Both the position numbers and the translations under genes were made by a program. From an uncultured Clostridia bacterium (GTDB taxonomy: Bacteria > Bacillota > Clostridia > Saccharofermentanales > Saccharofermentanaceae), in assembly GCA_946187935.1 (NCBI GenBank), contig CAMHSJ010000002.1, forward strand, positions 62,001-126,000: DNA of 64,000 nt, given 5' to 3'. Below are positions 1 to 64,000 of this stretch, in pieces; position 1 is the stretch's first letter, and every line of letters begins with the position of its first letter. The notes beneath the pieces were generated by a model, which saw only the letters and a list, made by a program, of their open reading frames with translations, was not told the DNA's origin and made no database searches.

Positions 1-1
1 T

Positions 2-229
2 GCCATCCTCGCTATCATCGTAATGCACGATGCCATGAACGTCAGGCTCGAATCGGGCAAGCAGGCTCATCTTCTCAATATCATGACCGAGCATATGGAG
101 AAGCTGACAGGCAAGGATCTTAACAACGATGAGAAACTCAAAGAACTCCTCGGACACACGCCTACTCAGGTCGGCGCAGGTTGTGCGCTCGGTCTTGTGG
201 TGGCAATAATCTTTCATTTGGTATTCTGA
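2..229 (+). CDS. Divergent PAP2 family protein (DUF212), 3' part only, truncated by window start
   Basis: Open frame from base 2: AILAIIVMHDAMNVRLESGKQAHLLN...GHTPTQVGAGCALGLVVAIIFHLVF; matches the C-terminal pattern of DUF212 proteins (D-A-x-x-VR...GKQ...LGHTP.QV..G...G). Confidence 0.78.
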   Translation, partial: AILAIIVMHDAMNVRLESGKQAHLLNIMTEHMEKLTGKDLNNDEKLKELLGHTPTQVGAGCALGLVVAIIFHLVF

Positions 230-232
230 TTT

Positions 233-1144
233 ATGATCTACACAGTTACTCTTAATCCCGCTTTGGACAAGACTTTCAGATCGCCCGATTTTGCTTCAGG
301 CTCTGTCAACAAGGTAACTCTCTTAAGACAGGATCCGGGCGGAAAGGGCATAAATGTATCCAAGCTCCTTAACAAGCTTGGAGTTGAGAGCTGCGCATGC
401 TGTCTTTTGGGCGGCAGGGCAGGATCAGAAGTAAATGCGATGCTCGGTTCTTTCGGGATGGACTATATAGCTGAGCCTATCTCAGGTACGACAAGAACTA
501 ATATCAAGATCTCAGATTCCAAGGGCGTTACTACAGAGATAAACGAAGTAGGCCCGGGCTTTGATTCTATAGGCTACAACGGACTTAAGGACAAGCTTTT
601 CGAAAAGGTCACAGAAGGAGACATCGTTGTCCTGTCAGGCAGCCTTCCCGTCGGTGCTCCCGACAGCATCTATGCCGATCTTATAAGAGAGCTTAAGGCT
701 AAAGGCTGCAAGGTAATGCTAGACAGCTATGGCAAGCCCCTTGAGCTTGCACTTGAAGAATCTCCTTTCTTTGTTAAGCCCAACAATGAGGAACTCGGCA
801 TCAGCGATAATATCGAAGAATGCATCGCCAAGGCAAGAGAGCTTGCATCGACATGTGTTGAAGAAGTCATAATCTCCCTGGGAAGCAAGGGAGCCGTATA
901 TTGCGATAAGGATGCCTGTTATGTAGGCTATCCGGCAGACATCACGCCTGTATGCACAACAGGCTGCGGTGACTCGATGGTGGCAGGCATGTGTTATGCT
1001 AAGCAAAACGGCCTTACGGGCAGGGATGCATTTGAATTTGCCTGCGCCTGTTCTGAGGCAGCCGCTCTTACTGACGGCACTGATGCGCCTGATGAGGCAG
1101 CCGTAAGGAGCTTTATCGGCAAGCTCAGGATCGAGAAGGTATAA
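233..1144 (+). CDS. fruK: 1-phosphofructokinase (PfkB/ribokinase superfamily)
   Basis: MIYTVTLNPALDKT...GGKGINVSKLL...GSLP.G.P; C-terminal TTGCGDSMVAG catalytic motif. Confidence 0.88.
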   Translation: MIYTVTLNPALDKTFRSPDFASGSVNKVTLLRQDPGGKGINVSKLLNKLGVESCACCLLGGRAGSEVNAMLGSFGMDYIAEPISGTTRTNIKISDSKGVTTEINEVGPGFDSIGYNGLKDKLFEKVTEGDIVVLSGSLPVGAPDSIYADLIRELKAKGCKVMLDSYGKPLELALEESPFFVKPNNEELGISDNIEECIAKARELASTCVEEVIISLGSKGAVYCDKDACYVGYPADITPVCTTGCGDSMVAGMCYAKQNGLTGRDAFEFACACSEAAALTDGTDAPDEAAVRSFIGKLRIEKV

Positions 1145-1193
1145 AGCTTTTTCTTATTGATATTGATGAACAAATGTTCTACAATTATCTTAT

Positions 1194-3215
1194 ATGTTTA
1201 AGCTCAGATCAGATTTTAAGCCATCAGGTGATCAGCCTGAAGCCATAGATAAGTTAGTAGACGGCATCAATAAGGGTATGCGCGCCCAGACTCTTCTGGG
1301 TGTTACGGGTTCGGGCAAGACCTTCACGATGGCTAATGTCATAGAGCGCGTCCAGAGGCCCACACTGGTCCTCGCACACAACAAGACACTGGCAGGTCAG
1401 CTTTATGCAGAGTTTAAGGAATTATTCCCTGAGAATGCCGTTGAATACTTTATCTCTTACTACGACTACTACCAGCCTGAAGCTTATATCGCAGCAACAG
1501 ACACCTACATAGAGAAGGATTCCTCCATTAACGAAGAGATAGACCGCATGAGGCATGAGGCGACCAAGTCCATCCTTACCCGTGAGGACACCATAGTCGT
1601 TGCTTCCGTATCCTGCATCTACGGCATAGGTGAGAAGAGTGATTATCTGTCCCTTGTCCTGATGCTCGAGACAGGTCTTGAGATCCCAAGAGATGCTGTG
1701 ATGGGCCAGCTCATCAACATGCAGTACGACAGGAATGACTTCGAACTCAAGAGAGGATGCTTCAGGTGCAAGGGTGATATCCTTGATATCTGGACTCCTG
1801 ATTCGGAGAATACCGTCACGAGGATCAGTTTCTTCGGGGATGAGATAGACAAGATCAGCTATGTTGATGCCATTACCGGAAGAACGGAATATACCAAGTC
1901 CTATGCGGAGATCTTCCCGGCTTCCCATTATGCAACCGGAAGAGCCAAGTTAGTCAAGGCGATAGAGAGGATCGATTCGGAATTAGACATGCGTCTTCAG
2001 TACTTCAGGGACAAGGGCGATCCTGTTGCTGCTTACAGATTGGAGCAGAGGACCAGATACGATATGGATCTTCTCAATGAGACAGGCTTCTGCAAAGGCA
2101 TAGAGAACTACTCGAGACACATTGCGGGCAGGCAGGCGGGAGAGCCTCCCTGTACTCTGATGGACTTCTTCCCGGAAGACTTTTTGCTGTTCATAGATGA
2201 GTCGCACCAGACGATACCTCAGGTAAGGGCGATGTATAACGGCGACAGGGCACGTAAGGAGATGCTCGTAGATTACGGATTCCGTCTCCCTTCGGCATTC
2301 GATAACAGACCTCTTAAGTTCGATGAGTTCGAGCAGAGGATGGGGCAGACCATATTTGTATCTGCTACTCCTGCAGCTTATGAGAAGGAGAAGAGCTCTC
2401 AGGTGGTAGAACAGATGATCAGGCCTACAGGACTCCTTGAACCTGAGATCTTCATAAGACCTGTCGAAGGACAGATAGAGGATATCTTAGCAGAGCTTAA
2501 ATCCCAGAAAGCCAAGGGCGAGAAGAGTCTTATAATGACCCTCACCAAGCGTATGTCTGAAGACCTTACAGACTTCCTTGAGAAGGAAGGTATTAGGGTC
2601 ACATATCTTCACTCTGACATCAAGGCCGTTGAGAGGATGCAGATATTAAACCGCTTAAGGAACGATGAGATAGACGTAATAGTCGGTATCAATCTCTTAA
2701 GGGAGGGAATAGACCTTCCTGAAGTATCGCTTCTCATGATCCTTGATGCGGACAAGGAAGGATTCTTAAGATCTGAGACTTCACTTATCCAGATCATAGG
2801 AAGATGTGCACGCAATGAGAACGGACGCGTTATCCTCTACGCCGATGAGGTCACGGATTCCATGATGAACGCGGTCGGTGAGTCCAACAGGAGAAGAGAA
2901 ATACAGAAGAAGTTTAATGAGGAGCATGGCATTACTCCCCATACAGTTAAGAAGGCTGTCCGTGACGTCTTTGACATCGTGGCAAGTTCAGCCCGGGAAG
3001 CATCGGGCAAGCATTCGTCAAGGGGCAGGTCTGATAATAAGTCCGAGGTTTATTCCATCGTTGATAACGGTGAGTATAAAGGCACCAGAGAAGAGAAAGA
3101 CAAGCTTATCAACAAGCTTACACGTGAGATGGAACAGGCGGCCAAGGATCTTGAATTCGAGAAGGCTGCCGAGTTAAGAGACATAATAATCGAGCTTAAA
3201 GGAACAAAACAATGA
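1194..3215 (+). CDS. uvrB: Excinuclease ABC subunit B
   Basis: 673 aa; GVTGSGKTFTMANVI Walker A, YYDYYQPEAYI..TDTYIEKDSSIN, SATPAAYE, C-terminal UVR motif. Confidence 0.98.
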   Translation: MFKLRSDFKPSGDQPEAIDKLVDGINKGMRAQTLLGVTGSGKTFTMANVIERVQRPTLVLAHNKTLAGQLYAEFKELFPENAVEYFISYYDYYQPEAYIAATDTYIEKDSSINEEIDRMRHEATKSILTREDTIVVASVSCIYGIGEKSDYLSLVLMLETGLEIPRDAVMGQLINMQYDRNDFELKRGCFRCKGDILDIWTPDSENTVTRISFFGDEIDKISYVDAITGRTEYTKSYAEIFPASHYATGRAKLVKAIERIDSELDMRLQYFRDKGDPVAAYRLEQRTRYDMDLLNETGFCKGIENYSRHIAGRQAGEPPCTLMDFFPEDFLLFIDESHQTIPQVRAMYNGDRARKEMLVDYGFRLPSAFDNRPLKFDEFEQRMGQTIFVSATPAAYEKEKSSQVVEQMIRPTGLLEPEIFIRPVEGQIEDILAELKSQKAKGEKSLIMTLTKRMSEDLTDFLEKEGIRVTYLHSDIKAVERMQILNRLRNDEIDVIVGINLLREGIDLPEVSLLMILDADKEGFLRSETSLIQIIGRCARNENGRVILYADEVTDSMMNAVGESNRRREIQKKFNEEHGITPHTVKKAVRDVFDIVASSAREASGKHSSRGRSDNKSEVYSIVDNGEYKGTREEKDKLINKLTREMEQAAKDLEFEKAAELRDIIIELKGTKQ

Positions 3216-6200
3216 GCGGCTTCTGTCATCTGCATCTGCATACGGAGTATTCTCTTCTTGACGGTGCTATCAAGATCAAGGATCTTGCAGCGCGCCTTAA
3301 AGAGATGGGCATGACTTCCTGTGCAATTACTGATCACGGAGTCATGTACGGCGCGGTATCCTTTTATAAGGAGATGACAGCTAACGGCATCCACCCTGTT
3401 ATAGGCTGTGAGGTCTATGTTGCGCCGGGTTCCAGATTCGATAAGTCAGCGTCAGCTTCTGATTCCGATAAATACTATAACCACCTGGTGCTCCTTGCCA
3501 AGGATAACAAGGGTCTTATAAATCTTAACAGGCTCGTATCGGCAGGTTTTACCGAAGGCTTTTACAGAAGGCCGCGTATAGATGAAGATATTCTTTCCAA
3601 ATGTCATGAGGGACTGATATGTCTTTCCGCCTGCGTTGCAGGCAAGGTTCCGCAGAAGATCTTAGAGGGCGATCTCGACGGAGCCCTTAGCACTTGCGTG
3701 GAATACGACAGGTTATTCGGGAGGGGCAACTACTATCTTGAGATACAGGCCAACACAACCCCTTCGCAGGCCAAGGTAAACTCAGCTCTTGTAAGGATCT
3801 CCAATGAGACTGGCATACCTTTGGTCGCAACGAACGACTGCCACTATCTCAAGAAGTCTGACAGCGAAGCTCAGGATATCCTGCTCTGCATCTCGACAGG
3901 TGCCAGAGCAGACGATGAGAACAGGATGAGGATGTCTTGTGACGATTTCTATGTTAAGTCAGAGACCGAGATGAGACAGTTCTTCCCTGAGCTTCCCGAA
4001 GCGATAGACAATACTGTTAAGATCGCCTCGATGTGCAATGCCGAATACGATTTTAACACCATCCATCTTCCTGTTTATGAGATCCCGTCTGGATTCGAAG
4101 ATGCAGCTATGTACCTTACGGATCTTACTAAGAAAGGTCTTAAGAAGAGGTTCGAGGTCAATCCGCCTTCAGGTGACATAGAAGAATACTATAAGAGGGC
4201 AGAATACGAATTGTCCGTTATCAACAATATGGGATATACGGATTACTACCTCATAGTCTGGGACTTCATTAACTATTCCAAGACACACGGGGTCATGGTG
4301 GGACCCGGCAGAGGTTCGGGTGCAGGATCGCTCGTAGCTTATGCTATCGGAATAACGGACATCGATCCTATCAGGTATGCTCTTGTTTTCGAGCGTTTCC
4401 TTAATGTTGAACGTGTATCGATGCCTGACTTTGACGTCGATTTCGATGATGACAGGAGACAGGATGCCATCGACTATGTTATCCGTAAATACGGTGAGGC
4501 AAGGGTTGCGCATGTCATCTCATTCGGAACGCTTGCCGCCCGTGCTGCGATCAAGGATGTTGCCAGGGTATTGAACATGCCTATAGCGGACAGCAACAAG
4601 ATCACCAAGATGATACCTTTTGCGCCTGACATGACCATAGCAAAGGCCATGGAGATCAGCAGCGAGTTCAGGAGCTGCTATGAGACTGATATGGCGGCCA
4701 AGAAGGTAATAGACATGGCCATGAAGGTCGAGGGTCTTCCCCGTAATGCCAGCACGCACGCTGCAGGCGTTATCATATCAGGAAGCGACATAACGGACTA
4801 TGCGCCTCTCGCGGTCAATGACGATACGACTGTCGTACAGTTCGATAAATACAATGTCGAGAGCATCGGGCTTCTTAAGTTCGACTTCCTTGGCCTTCGT
4901 ACCCTTACTGTCTTAAGGGACTGCATAGATCTTGTTTCCGAGAATTACGGCAGGAACATCGATCTTGCCAAGATCCCTCTTGATGACAAGGATGTTTACC
5001 GCATGATCAGCAGGGGAGACACTACTGGCGTGTTCCAGCTTGAGAGCCGCGGCATGACTTCGTTCATGAAGCAGTTAGAGCCTGAGAGCTTGGAGGACAT
5101 AATCGCAGGGATATCACTTTACCGTCCGGGCCCGATGGATCAGATCCCCAAGTATGTTGACTGCAGGCATAACCCTTCGCACATCACATACGACCATCCT
5201 CTCTTGGAACCGATCCTTAATGTTACTTATGGCTGCGCTATATATCAGGAGCAGGTAATGCAGATAGTAAGAGATCTTGCAGGGTTTACCATGGGCCAGT
5301 CCGACATGATCAGGCGCGCCATGAGCAAGAAGAAGAGATCCGAGATGGAGAAGTACAGGCAGCTGTTCATTTACGGCGGCACGGACGATAAGGGCAGGAT
5401 TATTGACGGAGCAGTTAACAGAGGCGTTCCCGAGAAGACGGCATCCAAGATCTTTGACGATGTATCGGGTTTTGCGGGATATGCCTTCAACAAATCCCAT
5501 GCAGCCTGCTATGCGCTCGTAGGCTACTGGACAGCATATCTCAAGTACCACTATAAGACTGAATTCATGGCGGCTACTCTCAATTCATTCAGAGACGATC
5601 TCGGCAAGGCGTCTTACTACATAACCACACTCTCAGGAATGGGGATAGAGGTCCTGCCTCCTGATATCAACAGAAGCCGCGAGAAATTTACGACAGAAGG
5701 CGAAGGCAAGATCAGGATAGGTCTTTCAGTCGTTAAGAATGTCGGTGAAGCTCAGGTCATCTCTATCCTGAAGGACAGGGATGCCGCCGGTGAATATAAG
5801 AGCTTTGAGGATTTTCTGGTAAGGGCATCGAAGATCGGAGTTAAACGCAACACGGTCGAATCTCTCATCCTTGCATCAGCCCTTGATGCTTTCGGCTATA
5901 ACAGGGCAAGGATGGTGGCATGCGTGCAGACGGAGCTTGAGAAGCTCTCGCAGTCACAGAGCAATAATATAGAAGGGCAGCTCTCACTGTTTGACTTCCA
6001 GGACCAGATAGGCGGAGACACATCGATCTTCATCCCTGAAGTAAACGAGTACCCCGATGACGTTAAGCTCGGATATGAGAAGGAGATGGTAGGCATCTAC
6101 CTGTCCGGCAATCCGCTCGGATATTACGAGGAGCTTATACTTAAGACCATTACCTTTGATACGAGCGAGATAGACGAGATCGTTACAATGAAAGGTTACG

Positions 6201-6820
6201 AAGCCTTGGACGATAATGCCATGGTTTGCATGGCGGGCCTTGTTACAGGCAAGAAGACAGGCTATACCAAGCGCAAGTCTATGCTAGCCACTATTACCTG
6301 TGAAGACCTGTCAGGTTCTTTCGAGGTCTTACTCTACGGCAAGAGCTTCGATTTGTTTAACAAGATAGTCGATAAGAACAAGCCTTATATCTTTATAGGC
6401 AGGAGACAGATGAGGGAAGGAGAGCTCCTTACGCTTTTCGCTGACAGCGTGATAGAGCTTACCAAGGATCTTGATAAGGCAAGGGCCGCATTGTCGAATG
6501 ACAGGAGTTATTATTTTGCCCTCAAGGAAGCAGGCAGGAAGATAGAAGAGAGCAGGCAAGAGCTGCCCCCGGCAAAGAAAGAAGAACCCGGAACTTATAA
6601 TGCGCTCAGGATAAAGTTCTCGGGCAGTCCTAACGGCAGCGGGTTTAACAGGCTCCTGAACTTCCTGGTATATTTCCACGGCAATGTTCCAGTTGAGGTC
6701 GAGTTTACTTCTGATTCGAGCGTTATAAGGCTTGATAAGGTCTGCTTTATAGATCCTGACGAGGCTGTGTTGTCAGAACTTGCAAAATTGGTCGGAGAGG
6801 ACAATATTATATTTGTATAG
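3212..6820 (+). CDS. dnaE: DNA polymerase III subunit alpha (DnaE type)
   Basis: 1202 aa; PHP domain HLHLHTEYSLLDGA, GPGRGSGAGSLVAY, PDFDVDFDDDRR; start overlaps the uvrB stop (ATGA). Confidence 0.98.
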   Translation: MSGFCHLHLHTEYSLLDGAIKIKDLAARLKEMGMTSCAITDHGVMYGAVSFYKEMTANGIHPVIGCEVYVAPGSRFDKSASASDSDKYYNHLVLLAKDNKGLINLNRLVSAGFTEGFYRRPRIDEDILSKCHEGLICLSACVAGKVPQKILEGDLDGALSTCVEYDRLFGRGNYYLEIQANTTPSQAKVNSALVRISNETGIPLVATNDCHYLKKSDSEAQDILLCISTGARADDENRMRMSCDDFYVKSETEMRQFFPELPEAIDNTVKIASMCNAEYDFNTIHLPVYEIPSGFEDAAMYLTDLTKKGLKKRFEVNPPSGDIEEYYKRAEYELSVINNMGYTDYYLIVWDFINYSKTHGVMVGPGRGSGAGSLVAYAIGITDIDPIRYALVFERFLNVERVSMPDFDVDFDDDRRQDAIDYVIRKYGEARVAHVISFGTLAARAAIKDVARVLNMPIADSNKITKMIPFAPDMTIAKAMEISSEFRSCYETDMAAKKVIDMAMKVEGLPRNASTHAAGVIISGSDITDYAPLAVNDDTTVVQFDKYNVESIGLLKFDFLGLRTLTVLRDCIDLVSENYGRNIDLAKIPLDDKDVYRMISRGDTTGVFQLESRGMTSFMKQLEPESLEDIIAGISLYRPGPMDQIPKYVDCRHNPSHITYDHPLLEPILNVTYGCAIYQEQVMQIVRDLAGFTMGQSDMIRRAMSKKKRSEMEKYRQLFIYGGTDDKGRIIDGAVNRGVPEKTASKIFDDVSGFAGYAFNKSHAACYALVGYWTAYLKYHYKTEFMAATLNSFRDDLGKASYYITTLSGMGIEVLPPDINRSREKFTTEGEGKIRIGLSVVKNVGEAQVISILKDRDAAGEYKSFEDFLVRASKIGVKRNTVESLILASALDAFGYNRARMVACVQTELEKLSQSQSNNIEGQLSLFDFQDQIGGDTSIFIPEVNEYPDDVKLGYEKEMVGIYLSGNPLGYYEELILKTITFDTSEIDEIVTMKGYEALDDNAMVCMAGLVTGKKTGYTKRKSMLATITCEDLSGSFEVLLYGKSFDLFNKIVDKNKPYIFIGRRQMREGELLTLFADSVIELTKDLDKARAALSNDRSYYFALKEAGRKIEESRQELPPAKKEEPGTYNALRIKFSGSPNGSGFNRLLNFLVYFHGNVPVEVEFTSDSSVIRLDKVCFIDPDEAVLSELAKLVGEDNIIFV

Positions 6821-6840
6821 TCTTAAGGGAGGTGCTCATT

Positions 6841-7587
6841 ATGGAGAATGAATATTCCAAGCTTAACCGCATCATCAGGGAGTCAAAGCATATCGTATTC
6901 TTCGGAGGGGCAGGTGTTTCGACTGAGAGCGGGATCCCTGACTTCAGGAGCAAGGACGGTCTTTATAACCAGCATGATGTCAAGTTCGACCACTATTCTC
7001 CTGAATACCTTTTGAGTATAGACTGCCTGGTCGACAGACCTAAAGTGTTCTACGAATTCTACATGCAGAAACTGAATACCGCAGGAATCGAGCCCAACAG
7101 AGCCCACTATAAGCTTGCAGAGATGGAGAAGGCAGGCAAGCTCGACGGCATAATCACTCAGAACATAGACGGCCTTCATCAGAGGGCTGGCAGCAAGAAC
7201 GTACAGGAGATCCACGGTTCTACTCTCAGAAACTACTGCATGAAGTGTCATGAGAAGTATCCTGCTGATTTTATATTCAAGTCTGAAGGCCCTCTGCCTC
7301 TGTGTCCGAAGTGCGGCGGCATGGTAAGGCCTGACGTTACATTGTACGGCGAAGGACTTCCACAGACGGCCTGGATAGAATCAAAGAGGCTCATCTACAA
7401 TGCAGACTGCCTTATAATCGGAGGCACTTCGCTTGCGGTTCAGCCTGCCGCATCACTTGCTTATGATTTCCCGGGCAAGTATCTGATCATTATCAACAGG
7501 GATAAGACCGCCAGGGACAGGGGTGCTACGCTCGTATTCCACGACAATATCACCAAGGTACTGGATGCTATAGAGCTCGAAGACTGA
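6841..7587 (+). CDS. cobB: NAD-dependent protein deacylase, SIR2 family
   Basis: GAGVSTESGIPDFRS, TQNIDGLHQRAG, zinc CxxC pairs (CMKC, CPKC); ATG at 6841 preceded by GGGAGGTG. Confidence 0.93.
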   Translation: MENEYSKLNRIIRESKHIVFFGGAGVSTESGIPDFRSKDGLYNQHDVKFDHYSPEYLLSIDCLVDRPKVFYEFYMQKLNTAGIEPNRAHYKLAEMEKAGKLDGIITQNIDGLHQRAGSKNVQEIHGSTLRNYCMKCHEKYPADFIFKSEGPLPLCPKCGGMVRPDVTLYGEGLPQTAWIESKRLIYNADCLIIGGTSLAVQPAASLAYDFPGKYLIIINRDKTARDRGATLVFHDNITKVLDAIELED

Positions 7588-7667
7588 TAATCGTTAGTTT
7601 AATAAATCCCTGACAGTCTGTTTTGGTGTATAATCTGCCTGTTAGAAATTAGTCGGAGGATATACAT

Positions 7668-8723
7668 ATGGGCAGACTTTTATATGACGAGAGTAATCTT
7701 CCTGAGATCAATACTCTGGTTGCTCCCAATTATGACAATATAGATAAGGACAGTGTTGAACCTGCCAAGCGTGTAGGCGTGCTTACGAGCGGCGGCGATG
7801 CTCCCGGAATGAATGCTGCGATCAGAGCAGTAGTAAGAGCCGGTATCAACGCAGGATTTGAGATGTACGGCGTTACCAGAGGATTCCACGGACTCTGGAA
7901 GGGTGAGATCAAGCCTCTTGACGGCAGATCCGTTTCTGAGACATTGCAGCGCGGAGGTACATTCCTCATGACTGCAAGATCCAAGACATTTACGACTGAC
8001 CAAGGCGTTCTCAAGGGTGCGCGCATGATGGAGGCATATGAACTGGATGCTTTGGTCGTAATAGGAGGCGACGGATCTTATAAGGGCGCCAGGGCTCTTG
8101 CCAGGATCGGCATGCCTGTGATCGGCATTCCCGGCACGATCGACAACGACATAGCTTCAACTGAATACACGATAGGTTACGATACATCGATGAACACGGC
8201 CATGCAGTGCATCGACAAGTTAAGAGATACGGCGTCTTCACACGAGAGATGCAGCGTTATCGAAGTCATGGGCAGACATGCTGGATGGATCGCGCTCAAC
8301 GTAGGCATCGCCACAGGTGCTGAGAGCATCCTTATCCCAGAAGTTCCTTACGACTTCAACAGGGATGTATTAAGAGTGATCTTAGACGGACGCAATACAG
8401 GCAAGAAGCACTACATCGTTATCGTTGCCGAGGGCGTCGGACATGCGGATGATATCGCGAAGCAGATCGAAGAGGCTACAGGCATCGAATCCAGACCTAC
8501 TATCTTAGGCCACCTCCAGAGAGGCGGATCTCCTACCTTAAGAGACAGGGCTACTGCATCCCTCATGGGCATCAGGGCCATAGACTGCATCAAGGATAAG
8601 AGGTTCAACAGGCTCATTATCGAAAAGAACGGCAAGATCGATGACATAGATATCGAGGAAGGTCTTAACATGACCAAGACCATCACTCAGGATCTGATCG
8701 ATAATGCCAAAAGACTCGGCTGA
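7668..8723 (+). CDS. pfkA: ATP-dependent 6-phosphofructokinase
   Basis: LTSGGDAPGMNAAIRA, VVIGGDGSYKGA, PGTIDNDI, MGRHAGWIA; about 33 aa N-terminal extension before the canonical start; GGAGG RBS. Confidence 0.95.
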   Translation: MGRLLYDESNLPEINTLVAPNYDNIDKDSVEPAKRVGVLTSGGDAPGMNAAIRAVVRAGINAGFEMYGVTRGFHGLWKGEIKPLDGRSVSETLQRGGTFLMTARSKTFTTDQGVLKGARMMEAYELDALVVIGGDGSYKGARALARIGMPVIGIPGTIDNDIASTEYTIGYDTSMNTAMQCIDKLRDTASSHERCSVIEVMGRHAGWIALNVGIATGAESILIPEVPYDFNRDVLRVILDGRNTGKKHYIVIVAEGVGHADDIAKQIEEATGIESRPTILGHLQRGGSPTLRDRATASLMGIRAIDCIKDKRFNRLIIEKNGKIDDIDIEEGLNMTKTITQDLIDNAKRLG

Positions 8724-8725
8724 TC

Positions 8726-11203
8726 ATGTACGAATACCTTACGTTTGACGAGCAGCTCGAGAAACGCAAGATACACGGCAGAGTTCTTGAGACTCTTGAG
8801 TTTGTAAAGATCAGGGACAAGGTATCTTCGCATGCGAGGACTTCCTATGGAAGAAAGCTCACTGACAGCATGCTGCCTTGTACTGATGCTGACTACGTCA
8901 GAGCCAATCTTCAGTGGACAGACGAAGCCATCACGCACATAAGAAGATTCGGACCTTTGCCTTTGGGCGGTGTAAGGGATCTTGATGAACACATATCCTA
9001 TGCCAAGGCAGGGGGCACTTTGACGTGCAGGGCTCTTTTGGATGTTGCGTCTTTTCTAAGGACTGTAAAGGGCCTTAAAAAGGCGGCATCCATGGCAAGG
9101 TCTGCCGGAGCTCCTTTTGCTGATGAGAATGAGCCTCTGATAATGCAGGCTTTGGACGGACTTAATGAGATAAATGAAGTTCTCGAGTCTTTAGATGAAT
9201 GCATATTAGGCGAGAATGAGATATCCGACCGCGCGAGCAGGGATCTTGCTTCCATAAGACGTGAGATCAAGAGCACGGCATCAGGTATAAGGACTCTTCT
9301 TGACCGTGTCATCTCAGGCAATGAGGATATGCTCCAGGAAGCGATAATCACGATCCGTGAGGGCAGATACTGCATCCCCGTTAAAGCTGACTTTAAGGGA
9401 AGGATACCGGGCATCGTCCACGGCGCTTCTTCCACGGGCCAGACCATATTCCTTGAGCCGATGTCGGTCGTCGAGGCCAACAACAAGATCACTGAGCTCG
9501 AAGCCCAGGAGAATGCTGAGATCCAGAGGATACTGTCTGAACTGACGTATCACTTCATCCTTAAGGAAGATCTCATCAAAGAAGATATCGAGACTTGTTC
9601 TGTATTAGACTTTGCGATGGCTAAGGGTGAATATGCCGTGGAGACTGATTCAAGCTGTGCAGGCACTAATCCTGACGGCCGAATAGTCCTTATCAAGGCA
9701 AGGCATCCTCTCATATCAGAAAAGGCAGTTGTTCCCATAGATATCGAAGTGGGTTCTTCATATAACACACTTATCGTTACAGGACCTAATACAGGCGGTA
9801 AGACTGTCTCACTTAAGACTTGCGGGCTTCTGACTCTCATGACCATGGCCGGTCTTGCTGTTCCTGCAGCTCCCGGGAGCGAAGTGTGCATCTTTGACCG
9901 CGTGCTCGCTGATATCGGAGATGAACAGAGCATCGAGCAGAGCCTGTCCACATTCTCGGCACATATCTCAAACATAGTGTTTATCCTGAAGAATATAAGG
10001 GGCAAGTCTCTCGTGCTGTTAGATGAGCTCGGCTCAGGCACAGATCCTGCTGAGGGTGCGGCGCTGGCTATTTCGATAATCGATGAGCTCAGGCGCAAAG
10101 GCTGCGTCACGATGGCTACGACGCATTACAGGGAGCTTAAGAGCTATGCCATAGACACTGAGGGCGTAATGAATGCGTCCTGTGAGTTCGATACTGATAC
10201 GCTTGCACCTACGTACAGGCTGATAATAGGACGACCGGGTTCTTCCAATGCTTTTGTCATATCAAAAAAGCTGGGGCTCTCATCTTCTATTCTTGAGAAT
10301 GCGAGGAGCAAGATGTCCTCTGAAGAGATATCTTACGAAGAACTCATAAGAAGGGCAGAAGAGGATGCCAAGAAGGCAGAGCAGGCAAGAGCTGATGCCG
10401 AAAGGCTTACTATTGAACTTGATAAGGCTAAACAGGAACTCGAGGAAGAGAAGGCCAAGCTCAAGCAGTCCAAGACCAAGATCCTTAATGAGTCCAGAAC
10501 TAAGCAGAGAGAACTCTTAGAAGAACGTGAAGAAGAGATCGAACAGATGCTCAAAGACTTCAAGAAGAAGTCCAAGGAACTGTCGCGTCAGGAGACCATA
10601 GATGAGCTCAACAAGATCAGAAGAAGGCTTAAGGCCGGAGCTGAGGACCTGGGTTCTGACGAAGATGACGAGATAGCTCAAAGAGTCGCCCTGTCAGGTG
10701 AGCCCGTAAGGGATGTAGCAGTTGGTGAAACATACTATGTTCCTGCTTTTGACATGATAGGTATAGCTTCATCACTGCCTAATAAGAGCGGCACGCTTCA
10801 GATAACTTCAGGCTCCATGAAACTCAATGTCAAGGTGGAGCAGTTAAGGATGCCCACAGCTGAGCAGCTTGGTGAGGATAAAAGGCGCAAGAATAAAGCA
10901 AGACCCAAGGCCGCTTCATCTGAAAGCAAGTCACACGCGAGATTTGATGCGGTCAGCAGTCTGAGTTCTGAGCTGATGCTTATAGGCATGAATACCGCGG
11001 AGGCAGAGTCTGCTCTTCTTAGATATCTTGAAGACTGCAAGCTCTCCGGTGTCAAGAATGCCAGGATAGTTCACGGCAAGGGCACAGGAGCATTAAGATC
11101 CTGCGTCAGGGAGAGACTGTCTAACTGCGACTGCGTCAAGTCATTCAGGGACGGCATACAGGGCGAAGGCGACAGCGGTGTTACCATCGTGTCCTTCTAT
11201 TGA
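8726..11203 (+). CDS. mutS2: Endonuclease MutS2
   Basis: 825 aa; VTGPNTGGKTVSLKT, LLDELGSGTDPAEGAAL, coiled-coil, C-terminal Smr motif VHGKGTGALR. Confidence 0.95.
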   Translation: MYEYLTFDEQLEKRKIHGRVLETLEFVKIRDKVSSHARTSYGRKLTDSMLPCTDADYVRANLQWTDEAITHIRRFGPLPLGGVRDLDEHISYAKAGGTLTCRALLDVASFLRTVKGLKKAASMARSAGAPFADENEPLIMQALDGLNEINEVLESLDECILGENEISDRASRDLASIRREIKSTASGIRTLLDRVISGNEDMLQEAIITIREGRYCIPVKADFKGRIPGIVHGASSTGQTIFLEPMSVVEANNKITELEAQENAEIQRILSELTYHFILKEDLIKEDIETCSVLDFAMAKGEYAVETDSSCAGTNPDGRIVLIKARHPLISEKAVVPIDIEVGSSYNTLIVTGPNTGGKTVSLKTCGLLTLMTMAGLAVPAAPGSEVCIFDRVLADIGDEQSIEQSLSTFSAHISNIVFILKNIRGKSLVLLDELGSGTDPAEGAALAISIIDELRRKGCVTMATTHYRELKSYAIDTEGVMNASCEFDTDTLAPTYRLIIGRPGSSNAFVISKKLGLSSSILENARSKMSSEEISYEELIRRAEEDAKKAEQARADAERLTIELDKAKQELEEEKAKLKQSKTKILNESRTKQRELLEEREEEIEQMLKDFKKKSKELSRQETIDELNKIRRRLKAGAEDLGSDEDDEIAQRVALSGEPVRDVAVGETYYVPAFDMIGIASSLPNKSGTLQITSGSMKLNVKVEQLRMPTAEQLGEDKRRKNKARPKAASSESKSHARFDAVSSLSSELMLIGMNTAEAESALLRYLEDCKLSGVKNARIVHGKGTGALRSCVRERLSNCDCVKSFRDGIQGEGDSGVTIVSFY

Positions 11204-11209
11204 TCTTCT

Positions 11210-12058
11210 ATGAACGGATCAAAAAGTTACAGTTCGCTGTATATAATCCTCGGCATATTTCCGTTTCTTACTGCGATTTGCTTAATGTATCTTCCTCAGC
11301 TGTTCCTGATCACTGTTGGCGTTATTCGTGCAGCTAATAAGGGTCTTTCTGATCCTGCCGAAGTAAATGCTGATGCTTATGAGTTCTTATATGCCCATCT
11401 GCCCATAGGGTTTGCGGTTTACGGCGTCATCTTAACAGCTGTGTTTCTTATCTGGAACAGATATGCTTTTGGAGAGGGTCTTAGAGTCTTTCTCCCGGAC
11501 AGGAGCAGCATCAACATAAGAAATGCCATAGCAGTCATTCTCATAGCTGTTGCGGCTAACTACATAGCTTACGCGACACTATATTTTTACAAGGCATTCA
11601 CTCCGTCTTTGTTTGAGGATTACTTAACTCTCACGGGGAGGGCGCGCGGCGGCGGAAGCATCATTTACATCGTATACAGCATTCTCCTGGCACCGATCGC
11701 GGAGGAGCTGGCTTTCAGAAACCTGTCTTTCAGATACCTCTCGAAAAGCGTTTTGCCTGTATGGGCTGTTATCGTCATTCAGGCTTTCTTGTTCGGCCTG
11801 CTTCATATGAACTTTATCCAGACGGCGTATACATTTGTGTTCGGCATACTTCTGGGACTGATCAGATACAAGACAGGCAAGCTCTTTTTCCCTCTGATGA
11901 CGCATTTCTTCTTTAACCTCTGGGGCATACTGTCACGCAAGCTGGTGGATTTTGATAAGATGACGCAGAACATATTGATAGCCGTTATCTCCGTGTTCGT
12001 TGTTGCTTTGTGCTATCTGTTCCTTCTAAACGGTTCTATGAGGGCAGAAGAGTCTTAG
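11210..12058 (+). CDS. CPBP family intramembrane metalloprotease
   Basis: Multi-TM; APIAEELAFRN..FRYL, FGLLHMNF, HFFFNLWG motifs of the CPBP/Abi family. Confidence 0.85.
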   Translation: MNGSKSYSSLYIILGIFPFLTAICLMYLPQLFLITVGVIRAANKGLSDPAEVNADAYEFLYAHLPIGFAVYGVILTAVFLIWNRYAFGEGLRVFLPDRSSINIRNAIAVILIAVAANYIAYATLYFYKAFTPSLFEDYLTLTGRARGGGSIIYIVYSILLAPIAEELAFRNLSFRYLSKSVLPVWAVIVIQAFLFGLLHMNFIQTAYTFVFGILLGLIRYKTGKLFFPLMTHFFFNLWGILSRKLVDFDKMTQNILIAVISVFVVALCYLFLLNGSMRAEES

Positions 12059-12098
12059 AATGAATTTGTTTGTAAGTCAAAGGATTTTATAGTAAAAT

Positions 12099-12115
12099 AT
12101 TTTGGTTATCAAACA
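12099..12115. promoter_or_regulatory. Candidate FabT-type operator ATTTTGGTTATCAAACA
   Basis: 14 of 17 positions match the recalled streptococcal FabT consensus ANTTTGATTATCAAATT; lies just upstream of a FabT-like gene. Confidence 0.65.
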
Positions 12116-12130
12116 ACATTGGAGAATGCA

Positions 12131-12655
12131 GTGGAAAATCAGGAACAGATAATGTCAGACAGCCTCGTAAGGATCTTCGAGAATGTCGTGCTTACGGAAG
12201 AGAAATCGCTCCAGGCGGGGTATTTCTCTGATCTTTCCATTGCCGAGATGCATACATTAACAGCCATAGGACCTTACCAGTCCAGGACCATGACCAAGAC
12301 TGCCGAGGACTTGGGCATCACCACGGGCACTCTGACTGTTGCGATAGACAGGCTCGTTAAGAAGGGCTATGTAATAAGACAGAGAGATACCAAGGACAAG
12401 AGAGTCGTAAGGATATCCCTTACCCGTAACGGCAAGCTCGCCTGCAGGATGAATTCCAAGTTTCACAGAGTTCTCGCCAAGAGGATACTTGAAGGATATA
12501 ACGAGGAAGACAGAGAACATCTTATAAAACTCGTTGAAGAGATAGATGCATATGTCGAAGAACAGCTTCACAAATACGATAATACCAGCAACATAAGAGA
12601 AACAGCCACTGAGGTGGCAAGAACAAGCAAAAAGGAGAACAGCAGCAATGGATGA
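12131..12655 (+). CDS. MarR-family regulator, FabT-like (fatty acid synthesis regulator candidate)
   Basis: EEKSLQAGYFSDLSIAEMHTLTAIG...TTGTLTVAIDRLVKKGYVIRQRDTKDKRVVRISLT...KFHRVL; GTG start at 12131 with GGAG 6 nt upstream; followed by an ACP gene. Confidence 0.85.
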   Translation: MENQEQIMSDSLVRIFENVVLTEEKSLQAGYFSDLSIAEMHTLTAIGPYQSRTMTKTAEDLGITTGTLTVAIDRLVKKGYVIRQRDTKDKRVVRISLTRNGKLACRMNSKFHRVLAKRILEGYNEEDREHLIKLVEEIDAYVEEQLHKYDNTSNIRETATEVARTSKKENSSNG

Positions 12656-12929
12656 TATAGACAGCCGAAGTACACAGACAGGTGATGATAAGCGCAGAGA
12701 GAAAGTCTTTGATGACGTGATCAAGCTCTTATCAGAGAACATGGAGATCTCTCCTACGGAAATAACATCTGACCTCGACCTGAATACCGACTTGCCTTTT
12801 GATTCACTGCAGCTGTACGAGATGGTAATAGATCTCGAAGAAGCATACGACATCAGGATCTCTGATGAAGATCTTGACAGCGTAAAGAGCATTGACGATA
12901 TCGTTGACCTGATAGTAAGGCTCACATGA
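12648..12929 (+). CDS. Acyl carrier protein
   Basis: 93 aa; LPFDSLQLYEMVIDLEEAYDI with phosphopantetheine-type DSL motif. Confidence 0.88.
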   Translation: MDDIDSRSTQTGDDKRREKVFDDVIKLLSENMEISPTEITSDLDLNTDLPFDSLQLYEMVIDLEEAYDIRISDEDLDSVKSIDDIVDLIVRLT

Positions 12930-13912
12930 AAAAGATCTTTATTGTAAATTCCCGTTCCAATGATGATTCGCTCAAAGAGTTTAACAGGGCCTTTCATTCG
13001 TTTGACCAGACCCACCTCGAAGAGTGTGAGATAAGATATACCGAACATGGCGGCCATGCGACTGAGATCGCACAAGAGGCGGTTTCATGCGCCAAGTTTG
13101 ACGATGGTGTCTCTGATGCTCTTGTCATTGCCTGCGGAGGCGACGGAACTGTGCATGAAGTTGTCAATGTCTTATCAGGCACGAATGTCCCCATGGCCGT
13201 GATCCCGATGGGTACCGGCAACGACTTCGCCAGGAGCATCATGAGCGACAATCACAGAAACAGCTGTGAGTATTGCTTAAGCGAGATAATAAACGACGAT
13301 TTTGTGGTCAAGGGGATAGATCTCATCAAGGTGGAATCATTTGATGCGGAAGGGAATCTAATCAAAGACAGCAGTGCCTGGTGCAACAATGTCTGTTCCA
13401 TAGGTCTTGATACCAAGGTCCAGTTTGCCGCCAAAAACAAAGTCCTCGCCCATCCGAGATCGGCTTTTGTCAGGAAGACTGCTTATATTACTTCTGCGGT
13501 CAGCTCTTTGTTCGGAAACAGAAGTTCTGAGTTTAAATATGAGGCCATAAGGGGTGACGGCAAGCCGTTTGAATCAAAGGCTTCCAGATATACTCTCATT
13601 AGCATCTGCAACGGCGGATTCTACGGCAACGGCTTTAATCCCGCACCTGATGCAAATGTTTCTGACGGCCTAATGAACATCTGCGCTGTCGATGACGTTT
13701 CCCTTATAAAGGCGATCAGGCTTATCTTGAAATACAAAGCGGGTAAGCATTACGGCCTTGCTAATTTCGATGTCTTTACGACCTCCAGGCTCACTGTTAC
13801 TGCAACAGGCGATGAAGATCTCATGGGCAATTTCGACGGAGAGGACTTCTCCGGCAGGAAGTGCGAGTTTACATGTGAGAGGGATGCTCTCAAGCTTGCG
13901 TTTTACAAATAA
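12926..13912 (+). CDS. Diacylglycerol kinase / lipid kinase family protein
   Basis: VNSRSNDD, GGDGTVHEVVN, PMGTGNDFARS, NGGFYGNGFNPAPDANVSDGLMNI. Confidence 0.87.
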   Translation: MKKIFIVNSRSNDDSLKEFNRAFHSFDQTHLEECEIRYTEHGGHATEIAQEAVSCAKFDDGVSDALVIACGGDGTVHEVVNVLSGTNVPMAVIPMGTGNDFARSIMSDNHRNSCEYCLSEIINDDFVVKGIDLIKVESFDAEGNLIKDSSAWCNNVCSIGLDTKVQFAAKNKVLAHPRSAFVRKTAYITSAVSSLFGNRSSEFKYEAIRGDGKPFESKASRYTLISICNGGFYGNGFNPAPDANVSDGLMNICAVDDVSLIKAIRLILKYKAGKHYGLANFDVFTTSRLTVTATGDEDLMGNFDGEDFSGRKCEFTCERDALKLAFYK

Positions 13913-13962
13913 CACTTTGTGTTATAATTTCCCTGTAATAAATAATATAAGGAAGCATTAAG

Positions 13963-15231
13963 TTGGAACCATCCGTCAGAGATGTAATCGCGAGCTATGC
14001 GCCGTACGGCGTATCTGACAGCATTATAGATCTTTCCATAAAGGCCGAAGAACAGCTCGGCCCTGTTTATGGTGCAATAGATGAGATCGTTACATTTAAC
14101 CAGCTCAAAGTCTTGGATGCTTTCAAGCAGGAGAAGTTCTCCGATGTCCATATGGGTCAGACGACAGGCTACGGCTACGATGACATAGGCAGGGAGAAGA
14201 TAGAGAATATCTTTGCCAGGGTCTTCAAGGCTGAAGCTGCTTATGTAAGAGTCCAGATCAGTTCAGGTACACAGGCTATCTCTGCGATGCTCTACGGCTG
14301 CTTAAGACCTGGAGATGAGATGCTCAGTGTTACGGGCAAGCCTTACGATACGCTGGCATCTACCATAGGCATCGATTCGCCTAACCATCTGTCACTTGCT
14401 TCATACGGGATAACATACAAGGGTGTTGAGCTCAAGGAAAACGGTGATCCTGACCTTAATGCCATAAGATCAGCAATTACAGATAAGACAAGGATGGTAT
14501 TCATCCAGAAGTCCAGGGGCTATACGGGCAGAAGGGCGCTTGTTTCTTCAGATATCGGGAAGATCGCAAGCCTCGCGCATTCCATAAGTCCTGACATCAT
14601 CGTTGCAGTGGATAACTGCTATGGTGAGTTTACCGAGAAGAAAGAACCCATAGAATGCGGTGCGGATATCATCGCGGGATCCCTTATCAAGAATCCGGGC
14701 GGCGGTATCGCCAAGACCGGAGGATACATAGCAGGGCGCAAGGATCTTGTTGAAGATGCGGCAAGGCATCTGACCACGCCGGGACTGGGTTCTGAAGTGG
14801 GTCCCACGCTTGGTTTCAACAGCATGATAGCAAGAGGTCTGTTTACTGCACCCCAGTGCGTCGGAGAGTGTCTTAAGGGAGCTGTCTTTGCTGCCAAGCT
14901 TTTCGAGCTTAAGGGTATCAGGACGAGTCCTTCATCTGATGAGACCAGAGGCGATATAGTGCAGACCCTCATATTTGAAGATCCTGACAAGATGATCGGT
15001 TTCACGGGCAAGATCCAAAGCTGCGCTCCGGTGGATTCCTTTGTAACACCTGAGCCCTGGGACATGCCCGGATATAGCGATAAGGTAATAATGGCGGCCG
15101 GTGCTTTTGTACAGGGCGCAACAACAGAGCTGTCGTGCGACGGTCCGATGAAGGCGCCGTACATAGCGTATATGCAGGGAGGACTTGTCAAAGAACAGGT
15201 CAAGCTTGCGTGCATGCTGGCTCTAAGCTGA
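13963..15231 (+). CDS. Methionine gamma-lyase family / aluminium-resistance (YnbB-like) PLP enzyme
   Basis: QTTGYGYDDIGREKIE.IFA.VF.AEAAYVR.QISSGTQAI, VAVDNCYGEF, DIIAGSLIKNPGGGIAKTGGYIAG; TTG start with AAGGAA RBS. Confidence 0.88.
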   Translation: MEPSVRDVIASYAPYGVSDSIIDLSIKAEEQLGPVYGAIDEIVTFNQLKVLDAFKQEKFSDVHMGQTTGYGYDDIGREKIENIFARVFKAEAAYVRVQISSGTQAISAMLYGCLRPGDEMLSVTGKPYDTLASTIGIDSPNHLSLASYGITYKGVELKENGDPDLNAIRSAITDKTRMVFIQKSRGYTGRRALVSSDIGKIASLAHSISPDIIVAVDNCYGEFTEKKEPIECGADIIAGSLIKNPGGGIAKTGGYIAGRKDLVEDAARHLTTPGLGSEVGPTLGFNSMIARGLFTAPQCVGECLKGAVFAAKLFELKGIRTSPSSDETRGDIVQTLIFEDPDKMIGFTGKIQSCAPVDSFVTPEPWDMPGYSDKVIMAAGAFVQGATTELSCDGPMKAPYIAYMQGGLVKEQVKLACMLALS

Positions 15232-15241
15232 AGGTGGAGAT

Positions 15242-17263
15242 ATGTCGGATAATCAGTGGTACAACCAGAATAACAAGGGCGGCAACAAGAGCAAGAAGGC
15301 TAACAGGCCGGCAGGTAAGGCTCCAACGCAGGGCAAGAATCCTGTGCCTTCCAAGAAGGCGGCTCCTTCTGCGGGCGCAAAGAAACCCGCAGCTGCTCCT
15401 TCAGGCAAAAAGCCTGTATCTCCCGCGGCGAAAAAGAACGTTCAGCCGTTAGGCAAGGCAGACAAGAAGCACAAGAAGTCTTCTAATTACCAGGCTGTCG
15501 TTACAGAGCAGCAGAAGATAATGGCAAGGGAAGAGAAGAAGGCACGTGAAGCCAAGAAGCTTGCCATGGAAAACGAGCGTAAGGTCCTTGCCGAGCAGGC
15601 AAAGATGGACAAAAAGAAAAGGTCTGCCAAGGGCGCGGCAAGAAAGAGCGCGGAAGGCAGAGCCATCCGCAACGGAATGCTCGGCGCAGTTGCCGTTATC
15701 GCGGCTCTGTTCGTTCTAGTGTTCGTAGTACACCATTTGTACGATCACTTTGCAGAGAAACCGAAGTTCTCGTTCATCACTACAGGCTCAGTCGAGCACA
15801 CCATAGGCGCAAGAGCGCTTATCGTAAGGGATGAGGTAGTCATTAATTCCAGTAACGGCGGTTCTCTCGTTACAAGGATCACTGAGGGTTCACGCGTAGC
15901 CAAGGCGCAGGAAGTTGCGATGGTCGTGCCTGAGAACATGCAGTCAGTAGTATCTGATCTCCGTAATGTTCAGTCACAGATCTCAGACGTCCAGCAGGAG
16001 ATCATCAGCGCGGGCGGCGTAACCGAAGCAGATGTCATCTACAATAATTTCGATAAGAACCTTGCTTCCGTAATCGATTCGATCAGGTTTGATTCGATGA
16101 CAGGCAATGTATCTGATCTTTCGTCATACTCTTCTTCCATCAACGTTATCCTTGATGAGAGAGAAGGAGAGCTCTCTAACATCAACTTCGACGATGAGAG
16201 ATTATCTGTTCTCCGTGACGATGAGAGAGTCTACCAGTCACAGCTTGAGCGTGATGCGAGCAGGGTGTTTGCTGACAGACCGGGCATTGCTTCTTTCAGA
16301 CTCGACGGTCAGGAAGAGATCCTTGATTACGATACATTCCTCAGCATGAACATCTCTGACGTCAAGAGTGCCATCTCGGGCTCAGCAGGAGCCATCCCTT
16401 CTGATCTTGAGGTCGAAGCAGGTGCTCCTGTAATAAGACTGGCGCAGAATGAGAGCCAGTACTTAACTGTCTACCTTTCATCGGATGATGCGGCTATCAC
16501 TGATTTCGCATTGGGGACACATCACGATATCAATGTCAGATCCGAGGGTATCTCGATAGATAACTGCGAGGTCGTAAGATGCGAGAGCGACGGATCAGGA
16601 ATGCTCATTACATTTGAGACTTCAAGATGCGTTGAAGACCTCCTGGGCCACAGGACCGTAGATATAGAGATCGTTATATCTGAGACGAATGGAATGAGGG
16701 TTTCTTCTTCAAGTGTTGTCGATTCGACTTATGTTAAGGATAATACCCCTGCGTTCTCAGTATTCTTCCCGGCTGATTCAGGTATCCCTTCCAGCGCATT
16801 CTCTGAAGGTGCTATCTTTAATATCAATGTCATCCCTGAGCCCAAGTACGACGAACAGGGCCTGCCTGTGGAACAGGAGAATACGGCAGTCGCAGCGGCA
16901 ACTGTAGCGTGCTGTGAAGCTTACGAGGATGGTACGATGCTCGTCGCATTCCAGACAATGAACGATTATTCCAACATGCTCAAGCTCGCAAGGCTCTATC
17001 CTGACGGTTACACGGTAACATTTATTGATACGGCTACGGGACTCGGCAGTTCATGCTCCAAGATATCCTGCACGGAGTTTGACGGCATAGGTACTCTATA
17101 TGTGAACGATCAGGGATTCGTTGACGCTTGCCGCGTCCTGATCCTTGACCATGACAGGGAATTCGTTATCGTTGAACCGATCGGCAGAGCCACGGTCCCT
17201 GATCTTGATACTGTAATAATCACTAATCCTGAGACTGTATCTCCGGGAGATAAGGTGGACTGA
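15242..17263 (+). CDS. HlyD-like membrane-anchored protein with long basic cytoplasmic N-terminus
   Basis: About 140 aa Lys/Ala/Pro-rich tail, one TM (MLGAVAVIAALFVLVFVVHHLY), then lipoyl-hybrid-like VIRDEVVINSSNGGSLVTRITEGSRVAKAQEVAMVV; placed directly before yggS-sepF. Confidence 0.68.
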   Translation: MSDNQWYNQNNKGGNKSKKANRPAGKAPTQGKNPVPSKKAAPSAGAKKPAAAPSGKKPVSPAAKKNVQPLGKADKKHKKSSNYQAVVTEQQKIMAREEKKAREAKKLAMENERKVLAEQAKMDKKKRSAKGAARKSAEGRAIRNGMLGAVAVIAALFVLVFVVHHLYDHFAEKPKFSFITTGSVEHTIGARALIVRDEVVINSSNGGSLVTRITEGSRVAKAQEVAMVVPENMQSVVSDLRNVQSQISDVQQEIISAGGVTEADVIYNNFDKNLASVIDSIRFDSMTGNVSDLSSYSSSINVILDEREGELSNINFDDERLSVLRDDERVYQSQLERDASRVFADRPGIASFRLDGQEEILDYDTFLSMNISDVKSAISGSAGAIPSDLEVEAGAPVIRLAQNESQYLTVYLSSDDAAITDFALGTHHDINVRSEGISIDNCEVVRCESDGSGMLITFETSRCVEDLLGHRTVDIEIVISETNGMRVSSSSVVDSTYVKDNTPAFSVFFPADSGIPSSAFSEGAIFNINVIPEPKYDEQGLPVEQENTAVAAATVACCEAYEDGTMLVAFQTMNDYSNMLKLARLYPDGYTVTFIDTATGLGSSCSKISCTEFDGIGTLYVNDQGFVDACRVLILDHDREFVIVEPIGRATVPDLDTVIITNPETVSPGDKVD

Positions 17264-17264
17264 T

Positions 17265-18002
17265 ATGCCGGATTACGATGATGAGCTTTTAGCCCGAATA
17301 AAGATGAATATCGCCATGTGCAGGGAGTCTATAAGTGACTGCCTGAAAGAGGCGGGAAGAGATGAGTCAGAAGTCACACTGATCGGTGTGTCAAAAGTAT
17401 TCCCTGTTGAATATGCCGAGGCAGCCGCAGCATGCGGTCTTGAAGATCTCGGTGAGAACAGGGTGCAGGAGTTACTGCCCAAGATAGAGAGATTCAGTTC
17501 ACTCGATATCAAGTGCAACTGGCATCTTATCGGTACGCTCCAGAAGAATAAGGTCAAGTACATAATAGGAAAGACGGCTCTTATCCATTCCGTCAACACG
17601 CTTGAACTGGCCGAGGAGATATCAAAACGCTCGGTCAGTAACAATGTTACAACCGATATCCTGCTGCAGGCGAATGTTTCAGGCGAAGAGAGCAAGCACG
17701 GCTTTGCACCGCATGAATTAAAGCCTGCGTTAGACAAGATAAGCGATTTTCCTAATATAAGAGTAAGAGGACTTATGACGATGGCTCCCATCCAGACATA
17801 TGAGGGTGAGGCAAGGGAAGTGTTTGCCAAGACCCGCAACATATATGAGGATCTTGCCTCATACTGCAAGGATAAGGGATCCTGGAATGTATTATCAATG
17901 GGAATGAGTCAGGATTACAGGTCTGCCATATTAGAAGGATCTACGCACGTAAGGATAGGCACTGCCATATTCGGAGACAGGGCTAAATACCTGGGCGTGT
18001 AA
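17265..18002 (+). CDS. YggS family PLP-binding protein
   Basis: LIGVSKVFPVE, LGENRVQELLPK, CNWHLIGTLQKNKVKYI, LSMGMSQDYRSAILEGSTHVRIGTAIFG. Confidence 0.94.
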   Translation: MPDYDDELLARIKMNIAMCRESISDCLKEAGRDESEVTLIGVSKVFPVEYAEAAAACGLEDLGENRVQELLPKIERFSSLDIKCNWHLIGTLQKNKVKYIIGKTALIHSVNTLELAEEISKRSVSNNVTTDILLQANVSGEESKHGFAPHELKPALDKISDFPNIRVRGLMTMAPIQTYEGEAREVFAKTRNIYEDLASYCKDKGSWNVLSMGMSQDYRSAILEGSTHVRIGTAIFGDRAKYLGV

Positions 18003-18176
18003 CATTGATACACCAGAAATCAGCGTTTTTTGTTACATTGCTGACATAAAAGCATTCTTAAGTTACTGTCTTGTGTCATATTGACCAATTTTATTGCGCT
18101 AAAAATCCCTTGAGTTATCATCTGCTTATGTTAAACAAATGTCCTTGGTCGGGCGAAATTTAAGGAGGAAATAACA

Positions 18177-18641
18177 ATGGGAAATTTTAGTTTCAAGTCT
18201 TTTTTAAACAGCTTAGTTGAGCAGCCTGTAGAAGATGAAGGCGCTTACTATGATGAGACTGAAGGATTATATGATGAAGCTGAGACATACTACGATGAGT
18301 ATCAGCCTGAGGAAACTTTCGTTCAGGAACCCGCTCCCGCAGTAACAACTCCTGTAGCAGTTAAGAACCCTACAGTCATCATGCTTACACCTTATGACAT
18401 CAGAACAAGCCAGGTTGTTTGCGATCATATCCGTGAAGGTCACATCGTCATCTGCAATCTCACAAACACAGATAAGAATCAGCGTGTTGTCGACTATATC
18501 TCCGGCGGCGTTTATGCACTTGGCGGCAGAGTAGAGCCTACACCTGTTAAGACAACTTTCGTTTGCACACCTAAGTCTGTTGATCTCGTTGTTGAGTCTG
18601 CTGATGAGTCAGCTGTTGGAACTAAGGTTTCCGCACTCTGA
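18177..18641 (+). CDS. sepF: Cell division protein SepF
   Basis: Acidic N-terminus then VIMLTPYDIRTSQVVCDHIREGHIVICNLTNTDKNQRVVDYISGGVYALGG. Confidence 0.92.
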   Translation: MGNFSFKSFLNSLVEQPVEDEGAYYDETEGLYDEAETYYDEYQPEETFVQEPAPAVTTPVAVKNPTVIMLTPYDIRTSQVVCDHIREGHIVICNLTNTDKNQRVVDYISGGVYALGGRVEPTPVKTTFVCTPKSVDLVVESADESAVGTKVSAL

Positions 18642-18662
18642 TAAGTAACAAAAACTAAACTG

Positions 18663-18690
18663 AAATGAGCTGCTCCTGCAGCTCATTTTT
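18663..18690 (+). terminator. Intrinsic terminator after sepF
   Basis: ATGAGCTGC-TCCT-GCAGCTCAT perfect 9 bp stem followed by TTTTATTT. Confidence 0.88.
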
Positions 18691-18692
18691 AT

Positions 18693-18721
18693 TTGCCTTA
18701 AGATATCCGTAAATGTATAAT
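18693..18721 (+). promoter_or_regulatory. Putative sigma70-type promoter for the DUF47-like gene
   Basis: TTGCCT -17 bp- TATAAT immediately after the sepF terminator. Confidence 0.55.
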
Positions 18722-18746
18722 ATTTTTAACCTGGAGGATATTGCAT

Positions 18747-19373
18747 ATGACAACGGAAGACAGAAACTATTTATTTGATGTCGGTATCTCACTTTCTAAT
18801 GTTATTTACCGTCAGTGCGATCTTCTTCTTGAGATGATCGATGAGATGGACAGAAGGGATGAGATAGTTAATGAGATCGGCGCGCTTGAGAATGAAGCCG
18901 ACGCTCTCTTCCACGAGTTTGGTTTCAAGTTCAATCAGATCGAGATATCACCTTCTGAGAGAAGAGCTAACATTTACCGTATGGAAGCTCATCTTGAAGA
19001 GGCTACTGACATGCTCAATGAGCTTGCCAAGTGCCTTGTAAGATATAACATCACCGAGGCTACTGAGGGCTATAAGGCTTCCGTTAACTGCATTGCTGCA
19101 GCTGTTAAGTCTCTTATGCATATGGTAAATGTTCTCCGCGTTTACGACAACGAGACCAAGGGCGAATACATCAAGGCAGTCAATGTTTTCGATTCTTATG
19201 GTGTTAACTACGAGAAGATGTATGAGATATTCATCCGTCAGCTCTTTACAGAGGAAACAGATCCTATAGATGTGATCCGCTGGAAGGCTATCTACGATAC
19301 TATTAGACTCGTTTTTGAGGCGTTCGAGACCAGTGCAGATGACTGCTATAACTACATGTATTTCCATGAGTGA
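18747..19373 (+). CDS. DUF47 / PhoU-like helical protein
   Basis: All-helical acidic protein; INEIGALENEADALFHEF-like segment resembles DUF47 pattern (I..LE..AD). Confidence 0.6.
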   Translation: MTTEDRNYLFDVGISLSNVIYRQCDLLLEMIDEMDRRDEIVNEIGALENEADALFHEFGFKFNQIEISPSERRANIYRMEAHLEEATDMLNELAKCLVRYNITEATEGYKASVNCIAAAVKSLMHMVNVLRVYDNETKGEYIKAVNVFDSYGVNYEKMYEIFIRQLFTEETDPIDVIRWKAIYDTIRLVFEAFETSADDCYNYMYFHE

Positions 19374-19476
19374 CGGATCTGCCTTTCTTTTATAAATATA
19401 AAATTTGTTTATCCTTTGTTAATTTAAAATAAGGTCTTCTGTGATATTATCTATGCTATATAGGAGGACTTTGGAT

Positions 19477-21789
19477 ATGTCTAAGCGTCTTAATATCGGT
19501 TTATTGATAGATGATATCGATAATTATTTCTCCAATCAGGCCTGCAAGGGCGCTGAACTCGCTGCAAAGGCACTTGATGCCAATCTCTTTATCTTCCCGG
19601 GTCACTATATAGGCAAACCGGACAGCAAGTATGCTGATAAGGAGTATGAATACCAGTATAATTCCATATTCAGTCTTCCTTCACAGAGAAACGTTGACAT
19701 CATCTATATCCTTCAGGGTACCATCTGCTCCAGAGCGACACTTGAAGAACAGAAGGCTTTCCTTAAGTCACTCCCCAAGGTCCCTATTGTTTGTCTCTTC
19801 TCTAATTTTGAAGGCTACAACTCAGTTACCTTCGATAACGGATCAGGTCTCGGCAGTGTCATCTATCACCTTATAGACAAGCACAATGCCAGGAATATCG
19901 GTTATGTGTCAGGCCCTATAACCAACCGTGACGCAAGCGAAAGACTTGAAGTCTATAAGAAGTGTCTTACAGAACGCGGTATCCCTGTAGAGGAGTCCAA
20001 GATCGTATACGGTGATTTTACCGAGAACAGCGTATCAGAGGTCAACAAGCTTCTTGACAGCAACGATAAGCTCGATGCCATTGTTTTCGCTAACGATTCG
20101 ATGGCCATCGGCGGATATACAGCCTTATATGACAGGGGAATTCTCCCGGGTAAGGACATACTCGTGACCGGCTTTGATGACGACAGCTTCTCTGTATCCA
20201 TGCATCCGCCGCTTACCACGGTAGAGGCAAGTTCTGCGGATCTTACGTATAAGGCTATCCTCAATGCACAGAACTATATCGATCATTCTGATCTGAGCGA
20301 CATGTCCGTAGAGACACATCTTGTTCAGAGAAGTTCCTGCGGCTGCGATGGCCTTGATGTTGCGGATATGTGCAAGTGGCTTCACTTCACAGAACTCGAG
20401 AACGGCGAGACCGTATTCATTGATCATGTTAAGAAGTATCTGTTCGGAATATTCGTTGACGATGGTCCTATCTGCGAGATCAAGGACCGTATCAGCAGCT
20501 TCTGCATGGCATATGCTGATTTTCTCATGTCAGACGACAGGGAGAGCAAGGTAGAGAGCATAGATAAGAGCTTTGCTCATATCCTTCAGACGGATCTTCT
20601 TGTTTATACCTCTCCGGAGAAGTTCTTCAACATCCTTCAGACGATGCAGCATGAAGCATCCCTGATCTTAAAGGATACCAAGGATGAAGTCATCATGAAT
20701 GCCATGTTCTCTGATTTCTACAGGCTTCTGTCATTCTCCGGACTGTCGATATCAAGAGATATCAGCAACAAGAGTGAAAGACTCTCCAGGATGGTTAACC
20801 AGCAGACAGGCGATATCTTCCTCATGTCTTCTGACAGTGATATTCCTTTTGAACATCTTCTCGGCGGTCTTTATTCTGTCGGCTTCAAGAAGTCGCTCCT
20901 GTACCTGTTCCAGGGTAATGTCCATAATTCGGGTGAGTCCAGCTGGAAATGCCCGAATTCCATGCTCCTCAAGGCAATAAGCGATGACCGCGGTATCAGG
21001 ACGATGAGCGATGAACAGCAGCTGCTCCGTACGGACCTGCTCTTTACCAATGAATTCATCGAGGGTGATGACAGAAGAACGATGGTAGTTTTTCCTCTGT
21101 TCGTCGGCGCGGATCTTTACGGTCTTCTCGTTAATGAACTCGAGAGCAGCAATCTCTCTAACGTATCTACTGTTGCATTCCAGCTCTCTGTAACGCTCAA
21201 GTCGCTGATCATGATCGAAGAGCAGAACAAGGCTAAGCAGAGCCTTCAGAACTCTCTCGAGCGCTTTATCAGGGATAATACCAAACTCGATGAGATCTCC
21301 AAGAAGGATGAACTCACGGGTCTGTTCAACAGACGAGGATTCCTCCACAACGCAGAGAAGGCATTGGGTGACCCTCTTAACATCGGCAAGACTGCAGTTG
21401 TCTGCTATGCGGATATGGATAACCTTAAGATGGTCAACGATAAGTTCGGTCACGATGAAGGTGACTTCTCATTAAGGACTATCGCCAAGGTCTTAAGAGA
21501 GTCCTTCAGAGGCGCAGACATCATTGGCCGAATGGGTGGTGACGAGTTCGTTGCTCTTGCGATAATCGGCACCGACTGTGATACACACGATATCAAGGAA
21601 CGTATCGAGAAGGTCACTGAACGGTATAACAAGATGGCGGACAAGCCTTATCCTATAGGCATGAGCGTCGGCCTTCACAAGTTCATCTGCAGCCCTAATA
21701 TAGACATCTACGAACTGCTTGATGTTGCAGACGGTCTGCTCTATGAGGAGAAGATCGAGAAGCGTAAGAAATACGGATCATACAGGTAA
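19477..21789 (+). CDS. Diguanylate cyclase with LacI-type periplasmic-binding-fold sensor domain
   Basis: MSKRLNIGLLIDDIDNYFSNQACKGAELAAKA...FANDSMAIGGYTALYDRG (LacI/PBP1-like, no HTH); C-terminal KKDELTGLFNRRGF, RGADIIGRMGGDEF; ATG at 19477 with AGGAGGA RBS. Confidence 0.9.
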   Translation: MSKRLNIGLLIDDIDNYFSNQACKGAELAAKALDANLFIFPGHYIGKPDSKYADKEYEYQYNSIFSLPSQRNVDIIYILQGTICSRATLEEQKAFLKSLPKVPIVCLFSNFEGYNSVTFDNGSGLGSVIYHLIDKHNARNIGYVSGPITNRDASERLEVYKKCLTERGIPVEESKIVYGDFTENSVSEVNKLLDSNDKLDAIVFANDSMAIGGYTALYDRGILPGKDILVTGFDDDSFSVSMHPPLTTVEASSADLTYKAILNAQNYIDHSDLSDMSVETHLVQRSSCGCDGLDVADMCKWLHFTELENGETVFIDHVKKYLFGIFVDDGPICEIKDRISSFCMAYADFLMSDDRESKVESIDKSFAHILQTDLLVYTSPEKFFNILQTMQHEASLILKDTKDEVIMNAMFSDFYRLLSFSGLSISRDISNKSERLSRMVNQQTGDIFLMSSDSDIPFEHLLGGLYSVGFKKSLLYLFQGNVHNSGESSWKCPNSMLLKAISDDRGIRTMSDEQQLLRTDLLFTNEFIEGDDRRTMVVFPLFVGADLYGLLVNELESSNLSNVSTVAFQLSVTLKSLIMIEEQNKAKQSLQNSLERFIRDNTKLDEISKKDELTGLFNRRGFLHNAEKALGDPLNIGKTAVVCYADMDNLKMVNDKFGHDEGDFSLRTIAKVLRESFRGADIIGRMGGDEFVALAIIGTDCDTHDIKERIEKVTERYNKMADKPYPIGMSVGLHKFICSPNIDIYELLDVADGLLYEEKIEKRKKYGSYR

Positions 21790-21795
21790 TGATCA

Positions 21796-21820
21796 GCCGG
21801 CCTTCGGGCCGGCCTTTCGT
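21796..21820 (+). terminator. Intrinsic terminator after the diguanylate cyclase gene
   Basis: GCCGGCC-TTCG-GGCCGGC tetraloop hairpin followed by CTTTCGTTT. Confidence 0.85.
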
Positions 21821-21893
21821 TTACCAATCCAGAGTACACAACTATGCCACACAAGATTGCTATAATAAAGATCATCGCATGGTGGGGATTATT

Positions 21894-24128
21894 ATGAAGT
21901 CTTATATTAGAGCATTGTCGCTAACTTTGTTTTTTGCAATATTATCATTATGTTTCTGCAGTTGCTTTTCGAAAAGAACATCCTCACAAAGCTTAGTCGC
22001 CGAGGATTCGGCTGAAGCTGATCCTGCGCAGGGGATTACAATAAGTGATTATGATCCGTCTTCCAGATATTACAGATCAAATACCATAACAATTGACTAT
22101 GGTACGAACGGACGTCTTACAGATATATTTGCTGCTGGTGATGAGATCTGTTTTGTAATCTATCCGACGGTGCCTGATGTGGATTGCACTAAGCTGTTTT
22201 TTACTGACAGGATAGGCGAGAATCTACGTGAAGTAAGTCTTAATTGCGGCGCTTTCTACGAGATAACATATTCAGAGGATAAACTTGTTTTAGTAGACAA
22301 TAAGAATGAAGTCCTGATAGCAGATCCATTAACAGGGGAGATCTTGCAGACATATGAGTATCATGCTCCTGCCGGAGCTTACCCAATCCCAGAATTGGGC
22401 GTTATAGACGGCGGTTATCTTCTTTTATTCAGCGGGGTCATAATCAGATATGACATGGACGGCAATGAGACCGGCAGGATCGAGAACAGAGAATTGCCGG
22501 CTCAATACTGCTCTTGCGCTCCGGCCAGAACGATTGGCGGTATCACATATGCGATAGAAGATGATATGCCGACCTTCAGGTACTGGAAGCTTGATTTTGA
22601 TAATTCATCTGCAGAAGCTGTTTGTACATCAGTTGACTTTGGTATAACTGACGGTTACGGATTTCAAATTTCGGGGATATATGATTTCAGTTCATATTCT
22701 ACGGAATATGCTATTGCCGATCCTGAGAATAAGAGGATGGTTAAGATCGCAGACAGGTCTAATATGCTGATAAAACCCGGAAGTGCTGTTGATATCGTTT
22801 GGAATGAGCCTGTACCAATAGATGAGGATCTTATACTAGTACCACATGTTTATTCAGATGAACAAGCTCAGATAGTCTTTGTCTATTACGATCCTGAGCT
22901 TGATCTGTCCGGCAGGGAAGTGCTGACTCTCGGAGGCTTTGATATCATGAACGATGCGGCGGTAGAACGCGCAGTTTATGAGTTTAACAGTGGTCAGGAT
23001 GAATATCTGGTCCAACTAACAGATTTTTCGGATCTGTATCCGTTACAGGGTGAACTTCCTCAGGCTGAAGTTGACAGACAGGCACAGATGCTCCGCGATT
23101 TTAATAACGGTAATGCTCCTGATATGTTCTATGGAGATGAATTTGATTACAATTACTGGGGTAGGGCAGGTTTAGTTTGTGATATATCCGGATATATAGA
23201 TCTGGATTCCATTAATATTACTCCGTCCATAAGAACGCTTATGCAAAACGAAGATGGGAGCATATATATGGTTTTCGCAGCTTATTCTGTTGTAGGATAC
23301 TTTGGCAAGAGCAGCAGTTGGGGGAGCCGAGACGGATACTCTCTTACAGATATTCCAAACCCCACTGAAGGTCAGACGATAGAAGGAGATATCGACTCTG
23401 CATCTATAGTTTATTATGCGCTTGAGTATAGCATCGGTTCAGGCGTTCCGGATGTCAATACAATGAAAGACATAGTGAATATCGCATTAGAGCGCGGAAC
23501 AGATCCGTCCGCGCAGAGAACAAATTCATCAACAACTGAAGGAGTCGCGAATGGCAGTTTCCTTATGCATCAGGAGTTTATAAGAGGAGCATCAGATTAT
23601 CACAACCTTTATAAGGCATATAAAGAGATACCATGCTATATCGGTATTCCTTCCTATAACGGTTCTGCACATCCTATAGAGCCTGTAGGTCTTATGGCTG
23701 TAAGTTCGGGTGCGGGTAATGTACAGGCCTGCTGCGAATTTGTGTCATATGTCCTTACGGATGAGACTCAGCTTTCTATGATTGGCGCCGGATTCCCCGT
23801 TAATAACGATATACTGGATATCTATCTTGAAGGCCTTTGTGACAGGAATACTATACCTGAAGATAAAGCTGAGGCTTTAAATCCTTTTATGTATGTCCGC
23901 AACTACAATACCGGCAATATGGAAGCACTTGTTCTTGATGAAGAAGAGATCAGCGGCATCATAAACATGATAGGTATGGTAGATTCTGTGAGCACTATGG
24001 ATTACGGCATTTGGAACATAGTCTATGACGAGATAAAGTCTTACTATGATCAGGGCCTTCCGATAGACAATATAGCCGAATACTTAAATTCCCGCCTGAG
24101 CATCTATGTGAGCGAAATGGAGATCTGA
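21894..24128 (+). CDS. Large lipoprotein: N-terminal propeller-like region plus extracellular solute-binding domain (family 1-like)
   Basis: Signal MKSYIRALSLTLFFAILSLCFCSC; C-terminal half VERAVYEFNSGQDEYLVQL...QMLRDFNNGNAPDMFYGD...YVLTDETQLSMIGAGFPVNNDI resembles family-1 solute-binding proteins. Confidence 0.72.
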   Translation: MKSYIRALSLTLFFAILSLCFCSCFSKRTSSQSLVAEDSAEADPAQGITISDYDPSSRYYRSNTITIDYGTNGRLTDIFAAGDEICFVIYPTVPDVDCTKLFFTDRIGENLREVSLNCGAFYEITYSEDKLVLVDNKNEVLIADPLTGEILQTYEYHAPAGAYPIPELGVIDGGYLLLFSGVIIRYDMDGNETGRIENRELPAQYCSCAPARTIGGITYAIEDDMPTFRYWKLDFDNSSAEAVCTSVDFGITDGYGFQISGIYDFSSYSTEYAIADPENKRMVKIADRSNMLIKPGSAVDIVWNEPVPIDEDLILVPHVYSDEQAQIVFVYYDPELDLSGREVLTLGGFDIMNDAAVERAVYEFNSGQDEYLVQLTDFSDLYPLQGELPQAEVDRQAQMLRDFNNGNAPDMFYGDEFDYNYWGRAGLVCDISGYIDLDSINITPSIRTLMQNEDGSIYMVFAAYSVVGYFGKSSSWGSRDGYSLTDIPNPTEGQTIEGDIDSASIVYYALEYSIGSGVPDVNTMKDIVNIALERGTDPSAQRTNSSTTEGVANGSFLMHQEFIRGASDYHNLYKAYKEIPCYIGIPSYNGSAHPIEPVGLMAVSSGAGNVQACCEFVSYVLTDETQLSMIGAGFPVNNDILDIYLEGLCDRNTIPEDKAEALNPFMYVRNYNTGNMEALVLDEEEISGIINMIGMVDSVSTMDYGIWNIVYDEIKSYYDQGLPIDNIAEYLNSRLSIYVSEMEI

Positions 24129-24227
24129 CTAAGAAATAGAAGACTTATTATTCGGACGTGATTTTTTGATATAATTGCCATATCCGTTCATTACTTAAGC
24201 TTGATCGGTAATATCAGGAGATTTGAT

Positions 24228-25151
24228 ATGCTGGATAATAAGATACTGATAGGCACCTGGGCGTGGGGGACAGGTTCAAACGGTTCCTCCATGGTTTTCG
24301 GAAAGAAGCAGGATAAGAGTGTTTTGGAAGAAACATTCAATACAGCTTACGATCTTGGTTTTAAGAGATGGGATACTGCCGCAGTCTATGGTATGGGAAG
24401 CTGTGAGAAGCTTTTGGGATCCCTTATTAAGGACTTAGGGGATATTTATATCTCGACAAAATACATGCCGGGGAAAAAGTATAAGGGCGGCGAGCTCAAA
24501 GCTTCGTTTGAAGCGAGCATGGAAAGGCTCGGAATAAAGAGCGCAGATCTTTTCTGGATACATGTTCCGCACAATCTGACAGAGAACATCAAGGAGGCTA
24601 TACCTCTCATGAAGGACGGGCGGATAAAGTCACTTGGTATATCTAATGTTTCATTGGATCACATAAAAGAGGCGCAGTCACTTCTCAAGGAGAACGGGCT
24701 TGAACTTGGCGCAGTACAGAACCATTTCAGCTTATTAAGAAATGACCAGCAGAAGATAATCGATCACTGTAATGAGAATGGCATGACATACTATGCATAT
24801 ATGGTCTTAGAGCAGGGTGCTTTATCAGGACATTATAGTGCCGATGACCACTTCCCGTTCTTCTCGATGAGAAACTTCGCTTTCCCCAAGTCAAAGTTCA
24901 GAAAGATCGAAGGACTTCTTAATACGATAAAAGAGATCTCAGGCAAGTATGATATCGATCCATCTCAGGTTGCGGTATTATGGGTACTCGGTAAGGGCGC
25001 TGTCCCTATAGTCGGACTGACCAAGCCACGCCATGCACAAACGCTTAAAGAAGCATTAGACATCAGGCTGACAGATGAAGAGATGAATAGATTAGAGACT
25101 GAAGCAGCTGCTACCGGGATCAGGCAGCAGGGTATTTGGGAACCTCAGTGA
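24228..25151 (+). CDS. Aldo/keto reductase
   Basis: KILIGTWAWGTG, WDTAAVYGMGSCEKLLG, ISTKYMP, LFWIHVPHN, SLGISNVSLDHIKEAQ. Confidence 0.9.
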   Translation: MLDNKILIGTWAWGTGSNGSSMVFGKKQDKSVLEETFNTAYDLGFKRWDTAAVYGMGSCEKLLGSLIKDLGDIYISTKYMPGKKYKGGELKASFEASMERLGIKSADLFWIHVPHNLTENIKEAIPLMKDGRIKSLGISNVSLDHIKEAQSLLKENGLELGAVQNHFSLLRNDQQKIIDHCNENGMTYYAYMVLEQGALSGHYSADDHFPFFSMRNFAFPKSKFRKIEGLLNTIKEISGKYDIDPSQVAVLWVLGKGAVPIVGLTKPRHAQTLKEALDIRLTDEEMNRLETEAAATGIRQQGIWEPQ

Positions 25152-25219
25152 TCCTTCCGGAATTTCTCTTTTAATTAATCATTGACATATCATCTCCAAG
25201 TGTTAATATATAGTTGAAC

Positions 25220-25239
25220 ATATGAACAACCATTCATAT
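25220..25239. promoter_or_regulatory. Candidate ArsR/SmtB-family operator ATATGAA-CAACCA-TTCATAT
   Basis: Perfect 7-6-7 inverted repeat 23 bp upstream of the ArsR start; resembles metal-sensor operators of this family (TGAACA-type half sites). Confidence 0.75.
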
Positions 25240-25261
25240 ATTAATGCTAAGGAGATCAGTT

Positions 25262-25591
25262 ATGCCACATAATCACGACAAGCTGCTGGATCATGTTAAG
25301 AAGGAAATGCCGACAGATGAGATCCTTCAGGATCTTGGCGACCTCTTTAAGGTATTCGGCGATACAACAAGGATCAAGATAATGTTTGCACTATATGAAG
25401 AAGAGATGTGTGTATGTGCAATCTCAGAGCTTCTCGGCATGACGCAGTCTGCCATCTCGCATCAGCTCAAGACATTGAAGCAGGCAGATCTTGTAGCGAG
25501 CAGAAGAGAAGGCAAGACCATCTACTATCACTTATCTGACGAACACGTTAAATCCATTATCGCTCAGGGTTATGAGCATCTTACTGAATGA
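25262..25591 (+). CDS. ArsR/SmtB-family metal-responsive regulator
   Basis: LFKVFGDTTRIKIMFALYEEEMCVCAISELLGMTQSAISHQLKTLKQADLVASRREGKTIYYHLSD. Confidence 0.94.
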   Translation: MPHNHDKLLDHVKKEMPTDEILQDLGDLFKVFGDTTRIKIMFALYEEEMCVCAISELLGMTQSAISHQLKTLKQADLVASRREGKTIYYHLSDEHVKSIIAQGYEHLTE

Positions 25592-25607
25592 ACCGGAGGA
25601 CTTACAC

Positions 25608-25826
25608 ATGAAAAAGACATTTGAACTTGAAGATCTTGACTGCGCCAATTGCGCAAGAAAGATGCAGGAAGCAATAGAGAAGATCGATGGCGTGACTTCA
25701 TGCCAGGTCAATTTCATGACTCAGAAGATGACCCTGGAAGCTGACGATGCCGTTTTTGACAAGGTCCTTAAAGATGCCGTCAAGGCAATTGGCAAGGTTG
25801 AGCCTGACTGCACTGTAATAATCTGA
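25608..25826 (+). CDS. Stand-alone heavy-metal-associated (HMA) domain protein
   Basis: 72 aa; LEDLDCANCARKMQEAIEKIDGVTSCQVNF with CxxC metal site; GGAGG RBS. Confidence 0.88.
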   Translation: MKKTFELEDLDCANCARKMQEAIEKIDGVTSCQVNFMTQKMTLEADDAVFDKVLKDAVKAIGKVEPDCTVII

Positions 25827-25839
25827 TAGGGAGATCTTT

Positions 25840-27729
25840 ATGAAGCTCAAGCTTACCCGTAAACAAAAGAAGATGATCATCCGCATCATAATAGCTTCTG
25901 TCTTTTTGGCAGTCTTTATGGTGGCAGAGCACTTATTTGAACTTCCGTGGTGGCTTGAACTTATATTGTTCCTGATACCTTATATCGTGTCAGGTTACGA
26001 TGTATTAAGAACTGCTTTCATAAACATCTTCCATGCCCAGTTCTTAGATGAGAAGTTTCTCATGATGGTCGCAACCGTAGGCGCTTTCGGTACAGGTGAG
26101 TACCCTGAAGCTTCTGCCGTAATGCTCTTTTATCAGGTTGGCGAACTGTTCCAGAGCATAGCTGTCGGAAGGTCCAGAAAATCCATTGCAAAACTGATGG
26201 ATATAAGGCCTGATTCGGCAAATGTCTTAAGGGACGGTGAAGCTATAAATGTTTCGCCTGAAGAAGTTAAGATAGGCGAGACGATAATAGTAAATCCTGG
26301 CGAGAAGATACCTCTTGACGGAGTTATCCTCGAAGGCGAGACTTCCGTAAACCAGGCTGCCCTTACAGGCGAATCTGCGCCGGTCGATAAGAGCATTAGC
26401 GATACGGTCATATCAGGCACATTAAACCTTACCGGTGTTATCAAGGTAAGGACCACTTCATCATTTGGAGAGAGTACGGTATCCAAGATATTAGAGCTTG
26501 TATCCAATGCTTCTGACAAGAAGGCCAAAGTTGAGAATTTCATTACTAAGTTTGCAAGATGGTATACACCTGTCGTTGTCATAGGAGCAATACTTCTTGC
26601 GGTCATTCCTCCTGTCATTACGGGTATTTCGAGCTGGAGTGTCTGGGCGAAATGGCTTAACAGAGCGTGTATATTCCTTGTAGTATCCTGCCCGTGTGCA
26701 TTGGTAGTATCGGTTCCTCTGTCGTTCTTCGGAGGAATCGGAGGAGCTTCAAAGGACGGTATCCTTATAAAGGGCGCAGGTTACATGGAGGTCTTATCCA
26801 AGATCGATACGGTAGTTTTCGATAAGACGGGTACGCTCACAAAAGGCGTATTTGCCGTAGATGATGTTCATCCGAACGTTGTGTCCAAGGCTGAACTTCT
26901 CGACATTGCTGCCGCATGCGAGAGCTTTTCGAGCCACCCTGTTGCACAGTCTATCGTAAGGGCACATGAGGGCCATATCGAAAAGGATAACGTCAGGAAT
27001 GTATCTGAGATTGCAGGCAAGGGCATTAAGGCAGATGTTGAAGGCATTACATACTACTGCGGTAACGGTCAGCTCATGGATCTTTGCAAGGCGGACTGGC
27101 ACGATTGCCATCTTACCGGAACTATTATCCATATTGCCAAGGAGACAGAAGAAGGCTCGGTATATCTTGGCCATATCGTTATCAACGACCAGATCAAGGA
27201 AGACTCCGGATCTGCGATCCGTCAGCTCATATCACTTGGTGTAAAGCGCCTGATAATGCTTACTGGTGATAAGGAGAGCGTTGCAAAGAGTGTTGCCGAA
27301 AAGATCGGTCTTACAGGTTACTATGCGGAACTGCTTCCTGCGGATAAAGTCGACAAGGTTGAGGATATCTTTAAGACTGCTGAAGGCAAGCTTGCATTTG
27401 CAGGTGACGGAATTAACGATGCGCCTGTTCTGATGAGGGCAGACTGCGGCATAGCAATGGGCGCGATGGGCTCGGATGCAGCAATTGAATCGGCAGATGT
27501 TGTTCTCATGGACGATAAGCCGTCAAAGATAGCTGATGCAATAAAGATATCCCGCAAGACAATGAGGATCGTTTGGGAGAACATAGTCTTCGCACTTGGA
27601 GTAAAGGTAATAATCCTGGTGCTCGGTGCTCTCGGCATCGCAAACATGTGGCTTGCCGTATTCGGTGACGTCGGCGTGCTTATAATAGCGATCCTTAATG
27701 CTATGCGCTGTATGCGTGTTTCCAGATAA
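25840..27729 (+). CDS. P1B-type heavy metal ATPase (Zn/Cd/Pb type), lacking its own N-terminal HMA domain
   Basis: SCPCALVVSVPLS, DKTGTLTKG, TGES.PVDK, GDGINDAPVL, C-terminal VFGDVGV. Confidence 0.94.
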   Translation: MKLKLTRKQKKMIIRIIIASVFLAVFMVAEHLFELPWWLELILFLIPYIVSGYDVLRTAFINIFHAQFLDEKFLMMVATVGAFGTGEYPEASAVMLFYQVGELFQSIAVGRSRKSIAKLMDIRPDSANVLRDGEAINVSPEEVKIGETIIVNPGEKIPLDGVILEGETSVNQAALTGESAPVDKSISDTVISGTLNLTGVIKVRTTSSFGESTVSKILELVSNASDKKAKVENFITKFARWYTPVVVIGAILLAVIPPVITGISSWSVWAKWLNRACIFLVVSCPCALVVSVPLSFFGGIGGASKDGILIKGAGYMEVLSKIDTVVFDKTGTLTKGVFAVDDVHPNVVSKAELLDIAAACESFSSHPVAQSIVRAHEGHIEKDNVRNVSEIAGKGIKADVEGITYYCGNGQLMDLCKADWHDCHLTGTIIHIAKETEEGSVYLGHIVINDQIKEDSGSAIRQLISLGVKRLIMLTGDKESVAKSVAEKIGLTGYYAELLPADKVDKVEDIFKTAEGKLAFAGDGINDAPVLMRADCGIAMGAMGSDAAIESADVVLMDDKPSKIADAIKISRKTMRIVWENIVFALGVKVIILVLGALGIANMWLAVFGDVGVLIIAILNAMRCMRVSR

Positions 27730-27733
27730 ACTG

Positions 27734-29416
27734 TCAGTTATCTCCTAAGGCAGCGGATGTGTTTATCACGATCCTGCACGAAGGCCCCACCGTCTGAAGG
27801 ATAGTGACCATAACGTCCTTTGGCACAGCTACACAGCCTGATGTATAGGTGTGGTTTCCATAGCAGTGAAGGAATATTGCAGAACCTCTGCCGACTGTTC
27901 CTTCCTCGTTGAAACCGATGTTCAGGCAGTACTGATAAGATTTTGTGTAGTCGATAAGATGCTCGCTGCTCGATGTATCAAGATCAGGATAATCCTTTAT
28001 GCTCACCATCTCGTTATAATGCCTGCCGGGTCTCTTGTCAGCAGACCAGTAAAGATCACTCGTGACCTTGATGTACGGGATAACGCTTCCGGGATCAGAA
28101 GCTATTCCGAAGGCGGTCGTGAAACGGTAAGTTCCGACGGGAGTTCTCTTGCATCCCGCGCGCCGCTGGCTGTCAAGGACAAGGCCATTCCTTCCGACAT
28201 GAGCAGGTGAGGAGAGGACCTGAAACCAATTGCCGTCACTATCTCTTAAGTGCATCGTTAATCTTGCCTGTGAATCATTCATTCCGGCGCCGGACACTAT
28301 TACCAGCTGGTCTATGGATGCATTATTTGCTTCAGGAAGCTTCGTTACCCATTCGGGCGAAAAACACTGAGGCGGTCTTGAAACAGTCTTATCAGATATT
28401 GAGGCAAGGCTTGATGCGCTCTTAACTCCGTAAAGATCAGATGGGGCGGGACCGTCTTTGGAAACCAGTACTATCTGGATAGCCTCAAGTCTTTTGCTAA
28501 GGCCTGATGTTCCGCTCATCTCTCCGTTCTTTGCCCAGCCGAGCCATCCGAAGTCCTGTGCGTGGACCCTGTAGTAAATGTCGTAGTGACTGGCGACTTC
28601 GCCGGTGAGCTTGATCTCTATTCCCTCAAGGCGGTAGCTCTTGCCCTGAGTTCCGCTCATCTCTCCGTCTCTTGACCAGGAAGGCTCCCAGCCTATGTTT
28701 TGGATGTGGGTGTGATATGTGATGCCGCCTTTATACTGATTGCCCGTAAGGTGGATCTCGATACCCTCTAATCTCTTGGATTGGCCTGTGGTGCCTGACT
28801 CTTCGCCGTCTTTTGCCCACTTGGTCTCCCAGCCGTAGTCCTGTCTGTGTACTCTGTAGTTTACTGAAGTTGAAGAACCCGTTCCTCTGGGAACGATCCT
28901 TATCTTAACTTCTTCGAGCCTTTTGGATTCTCCCGTGGTGCCGGCCAGCGCACCGTCAGAAACAAATCCCTGTGCATCTCCGTAGTCCTGTATATGTACT
29001 GCGTATTCAACTGTGTAGTAAGTGGCAAGATCGCCCGTGAGCTCTATCTCCATGCCTTCGAGCCTTAATGCCTGGCCTCTTGTTCCTGCCTCTTCTCCTG
29101 CAGACTTAAAGTCCTGCCAGCCGATGTTCTGGACGTGGACTCTGTATCTGAGAGAGCCTGATATACCCGTAGTGTTGTTTAGGTTTACTGTTATTGCTTC
29201 AACTCTCTTGGACTGTCCTCTGGTTCCGAGAGTAAGGGTGCCTGTTTCTGCGTCCCAGGTCCCGTTGGTATCACCATAGTCCTGCACATGGCATGTGCCT
29301 GATAAGGATATTCCTTCTGTTGCCGCAGTGGAAGGAAAGCTGAGAATTCCGAGAATGAATGCTGCTGCTATAACAGACGAAAGTGTTTTGATTGCTTTTG
29401 TTCTTATTGAGTGCAT
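27734..29416 (-). CDS. L,D-transpeptidase (YkuD) with about six N-terminal ChW repeats, secreted
   Basis: Signal peptide; repeats of (Y.VH.Q..GW......GE.SGT.GQSKRLEGIEI.L); C-terminal FLHCYGNHTYTSGCVAVP catalytic motif. Confidence 0.9.
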   Translation of the reverse strand: MHSIRTKAIKTLSSVIAAAFILGILSFPSTAATEGISLSGTCHVQDYGDTNGTWDAETGTLTLGTRGQSKRVEAITVNLNNTTGISGSLRYRVHVQNIGWQDFKSAGEEAGTRGQALRLEGMEIELTGDLATYYTVEYAVHIQDYGDAQGFVSDGALAGTTGESKRLEEVKIRIVPRGTGSSTSVNYRVHRQDYGWETKWAKDGEESGTTGQSKRLEGIEIHLTGNQYKGGITYHTHIQNIGWEPSWSRDGEMSGTQGKSYRLEGIEIKLTGEVASHYDIYYRVHAQDFGWLGWAKNGEMSGTSGLSKRLEAIQIVLVSKDGPAPSDLYGVKSASSLASISDKTVSRPPQCFSPEWVTKLPEANNASIDQLVIVSGAGMNDSQARLTMHLRDSDGNWFQVLSSPAHVGRNGLVLDSQRRAGCKRTPVGTYRFTTAFGIASDPGSVIPYIKVTSDLYWSADKRPGRHYNEMVSIKDYPDLDTSSSEHLIDYTKSYQYCLNIGFNEEGTVGRGSAIFLHCYGNHTYTSGCVAVPKDVMVTILQTVGPSCRIVINTSAALGDN

Positions 29417-29437
29417 AGTTAGATTACCGCCTTTTCG

Positions 29438-29457
29438 CTGTAATTATATCATTACAG
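29438..29457. promoter_or_regulatory. Inverted repeat CTGTAAT-TATATC-ATTACAG in divergent intergenic region
   Basis: Perfect 7-6-7 palindrome; overlaps a minus-strand TATAAT (29443-29448). Confidence 0.5.
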
Positions 29458-29514
29458 AACATGGCTTACTGATATAATGGAGTTAAGCATTAAAGCGGAT
29501 AAGGAGGATATTCT

Positions 29515-30579
29515 ATGTCAGATAAACTTGGCTTTGGTCTTATGAGGCTTCCCAGAAACGGTGTGTCTATTGATATCAAGACTACTAGTGAGATGGTGGA
29601 TATCTTCCTTGAATCAGGTTTTACTTACTTTGATACGGCATTCATATATCCGGGATCTGAAACTGCGACCAGGAAGGCACTGGTCGAGCGTCATCCGAGA
29701 GAATCCTTTACTCTGGCTACAAAGCTGATGGCAACCGGAGTTACGACTGCCGCTCTTGCCAGAAAGGAATTTGACACGAGCCTCAGTAAGACAGGCGCAG
29801 GCTATTTCGATTACTATCTTTTGCATTCACTGATGAAGCAGAACTATAAGACATATGAGAGATATAAGCTTTGGGATTTTGTAAGGGAGAAGAAGGAAGA
29901 AGGCCTTATCAAGCATTACGGTTTTTCTTTCCACGCGGGACCTGAACTATTGGACCAGCTCCTGACAGAGCATCCTGATGTCGATTTTGTACAGCTTCAG
30001 ATCAACTATGCTGACTGGGAAGATCCCAAGGTTTGCTCCAGGGCAAATTACGAGGTTGCAGCAAAACACGGCAAGCCCGTAGTCGTCATGGAACCTGTTA
30101 AGGGCGGTAAGCTCGCAGATCCTTTGCCTGAAGTAAAGAAGATATTTGATGAGGTAAACCCTGATGCATCCTACGCATCCTGGGCTATAAGATTTGTTGC
30201 TTCATTGGAGAATGTTAAGGTGGTACTCTCAGGCATGAGCACCATTGACCAGATGAAAGACAACACTTCCTTCATGAAGAACATGAAGCCGTTTACTGAT
30301 AAAGAAAGAAGCGCCATTGCGAGGGCTCAGGCATACTACCAGAACAGGGCTGACATACCTTGTACGGCCTGCCACTACTGCACCGAAGGCTGCCCCATGA
30401 ACATACCGATCCCTGAGATCTTCAGTCTTGTGAACAGCGCTGACATGACAAGGTACGGCGAGATAACAAACGGCAGGGGAAGCGCTTCTGACTGTATCAA
30501 GTGCGGTCAGTGCGAGAATGTATGCCCCCAGCAGATCAAGATCACCGAAGAATTGAACAAGTGTGCTTCCAAGGTTTAA
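29515..30579 (+). CDS. Aldo/keto reductase with C-terminal 2x[4Fe-4S] ferredoxin domain
   Basis: YFDTAFIYPGSE..TRKALV, SFHAGPELLD; CTACHYCTEGCPMNIPIP and CIKCGQCENVCPQQIKI. Confidence 0.93.
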   Translation: MSDKLGFGLMRLPRNGVSIDIKTTSEMVDIFLESGFTYFDTAFIYPGSETATRKALVERHPRESFTLATKLMATGVTTAALARKEFDTSLSKTGAGYFDYYLLHSLMKQNYKTYERYKLWDFVREKKEEGLIKHYGFSFHAGPELLDQLLTEHPDVDFVQLQINYADWEDPKVCSRANYEVAAKHGKPVVVMEPVKGGKLADPLPEVKKIFDEVNPDASYASWAIRFVASLENVKVVLSGMSTIDQMKDNTSFMKNMKPFTDKERSAIARAQAYYQNRADIPCTACHYCTEGCPMNIPIPEIFSLVNSADMTRYGEITNGRGSASDCIKCGQCENVCPQQIKITEELNKCASKV

Positions 30580-30584
30580 GGAAT

Positions 30585-30935
30585 ATGGTATTTACAGGAA
30601 TCAGCAGAGTCTTCTCTACCAGAAATGAACAGCAATATGAAACGATCGGCGCATTCTGGGATGAACTGACAAATTTATATGGACTTAGTAACCTCAGAGG
30701 TCTGGGATATAACTGGACCGAAGACACGATCGAATATGTTATAGGCTTAAAACAAGGTGATATTGAAGGCGCCAACATCAGTGTAACTCTGCCTGATAAC
30801 GGCTGGGTCTGTGTAAAGGGCAGAACGTCCGAGTTGTCTTCTATATATGACAGGATCTATAAAGACGGCAGGCTTAAATACGAGATAGAGACTTTTACCG
30901 GAGACGGCCTGTGTGAGATCCTGTATTACAGGTGA
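30585..30935 (+). CDS. Small protein, possibly GyrI/AraC-effector-binding-like
   Basis: MVFTGISRVFSTRNEQQYETIGAFWDELTNLYG...; translationally close to flanking genes. Confidence 0.5.
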   Translation: MVFTGISRVFSTRNEQQYETIGAFWDELTNLYGLSNLRGLGYNWTEDTIEYVIGLKQGDIEGANISVTLPDNGWVCVKGRTSELSSIYDRIYKDGRLKYEIETFTGDGLCEILYYR

Positions 30936-30953
30936 TAAGGGGAGATATAAGAT

Positions 30954-31406
30954 ATGGGGCTTAAGGAAATGACAGAGTCTTTCTTTGCTGATTTCGGCAA
31001 GGGCAGGAAGATGGTCTTATCAACTTCAGATGGAAGCAAGGTCTCATCACGGATGATGAGCGTGGTACTGATAGGAGACAGATTCTATTTTCAGACTGAT
31101 AAGATGCTTCGAAAATATGCTCAGCTCAAGTTCAATAAGAATGTTGCCTTATGCACAGATAACATTCAGATCGAAGGCGTCTGCGAAGAGATAGGGCATC
31201 CTTTAGGCAGCAAAGAGTTTTGCAAGGCGTTTAAAGAATGCTACAAAGGATCCTACGATGCTTATACTTCACTTGAGAATGAAAGGTTATTTGAGGTTAC
31301 TCCGCAATATATCGAAAGATGGATCTATAAAAGCGGAGTTCCGTTCATTGAAACCTTTGATCTTATAAACGGCAGTTACAGCCTTGAAGAATACAAGGGA
31401 ATGTAG
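30954..31406 (+). CDS. Pyridoxamine 5'-phosphate oxidase family (split-barrel flavoprotein)
   Basis: RKMVLSTSDGSKVSSRMMSVVLIGDRFYFQTDKMLRKYAQLKFNKNVALC. Confidence 0.78.
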   Translation: MGLKEMTESFFADFGKGRKMVLSTSDGSKVSSRMMSVVLIGDRFYFQTDKMLRKYAQLKFNKNVALCTDNIQIEGVCEEIGHPLGSKEFCKAFKECYKGSYDAYTSLENERLFEVTPQYIERWIYKSGVPFIETFDLINGSYSLEEYKGM

Positions 31407-31492
31407 TCCTAATGGTCTTAAGCTGTTAACTATTTATAAAATCTATAGCATTATTAATGATGTGAATTAAAATATCACCAGAGGTGTTTTTC

Positions 31493-34400
31493 ATGATCGA
31501 TCTGCATCGTTACCGCGGCACAGGCTGCATCACTGAAGGAATAATAGAAGCGGCTTTTAAGAGCAGTTCAGCAGACGGCAAGGGTATTATCTTTGTTGCG
31601 CCTGAATTTGCCAAAGCTCAGGTTGAGCGTAAGGTTATTGAGTATCTGTCTTCTTCCGGCAGCACAGGCGCATCAGACGGGAATATCAGCGTATCAGCTT
31701 CTCTTATCAATGGCGATATCCTGAGCTTTCACAGGCTTGCCAAGTGCATATTAGACAGCTGCGGCAGATCCAATGCCGGAAGCGGCAGTGACATTGAGCT
31801 GCGCAATGCTATCTATGCTTCATTTATCAGAAGGAAGGGCGAGTTTAAGACTTTTGGCAAGCTTGCCGGGAGATTCGAGTATATCAATTCGATAATCTCT
31901 TTAATGGGTGATTTCTCGCGTTACGGCATCGGGATCGCCGAACTGGACGAGGCAATAGGGGCATCAGGTGATGATGCAGACGAGTACACCAGAAAACTCC
32001 ACGACATAAGGCTTCTGATGAGCGAGATCGAAGCCATCAACAATGAATACGGGCTTCTCTTGCTGACTGATCCTATTGCCGTTGCATCAGATCTTTTAGA
32101 AGAGATCGCTAGGGACAGATCGAGGCTTGGCCTTAGAATGTTCAGGCAGGTCAAGCAGTATCTTAACTCTAGGTATGCCTTTATCGGATTCGGCAACAAC
32201 AGACTGTTTACCCCGCAGGAGCTAAGGTTTGTTAAGTGTCTTTCTGATCTTGGCGCCGTACTTGATTTCTATCCCTTATCCACAGGCAACGATAAGTCTG
32301 ATATGTCATCTCCTCTTTATAAGTGCGGCAGTGAATTTGCAAACAGACTTAAGGACGGATCTTCATCTGATACAGTGTTTACCAAGGCAACGCCTGTTAA
32401 TGAGAACCTCAGGAAGATAGTTGAAGGTTTTGCTCTTGATAACCAGGGAGAGCTCTTTAAGGCAGACGAGAACATCAAGCTTGCCGAGTTTGCAGGTGTT
32501 GATGACCGTATATGTTATGTCTTCAACGAGATAATCAACCTGACGCACGGAGAATCTGCTTACAGATATAAGGATATCAGGGTGGTCTGTTGTGACGAAG
32601 AGCTCGTAGGAAGGCTCAGGAGCTGCTCGAGGAAGTATGGGCTTGAGATATTTGTCGATAAGAAGATAGAACTTGCAGGAACTGTAGTCCCGATGTTTAT
32701 AAGGCTGATACTGGAGATGCCTCTTCGGGGCTATCCTCTTTCATTCATGGTCAGAGCGATGCGCTGCGGAATGTTAGAGATCTCGCCGCGTATCGCAGAC
32801 GGATTTGATAACTATTGCAGAGCAATGTGCATAACTGACGGCAGAAGGCTTTTCAGTGAGGCGAGCTATCTGGCGGAAAAAGGAGATAACAAGTTTAAGA
32901 TCGCTGATGACAAGGGATGCATGGTCAATGCAGGCAGGTTCATATCAGAGTATGTCCTTCCCAAGCTCTTGGAACTCAGGCAGATATGCGAAGATGTTAA
33001 CGATGCGCCTACTATAGCGTCCAAGGCAGATCTTTTGCTCGATTATCTGTCTGACGGGAGGAGACAGAATTATATCAAGGCTCTTGTCAGGGAATACGAT
33101 AACAAGAAAGATCATTCGGAGGCTGTTGCGCTTAAGAGCGGATACCAGGAGATCGTAAGTCTTCTTACATTATTCAGGCATGAGATGAACGATGTTGAGA
33201 TCTCGCAGAAGGCTTTCCTGTCTCTTGTAAGGATCGACATGAGGAACAGGATAGAGGGTACGATCCCGCTTAAGGTCGACTCGATCGAGATAACGACACC
33301 TGAGCATGCCTTTACGACGCCTTGCAAGGTGATGTTCATCTTAGGTGCAAACCGTGACAACTTCCCTTATAAGAGAAACACAGAAGGATTGCTCAGCAAT
33401 CTTGAGCTTAAGCGTTTGTCTGAGTCCAGTGAATCGATCAAGCTTCCTGACAGGACTGAACTCAAGAGCCGTGAGGAATTCGTATCCTGCTGCCAGATGC
33501 TCGGATGCGTTACTGACACGATCTATATGGTGACAGAATTCGGCAAGGCACCAAGCAAGGTCTACGAACACTTCCTAAGATTCGTTACACCCGGAAAGAT
33601 CCCTGTAAACACATTTACAAATCCAGGATCTGGCTTGCCTGTTAAGTCCATACATGATTTCAGGAATGCTTGTATCGATAAGGCCGATATGGATAAACTG
33701 CTTACATTTAGTAGTGAAAGCGGCCCTGTAAATGGGCTTAACGTAAGTGTTTCCGCTATCGAGAACTATAATAACTGTCCGTTCAATTACATGCTGAGGA
33801 AAGTGCTCAGGATAGATGAGAGAGTAGATCATACAAAGATCAGGGTAAACGATTTTGGAACCTATGCCCACGGCGTGCTTGAGTATGCGATTAGGAAGCT
33901 CGCACCCGCAGGTATATCTTTCGAAGGATTTGTAAGTAATGCGAATGAAGTCATCTCTTCTGAAGAAAACAAGAATAAGCTTATTGAAGAAGCTTATCTC
34001 TACGCGCTCAAGGATGCAGGAATTCCCGGTACGATGAATGCGGATCAGACTGAAGCCACGCGTGAGTTTGAGACGTCAAAAGGTGTCAAGATCAAGCGCA
34101 TGACGGGTTTCATGCTTAAAGACATCTTGACCGAGTGCATCGATAATGACTATCTTCCGACCGGGTTTGAACAGAAGATCGGTGATGCCGGTGCTGATAT
34201 CCCGCTTACGGATCTTAATTATGTTACAGATGGCAAACAGATAGTATTCAGAGGCAGCATCGACAGGTTCGATTCCCGTATTGAAGACGGTGAGAAACAC
34301 CTTAGGATCCAGGATTACAAGTCAGGGGATAAGGGCGTAAAGACTGCTCAGCTCCTTAAGGGTATACAGATACAGCTTCCTTTGTATGCCCGTGCTCTTG

Positions 34401-34840
34401 ATCTGGGTATAAAGGATTCTGTGATTGACGAATATGGTTATTCACTGATAGGTATCAAGGCGCCTGAAGGGGGAGATGATCTTAAGTGTGAACCCAAGAA
34501 CTCCAAGTATTCCCCTGCGCAGATCGACACTGCCATGATGTTTGCAGAGCATGTTGTAAGAAATTCGGTAGATGACATCATTGAAGGTAAGGCGCCTGCT
34601 GTAACGGCAGATCCAAAGAGCGTTAAATGCGGGTACTGTCCTTTTGCGGGGTCCTGCGGCAATGTGCCTTCCAATCCCGTATTCAGACCTGATCCTGATA
34701 TCTCGGCTGAAGTTTTGTACGCCCAGGCGAATGCGGATAGTATCAAGGCTGCTGATTTTGTCCCTTTCGGAAGGAAATGGGACTCCAAGGAAGCCGGAAG
34801 GTTCATATACATGAGAAAACAGATGGGTGGGGATAAGTAA
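31493..34840 (+). CDS. addB: AddB-type helicase-nuclease subunit
   Basis: 1115 aa; VSVSAIENYNNCPFNYMLR, DYKSG nuclease motif, C-terminal CGYCPFAGSC cysteines; overlaps addA start. Confidence 0.88.
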   Translation: MIDLHRYRGTGCITEGIIEAAFKSSSADGKGIIFVAPEFAKAQVERKVIEYLSSSGSTGASDGNISVSASLINGDILSFHRLAKCILDSCGRSNAGSGSDIELRNAIYASFIRRKGEFKTFGKLAGRFEYINSIISLMGDFSRYGIGIAELDEAIGASGDDADEYTRKLHDIRLLMSEIEAINNEYGLLLLTDPIAVASDLLEEIARDRSRLGLRMFRQVKQYLNSRYAFIGFGNNRLFTPQELRFVKCLSDLGAVLDFYPLSTGNDKSDMSSPLYKCGSEFANRLKDGSSSDTVFTKATPVNENLRKIVEGFALDNQGELFKADENIKLAEFAGVDDRICYVFNEIINLTHGESAYRYKDIRVVCCDEELVGRLRSCSRKYGLEIFVDKKIELAGTVVPMFIRLILEMPLRGYPLSFMVRAMRCGMLEISPRIADGFDNYCRAMCITDGRRLFSEASYLAEKGDNKFKIADDKGCMVNAGRFISEYVLPKLLELRQICEDVNDAPTIASKADLLLDYLSDGRRQNYIKALVREYDNKKDHSEAVALKSGYQEIVSLLTLFRHEMNDVEISQKAFLSLVRIDMRNRIEGTIPLKVDSIEITTPEHAFTTPCKVMFILGANRDNFPYKRNTEGLLSNLELKRLSESSESIKLPDRTELKSREEFVSCCQMLGCVTDTIYMVTEFGKAPSKVYEHFLRFVTPGKIPVNTFTNPGSGLPVKSIHDFRNACIDKADMDKLLTFSSESGPVNGLNVSVSAIENYNNCPFNYMLRKVLRIDERVDHTKIRVNDFGTYAHGVLEYAIRKLAPAGISFEGFVSNANEVISSEENKNKLIEEAYLYALKDAGIPGTMNADQTEATREFETSKGVKIKRMTGFMLKDILTECIDNDYLPTGFEQKIGDAGADIPLTDLNYVTDGKQIVFRGSIDRFDSRIEDGEKHLRIQDYKSGDKGVKTAQLLKGIQIQLPLYARALDLGIKDSVIDEYGYSLIGIKAPEGGDDLKCEPKNSKYSPAQIDTAMMFAEHVVRNSVDDIIEGKAPAVTADPKSVKCGYCPFAGSCGNVPSNPVFRPDPDISAEVLYAQANADSIKAADFVPFGRKWDSKEAGRFIYMRKQMGGDK

Positions 34841-37800
34841 TGGCTGACGAGATGAAATATACAAAAGAACAGAGTTTGGTCGTGGATCATGCACGCGATA
34901 ATATCCTTGTTGCAGCGGCTGCAGGTTCAGGCAAGACCACTTCCATGGTCGGAAGGATCATGGATGAGATCCTCAATAAGGGGCTGTCCATAGACCGCAT
35001 ACTGGTCGTAACCTTTACTGTCGATGCGGCAGCACACATGCAGGAGAAGATCGAGAGCAGCCTCAAGAAAGCTGTTTCTGACGCAAAGGCAAGAGGCGAT
35101 CTGGAGACTGCAAGGCATATGTCCTCACAGCTTGATCTTCTGCCAAACTGTTATATCCAGACTTTTGACAGTTTCTGTGCAAGGGTTATCAAGGAGAAGG
35201 GCTATTGTATCGCGGGTAATGAAGAAGCTGAACTTTTCGAGCCCGGGAACATCATCCTTGATGAGAATGTCATCAAGCTCATTCAGCGTGATGCATGTGA
35301 TATGGCAATACAGGAAGCTGCCTACTACAGCGTTGACGGAGATGACTTCTCTTATCTTGCAAAAAGGTTTGGCGATGGCAGAAGTGATGACTCTCTCGTT
35401 GATCTTGTTATCAAATGCTTCGAGAAGTTAAGGAGCATTCCTGATTATCTGGATGAAACAGACAGGTTTGTAAAAGAGAGGGAAGACCGTGATAACAGAG
35501 GAGTCCTTCATTTCCAGGATATTGAAGACAACCCTGTCGAGATCGCCATAAGGCATCTTAGAGATATCAGGGAGGGTATATTCGGAAACGGTGGCGCGAA
35601 GGAGTTCTATTATGATCATCCTGATCACCGCATCATGACCAAAACAAAAAAGAATGCTCCTGATTACGACGGAAATGCCGAGACTGACAGGTTCTTTGCC
35701 TGGGCACATGATTATCTTGATACAGTTCTCTCGTTGTATGACAGTAAGGCCGGTTATGTTGAGATAATAAGAGCCATCATAAGGGCGAGCGAAGTATCCG
35801 GTTTCAACTTTGGTTTTGCAAGAGGCAAAGGTGTTGATGTTGATGCCATGAAGGTCAAGTATGAACCGATAGTTGCCCTTAAGGCGTTTGGCAAAGATGA
35901 CGATGTTATAAGCAGATTTGCTCTGCCGCCTTCGTGCCGTCTTCTTCTGAAACTCGATCCTGACAGGCTCCTTGATTCACAGAAGGACGGAACAAGAGCT
36001 GTAAGAGCGCTTGCCGATATCATTAGAAGGATGGATGTGATATTTGCCCAGAGCAAGGCATTGATCCATGGTATGGACTTCTCCGACCAGGAACATGCTG
36101 CCCATGCCATCGTTAAGGAAGAAGAGGCAAGTTCATTTTACCGTGATAAGTTTGATGAGATATTTATCGATGAGTATCAGGACAATACCAGGCTTCAGGA
36201 TAAGATAATCGAGCTTATCGCAAGGCCGGAAGGCAATATATTCAGAGTCGGGGATATCAAGCAGAGCATTTATAAGTTCAGACATGCCGATCCTGAGATG
36301 TTTGCGGGCAAGATGAAGCAGTTCTCTGATCCTGACAGCATCGGATCATTGCTGCTCCTTACTGAGAACCACAGGAGCACGGAGGAGATCCTTTCATTCG
36401 TTAACTTCATCTTTAAGCAGTCTATGACCGAGAAGGGTTCTGAGATCGAATATGACGAGTCCCAGCGCTTCAATGTCCCGTCGGATCCGACTAAGGTTAA
36501 AAGCGGCCCTAAGTCCCGTGTCGTTATGGTCAATTATTCAGACATAGATGATGATGCAGGTGCTTATTTCGGCAGCAGCGAAGACAATAATGCGGACAAG
36601 GATGGCTTTGAAGATTATGATCACATGAAGCCTGAGACCAAGGCCCTTTGTATCGGTGTGGAATCCGAAGTCAGGCATTATCTCGAACTGCCGGGTACTG
36701 AGCTTAAGGATATCTGCATCCTGACAACGACAAAGGGTAAGGCAGAAACGATCACGAGATACCTTAATGACCGGGATTTAAGGTCTTCAGGAAGGACAAC
36801 GACCAGCATCTTCGAAGATATCGATATCCACAGGCTGATCAATTTTATCATCTGCCTGGGGAACGAGCTTTGTGACGACTATCTTCTGTCGGTCATGATA
36901 TCGAATTATGCAATCTCGAATTTCTCCGTTAAGGAGATAGGAAACATCCAGGCTTTCTTTACTCAGAAGGACTTAAAGGCATATCTTAAAGCTCCTCTTA
37001 AGGTAAGGCTTGAGCAGTATCTTCTGAATGCGCCTGATTCCGATCTTAAGAGCAAGGTCAAGGCCTTTGTTGACTGTTTTGATGACATAAGAGCTCAGTC
37101 CATGACCATGGATATCGATGGGATCATTGAACTGATCTATTCGGTTACAGGCATCAAAGCCACAGTTGCTTCCAAGGAGGGCGAGGCGTCCAAGCTTGAT
37201 TTCTTTAAGGACTGGCTGGCTTCGAATTTTAAGCGTTATGGTACTGATATCACGGGTATCGCTGATAACCTCAGGGATATGAAGATCGTTATCAAGAACA
37301 ATGCCAATATAGAGATCAAGGATAACGATAAGAACAAGATCACGGTTATGAATGTCCATAAGAGCAAGGGCTTGGAGTTTAACTACCTGATATTTGCGTT
37401 AGATGACAAGGATGATAAGATCGATTCCATAGAACAGCTGATGTTCGATAAGAACGACGGTTTCATAATCGATTCTTATGACTATGAGAAGATATCAAGG
37501 CATCTTTCATTTGAGCAGGTAGCATACAGGGACAGGCTCGATATTGCAACAAATGCAGAGAAGCAGAGGCTCTTATACGTAGCTCTTACAAGAGCGGAGA
37601 AAGCTCTGTCCGTAGTATCCTGTTTTGGCATTAACGATAAGAAGGAACTTAAGCCTTCGTCCTTAAGGAATGCTTTAAACAGGGCGGCACTCTACGATAA
37701 AGAGAAGTTTGACCGCGAATTCTGGCTCTTTGGCAATAAGAAGATGAGCTATACGTTCTTTGCTTCCGTTTTAAGAGGCTGCGCAGGTATTAAGGGACTT

Positions 37801-38706
37801 GATGAGACCATTAATGCTGTCAAGAATCCTGTCAGATATGAAGACTGCCGCGGCAATGTGCTCGAGTCTGGATTTGACTTCATCAGGATCGACGAACCCG
37901 CTGAGACGACGCCTGTTCAAAAGGATGGTCCTTCTGAAGATAAAGAGCCTTCTCTTATCAAGCTCGTGAACTTTGATGGTGAAGGAAGGATCAAGGCGGG
38001 AGATTATAAGTATGGAAGCGAGACGGAGATCCCGTTCAAGACTTCTGTTACTTCTTTCGAGCAGAATGAGGGTAAGATCTCGAAGACACCGCATGTCGAT
38101 CTTGAGATAGAACCGCCGTCTGACTTCGAGAGCATAGGCAAAAGGCTTTCTGCAGCATCTTACGGTACGATCCTTCACAGGATAATGTCTTATATCGACC
38201 TTAAGAGGATAAGAGAGCATCCTGAGCAGCTTGAAGCAGAAATAAGACAGCTGACAGGCTTGGGAGTGTTCAGGGAATACGGAGATGAGAATCCGGTCAA
38301 AGTAGCTCTAGAATTCGAGAAGGGGATAATAATGTTTGCTGAGAGTGACATTGCCCTTGAACTTGAAAAGGCAGAAGCTTCAGATGACGCTTACACCGAG
38401 AAGCATGTACTGTTTGCCGTACCTCCCGTAACCGAGGATTCCGGGGCTGTAGAGGGCAGTGACGGATTTGCTCTGGTCCAGGGAATAATCGACCTTCTCT
38501 ACAAGGCGCCTGACGGATATGTGGTCATCGACTATAAGACGGACAATCTGGGATTTCTCCCTGACAAGAGCTCCCGTTCGGCTGAAGCATTAAAGAGACA
38601 CGCTTTCCAGCTCAAGTGCTATGCCACGGCTTGCGAAGCCTCCGGCATGAAGGTCACCAGAAAGCTCATATATCTTGTACGATACGGTGAGTTTGTGGAA
38701 GTCTGA
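34840..38706 (+). CDS. addA: AddA-type helicase-nuclease subunit (UvrD/REP family)
   Basis: 1288 aa; VAAAAGSGKTTSMV, VDEYQD-like FIDEYQDNT, GDIKQSIYKFR, VMNVHKSKGLEF, LYVALTRAEK, C-terminal VVIDYKTD. Confidence 0.95.
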   Translation: MADEMKYTKEQSLVVDHARDNILVAAAAGSGKTTSMVGRIMDEILNKGLSIDRILVVTFTVDAAAHMQEKIESSLKKAVSDAKARGDLETARHMSSQLDLLPNCYIQTFDSFCARVIKEKGYCIAGNEEAELFEPGNIILDENVIKLIQRDACDMAIQEAAYYSVDGDDFSYLAKRFGDGRSDDSLVDLVIKCFEKLRSIPDYLDETDRFVKEREDRDNRGVLHFQDIEDNPVEIAIRHLRDIREGIFGNGGAKEFYYDHPDHRIMTKTKKNAPDYDGNAETDRFFAWAHDYLDTVLSLYDSKAGYVEIIRAIIRASEVSGFNFGFARGKGVDVDAMKVKYEPIVALKAFGKDDDVISRFALPPSCRLLLKLDPDRLLDSQKDGTRAVRALADIIRRMDVIFAQSKALIHGMDFSDQEHAAHAIVKEEEASSFYRDKFDEIFIDEYQDNTRLQDKIIELIARPEGNIFRVGDIKQSIYKFRHADPEMFAGKMKQFSDPDSIGSLLLLTENHRSTEEILSFVNFIFKQSMTEKGSEIEYDESQRFNVPSDPTKVKSGPKSRVVMVNYSDIDDDAGAYFGSSEDNNADKDGFEDYDHMKPETKALCIGVESEVRHYLELPGTELKDICILTTTKGKAETITRYLNDRDLRSSGRTTTSIFEDIDIHRLINFIICLGNELCDDYLLSVMISNYAISNFSVKEIGNIQAFFTQKDLKAYLKAPLKVRLEQYLLNAPDSDLKSKVKAFVDCFDDIRAQSMTMDIDGIIELIYSVTGIKATVASKEGEASKLDFFKDWLASNFKRYGTDITGIADNLRDMKIVIKNNANIEIKDNDKNKITVMNVHKSKGLEFNYLIFALDDKDDKIDSIEQLMFDKNDGFIIDSYDYEKISRHLSFEQVAYRDRLDIATNAEKQRLLYVALTRAEKALSVVSCFGINDKKELKPSSLRNALNRAALYDKEKFDREFWLFGNKKMSYTFFASVLRGCAGIKGLDETINAVKNPVRYEDCRGNVLESGFDFIRIDEPAETTPVQKDGPSEDKEPSLIKLVNFDGEGRIKAGDYKYGSETEIPFKTSVTSFEQNEGKISKTPHVDLEIEPPSDFESIGKRLSAASYGTILHRIMSYIDLKRIREHPEQLEAEIRQLTGLGVFREYGDENPVKVALEFEKGIIMFAESDIALELEKAEASDDAYTEKHVLFAVPPVTEDSGAVEGSDGFALVQGIIDLLYKAPDGYVVIDYKTDNLGFLPDKSSRSAEALKRHAFQLKCYATACEASGMKVTRKLIYLVRYGEFVEV

Positions 38707-39183
38707 TCACTTCTTGGAATCGCGTTTTCTTATATTGCGGAAGAATTCCTGCATGAGGTCAGCGCATTCCTTCTCCATGTGGCCGCCTTCGAATTCGACT
38801 TTGTGGTTATGTCCGTGAGCTACATTGAAGATGTCGTTGCAGGAAACAACTGCGCCGCTCTTGGGTTCATAGGCGCCGAAGTACAGATTCCTGATCCTGC
38901 TCTGGATGATGGCGCCGGCACACATGGTGCAGGGCTCTAAGGTAACATACATATCGCAGTCTTCGAGCCTGAAGTCTCCTAATTTGCGGCAGGCTTTGTT
39001 TATGGCTACGACTTCTGCGTGGGCTAGAGCATTGTTGTGGGTAAGACGCAGGTTATGAGCCCTGACAAAGACCTTACCGTCCTTGACGATAACGCATCCT
39101 ATAGGGCACTCGTTCTTATCGAATGCTTTATGGGCTTCCTTAAGAGCCTCTTTCATGAACTTTTCCTGATATGTATCTTTCAT
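38707..39183 (-). CDS. tadA: tRNA-specific adenosine deaminase
   Basis: NECPIGCVIV, AHAEVVAI, TLEPCTMCAGAII. Confidence 0.93.
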   Translation of the reverse strand: MKDTYQEKFMKEALKEAHKAFDKNECPIGCVIVKDGKVFVRAHNLRLTHNNALAHAEVVAINKACRKLGDFRLEDCDMYVTLEPCTMCAGAIIQSRIRNLYFGAYEPKSGAVVSCNDIFNVAHGHNHKVEFEGGHMEKECADLMQEFFRNIRKRDSKK

Positions 39184-39286
39184 GGGTCAATTATAACAGA
39201 TGCCGGCGTTGTGCGTGTCAACGCATACGCGCTGTCCGATTAAACGGAATCAGGGGTTACCTTTATTTGTTTTTAATGCTTATATA

Positions 39287-39315
39287 TTGACAAGAGGGGG
39301 ATAGGCGTCTATACT
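39287..39315 (+). promoter_or_regulatory. Consensus sigma70-type promoter upstream of the zinc-ribbon protein / rpoD
   Basis: TTGACA -17 bp- TATACT. Confidence 0.78.
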
Positions 39316-39383
39316 TGACTTTTGCTATAAGTACAATTATGCCTATTTATAGCAGCAACACTAAGATCAAAGGAAATAATTAG

Positions 39384-40109
39384 ATGGCAACACAGCAAGG
39401 AATGTGCAGAAACTGCGGTGCTCTCGTGATCTTCAATGACAGGGACGAGAATTGTGAATGCGTTTTCTGCCATTGTGTTTTTCCCTCTTCGGAAGCTATA
39501 GCGCTTCTTGAGAACTCTGAGGGACATGAATTCAAGAATGAGACTTTTGAGAAACAGGATGGAGGCAAGCACTACTATGCCACGCCTGTTGCTCCTGACA
39601 TAGTATCCAAGGCAGTAGAGCGTGATAAGATCTCTAAGCAGAACTCCAAGGATTCACTTAAGATCCAGCCGAGCGAGTTTGAAGTATCTCCTAACGATGT
39701 CAAGGCTCCTGTCAAGTATGTGATAGCTCTTATCGCCGCATTGGTTCTAGTCGTAGGCGTTGTCATAGCGATAGCGCTCCCTATGTACAATTTCAGGTCC
39801 AAGCTCAGCGCGGCTGTGCGTTCAGACATCGATTCGGTATTTACGGATATCTGCGAAGTCGACACAACGGATGATGAAGATGGTAACTGTGCCTACAGTG
39901 TTTACGGGAGAAACTGCCAGAATCTTAAGGTTCAGACTCCGGACGAGATCAAGAGGGAAGAGGCACAGCAGATCTTTGACCGTTACTGCGGTCTTCGCAA
40001 CAGCATGGGAAGCTTCTCTTCCGACAAGACAGAAGATGTTACGGTAGAGATCTACACACCGACAAACATCTTCAAGGTTACAAGCAGCGGCGTTGAGCTT
40101 AGTGAGTAA
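39384..40109 (+). CDS. Zinc-ribbon membrane protein of unknown function
   Basis: CRNCGALVIFNDRDENCECVFCHC zinc-ribbon-like cysteines, one TM (YVIALIAALVLVVGVVIAIALPMY). Confidence 0.65.
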   Translation: MATQQGMCRNCGALVIFNDRDENCECVFCHCVFPSSEAIALLENSEGHEFKNETFEKQDGGKHYYATPVAPDIVSKAVERDKISKQNSKDSLKIQPSEFEVSPNDVKAPVKYVIALIAALVLVVGVVIAIALPMYNFRSKLSAAVRSDIDSVFTDICEVDTTDDEDGNCAYSVYGRNCQNLKVQTPDEIKREEAQQIFDRYCGLRNSMGSFSSDKTEDVTVEIYTPTNIFKVTSSGVELSE

Positions 40110-40140
40110 CAGTCAGATTAATTAAGGCAAAGGTGATCAG

Positions 40141-41220
40141 ATGACAGATTTTGAGAAAGCAATAGCTGCAGCACAGAAGCTCGCAGAGAAGAACGGAAAG
40201 ACTCTTACTGATGCGGAGCTTGAATCCATTACGGATAACTACAAGATGGGTCCTGACGATATGCTCAGTCTCAGGTCTGAGCTCGAGAAGATGAATATCT
40301 TCATCAGCGAACCTGAAGTGGATCTTGTTGTTATAGACGATGATGATGTTCCTACTGATGCCGATATCGAAGAGAGCACAGACGATGCAAGTGTCGTTGA
40401 TGACTCGGTAAAGATGTATCTCAAGGAGATCGGTAAGATCGAACTCCTCAAGGCTGAAGAAGAGCGTGAGATCGCTCAGAGAATGGCTGAAGGCGATGAG
40501 GATGCCAAGGAGACACTCATCAACTCCAACTTAAGACTCGTTGTATCGATCGCCAAGAAGTACATGAACCGCGGTCTTTCACTTCTCGATCTCATCCAGG
40601 AAGGTAACATAGGTCTTATCAAGGCCGTAGACAAGTTCGATTACACCAAGGGATTCAAGTTCTCGACATATGCCACATGGTGGATCAGACAGGCTATCAC
40701 AAGAGCCATTGCCGACCAGGCAAGAACGATAAGGATCCCCGTACACATGGTAGAGACTATAAACAAGCTCACAAGGGTTCAGAGACAGCTCGTTCAGGAT
40801 CTCGGAAGGGAACCGACTACAGAGGAACTTGCTGAAGCAATGAACATGGAGCCTGCCAAGATCAGAGAGATCCAGAAGATCTCCCAGGATCCTATCTCCA
40901 TCGATAAGCCTGTAGGTGAGGAAGAAGATTCACACCTCGTAGACTTTATCTCCAACGATGAACTCGCATCACCTGACGAAGAAGTTGCAAGAAACCTCTT
41001 AAAGGAAGATCTCATCAAGGCTCTTAATACTCTTACCGACCGTGAACGTAAGGTCATAGAGCTCAGGTTCGGGCTTAAGGACGGAGTTCCGATGACACTT
41101 GAGCAGGTAGGTAAGAAGTTAGGCGTTACGAGAGAGCGAATCAGACAGATCGAAGCCAAGGCGATAAGGAAGCTGTCCAGATCGTCCGGATCCAAGAAAC
41201 TGGAAGGTTACACCGACTAA
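40141..41220 (+). CDS. rpoD: RNA polymerase primary sigma factor
   Basis: [90 protein letters not shown]. Confidence 0.97.
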
Positions 41221-41237
41221 GACGCGGGGGATTATCT

Positions 41238-42758
41238 GTGCAGGGACGCAAGATCCATTCGTTTTACAAGGGTATTTTTTCAGGGGACGTTTTGAATTTT
41301 TCAAAACGTTCTCCTTTTGTCAGGGAGATAATGCTCGAGCGCATCAATCCCTCGAGGGTCATACTGCCCATGAAGATGCATTATGGTGTCCCTGCTGTTC
41401 CGACAGTCAAGGAAGGCGATATCGTAAAGGCAGGCCAGTGCATAGGACTTCCTGACCCGAAATCCTTTTCGAGCCCTGTACATACGGGTATCTCAGGCAG
41501 GGTAACAGCCATAAAGGAGATAACTCTTCCCAACGGCATCAAGACGCCTGCCGTTTTTATTAACAATGACATGAAGAGGACAAGGCTTGATTCACTCAAG
41601 AGCAGAGGGGATATCAAGCTTTCTGCTGTGCAGACGATAGCTCTGATTAGAGACGCGGGAATATGCGGCATGGGCGGTGAGGGTATCCCGACATATGCCA
41701 AGCTTACAAGAGCAAGAAATCATGCCGTCGATGACTTCCTTGTAAACTGCCTTCAGAGTGAGCCGTATTCGACCTGTGACCTTATGGCCATAGTAGAGTA
41801 CCCTGATTATGTGGTAAATGGCGCGTGCGCGTGTGCAAGAGCCTGTGGCGCCAAGAACGTTAAGTTCCTGATATCTGCAGGCCGCAGGACTGAGAGGGCT
41901 GCTCTTGAGAATTCCATAAGGAATGCAAAGGATTCTTATAAAGATCTTGATATCAGTATCGAATTATTCCGCGAACGTTTTCCACAGGGTTACTACAGAC
42001 TGGTCGCAAAAGCATTGTACGGCAAGCAGCTCGGGATAAACGATACCTTAGAGCAGACCTGCAGCGCGGTCATGTTTAACTGTTCCACGATGCTCTCTTG
42101 CTGGGAGGCAATATCTGACAACATCCCCATGATGAACAGGATCATATCTGTTTCAGGCAATGAGTCTGGCGGACATAACCTGCTCGTTCCGATAGGCACG
42201 CCCGTATCCGAGGTCTTATCCAGCGCTTACGATGCCAATAAGACAGAGAGCAGGATCATCTGGGGCAATTGCCTCACGGGGATAGAGATCACAGACCCGG
42301 AAGAAGTTCCCGTAATCAAGATGACATCGGTTATCTCCATAGTGCGCAAGGCTGAGATCCCGACAACGCCGTGCATCCACTGCGGGCTCTGTTCCGAGTG
42401 CTGCCCGATGGGACTGTCCCCGAATACTGTTTACGAGATGCTCGTACAGGGTCTTGTTCAGAAGGCGGCCGAAGAAGGCGCGCGTGACTGTATTTCCTGC
42501 GGAAGCTGCTCTTATGTTTGTCCTGCAGGCATTAATCTCGCAACATCCATAGCAAGATTTGCAAATCAGGGCAGGGTCATCGAGGTCAATTCGCTTCTGG
42601 ATAACGGCGGGCTTGAGTTTAGCGAGGAAGCTTCTCTTAATGCCTCCCAGGTCGGCCAGGCTTCGCTCCTTGAAGAGTTCCCTGATGAAGAGGATGAGAA
42701 GAACGAGACAGATCCTGATTCCATCATATTGCCGTTTGACGGAGGCAAGACTGTATGA
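41238..42758 (+). CDS. RnfC-like electron transport subunit (divergent)
   Basis: RVILPMKMHYGVPAVPTVKEGDIVKAGQCIG, IRDAGICGMGGEGIPTYAKL, two FeS motifs CIHCGLCSECCP and CISCGSCSYVCP; GTG start with GGGGGA RBS. Confidence 0.85.
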   Translation: MQGRKIHSFYKGIFSGDVLNFSKRSPFVREIMLERINPSRVILPMKMHYGVPAVPTVKEGDIVKAGQCIGLPDPKSFSSPVHTGISGRVTAIKEITLPNGIKTPAVFINNDMKRTRLDSLKSRGDIKLSAVQTIALIRDAGICGMGGEGIPTYAKLTRARNHAVDDFLVNCLQSEPYSTCDLMAIVEYPDYVVNGACACARACGAKNVKFLISAGRRTERAALENSIRNAKDSYKDLDISIELFRERFPQGYYRLVAKALYGKQLGINDTLEQTCSAVMFNCSTMLSCWEAISDNIPMMNRIISVSGNESGGHNLLVPIGTPVSEVLSSAYDANKTESRIIWGNCLTGIEITDPEEVPVIKMTSVISIVRKAEIPTTPCIHCGLCSECCPMGLSPNTVYEMLVQGLVQKAAEEGARDCISCGSCSYVCPAGINLATSIARFANQGRVIEVNSLLDNGGLEFSEEASLNASQVGQASLLEEFPDEEDEKNETDPDSIILPFDGGKTV

Positions 42759-43714
42759 AAGACAAGACACTTGCTCCGTTCATTCACACCTATAAGAACG
42801 CGCCTTATATCTATCTGACGTTAATAGTCGCATTACTGCCGTGCGTGTTCTATTCGGCATTTTACTATGGCATCAGAGCTATTATCCTTATTGTATTTTC
42901 GGCTGTCATGTTCTCTTTGTCTGACATCGCATTCTCGAAGACTGTTCACTCACATAACGATAACGACTATTATGACATCAGCTCCGTTGCATCAGGCATC
43001 ATATTCGCACTGATGCTCCCTCCGGACACATCTTTGATCGTCGTTCTCTCGGGAGTCTTATTCGGATCGATAGTCATCAAGCAGCTCTTCGGAGGTGCAG
43101 GAAGCAATATCTTAAATCCTGCTGCAGGCGCGAGGCTTATCGTTGAAGTGCTCTATCCGTCACATTTGACCGGTTTTGCAGAGGGCGGAAGGCAGAGATG
43201 GTTTGATCTTCTGAGCCTTATAAGATTTACTCCCACCACGGGCGAGGCAACTGATCAGACAAGGCTTTCGTTAACTGAACTCATCGTCGGAAATTACTCG
43301 GGATTCATCGGCACTGCATGTGTTCTTACGGTTCTTTTGGGAGCTGTATTTATGGTCATGAAGGGCAGCATGAGGCTTTATGCCCCGATCTCATATTTAT
43401 TGTCGCTTTGCGTCTTATACAGAGTATTCATTCCTGAAGGCGCACTTATTGAGTTCCTTCTTTCATCAGGAGCAGTATTCATCGCGGTGTTCATGTTAGG
43501 AGACCTTACCACGATGCCGTCCAGATTTGCTGCAGGAGCATTTGCCGGACTCGTCTGCGCGGCTTTAACCATAGTCTTGCTTAATAACGTAAGCCCGGTC
43601 ATCGCGCTCATCACTCCGGTCCTTGCGGTCAACTTCATGTCCTTCGTTATCGATTACTTCGCGAAAACGATATCACGCCGTAATCACCGCTCGAGGGAGG
43701 TGGATGTCTTATGA
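42755..43714 (+). CDS. RnfD-like membrane subunit (divergent)
   Basis: VASGIIFALMLPPDTSLIVVLSGVLFGSIVIKQLFGGAGSNILNPAAGAR, LIVGNYSGFIGTACVLTVLLGA. Confidence 0.82.
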   Translation: MKDKTLAPFIHTYKNAPYIYLTLIVALLPCVFYSAFYYGIRAIILIVFSAVMFSLSDIAFSKTVHSHNDNDYYDISSVASGIIFALMLPPDTSLIVVLSGVLFGSIVIKQLFGGAGSNILNPAAGARLIVEVLYPSHLTGFAEGGRQRWFDLLSLIRFTPTTGEATDQTRLSLTELIVGNYSGFIGTACVLTVLLGAVFMVMKGSMRLYAPISYLLSLCVLYRVFIPEGALIEFLLSSGAVFIAVFMLGDLTTMPSRFAAGAFAGLVCAALTIVLLNNVSPVIALITPVLAVNFMSFVIDYFAKTISRRNHRSREVDVL

Positions 43715-45060
43715 TGACGCGTGCCCAGCTGAGGCTGTTTCTACTCGAAGGTCTGGGACTCCTCCTGCTTTCCGTTCTTGTTGTCATAGGCGGATTCTTC
43801 CTCTCGTCAGGCAATCAGGCTGCAAGAAAGCAGGAAGACTACATTGCAAGATTTGCTTCTGTCTTAACAGCTGACAGATATGAACCTCTTAACACTTCGG
43901 TCCTTAAAGACTATCCGGAGATCAACGCCGTCTACATGGGCTACGATGAGGAAGGGTCACCGGTCGGTTATGTTGTTGACATAACGACAGAGCCTGACGG
44001 CAAAACACTTCACATGCTGGTCGGGATCGATTATGAGAGTGCGGCCGTTACAGGTCTCAGGTATTTAAGAGACTCAGATGAGCTTTATCCGATCTCAGAT
44101 CTTGTCATGCAGGCTATCCAGTCAAGGATAGTAGGAAACTCTATCCCCGTGGCATTTGCAGTGGAAGATCAGGCGGAGAGTGTCACAGACGAAGAGACGG
44201 AAGTCACTTCCGATCTGATCGACGGCACTTATTTTGCCCAGGAATATGTAGATGACAAGCTCGGTTACATCGATTATGTCGAGATCGAGATCGAGGGAGG
44301 CGTCATAACAAAAGTCAAGTGGGATGCATTTAATATGGATCCGACTACCGAGAACAGGAGTGCTGCCTCATTGTCAGGGGCTTACGAGGTATCGGGCCTG
44401 GACTGGGCAACGCAGTCTTACAACATCTGCCATGCGCTCCTTGAATGGCAGGATCCTGAGAAGCTTGCCATGAAATCAGACGGAACGACCGAGATAGTTG
44501 ACGGTGTAACATGCAATATCTCCGCATTCGTGGATCTTTCAAACGAATGCATAGAGAATGCCAGATACGGCTTTAACAAGACAAAATACTATAAGGCATT
44601 AGACGAGATACTTGAAGGTATCCTTGGAGCAGATGCCGAGACTCTGGGAGTATTAAACGAAGACGGCTTTGTCGTATTCTCCTTCAAGGATTACCCTGAA
44701 GTCTATACGGTATACGGAGCTGAAGACAATAACGGCGACAGAGAGATAACGGGATATCTTAATGTAAGGCAGATAGTGTCAGGTGCTGAAGGGAGCGATG
44801 AACAGACAGATCCCGAGGCCCCGACGCCTACGCCTGCCGTAAATAGCGACAATTCGCCTGACGGAAGCGAAGACGGAGTAATAAACACCGGAAGAGAATC
44901 AGACCAGATCTTGACTGACAGTATAGATGATCTTCCGATGACGGAGATAGCTACCAGGATTACTCCTGTAAACAATGCATATGACGAGACAAGACAGGTA
45001 GTGCACATATGCAATACATGCTACAAATTCTTAAAAGACTACCTTAACTGGCTGGTGTGA
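43711..45060 (+). CDS. RnfG-like / FMN_bind-domain protein (divergent, with extra C-terminal region)
   Basis: N-terminal TM; VGYVVDITTEPDGKTLHMLVGIDYESAAVTGLRYL; second module DGTYFAQEYVDDKLGYIDYVEIEIEGGVITKVKWDAFNMD...WQDPEKLAMKSDGTTEIVDGVTCNISAF like PplA-type FMN_bind repeats. Confidence 0.7.
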   Translation: MMTRAQLRLFLLEGLGLLLLSVLVVIGGFFLSSGNQAARKQEDYIARFASVLTADRYEPLNTSVLKDYPEINAVYMGYDEEGSPVGYVVDITTEPDGKTLHMLVGIDYESAAVTGLRYLRDSDELYPISDLVMQAIQSRIVGNSIPVAFAVEDQAESVTDEETEVTSDLIDGTYFAQEYVDDKLGYIDYVEIEIEGGVITKVKWDAFNMDPTTENRSAASLSGAYEVSGLDWATQSYNICHALLEWQDPEKLAMKSDGTTEIVDGVTCNISAFVDLSNECIENARYGFNKTKYYKALDEILEGILGADAETLGVLNEDGFVVFSFKDYPEVYTVYGAEDNNGDREITGYLNVRQIVSGAEGSDEQTDPEAPTPTPAVNSDNSPDGSEDGVINTGRESDQILTDSIDDLPMTEIATRITPVNNAYDETRQVVHICNTCYKFLKDYLNWLV

Positions 45061-45061
45061 T

Positions 45062-46192
45062 ATGGGACTGTTTACAGAGAAATACAATACTCCCTTCGAT
45101 AATGAAGCCGACAGAAAGAACAAGAATATCGTTCCGACTGCGCTCCATGTCAGTGCGCTGGGATATCTTTCGACCAGGAGCTCTTTATTCCTCGGTTATA
45201 CGCTTATCTCCTTAAGCCTTCTTTGCAATAATGAGGGAATATATCTGTGGTGGCCTTTTGCTGCTGCCTTGGCCGTTCTTTCTCTTTGGAGCGTAACTCT
45301 TAGGATCTTCATGCCGCGCAAACTTGCGCCTTTATCACTTCTTATCATTGAACTGATGTTCTTTGGACTTTGCGTCTTATCCTCAAGGTTCGGATTCTGC
45401 TCTGATACAGCGCCGGTTTACTTTGTTCCGATGTCGCTGGGGATCATGATGCTCGGAAGGTTCAAAGATGACGGCGAAGATGATTATAAGAGGGCAAAAC
45501 CATGGAGCGAGGTATATAGACCTTTCCTCATTGCGTCTGTGGCATCCTTATTCGGTTTCCTGGCTTCAAGTCTTTTCGAGAAGCGTTATGTCTTTGTGGC
45601 TTTGCTCAGTGCGGCCATGTTCCTTGTTGTTTACGCATATCTGAGGACTAAGCTCACAGGAAAGAGAGAGTATCTTACATCCAAGTCTCTTACTGAGATG
45701 TGGAACATTCCCGTAGCTGATATAGAAGAGTTAAGACGTTTTGTCTTTACCAGGTTTCAGTTAGGGATAACGGCTGCAGGCGCGGTCTCTGCTCTGCTTG
45801 CCGTATCTGCTTTTGCGGGAAAGTATGCAGTATATCTGATGTTCCCGTCTGTAGCATGTGTTTCAGCAGGACTCGGAGTCCTGATGATAATAACCGGCAG
45901 ATCAGGTGACAGAAAATCGATATTCGGCAGCAGGTTCTTTTTGACCGAGGCGGCGATGGCGGCAGCCTGGTTTGTTATCCCATTTGTCTCAGCTCTCCCG
46001 CAGATGCCTGAACTTACAACGATCATCAAGTGGGCGGCACTTATTATATTCGCGGATATCCTGATCACGGGTCTTCTTGCGGTAATAAGAAGAAGGCTTA
46101 TCTTCGTTCCCAAGATCAGATACGTTGAAGGACTTCCGTTCTATATGGTCCTTGTATCTCTGGTCCTCATGATAATCGAGGTCATCGGATAA
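45062..46192 (+). CDS. Polytopic membrane protein of unknown family, last gene of the Rnf-like operon
   Basis: 376 aa, many hydrophobic segments; 1 nt after the rnfG-like stop; no RnfA/RnfE signature recognised. Confidence 0.7.
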   Translation: MGLFTEKYNTPFDNEADRKNKNIVPTALHVSALGYLSTRSSLFLGYTLISLSLLCNNEGIYLWWPFAAALAVLSLWSVTLRIFMPRKLAPLSLLIIELMFFGLCVLSSRFGFCSDTAPVYFVPMSLGIMMLGRFKDDGEDDYKRAKPWSEVYRPFLIASVASLFGFLASSLFEKRYVFVALLSAAMFLVVYAYLRTKLTGKREYLTSKSLTEMWNIPVADIEELRRFVFTRFQLGITAAGAVSALLAVSAFAGKYAVYLMFPSVACVSAGLGVLMIITGRSGDRKSIFGSRFFLTEAAMAAAWFVIPFVSALPQMPELTTIIKWAALIIFADILITGLLAVIRRRLIFVPKIRYVEGLPFYMVLVSLVLMIIEVIG

Positions 46193-47268
46193 TGAACATA
46201 TCATGCGCTTCATATGAGGATCTTAAGGAGATACTGGATCTTCAGTATGTTGCATACCAGTCGGAAGCAGATCTATTCGGCACCAGGGATATCCCGCCTC
46301 TGAAGCAGACACTGGAAGACGTTCAGGAAGAATTTAGATCCAGAACGATACTTAAGATGACTGATGACAGCAACACTATCGTCGGTTCTGTAAGGGCAAT
46401 AGAAAAAGACGGCACGGTCTTCATAGGCAAACTCATGGTCCATCCGCGGTATCAGGGCAGGGGCTATGGATCAAAGCTCTTAAAGAGCATAGAAGAGCGT
46501 TTTCCGGGCAGAAGATATGAGCTTTTTACGAGTACAAGGAGCATAGATAATATAAGGCTCTACAATAAGCACGGTTATAAAGAGTTTGACCGCAAAGAGA
46601 TCACTGATGAACTTATCTTCGTTTACATGGAAAAGCTTCCCGGGAATAACCCGTGGGAAGACATCAGCCTTGATGATTATGAAAGCCACATGAGCCTTGA
46701 GTCCGTAAACCAGCTTCAGACCTTAAACTCGATCATGAAAGAGCAGTTTGGTCTGTTTCCCGCAGGTGATGTGATGATTCTTGGTGTTGCAGGAGGGAAC
46801 GGTCTTGAGCATGTTGATACAGGAAAATATAAGACTGTCTATGGCGTGGACATCAATGAGAGATACTTAGTGGAAACCCAAAAGCGTCATCCGGAATTAA
46901 AAGGAATTCTTAAATGTATCCATATGGATATCATCAAAGACGCGGATAAGCTTCCACGATCCGGGTTCGTTATTGCCGATCTTCTGATAGAGTACATAGG
47001 CTTAGATGCTTTTGTTAATGCATTAAGCATTGTTGAGCCTTCTTATGTTTCAATAGTTATCCAGATCAATATGGATGATAAGGACTGGGTCTCAGATTCG
47101 CCGTATCTTCATTCTTTTGACAGGCTTGATGAAGTCCACCATCAGATGGAATCGTCAGTGATTGAATCAGTGATGAGCAAAGCAGGTTACCTTCTTCTAT
47201 CTCAGAATGAATACCCGCTTCCTAACGGAAAGGCTCTGTTGCGCATGGATCTTCGCCTGAACACATAA
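46192..47268 (+). CDS. GNAT N-acetyltransferase fused to class I SAM-dependent methyltransferase-like domain
   Basis: GKLMVHPRYQGRGYGSKLLKSIE (GNAT), then VMILGVAGGNGLEHVDTGKYKTVYGVDINERYL (SAM-binding-like). Confidence 0.82.
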   Translation: MNISCASYEDLKEILDLQYVAYQSEADLFGTRDIPPLKQTLEDVQEEFRSRTILKMTDDSNTIVGSVRAIEKDGTVFIGKLMVHPRYQGRGYGSKLLKSIEERFPGRRYELFTSTRSIDNIRLYNKHGYKEFDRKEITDELIFVYMEKLPGNNPWEDISLDDYESHMSLESVNQLQTLNSIMKEQFGLFPAGDVMILGVAGGNGLEHVDTGKYKTVYGVDINERYLVETQKRHPELKGILKCIHMDIIKDADKLPRSGFVIADLLIEYIGLDAFVNALSIVEPSYVSIVIQINMDDKDWVSDSPYLHSFDRLDEVHHQMESSVIESVMSKAGYLLLSQNEYPLPNGKALLRMDLRLNT

Positions 47269-47344
47269 GTTAGTTGTTTATTTACAATTCTTTGCCGCCT
47301 GACATGTTAAGATAATTTTATGTTTTAGCGGAGGTGGCGTTATT

Positions 47345-48769
47345 ATGCTAAAAAATTTTGAAGAAGCGAAGTTGTTCATCGAAGAGAATGACATCAAGAT
47401 GATCGACTTCAGGATGATCGACCTGAACGGAAGATGGCATCATCTCACGATCCCTGCCGAGAGGCTTACAGAGCATACCATGACATCAGGCATAGGTTTT
47501 GACGGAAGCAATTACGGTTTTGCTCCCGTTGAGAAGAGCGATATGGTATTCATTCCCGATCTTTCCAGTGCTGCGATAGACGATTTCTGTGAGATCAAGA
47601 CTCTCTCCATGATAGGTGACGTAAGGATCATAGGTGATAAGGAGAATATCCCATTTAACCAGGAACCAAGAAATGTCAGCAAGCGTGCAGAAGAATATAT
47701 GAAGGAAACAGGTATTGCAGATACTTTCCTCTTAGGACCTGAATTCGAGTTCTATGTTTTCGACGAGGTGTCTTTTGCCAATAAACCCAACGGCTGCGGT
47801 TTCTCTGTTGACGGTGAGGAAGCTTTCTGGAACAACGGAGAGATCGGAGGTATGGGTTTTCAAACTCCTCATCAGGGCGGCTACCACATTGCGCCCCCAC
47901 AGGATATCGCTTATGACTTGAGGAGCAGGATATCAATGCTCATGGAAAACCAGGGGATCAAGGTCAAGTACCACCACCATGAAGTAGGTTCTGCCCAGAT
48001 GGAGATAGAGGTTGAGTTTGCGCCTATGACCGAGATGGCTGACAAGACCATGCTCACCAAGTACATCATTAAGAATGAGGCAGTCATGGAGGGTAAGACC
48101 GCAACGTTCATGCCCAAGCCTATATATGGCGAAGCAGGTTCGGGAATGCACGTTCATATGCTGATGTTCAAGGACGGTAAGCCTGTATTCTACGATGAGA
48201 ACGGGTATTCCGGACTTTCACAGACGGCTCTTTATTTTATCGGCGGAATACTAAGACACGTTCCTGCGATCTGCGCGTTCTCAAATCCTTCAACGAACTC
48301 ATATAAGAGGCTTATTCCCGGATTCGAGGCTCCCGTTACGATCGGTTATGCAACAGCAAACAGAAGCGCAGTAATCCGTATCCCCGCATATGCCAAGACT
48401 CCTGATAAGAAGAGATTCGAACTCAGGAATCCTGATGCAACATGTAATCCTTATTATTGCTATGCCGCTATCCTCATGGCAGGACTTGACGGCGTCAAGA
48501 ACAAGATCGATCCCGAGAAGGAAGGCTATGGCCCTTATGACTTCAATCTCTATAATCTTTCCGATGAGGAGAAAAAGAAGATCAAGGGCCTTCCCAAGTC
48601 ATTGGGTTCTGCACTTAAGGCTCTTGAGAAAGATCATGACTTCTTAACCGCAGGCGGAGTATTCCCCATTGAACTCATTAATCTTTGGATAGCAAACAGA
48701 AGAAAGGATCTAGCCAAGCACGTCTCTATGCCTACACCGATGGAATATGAGATGTATTACGATCTTTAA
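47345..48769 (+). CDS. glnA: Glutamine synthetase type I
   Basis: DGSNYGFAPVEKSDM, GPEFEFYVFD, HHHEVGSAQMEIE, GSGMHVHM, NPSTNSYKRLIPGFEAPV. Confidence 0.96.
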   Translation: MLKNFEEAKLFIEENDIKMIDFRMIDLNGRWHHLTIPAERLTEHTMTSGIGFDGSNYGFAPVEKSDMVFIPDLSSAAIDDFCEIKTLSMIGDVRIIGDKENIPFNQEPRNVSKRAEEYMKETGIADTFLLGPEFEFYVFDEVSFANKPNGCGFSVDGEEAFWNNGEIGGMGFQTPHQGGYHIAPPQDIAYDLRSRISMLMENQGIKVKYHHHEVGSAQMEIEVEFAPMTEMADKTMLTKYIIKNEAVMEGKTATFMPKPIYGEAGSGMHVHMLMFKDGKPVFYDENGYSGLSQTALYFIGGILRHVPAICAFSNPSTNSYKRLIPGFEAPVTIGYATANRSAVIRIPAYAKTPDKKRFELRNPDATCNPYYCYAAILMAGLDGVKNKIDPEKEGYGPYDFNLYNLSDEEKKKIKGLPKSLGSALKALEKDHDFLTAGGVFPIELINLWIANRRKDLAKHVSMPTPMEYEMYYDL

Positions 48770-48780
48770 TGTGACAAGGT

Positions 48781-48807
48781 GTGACAAGGGGACATGCCTT
48801 TTGTCAC
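48781..48807. repeat. REP-like hairpin copy 1: GTGACAAGGGG-ACATG-CCTTTTGTCAC
   Basis: 27 nt imperfect palindrome; identical to copy 2; preceded by partial copy GTGACAAGGT at 48771. Confidence 0.85.
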
Positions 48808-48893
48808 ATTTGGCCGGACTGGAGCAGTTCAGAAGCAGTAACTATCCCGGTTCAGTAAGTACCGGACCGGACTGAAGTCCAAATTTGCAAATT

Positions 48894-48929
48894 CACTCGC
48901 AAATCAAGATACGTTTTGCGGGTGTTTTT
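48894..48929 (+). terminator. Intrinsic terminator downstream of glnA
   Basis: CACTCGCAAA / TTTGCGGGTG 10 bp stem (one G-U), 11 nt loop, then TTTTT. Confidence 0.85.
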
Positions 48930-48956
48930 GTGACAAGGGGACATGCCTTTTGTCAC
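48930..48956. repeat. REP-like hairpin copy 2, identical to copy 1
   Basis: GTGACAAGGGGACATGCCTTTTGTCAC. Confidence 0.87.
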
Positions 48957-49026
48957 ACTAATGCTTGTAATAACAGGCGCCAAGTGGTTCAATTTTATCC
49001 GTGGATTTTTTATCAGGAGATAGGAT

Positions 49027-51273
49027 ATGTCAGACGTCATTAATGAAGAGATCAAGAACGAAGCAGTAGCAGAACAGGCTTCAAAACCCCAAAAGGAAAA
49101 GCTGATTAAGCGGATCTGGAATGGGATCAAAAAGCCGTTTAAGTTCTTGTGGAAGAAGAGTGGACCGGCTCGTGAATTCATGGGCAAGGGCAGGGCAGGC
49201 GGCATGATCCTTGAGATCATAGTTGCATCGCAGTTATGGAGCAGCGGTACTTATTTTACTTTCCTCGGCAAGATCCCGCTTATCCTGTGCGTCGTAATAA
49301 CCGCGGTCATATGGGTCATATTTGCCGAGCTCCTTAATCTCATTATCAAGATCGTTTTCGGCGGCGGCAAACGCTGCAAATCATATTTCTTTACATCTCT
49401 TATGGCTGTAGGATCTATGAATACAATTTCAGATCAGTTTGGTGCCGTCCCCGGAATGCTCATCATGACATTCCTTCTGGTGCTCTCTTCTGACATTACC
49501 GGAAGGATTGTCTGGAGTTTTATAAGGACCAGGAGGTTTAAGCAGGTATTTGCTTATGCTGCCGGAGTGCTCTCAGTTTCGTATCTTATCCTTTTTGCCT
49601 TCTTCTACCATAACGATAACTTCGGTGAGAGCAGGATAAGTTTCTATAATGGCATCTATCAGCAGGAATCTTATACGGACGGATTCTCATCATATCTTGA
49701 AAACGGACCTTACAGCGTGGGCACATTGTCTTACGGTCCCGGCGAGGGCGAGGACCTGGCGGCCGGCACGATCGATCTCAGTGTTTACGATTACATTGAA
49801 GATGCGGAAGATCCTCTGAGCGCCTTGACCAGAGCCGTCAGTGATTATGATTTTGCGAAGACTCCTGTTAAGGGTCAGATCTGGTACCCTGAGGGACAGA
49901 GTAATTGCCCCGTTTTCTTCATAGTTCACGGCAACCACGATTCCACGACTCCGTCTTACTTGGGTTACGATTACCTGGGCGAGTACCTGGCATCCAACGG
50001 ATATGCCGTTGTATCAGTCGATGAGAACATAATCAACGAGCTTGGCACTAATAATGACTTAAGAGCTGTACTCCTGCTCGAAAACATGAAGTTTCTGCTT
50101 GATCAGTCCTCATCTTCCGGCAGCTTGATATCCGGCCTCATCGACCCTGAAAAGATCGCGATAGGCGGTCATTCCAGAGGCGGTGAGATGGTCGCAACAG
50201 CTTATCTTTTCAATGAACTTGATTCATATCCCGAAGACGGAAGCATCAAGTTTGACTACCATTTCAACATCACATCCATCGTTGCTATAGCCCCTGTCGT
50301 CGACCAGTACAGGCCTGTCAGCCGATCGGTAGAATTATCCGATGTCAGTTATCTTCTGCTTCACGGATCCAACGATCAGGATGTCTCGATAATGTGCGGC
50401 GAGAAGCAGTATAACAACATAAAGTTTACGGGCGAAGCCGGGGACTATATGATAAAGTCTGAAGTCTATATCCTGGGTGCCAACCATGGTCAGTTCAATT
50501 CACTGTGGGGGCAGTACGATTCCCCTACCGGCAAGGGTTATCTCAACACATATAACTTTATCGCAGGGGATGAACAGAAGCTTATTGCCAAGGCCTACAT
50601 AAGGACTTTCCTTGATCTTACGCTCTTAGGAGACGATACCTATCTGTCTCTTCTTAAGGACGTATCACAGTACACGGGAGATCTTCCTGATACTGTCTAT
50701 ATAACAAACTTCGAAGATTCAGACAGAGTTACGCTCTGTTCCTTTGACAGAACGACCGATATATCAGATTACGGCAACGGCACTTCAATAGACGTAACCG
50801 GAACAAAATGCTGGACCATCGAGCCATATACCAGAGGTGACGGCGGTGAAGGCGAAGATTATGTTCTGTCTTTGTCCTGGGAAGAGGATTCTTCGCCCGC
50901 GATAATTGTTGATTTTGATCCTATAGATATTTCAGACGGCTATATCTGCTTTGGCATCGCCGATATGAGAGAGGACACGGAAGACTTGGAAGAAGGTCTT
51001 GATTATACGGTCACCCTTAAGGATGCAAATGGAAATGAAGTAAGTATTACAAGACCTGTATTTGTATGGCACTCGCTGGCGGTTCAGCTCTGGAAGCAGG
51101 ATGTCTTCTTCGGAAGCTATGAGTATAAGCATCAGATCCAGGGCGTCGTGATCACACCTGACATGATAGGTCAGGCGGATCTTGACCTCGCTCAGATCAC
51201 GGGCATGACGATCACCACAGACGGAACAGCTGAAGGCGAGATAATAATCGACGACATCGGATATTCAGTGTGA
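49027..51273 (+). CDS. Membrane-anchored alpha/beta hydrolase with C-terminal beta-rich domain
   Basis: Several N-terminal TMs; PVFFIVHGNHDSTTPSYLGYDYLGEYLASNGYAVVSVDEN, GGHSRGGEM nucleophile elbow, LLLHGSNDQDV, GANHGQFN. Confidence 0.85.
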   Translation: MSDVINEEIKNEAVAEQASKPQKEKLIKRIWNGIKKPFKFLWKKSGPAREFMGKGRAGGMILEIIVASQLWSSGTYFTFLGKIPLILCVVITAVIWVIFAELLNLIIKIVFGGGKRCKSYFFTSLMAVGSMNTISDQFGAVPGMLIMTFLLVLSSDITGRIVWSFIRTRRFKQVFAYAAGVLSVSYLILFAFFYHNDNFGESRISFYNGIYQQESYTDGFSSYLENGPYSVGTLSYGPGEGEDLAAGTIDLSVYDYIEDAEDPLSALTRAVSDYDFAKTPVKGQIWYPEGQSNCPVFFIVHGNHDSTTPSYLGYDYLGEYLASNGYAVVSVDENIINELGTNNDLRAVLLLENMKFLLDQSSSSGSLISGLIDPEKIAIGGHSRGGEMVATAYLFNELDSYPEDGSIKFDYHFNITSIVAIAPVVDQYRPVSRSVELSDVSYLLLHGSNDQDVSIMCGEKQYNNIKFTGEAGDYMIKSEVYILGANHGQFNSLWGQYDSPTGKGYLNTYNFIAGDEQKLIAKAYIRTFLDLTLLGDDTYLSLLKDVSQYTGDLPDTVYITNFEDSDRVTLCSFDRTTDISDYGNGTSIDVTGTKCWTIEPYTRGDGGEGEDYVLSLSWEEDSSPAIIVDFDPIDISDGYICFGIADMREDTEDLEEGLDYTVTLKDANGNEVSITRPVFVWHSLAVQLWKQDVFFGSYEYKHQIQGVVITPDMIGQADLDLAQITGMTITTDGTAEGEIIIDDIGYSV

Positions 51274-51296
51274 CAAGAGGCATGTCCCCTTGTCAC
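51270..51296. repeat. REP-like hairpin copy 3, inverted orientation, one substitution
   Basis: GTGACAAGAGGCATGTCCCCTTGTCAC; reverse complement GTGACAAGGGGACATGCCTCTTGTCAC differs from copies 1/2 at one base. Confidence 0.87.
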
Positions 51297-51369
51297 ATTT
51301 CCAAAAGGTGTTATTCTAAAATAATAAGTCAAAGACTTTTGTATATTTTAATCGCCGGGAGGAATTCAC

Positions 51370-52872
51370 ATGAGTATTGCCAACGTTTTTTCCAAGAACA
51401 TGCCTGAGATCAAGATGGGTATCATCGCAGTCAGCAGAGACTGTTTTCCCATGAGCTTGTCAGAGAGCAGAAGAGCTTCTGTTGTGGCAAGTTACAAGGA
51501 AAGATACGGAGATATATATGAGTGCAAGGTGACTGTCGAGAATGAGAAAGACATGGAGAAGGCCCTTGAAGATATCAAGGCAGCAGGATGTGATGCCCTT
51601 ACTGTCTATCTCGGCAATTTCGGACCTGAAACTCCTGAGACATTACTCGTTAAGTACTTTGACGGACCATCCATGGTGATCGCCGCAGCTGAGGAAGCAG
51701 GCGATAGGCTCCTTGATGACAGAGGAGACGCTTACTGTGGCATGCTCAATGCAAGCTATAACCTCAAACTCAGAAATCTTAATGCATATATACCTGAATA
51801 TCCCGTAGGCGATGCTGATGAGTGCGCTGACATGATCGCAGATTTCCACTCAATAGCCAGGACCGTATCTGCAGTAAGGAATCTCAAGATAATAGGTTTC
51901 GGACCGAGGCCTCAGGACTTTTTGGCCTGCAATGCTCCCATCAAGCAGCTCTACAACATAGGTGTTGAGATCGAGGAGAACTCAGAGCTCGATCTTTTCG
52001 AAGCATTCAAAAAGCATGAAGGCGATCCCAGGATCCCTGCTGTTGCAGATGACATGGCAAATGAACTCGGTGCAGGCAATAAGAAGCCTGAGATATTAAA
52101 CAAGCTCGCACAGTACGAACTTACTCTTCTTGACTGGGTCGAAGCACACAAGGGAAGCAGGAAGTTCGTTACCATTGCAGGCAAGTGCTGGCCGGCATTC
52201 CAGACACAGTTCGGTTTCGTTCCGTGTTTTGTTAACAGCCGTCTTGCAAAAAGAGGCATCCCTGTTTCATGCGAAGTCGATATCTACGGTGCTCTGAGCG
52301 AATACATCGGCTCAGTAGTGAGCAATGACGTTGTTACGCTCCTTGATATCAACAATTCAGTCCCTAAGGATATGTATAACGAAGAGATCAAGGGCAAGTT
52401 CTCCTACGATTACAAGATCACTGATACATTCATGGGATTCCACTGCGGCAACACTGCATCGACCAAGCTCGCTTTCTGTGAGATGAAGAATCAGAAGATC
52501 ATGGCAAGATCACTGCCTGAGGAAGTAACAAACGGTACGCTTGAAGGCGATCTTGCGGCAGGCAAGGCAACAGTATACAGACTCCAGTCAACTGCAGATA
52601 CCAAGCTTCGCGCTTATATAGCACAGGGTGAGATCCTTCCTGTTAAGACAAGGTCATTCGGAGGCATCGGTATCTTCGCTGTTCCTGAGATGGGAAGATT
52701 CTACCGTCATGTATTAGTCGAGAAGAACTATCCTCATCATGCAGCTATTGCTTTCGGTCACTACGGCAAGCTCCTCTATGAAGTATTCAAGATGTTAGGC
52801 GTTGAGGTCGACGAGATCGACTATAACCGCCCTTCAGGAGTGCTCTACAAGACAGAGAATCCTTTCGCATGA
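51370..52872 (+). CDS. L-fucose/L-arabinose isomerase-family protein
   Basis: 500 aa; ANELGAGNKKPEILNKLAQYELTLLDWVEAHKG, VTIAGKCWPAFQTQFGFVPC, GIPVSCEVDIYGALSEY, GFHCGNTAS; coupled to a xylulokinase-like gene. Confidence 0.85.
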   Translation: MSIANVFSKNMPEIKMGIIAVSRDCFPMSLSESRRASVVASYKERYGDIYECKVTVENEKDMEKALEDIKAAGCDALTVYLGNFGPETPETLLVKYFDGPSMVIAAAEEAGDRLLDDRGDAYCGMLNASYNLKLRNLNAYIPEYPVGDADECADMIADFHSIARTVSAVRNLKIIGFGPRPQDFLACNAPIKQLYNIGVEIEENSELDLFEAFKKHEGDPRIPAVADDMANELGAGNKKPEILNKLAQYELTLLDWVEAHKGSRKFVTIAGKCWPAFQTQFGFVPCFVNSRLAKRGIPVSCEVDIYGALSEYIGSVVSNDVVTLLDINNSVPKDMYNEEIKGKFSYDYKITDTFMGFHCGNTASTKLAFCEMKNQKIMARSLPEEVTNGTLEGDLAAGKATVYRLQSTADTKLRAYIAQGEILPVKTRSFGGIGIFAVPEMGRFYRHVLVEKNYPHHAAIAFGHYGKLLYEVFKMLGVEVDEIDYNRPSGVLYKTENPFA

Positions 52873-54332
52873 AAGTCTATGCAGGCATAGACCTCGGTAC
52901 GAGCGGAGTCAAGCTCCTTCTGATGGATGAGGAAGGCAGAGTGCTCCGCTCTGTAAGGCGTGAGTATGGTCTGTCCTTCCCAAATCCCGGCTGGTCCGAG
53001 CAAGACCCCGAAGACTGGTATGACAATACCATAGAAGGGCTTAAGGAACTTATAAGTGATATTGAACCGGCTTCTCTTACGGGCATCGGCATAGCAGGCC
53101 AGATGCATGGTCTTGTTATCCTTGATGAAAACGATGAGGTGATAAGGCCTGCTATACTCTGGAATGACGGAAGGACACAAGAAGAGACAAGGTATCTTAA
53201 CGAAGAGATCGGACAGGAAAGATTAGCCAAACTGACCGGCAATATCGCATTTGCAGGATTTACTGCTCCCAAGATACTGTGGGTTTATAAAAACGAACCT
53301 GATCTGTTTGCCCGTATCAGTAAGATAATGCTCCCCAAGGATTATCTTGTATACAGGCTTACAGGTGATTTTACGGGCGATTATTCTGATGCGTCAGGAA
53401 TGCTGCTCCTTGATGTTAAGGACAAGAAGTGGTCTTCTGAGATGCTTGATATCTGCCATATTACTGAAGACATGCTCCCCAAGCTTCATGAGAGCAGCTC
53501 TGTGGCGGGTCTGGTCAAAGATGATATCCTGTCTGTTACCGGTCTGACTGGTCCTGTAAGTGTTGTCTGCGGTGCAGGTGATAATGCGGCTGCCGCTGTC
53601 GGCACCGGAACTGCAGGCCCGGGCAAATGCAATATCTCTCTTGGTACCTCAGGAACGGTATTCATTACTGCAGATTCCTATCAGGTTCTGCCTAACAATG
53701 CACTTCACTTTTTCGCGCATGCGGATACCGGATACCATATCATGGGGTGCATGCTGTCTGCGGCATCATGCAACAAGTGGTGGATGGACGATATCCTGAA
53801 GGATAAGGATTATCAGGCTTCACAGTCTGACATGACTGATCTTGGTACAAATACTGTTTTCTTCCTGCCCTATCTGATGGGCGAGAGGTCTCCTCATAAC
53901 GATCCGAAAGTCAGATCCATGTTTATCGGAATGAGCATGGATACGACAAGGACACAGATGACACAGGCTGTTCTTGAAGGCGTAGCATACGGTATCAGGG
54001 ACAGTGTTGAGATAGCACGCTCACTGGGCATTAGTATCACTGAAACATGTATCTGCGGAGGCGGTGCCAGGAGCGAGGTATGGCGGAAGATCATCTCTAA
54101 TGTACTGAACGTTAAGGTCAAGACTCTTATTAATGATGAGGGTCCTGCTCTTGGCGCAGCGATACTGGCAGCAGTTGGAACAGGTGCCTATAAGGATGTC
54201 ATATCGGCAGCAGATCATATCGTCAAGTACGGAGAGGTGATCTGTCCTGATCCTGATGTGGTCAGCAGATACGATAAGGGATATGATATCTATAGAAAGC
54301 TATACCCCTCTATCAAGGGTCTATATGTATGA
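52869..54332 (+). CDS. xylB: Xylulokinase-like FGGY carbohydrate kinase
   Basis: YAGIDLGTSGVKLLLMDEEG, GIGIAGQMHGLV, ILWNDGRTQEE, GAGDNAAAAVGTGT, CICGGGARSEVWRKI. Confidence 0.93.
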   Translation: MKVYAGIDLGTSGVKLLLMDEEGRVLRSVRREYGLSFPNPGWSEQDPEDWYDNTIEGLKELISDIEPASLTGIGIAGQMHGLVILDENDEVIRPAILWNDGRTQEETRYLNEEIGQERLAKLTGNIAFAGFTAPKILWVYKNEPDLFARISKIMLPKDYLVYRLTGDFTGDYSDASGMLLLDVKDKKWSSEMLDICHITEDMLPKLHESSSVAGLVKDDILSVTGLTGPVSVVCGAGDNAAAAVGTGTAGPGKCNISLGTSGTVFITADSYQVLPNNALHFFAHADTGYHIMGCMLSAASCNKWWMDDILKDKDYQASQSDMTDLGTNTVFFLPYLMGERSPHNDPKVRSMFIGMSMDTTRTQMTQAVLEGVAYGIRDSVEIARSLGISITETCICGGGARSEVWRKIISNVLNVKVKTLINDEGPALGAAILAAVGTGAYKDVISAADHIVKYGEVICPDPDVVSRYDKGYDIYRKLYPSIKGLYV

Positions 54333-54348
54333 TAAGGCGGTGCAATAA

Positions 54349-55953
54349 GTGGAACTGGTAAAGGTCTTTATCTGTGAAGATGAGAGCATAGTGCGCGAAG
54401 GCTTAAGGGACATGATCCCGTGGGAGAAATACGGTTGTGAATTCGTAGGTGATGCGCCAGACGGCGAAATGGCCCTGCCCATGATACGTAAGCTCCAGCC
54501 GGATATCCTTATTACTGATATCACCATGCCATTTATGGACGGATTATCCTTGAGCAAGACAGTATTAACGGAACTGCCCAATATAAAGATCATCGTAATA
54601 AGCGGATATAATGACTTCGAATATGCCCGAAAAGCGATCGAGATAGGCGTCGAGCAGTATCTTCTAAAGCCGGTTACCAAGGCGGACATGATAAGTGCCA
54701 TAGAGAACACCCGCAAGAAGATAAGCGAGGAGAACGAGCAGAAGGATTACTTAAGCCAGTACGAGCAGGAATTCAAGAAGTTCGAGAGATTATCCCACAG
54801 GTCTTTTTTTGAGAAACTGGTAGAGGGATCGCTTTCCGTTCAGGAGATCTACGAAGAAGCAAACAAGCTCCATCTCAATCTGTCTGCTGACGGGTATAAC
54901 ATAGTCATATTCTCCATACAGGACCTTAACAAGGCATCCTACACTGATGATGCGGCAAATGTTACCGATGATCTTCTTAACCATTTCCTGCAGTATCCGA
55001 ATTACATACTGTTCAGGTGCAATCTCCTGTCATATGCCGTTCTTATCAAGGGCGATTCCGACAGGCTGGATCAGCTTCAGGAAAACTGCGTAAAGATGAT
55101 CAAGGAGCATTGCGAGGGTTCTCCTAAGGCCCTTGACTGGTATGTTGCAGTGGGAATAAAGACGAACAGATTGAGCGGACTTTCTTCCTGCTATGCTGAT
55201 GCGAACCGCGCATTTGCATACCGCCATATCCTGCCGAACCAGCATATCCTCATAGCAGAGCAGCTTAAGGCCGTAGAGTATGTGCCGACAGAGACAGAGA
55301 TCAATACTATCGATGCGGGCAAGTTCGATCCCATGATCATAAGATACTTTGTACAGACAGGTACTATCAACGAAGTTGAGACTTTTGCCGATCAGTACAT
55401 TTCAGGTCTTGAAGGAAGTCTTCATTCGATCCTGTTCCGCTACTATCTTCTTGTAAGCATCAGGGTCAATGTCGAACTTGCTCTTAAGGAGACGGGTGTT
55501 CCTTCTGAAGTAATAGCATCAGATCTTCCCTCATGCGAGAAGACCGACACGGTCGAGGATGCCAGAGAGTACTTCAAGAACATGTTAAACGTTGCCATCA
55601 GACTGAGGGAAGATGAGATCCAGAAGCAGAGCAATGATATCACGGATACGGCTCTTTCTTATATTAACGAACATTATTCAGATCCCGACATATCACTTGA
55701 CAGCGTTGCTGAAGCGATCAACATAAGCTCTAATTATCTGAGCGCACTGTTCAGCAACAAGGTCGGCCTGTCGTTTGTTGAATACATAACCAAGAAGAGG
55801 ATGGCAAAGGCCAAGCAGCTGTTGAGGAGCACGAGCAAGAGATCAGGTGAGATCGCATTTGAGATCGGATACAAGGATCCCAGATACTTCTCATTTGTCT
55901 TCAAGAAATACCAGGGTGTCACTCCAAGTCAGTACCGTAACGGTGAAGCCTGA
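54349..55953 (+). CDS. AraC-type response regulator (YesN-like)
   Basis: VFICEDESIVREGLRDMIPWEKYG...DILITDITMPFMDG receiver; C-terminal two-HTH AraC domain FEIGYKDPRYFSFVFKKYQGVTPSQYR. Confidence 0.94.
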   Translation: MELVKVFICEDESIVREGLRDMIPWEKYGCEFVGDAPDGEMALPMIRKLQPDILITDITMPFMDGLSLSKTVLTELPNIKIIVISGYNDFEYARKAIEIGVEQYLLKPVTKADMISAIENTRKKISEENEQKDYLSQYEQEFKKFERLSHRSFFEKLVEGSLSVQEIYEEANKLHLNLSADGYNIVIFSIQDLNKASYTDDAANVTDDLLNHFLQYPNYILFRCNLLSYAVLIKGDSDRLDQLQENCVKMIKEHCEGSPKALDWYVAVGIKTNRLSGLSSCYADANRAFAYRHILPNQHILIAEQLKAVEYVPTETEINTIDAGKFDPMIIRYFVQTGTINEVETFADQYISGLEGSLHSILFRYYLLVSIRVNVELALKETGVPSEVIASDLPSCEKTDTVEDAREYFKNMLNVAIRLREDEIQKQSNDITDTALSYINEHYSDPDISLDSVAEAINISSNYLSALFSNKVGLSFVEYITKKRMAKAKQLLRSTSKRSGEIAFEIGYKDPRYFSFVFKKYQGVTPSQYRNGEA

Positions 55954-57395
55954 TGAGCAAGTTCTCGTTAAAGACGATATTTGACAAGCATACAGTACAG
56001 GGCAAGATGTACCGTCTTATCCTGCATATGTTCATTCCTGTGCTTGCTATACTGATTATCGTGTTCGTCATGATCATAACGAGAAATGTCATGTATGCTT
56101 CCGTATCAGGAAATATCGTAAAGGCTTCAGGTTTTAACCAGAACTTTAAAGATGATGTCGATCTTCAGATGTATCTGTTTGTCTGCGGAAGCAGTGACAC
56201 GATACCATATGATGATGTGGCTTCTGCCAAACAGCTCGCGGAAGATCTTCTTTTGAACACGACAAATCCTGACAGCCGTAAGGCCCTGGGCAACGTTCTC
56301 ACGCTCTGTGACAACCTCAATTCCTATATGCGCAGGATCGAGCAGACCAAACGCTATGCTGACCGTATGTCTCAGCTCGAGACGAATGTATATGTCATTA
56401 CTGCTCTTATCGAGGATTATATATACTCTTATCTTTACTACGAGGCAGGTGAGATGGCGAGCCTGCAGACCAAGCTCGATCTGTGGCTCGTAATAGAGCT
56501 TGCTTTTGTCATCCTGGTCACGGTCATTCTCATACCTGTGGTCCTGAGGCGTGCGGTTTCATTAAGCAGGAGCATTACGGATCCTATCGTTGCCATGAAC
56601 AACCGTGTCGAGGAGATCGGCGGAGGCGATCTGAGTACGCATACACCTGTCGAAACGGATGATATGAACCTTTCTCTTCTGAGCAGCGGTATCGAAGACA
56701 TGGCAGGCAAACTGAGTTCCCAGATCGAGCTCAACCGTCAGGAGCAGATCAAGCTCAGGGATATCGAGCTGTCACTTATCCAGGCCCAGATCAATCCGCA
56801 CTTCCTTTATAACACGCTCGATGCCATAGTCTGGCTTATCGAGATCGGCAAGAACGAGCAGGCAGAACAGATGGTTACCAGCCTGTCATCTTATTTCCGC
56901 TCATTCCTGAGCGACGGTAAGGACATAGTTACCATAGCTGAAGAGAAGAAGCACATCCAGAGCTATCTTGAGATACAGCAGGTCCGCTACAGGGATATCA
57001 TGGAATACAGCATAGAGATAGATCCTTCCATAGAAGATGCCAAGCTGCCCAAGCTCACATTGCAGCCTCTGGTCGAAAATGCCATCTATCACGGCCTCAA
57101 GCCCAAGAGGGGCAAGGGGCTGATCACGGTAGAGGGCAGATCTGATGATAATGATATCATACTGAGAGTAAGTGACACCGGCCTTGGCATGGATATAGAA
57201 GAACTCGAAAAGCTGAAGTCCAGGGTTTTGGGCGAGGATACAACGAGTTTCGGACTGACTTCAGCGTATAAGAGGCTTAAGCTCCTTTATGGGGATTCAT
57301 GCACATTTAATATCGAGAGCAAGTCAGGGGAAGGCACGACTATAAGCATCAGCATCCCCAAGATAGCGGAGGTGGATAATGAGACGATACTGTAG
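55953..57395 (+). CDS. Sensor histidine kinase (YesM/LytS-like HisKA_7-type)
   Basis: Two TMs with HAMP-like region; LIQAQINPHFLYNTLDAIVWL; LTLQPLVENAIYHGLKP; GTTISISIP. Confidence 0.94.
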   Translation: MSKFSLKTIFDKHTVQGKMYRLILHMFIPVLAILIIVFVMIITRNVMYASVSGNIVKASGFNQNFKDDVDLQMYLFVCGSSDTIPYDDVASAKQLAEDLLLNTTNPDSRKALGNVLTLCDNLNSYMRRIEQTKRYADRMSQLETNVYVITALIEDYIYSYLYYEAGEMASLQTKLDLWLVIELAFVILVTVILIPVVLRRAVSLSRSITDPIVAMNNRVEEIGGGDLSTHTPVETDDMNLSLLSSGIEDMAGKLSSQIELNRQEQIKLRDIELSLIQAQINPHFLYNTLDAIVWLIEIGKNEQAEQMVTSLSSYFRSFLSDGKDIVTIAEEKKHIQSYLEIQQVRYRDIMEYSIEIDPSIEDAKLPKLTLQPLVENAIYHGLKPKRGKGLITVEGRSDDNDIILRVSDTGLGMDIEELEKLKSRVLGEDTTSFGLTSAYKRLKLLYGDSCTFNIESKSGEGTTISISIPKIAEVDNETIL

Positions 57396-58374
57396 CATTA
57401 TTCTTTGCATCGTAATGACGCTATGCCTGGTCTGTTCAGGCTGCAGGAAGGATAACGGAAACGAGAATGCGAATGATCTGTTCGTGATAGGCTTTTCGCA
57501 GGTCGGTTCCGAATCTGACTGGCGCATCGCGAACACAAGATCGATGATGGAGACCTTTACGAACGATAAAGGTTATGAACTCATTATCCAGAATGCCAAG
57601 CAGCAGCAGGACAATCAGCTTGCAGATGTAAGAGGTTTTGTCCTTGAAGGCGTAGATCTGATCATCATAGCTCCCACGGTCGAGACCGGATGGGAGAATG
57701 TACTAAAGGAAGTCCATGATGCGGGTATCCCCGTGATCATCCTTGACCGTTCTGTTGCAGTGTGGGATTCAAACCTTTACCTTACCAATATAGGTTCTGA
57801 TTTCCTTGAACAGGGAAGAAGGGCTGTAGACTGGCTTGATAAGCAGGTCTCTGAAAGCGTTGACGGTCAGGAAACACTTAAGATCCTGCATCTTCAGGGA
57901 ACATACGGATCAACGGCGCAGCTTATGCGTACAAAAGCGCTTGAAGAAGGCGTGGAAGAGCATAAGGACTGGGTAATTGTATCACAGCTGGACGGAGACT
58001 TTACCGAAGCCAAGGGATATGAGGTCGTGTCTGAGTATCTGAGCAGTAATAACGATTTCGATGTTTTGTACAGTGAGAACGACAACATGACGTTCGGTGC
58101 CATGAGGGCTCTTGATGAGGCAGGCATTACATATGGAGAGAACGGTCAGGTCAGGATAATCACTTTTGATGCATCCAGGGATGCTCTTCAGTATTGTCTT
58201 GACGGCAAGATCGATCTTTGTGTGGAGTGTAATCCGATGAGCGGGCCCATGGTCGAAGAACTGATCAAGGATTACAGGGCAGGAGAGGATATCCCGAGAC
58301 AGGTATATGTTGAAGAGGCGATATTTACAAAAGACGATCTGACACAGGCAATGATAGATGCCAGACCGTATTGA
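57379..58374 (+). CDS. Sugar-binding lipoprotein (YtfQ/RbsB-like), likely sensor partner of the kinase
   Basis: MRRYCSIILCIVMTLCLVCSGC; FVIGFSQVGSESDWRIANTRSMMETFTNDKGYELIIQNAKQQQDNQLADVRGFVLEGVDLIIIAP; overlaps kinase gene by 17 nt. Confidence 0.92.
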   Translation: MRRYCSIILCIVMTLCLVCSGCRKDNGNENANDLFVIGFSQVGSESDWRIANTRSMMETFTNDKGYELIIQNAKQQQDNQLADVRGFVLEGVDLIIIAPTVETGWENVLKEVHDAGIPVIILDRSVAVWDSNLYLTNIGSDFLEQGRRAVDWLDKQVSESVDGQETLKILHLQGTYGSTAQLMRTKALEEGVEEHKDWVIVSQLDGDFTEAKGYEVVSEYLSSNNDFDVLYSENDNMTFGAMRALDEAGITYGENGQVRIITFDASRDALQYCLDGKIDLCVECNPMSGPMVEELIKDYRAGEDIPRQVYVEEAIFTKDDLTQAMIDARPY

Positions 58375-58380
58375 CGTGCG

Positions 58381-59397
58381 TCAGCTGCTCTTGCCGGGAT
58401 TAAGCTTCCAGACTACATCAGGGCCGTTTGAACGGTTCTTTTTGCCGTTTACAAGGCTTACTATGGTATCGGTAAGCGCAGTGCTGAAAGTGTGCCCCAG
58501 GGAAGTGATCGTTATGTCTCCCCTTGCTGCATAATAACTGTTGTCAAAGCTTACGACTGCAATGTCATCAGGAACTCTTATGCCCTTGCGTGTAAGAGCC
58601 TTTATAAGCCTGTAGGCGACCATGTCATTCTGGCATATGACTGCCGTTATCCCCGTAAGATGACCGCTTATGAAGTTCTCGATATAAGAATCTGTCTTCT
58701 GCTCTGAGCGTGTAAACAGATAATACCCGGTCTCATCAAATTCAAGGCCAAGCTCCCTTGAGGCATTGATGCATCCTCTGTACCTGCTAAGGCCTCTCGA
58801 ATCATCGATCCTGAAGAGTCCGCCTATCTTGCGGTGTCCCTTTTCTGCCAGATGATGCATAAGGATATTAACGCCTTCATCGTTATCCTCGCTTATAGCA
58901 GTCGTATATATGACAGGTGTCCCGCTCTTTCTGATGCTCTCGATAAGAGGTTCATTAGGATCGGGGATCATATCAGCAGCAGGATCTATCACGATGGCTG
59001 AATAGTGTTCCATAGAAGCCGCAGTTAAGATGTTGCCTTCTTCCTTAAAACTTCCATGGGTGCTCGACACTTTGAGCTTAAGGCCGAAAGAAGACAGACT
59101 GGAGCGCAGTCTTCTGATCCAATCGGGGAATATATATATATCCTCATCCTCTACTATAAGGAGCACTGTATCGATCCTGGATGCGGCCCTGTCAGAAATA
59201 AAGGAACCGGATCCTTTGACCTTAACGATAAGGCCCTTGTCTTCTAATTCCTTAAGAGCTGAGCGGACAGTCTGCCTGCTGCAGGAATAAGCCTTGCACA
59301 GGTCATTCTCGGAAGGAAGCTTGCTTATCCCTTCAGACTTCATCCTTCTTAGTTCGCGTTCTATCTTATTTGTAATATCGATATACTTAGGCATCAT
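58381..59397 (-). CDS. GntR-HTH/LacI-sensor transcriptional regulator (AraR-like)
   Basis: LPSENDLCKAYSCSRQTVRSALKELEDKGLIVKVKGSGSFI (GntR HTH), ITAVICQNDMVAYRLIKALTRKGIRVPDDIAVVSFDNSYYA (LacI-type); ATG at 59397 or 59394 preferred over TTG at 59412. Confidence 0.9.
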   Translation of the reverse strand: MMPKYIDITNKIERELRRMKSEGISKLPSENDLCKAYSCSRQTVRSALKELEDKGLIVKVKGSGSFISDRAASRIDTVLLIVEDEDIYIFPDWIRRLRSSLSSFGLKLKVSSTHGSFKEEGNILTAASMEHYSAIVIDPAADMIPDPNEPLIESIRKSGTPVIYTTAISEDNDEGVNILMHHLAEKGHRKIGGLFRIDDSRGLSRYRGCINASRELGLEFDETGYYLFTRSEQKTDSYIENFISGHLTGITAVICQNDMVAYRLIKALTRKGIRVPDDIAVVSFDNSYYAARGDITITSLGHTFSTALTDTIVSLVNGKKNRSNGPDVVWKLNPGKSS

Positions 59398-59403
59398 GGG
59401 ATA

Positions 59404-59434
59404 ATTATACAACAGGGTTGATTATTTTACGCAA
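59404..59434 (-). promoter_or_regulatory. Putative promoter of the AraR-like gene
   Basis: Minus strand TTGCGT (59434-59429) -19 bp- TATAAT (59409-59404); 6 nt from -10 to ATG. Confidence 0.5.
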
Positions 59435-59631
59435 GCGAAAAGATCATCCGGCTTTCCTTCGTTCATTGTCGGAAATCTTATCTTCTTTAACCTGCCTTAG
59501 CTTAAGAATATGTCATGCATCTTTGTTGTTTGGCAAAATTGTCATGTCTTATTGATTGCGGACCAGACAGCGAATCTTAAGATATTCAACAAATCACCAT
59601 AAAAAATCCAACAAAAGGTCCGTATGATGCT

Positions 59632-59676
59632 CAGGCTGTATTTATCTTCGGGACTAAATGTGCAGGTTGTATTTGT
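59632..59676 (+). promoter_or_regulatory. Direct repeat CAGGYTGTATTTRT x2, 31 bp period, upstream of the ABC transporter operon
   Basis: CAGGCTGTATTTAT at 59632 and CAGGTTGTATTTGT at 59663. Confidence 0.5.
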
Positions 59677-59814
59677 TCAGATATACCAATCCGCTGCCGC
59701 CCCGCGAGATTCGTTGACGGCTTCCTCTGATAGCGGTTTACTTGAGCTAGGTTGCATGAGACACATGCTGCCAAAAACCATAAACCTAATCATTAGGAAG
59801 TAAAGGAGTCGAAC

Positions 59815-60783
59815 ATGAAGAAAGGTTTAAAGAAGATTGCATCAATCATCCTCTCAGCAGCTCTTTTGGGTTCAATGGCATTCAGCATTGCCGGTTGCCA
59901 GAAGAGTGGCAGCGACCTCATCAAGGTTGGTATCATCAACAACAACCCTGACGAGTCAGGTTATCGTACAGCTAACGTAAATGACCTCAAGAACACATTT
60001 ACAGAAGAGAACGGCTATGAAGCATCTTTCTTCTACAACAACAAGAACGAAGAGCAGATCGCAGCAGCTAAGGGCTTCATTCAGGATGGAGTTGATTATC
60101 TGTTGATCTCCGCAGCTGGTACAACCGGTTGGGATTCAGTCCTCCAGGATGCTCAGGCAGCAGGAATCAAGGTTATCCTCTTCGACAGAACTATTGATTG
60201 TGATGAGAGCCTCTATGAGTGCGCTATCGTATCCGACATGCCTAAGGAAGGTGAGACAGCAGTTAACTGGCTCGCAGCTCAGGGTCTTGACGAGTACAAC
60301 ATCATCCACATTCAGGGCGTAATGGGTTCATCAGCTCAGGTTGGCCGTTCAGGCGCTCTCGACGATATGGTTGCAGCTAATGACAACTGGAACATCGTTG
60401 TTCAGCAGACAGCTGAGTGGAATTCTGAGACAGCACAGCAGATCGTTCAGTCCGTTATCGACTCCGGTGAGTCTTTCAACGTAATCTATGCAGAGAACGA
60501 CGATATGGCTATGGGCGCTGTTCAGGCTCTTGACCAGGCTGGTATCACACACGGTGTTGACGGCGACGTTATCATCATGGGTTTCGACTGCAACGCATGG
60601 GCTCTTGAAGAACTCCTCGCAGGCAACTGGAACTATGATGGACAGTGCAATCCTTTCCAGGCTTCCACTATCGACAACGTTATCAGAAACGGTGCTACAC
60701 AGAAGATCGTTTACAGCGAAGAGAAGGGTTTCGATGCCACAACGATCACACAGGATGACATCGATACTTACGGAATCAGATAA
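59815..60783 (+). CDS. Sugar ABC transporter substrate-binding lipoprotein
   Basis: SIAGC lipobox; VGIINNNPDESGYRTANVNDLKNTF...YAENDDMAMGAVQALDQAGITHGVDGDVIIMGFDCNAWALEELLAGNWN. Confidence 0.93.
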   Translation: MKKGLKKIASIILSAALLGSMAFSIAGCQKSGSDLIKVGIINNNPDESGYRTANVNDLKNTFTEENGYEASFFYNNKNEEQIAAAKGFIQDGVDYLLISAAGTTGWDSVLQDAQAAGIKVILFDRTIDCDESLYECAIVSDMPKEGETAVNWLAAQGLDEYNIIHIQGVMGSSAQVGRSGALDDMVAANDNWNIVVQQTAEWNSETAQQIVQSVIDSGESFNVIYAENDDMAMGAVQALDQAGITHGVDGDVIIMGFDCNAWALEELLAGNWNYDGQCNPFQASTIDNVIRNGATQKIVYSEEKGFDATTITQDDIDTYGIR

Positions 60784-60817
60784 TTCTATATTGCCAATAG
60801 AATAACCAGTAACCACG

Positions 60818-60854
60818 GATGTGCGGTGCGATTTCATCGCGCCGCACATCTTTT
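60818..60854 (+). terminator. Strong intercistronic hairpin between binding-protein and ATPase genes (attenuator/stabiliser)
   Basis: GATGTGCGGTGCGAT-TTC-ATCGCGCCGCACATC, 15 bp stem with one G-U, followed by TTTT. Confidence 0.8.
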
Positions 60855-60877
60855 GACTTTAACAGGAGGCGAATACT

Positions 60878-62395
60878 ATGGAAAAAAGCGCGGTTTTGGA
60901 AATGCGCGGTATATGTAAATACTTTCCGGGTGTACGTGCGCTGGAGAATGTTGACTTTACCTTAAGAGAGGGCGAGATCCATGCTCTTATGGGAGAGAAC
61001 GGAGCGGGCAAATCCACTCTTATCAAAGTCCTGACCGGTGTATACCCCAAGGATGGCGGAAACATCCACCTTAAAGGAAAGGAATCAGAAGTTAATATCC
61101 GTTCTCCTCAGGATGCACAGAACATGGGCATCAGCACGGTTTATCAGGAGATAACTCTTTGTCCCAACCTTACAGTTGCTGAGAACATGTACATCGGACG
61201 GACCAAGAGTCCTTTAACAAACTGGAAAAAGATCAACAGCGATGCAGAGAAGCTCCTGCAGTCGCTCGGCATTCCGGCTAAGGCAAAGCAGCAGCTCTCG
61301 AGCTGCTCCATAGCAGTCCAGCAGATGGTAGCCATTGCGCGCGCCGTGGACATGGAATGCAAGGTGTTGATCCTTGATGAGCCTACATCATCTCTCGATG
61401 AACAGGAAGTTGAGAAGTTGTTCAAGCTGATGAGAGATCTTAGGGAAAAGGGCGTAGGCATCATCTTCGTTACACACTTCTTAGAGCAGGTCTATGAGGT
61501 CTGCGACCGCATCACGGTACTCCGTGAAGGCAAGCTGGTCGGAGAATACATAATAGAGGATCTGCCGCGTGTCCAGCTTGTATCTAAGATGCTCGGCAAG
61601 GAATTTGACGACATGGCTGAGATCAAGAGTGAATCGGACACAGAAAACATCGACTATAACGGCACTCCCGTTTATGAGGCAACAGGCCTTGCGGGAACCA
61701 CCGGCATCAAGCCGTTCGACTTCTCCATCCATAAGGGTGAAGTCAATGGATTCACTGGCCTTTTGGGTTCAGGACGAAGCGAGTGCGTGCGCGCTATCTT
61801 TGGCGCTGATAGAGTAACCGGCGGTATTGTTAAGATCAATGGCAAGAAGGTAAATATCAACAAGCCGCTCGATGCAATGAAGAACGGTATTAGTTACCTT
61901 CCTGAGGACAGAAAGCGCGACGGCATTGTCGGCGATCTGTCAGTAAGAGACAACATTATCCTCGCTCTGCAGGTAATGAAGGGATTCTTCAGGCCGTTCT
62001 CGAGAGCTCAGGCTGAGAAATTTGCCGATGAATACATCAAGCTCCTTAATATCAAGACTGCATCTGCAGACACACCGATAAAGTCGCTTTCGGGCGGAAA
62101 CCAGCAGAAGGTCATCCTTGCAAGATGGCTTCTGGCTAACCCTGTATATCTGATTTTAGATGAACCTACGAGAGGTATCGACATCGGCACCAAGGTCGAG
62201 ATCCAGAAGCTCGTTCTAAAGCTCGCATCAGAGGGGAAGAGTGTTACGTTCATTTCATCTGAATTAGACGAGATGATCCGTACATGCTCAAGGCTTGTCG
62301 TTATGCGTGACGGCAAGGTCGTAGGCGAGCTTAAGGGTGATGATCTTAACCAGAATAAGATCATGGCAACAATCGCAGGAGGTGAAGGTAAATGA
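60878..62395 (+). CDS. Sugar ABC transporter ATP-binding protein, tandem ATPase (RbsA/YtfR type)
   Basis: GENGAGKSTLIKVLTGVYPKDGG, LDEPTSSLDEQEV, second domain SLSGGNQQKVILARWLLANPVYLILDEPTRGIDIGTK. Confidence 0.95.
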   Translation: MEKSAVLEMRGICKYFPGVRALENVDFTLREGEIHALMGENGAGKSTLIKVLTGVYPKDGGNIHLKGKESEVNIRSPQDAQNMGISTVYQEITLCPNLTVAENMYIGRTKSPLTNWKKINSDAEKLLQSLGIPAKAKQQLSSCSIAVQQMVAIARAVDMECKVLILDEPTSSLDEQEVEKLFKLMRDLREKGVGIIFVTHFLEQVYEVCDRITVLREGKLVGEYIIEDLPRVQLVSKMLGKEFDDMAEIKSESDTENIDYNGTPVYEATGLAGTTGIKPFDFSIHKGEVNGFTGLLGSGRSECVRAIFGADRVTGGIVKINGKKVNINKPLDAMKNGISYLPEDRKRDGIVGDLSVRDNIILALQVMKGFFRPFSRAQAEKFADEYIKLLNIKTASADTPIKSLSGGNQQKVILARWLLANPVYLILDEPTRGIDIGTKVEIQKLVLKLASEGKSVTFISSELDEMIRTCSRLVVMRDGKVVGELKGDDLNQNKIMATIAGGEGK

Positions 62396-63510
62396 CAACT
62401 TCAGGGAAAACGTTAAAGCCGAACACTTCGGTAAAGAGCGCTTTGGGAAGGCTTGCTTCGAACCAGCTGTTTATCCCTATCCTGGCTCTCATCCTTCTTT
62501 CATTATTTGTACTTATAGCAAAGCCCTCATTCTTTAATATTGAATTTAAGAATGTTGACGGCAACAACATCTTGCAGGGCAACCTCATAACTGTCCTTGA
62601 CAAGGCTTCTGAATTAGCGATCCTTGCCATCGGCATGACACTCGTAACATCAGCTTCAGGCGGACAGGATATCTCTGTCGGCGCCATGATCGCCATAGCA
62701 GGTTCTGTCGTAATAAGGGTAGTCAAGGGTTATGCTCCCGATATCTCGGGCGGCCAGTTCGCAGGCATGATCATAACGGCTTTCCTTTTGTGCGTCGTTG
62801 TGTCAGCGCTGTTCGGTGCATTTAACGGTAGCCTTGTAGCATTCTTTAAGATACAGCCGATGGTAGCGACGTTGATCTTGTTTACCGCAGGACGCTCGAT
62901 CGCCCAGTGGATCAACAACAACGAGAACATAACGATCAAGGATAACAGATTCGGTTATTTCGGAGGTTTTATCCCCGGAGTCCCGATCCCGACGCCTATC
63001 TTCATCACAGCCATCTGCCTTGGAATAATGGCACTGGTACTCAAGTTCACTAACTTAAGGCTCTATTCCCAGTCAGTTGGCATTAATGCATCTTCATCTA
63101 GACTTAACGGCATCAATCCTAAGATGATGAAGCTCTTGACTTTCATCATCCTCGGCGTTTGCGTAGCTGTCTGCGGATTCATTAAGGTATCCCGTGTAAG
63201 CCAGATCAGGTACACCACCATAGGTAATGCCATAGAGATGGACGCCATCCTGGCAGTAGCCCTGGGCGGAAACAACTTAGGCGGCGGTAAGTTCAACATG
63301 ACAGCATCTGTAATCGGTGCATATGTAATCCAGTTCCTTACAACGGCTCTGATGTCATTTAAGGTTCCTTCGACTGCTATCTATGCATATAAAGCTGTCA
63401 TAGTAATAGTCCTCGTTATCCTGAGTGCACCTATCGTTCGCGAGAAGTTAAACGATCTTAAGAAGAAGTTATTCTCTTCTCAGCAGACAAAGGTAAAGGA
63501 GGTGTCCTGA
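62392..63510 (+). CDS. Sugar ABC transporter permease (YtfT-like)
   Basis: Multi-TM; LAILAIGMTLVTSASGGQDISVGAMIAIAGS, FNGSLVAFFKIQPMVATLILFTAGRSIAQWI. Confidence 0.92.
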   Translation: MTTSGKTLKPNTSVKSALGRLASNQLFIPILALILLSLFVLIAKPSFFNIEFKNVDGNNILQGNLITVLDKASELAILAIGMTLVTSASGGQDISVGAMIAIAGSVVIRVVKGYAPDISGGQFAGMIITAFLLCVVVSALFGAFNGSLVAFFKIQPMVATLILFTAGRSIAQWINNNENITIKDNRFGYFGGFIPGVPIPTPIFITAICLGIMALVLKFTNLRLYSQSVGINASSSRLNGINPKMMKLLTFIILGVCVAVCGFIKVSRVSQIRYTTIGNAIEMDAILAVALGGNNLGGGKFNMTASVIGAYVIQFLTTALMSFKVPSTAIYAYKAVIVIVLVILSAPIVREKLNDLKKKLFSSQQTKVKEVS

Positions 63511-63511
63511 T

Positions 63512-64000
63512 ATGACTGCTCCAAAGAAAAAGCAGGCTGAAGTTCAGCCTAAGCTCAATAACAAAGTAGCGCTTACGGAAACGAATCTGTTCCTGATCAT
63601 TACCATCTCTGTATTCTTCGTAATGTATGTGAGCGCAGTCGTCTTCCTCGGCGGAAGATTTACCAAGGTCCAGTATTTCCTTGATATCCTGAATGTTTAT
63701 GCATCTCTCATCACGCTGACATGCGGCATGAGCCTTGTCATGATCACTGGCGGCATCGACATTTCAGTAGGTCAGGTAACATCTCTTGTCTGCATGACAT
63801 GTGCGGTCTATCTCGAGAACAAGGGCGGCAACGTATTTGTAGCGTTCCTTATCGCGATAGGCATAGGTCTTGCATTCGGTCTCATACAGGGACTTCTTGT
63901 AGCATACCTGAACATCCAGCCGTTCATAATCACTCTGGCCGGATTGTTCTTCGCCAAGGGTCTTACGACGATCATCTGTTCAGATCCGCTTGCGATCGAA
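63512..64000 (+). CDS. Sugar ABC transporter permease (YjfF-like), truncated by window end
   Basis: ATG after AAGGAGGTG; MTAPKKKQAEVQPK...SLITLTCGMSLVMITGGIDISVGQVTSL...LLVAYLNIQPFIITLAGLFFAKGLTTII; open to the last base. Confidence 0.9.
   Translation, partial: MTAPKKKQAEVQPKLNNKVALTETNLFLIITISVFFVMYVSAVVFLGGRFTKVQYFLDILNVYASLITLTCGMSLVMITGGIDISVGQVTSLVCMTCAVYLENKGGNVFVAFLIAIGIGLAFGLIQGLLVAYLNIQPFIITLAGLFFAKGLTTIICSDPLAIE

Follow-up and report, generated by a model that had tools for sequence, protein, structure and literature searches.

A sigA-linked rnf paralogue without RnfB and with a probable RnfE-RnfA fusion in Saccharofermentanaceae

In Rnf complexes, electrons travel from ferredoxin through RnfB, the RnfA/E cluster, the FMN of RnfG, the FMN of RnfD and riboflavin to RnfC and NAD+ (PMC9588780, PMC11889175). 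What, then, is encoded by an rnf-like operon that has no rnfB? The question is raised by a window of 64,000 nucleotides from an uncultured Clostridia bacterium of the family Saccharofermentanaceae (GenBank assembly GCA_946187935.1, contig CAMHSJ010000002.1, positions 62,001 to 126,000 of the forward strand), in which four genes lie close together on the forward strand. A homologue of rnfC with a GTG start (C, 41238..42758, 506 aa) is followed at a 4-nt overlap by a homologue of rnfD (D, 42755..43714, 319 aa), at a further 4-nt overlap by an rnfG-like gene (G, 43711..45060, 449 aa) and, after a 1-nt gap, by a gene designated X (45062..46192, 376 aa). The open reading frames match exactly the four tightly coupled genes and the spacing described in a first-pass annotation, and the GNAT gene (46192-47268, overlapping X by 1 nt) and glnA (47345-48769) that it placed downstream are also found. 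That annotation is silent on sigA/rpoD (40141..41220, forward strand; RpoD C-terminal model above cut-off), the first gene of a conserved sigA-C-D-G-X cluster, behind whose end C starts at a distance of 17 nt.

This arrangement is not a matter of chance, as its order is conserved in the genus, in 74 of 78 named loci and in other genera. Two of the four exceptional loci are cut by contig ends, and the other two have a diverged X at the same place. Conservation in relatives, which the first-pass annotation proposed as a check, is thus borne out: the block has the same order across the window genus, sigA ahead of it is conserved too, and all five genera of the family have sigA-C-D-G-X with an enlarged G. 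A search with X recovers it from 35 of 35 window-genus genomes and from none of 24 genomes from sister families of the order, and the 4-nt overlaps are mostly preserved in the loci fetched from the window genus. Among the relatives examined, none was found to have the GNAT gene or glnA next to the block. The carriers of the block are gut and rumen bacteria. We note that the C-terminal half of the GNAT protein (46192-47268) resembles a SAM methyltransferase, with the motif MILGVAGGNGLEHV.

C is readily recognized as an RnfC homologue, scoring 273.6 bits against NCBIfam rnfC (cut-off 246) and matching the RnfC chain 7zc6_C with an E value of 9.5e-54. It has a NuoF-type FMN domain and two [4Fe-4S] motifs (C379, C382, C385, C389 and C418, C421, C424, C428; 42372..42521, forward strand), and the eight cluster cysteines are intact in 53 of 53 copies from the sigA-linked block of the family. 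The FMN-binding glycine motif is mostly retained in the family copies. Two acidic residues of the pocket differ: the first Glu of ECEP is changed to Gln almost throughout these copies, and the Glu of PQGxE is replaced by Tyr in the window genus and by Gln in genus g236. D passes Pfam PF03116 with 162.5 against a cut-off of 27.7 and falls below the NCBIfam rnfD cut-off; its 319 residues match PF03116 only, with no fused PF00175 NAD-binding domain. In RnfD of A. woodii an Asn and an Asp contact riboflavin (PMC11889175), and the corresponding residues of D are N121, present in 50 of 54 copies, and D250, present in 51 of 54, as mapped onto A. woodii N123 and D249 by our own alignment. The threonine that carries covalent FMN in RnfD is found in 20 of 21 canonical copies and is lost in the sigA-linked D. 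The sequence TTGEATD was considered as a retained flavinylation motif in the window D and was dropped, as its position is not conserved in relatives.

G has a membrane helix, an RnfG-type domain, a second FMN-bind-like domain of the PplA type and a C-terminal helix. At the sequence level there are weak family matches only (PplA and RnfG); HMM comparisons match 2kzx and 9eri_G, and a Foldseek search with the predicted model returns 2kzx, 3o6u and 7zc6_G, which are RnfG and FMN-bind-type structures. The second domain (approximately residues 165-305; 44203..44625, forward strand) matches 2kzx with an E value of 1.1e-19 over residues 170-286 and sits inserted within the RnfG-type protein. No full-length G was found outside the window genus among 391 sampled genomes in a class-wide search with a G profile, nor in 24 sister-family genomes of the order. 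The covalent-FMN threonine of RnfG, present in 18 of 18 canonical copies, is lost in G, as is the FMN loop ETxGxG. Aligned by eye, the flavinylation motif DSIxGAT of RnfG would correspond to DSIDDLP (44917..44937, forward strand), in which the threonine is replaced; the automatic alignment puts the lost threonine slightly downstream of this site. The second domain has an altered flavinylation motif, EIVDGVT in the window, of which Thr267 is invariant across the window genus (GVT); two sister genera instead have E, D, V, K or R at this position. Since both of these genera have ApbE, a covalent flavin on the second domain is unlikely. The PplA-type flavinylated proteins of Gram-positive extracellular electron transfer and the FMN-bind structures 2KZX and 3O6U are homologous to this domain, but the PplA-type motif is GAT, whereas G reads GVT, GVE, GVD or GV followed by V, K or R, and does so inside an RnfG-type protein. 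With its motifs degenerate and ApbE rare in the genus, G does not qualify as an ApbE-flavinylated outer FMN-bind domain of the PplA type.

A less direct relationship is seen with X, which the first-pass annotation took to be an unknown, new membrane partner. Its assignment to RnfA or RnfE by HMM, also raised there, is not given by the family models, as X has no Pfam or NCBIfam match above cut-off and divergent copies match nothing in Pfam even at an E value of 10, and is obtained only along a chain of profiles. The window-genus X alone falls short of the RnfE and RnfA profiles, and the link is therefore routed via outgroup genera: in profile-profile comparisons the window-genus X matches the outgroup X (94.6%, E 6.5e-8), and the outgroup X matches concatenated canonical RnfE and RnfA (96.5%, E 7.6e-10), with controls of at most 1.2% for reversed profiles and at most 0.8% for RnfD. 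The X of genus g235 aligns with the RnfE and then the RnfA half, in order. Single outgroup X sequences match a local RnfE model with E values down to 5e-8 (best shuffled control 0.025), the RnfA half being weak on single sequences. Given this chain and its clean reversed controls, X is most likely a fused, degenerate RnfE-RnfA and not a new protein, with residues 1-205 or so RnfE-like and residues 206-376 RnfA-like. Canonical copies have conserved [2Fe-2S] cysteines (18 of 20 RnfE and 20 of 22 RnfA), and X has no conserved counterparts of any of the four. That X is instead an unrelated membrane protein standing in place of RnfA/E is improbable; this would fit the lack of family matches and the Foldseek search of the PDB with the AlphaFold model of the window X (pLDDT 84, about 11 helices), which returns no match, and no Rnf or Nqr chain, and counts against a preserved fold. 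It would leave unexplained, apart from the profile chain, a length of about twice that of RnfA, an operon place and E-A order shared with rnf, and outgroup copies in which the first half contains REAFGAGTIAG, like the canonical REILGNGT of RnfE, and the C-terminus is RnfA-like.

Could the missing parts be supplied from elsewhere, or is the block what remains of a lost pump? The window's assembly is about 91% complete, which leaves room for a full Rnf function using RnfB, RnfA/E and covalent flavins from genes missing in the draft genome, but a survey of 85 genomes from the window genus, including that of the window itself, recovers no RnfA/RnfE (PF02508), no RnfB above the rnfB cut-off (the sub-threshold matches listed cover the general ferredoxin half of the model) and the flavin transferase ApbE in three, and the covalent-FMN sites themselves are gone. 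Such a function is hardly credible, and the idea that RnfA, RnfE and RnfB lie elsewhere in the genome is rejected by the same genus-wide searches. The three genomes with ApbE (G488, G214 and G516) are all without recognizable RnfA/E. The description of a reduced operon without RnfB thus holds for block and genus alike; the reported absence of RnfA and RnfE holds for recognizable copies, in genome and genus, but not for X as a degenerate fusion of the two. Decay is contradicted by the history of the block. Four sister genera have canonical Rnf genes, E, A and B included, and ApbE besides the sigA-linked block, and trees of RnfC and of RnfD unite every sigA-linked copy in a single clade (100/100), with the canonical copies of the family in a separate, fully supported clade. 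From this coexistence and separation the block is an ancient rnf paralogue and not a local remnant, so that the suggestion of a repurposed remnant of a lost Rnf has to be abandoned; most simply, the canonical pump was lost later in the window genus. A decaying remnant without function would account for the many lost cofactor sites and for the fast evolution of X and D, but the reading frames are intact, the order is conserved across five genera, and the block is retained in the window genus despite the loss of canonical Rnf. Moreover, dN/dS is about 0.03-0.15 across the four genes, with synonymous sites near saturation for some pairs, which indicates that they are maintained by purifying selection. 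We consider a remnant or pseudogene very improbable on the basis of this family-wide conservation, the dN/dS values and the coexistence with canonical Rnf.

The reading that we prefer, with a rough probability of 0.6, is that the block encodes a complex from an ancient rnf duplicate (rnfCDGEA) in which rnfB was lost, rnfE and rnfA were fused and a domain was gained in RnfG, and which works by a redox-gated mechanism; the identity of the block and its loss of cofactors are, on the sequence evidence, highly probable. The carriers of the outer half appear to be gone (the clusters of RnfB, the [2Fe-2S] cluster of RnfA/E and the FMN bound covalently by RnfG and by RnfD), and the inner half appears largely kept (the RnfC FMN site, two [4Fe-4S] clusters and the RnfD riboflavin site). 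G or D may still bind a flavin non-covalently. With the outer-half carriers lost, the coupling of ferredoxin and NAD+ via the U-shaped path should fail, and a role as a ferredoxin:NAD+ pump is very unlikely. The first-pass proposal of a distinct machine is supported in that the complex must operate otherwise than Rnf; the central finding, which that annotation could not have made, is the patterned loss of carriers and of ApbE. Strong conservation in spite of the lost inputs and carriers suggests that the complex now serves a different job, likeliest as a redox-gated ion conduit or sensor, or as an electron exporter. In the conduit, RnfC would exchange electrons with the riboflavin buried in RnfD on one side and with a cytosolic donor on the other; given the altered NADH/FMN pocket of RnfC, this donor is probably NAD(P)H or something akin to it. 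The resulting redox state would open or close an ion path through RnfD and X, and G would form an outer cap or ligand-binding domain, making the complex a redox-gated conduit or sensor and not a two-substrate pump. Gating of an ion path by the RnfC-riboflavin state is a mechanism that we hold tentatively, and its particular form as a redox-sensing channel, with no transmembrane electron transfer and with the ion path running via RnfD and the cluster-less RnfE-A, is possible but doubtful. The main rival of the redox-gated conduit is a one-way electron exporter, in which electrons would pass from NAD(P)H to RnfC, to the RnfD riboflavin and on to a non-covalent flavin or other acceptor bound by the pair of FMN-bind-like domains in G, X serving as a scaffold. 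This would give a use to the kept RnfC clusters and riboflavin residues, to the second FMN-bind-like domain gained by G and to the invariant Thr267 of the window genus, and published Nqr/Rnf-like systems are likewise without the RnfD covalent site (PMC11334425). We regard it as unlikely, however, since two sister genera equipped with ApbE have E, D, V, K or R at the position of that threonine, ApbE is absent from most of the window genus, and the RnfG loop ETxGxG is lost.

Comparisons with known systems show the block to be distinct from each of them, and our literature searches turned up no account of a system of this kind in these bacteria. Relative to Rnf (RnfCDGEAB; C. tetanomorphum 7ZC6, A. 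woodii 9ERI), C, D and G are homologous and in the same order, X probably derives from E and A, and the RnfC clusters and RnfD riboflavin residues are shared. The block differs in having no RnfB, an E-A fusion without the [2Fe-2S] cysteines and an extra domain in G, in the loss of the covalent-FMN sites of D and G, and in ApbE being mostly absent from the genus. Na+-NQR originated when an rnf operon was duplicated and rnfB was lost (PMC4014512), and the block too is a duplicated rnf operon without rnfB. However, Na+-NQR recruited NqrF, keeps its membrane carriers and lost the cofactors of NqrA, which has no FeS clusters, whereas in the block the membrane carriers are lost and C has RnfC-type clusters; there is no NqrF gene in the window block. 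The two-subunit Nqr/Rnf-like systems (PMC8238504, PMC11334425) resemble the block in an RnfD-like protein without the covalent-FMN threonine, a non-covalent flavin site and an RnfG-like outer subunit, but in those systems an NqrF-type NAD domain is fused on, the outer subunit is flavinylated, and RnfC and A/E are absent, whereas the block has RnfC and an E-A fusion and a degenerate outer motif. It is these two-subunit systems, or the PplA extracellular systems, that the exporter would resemble in function.

If the redox-gated conduit is the correct reading, a redox-sensing channel has been built from an electron-driven pump and is encoded with a housekeeping sigma factor. The Na+ route in Rnf is disputed, and has been placed through RnfD from the C. 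tetanomorphum structure (PMC9588780) and through RnfA/E around the [2Fe-2S] cluster from the A. woodii structure (PMC11889175). With the cluster and the outer flavin sites removed, and RnfC, RnfD and the fused A/E under purifying selection, the block offers a natural experiment for telling ion-conducting parts from those that only carry electrons. Like NQR before it, it shows a new machine arising by duplication of an rnf operon and loss of rnfB, and is the second such case; which cofactors were lost and which kept is reversed between the two. Genes of this kind would be labelled 'Rnf complex' by automatic annotation, and ferredoxin-driven ion pumping might then be attributed in error to these rumen bacteria.

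Among other loci of the order, we note that a sister family has an NQR-type operon (L206, 4968-8973) whose NqrD passes its cut-off and whose NqrF-like gene falls narrowly short; NQR-type operons in further sister families (L214, L221) are judged by similar layout only. An independent reduction is seen in genus g10 of a sister family (L104, 2268-6893, and L222; genomes G046 and G058), where RnfE and RnfA are separate but lack the cysteines, rnfB is not beside them, and D and G retain their FMN threonine sites, with ApbE still encoded in the genome. These copies are placed inside the canonical clade in the trees. The RnfG of L104 (4577-5660) has a linker with about eight repeats of DGQSGATPEETTAAST, in which each DGQSGAT resembles the ApbE flavinylation motif.
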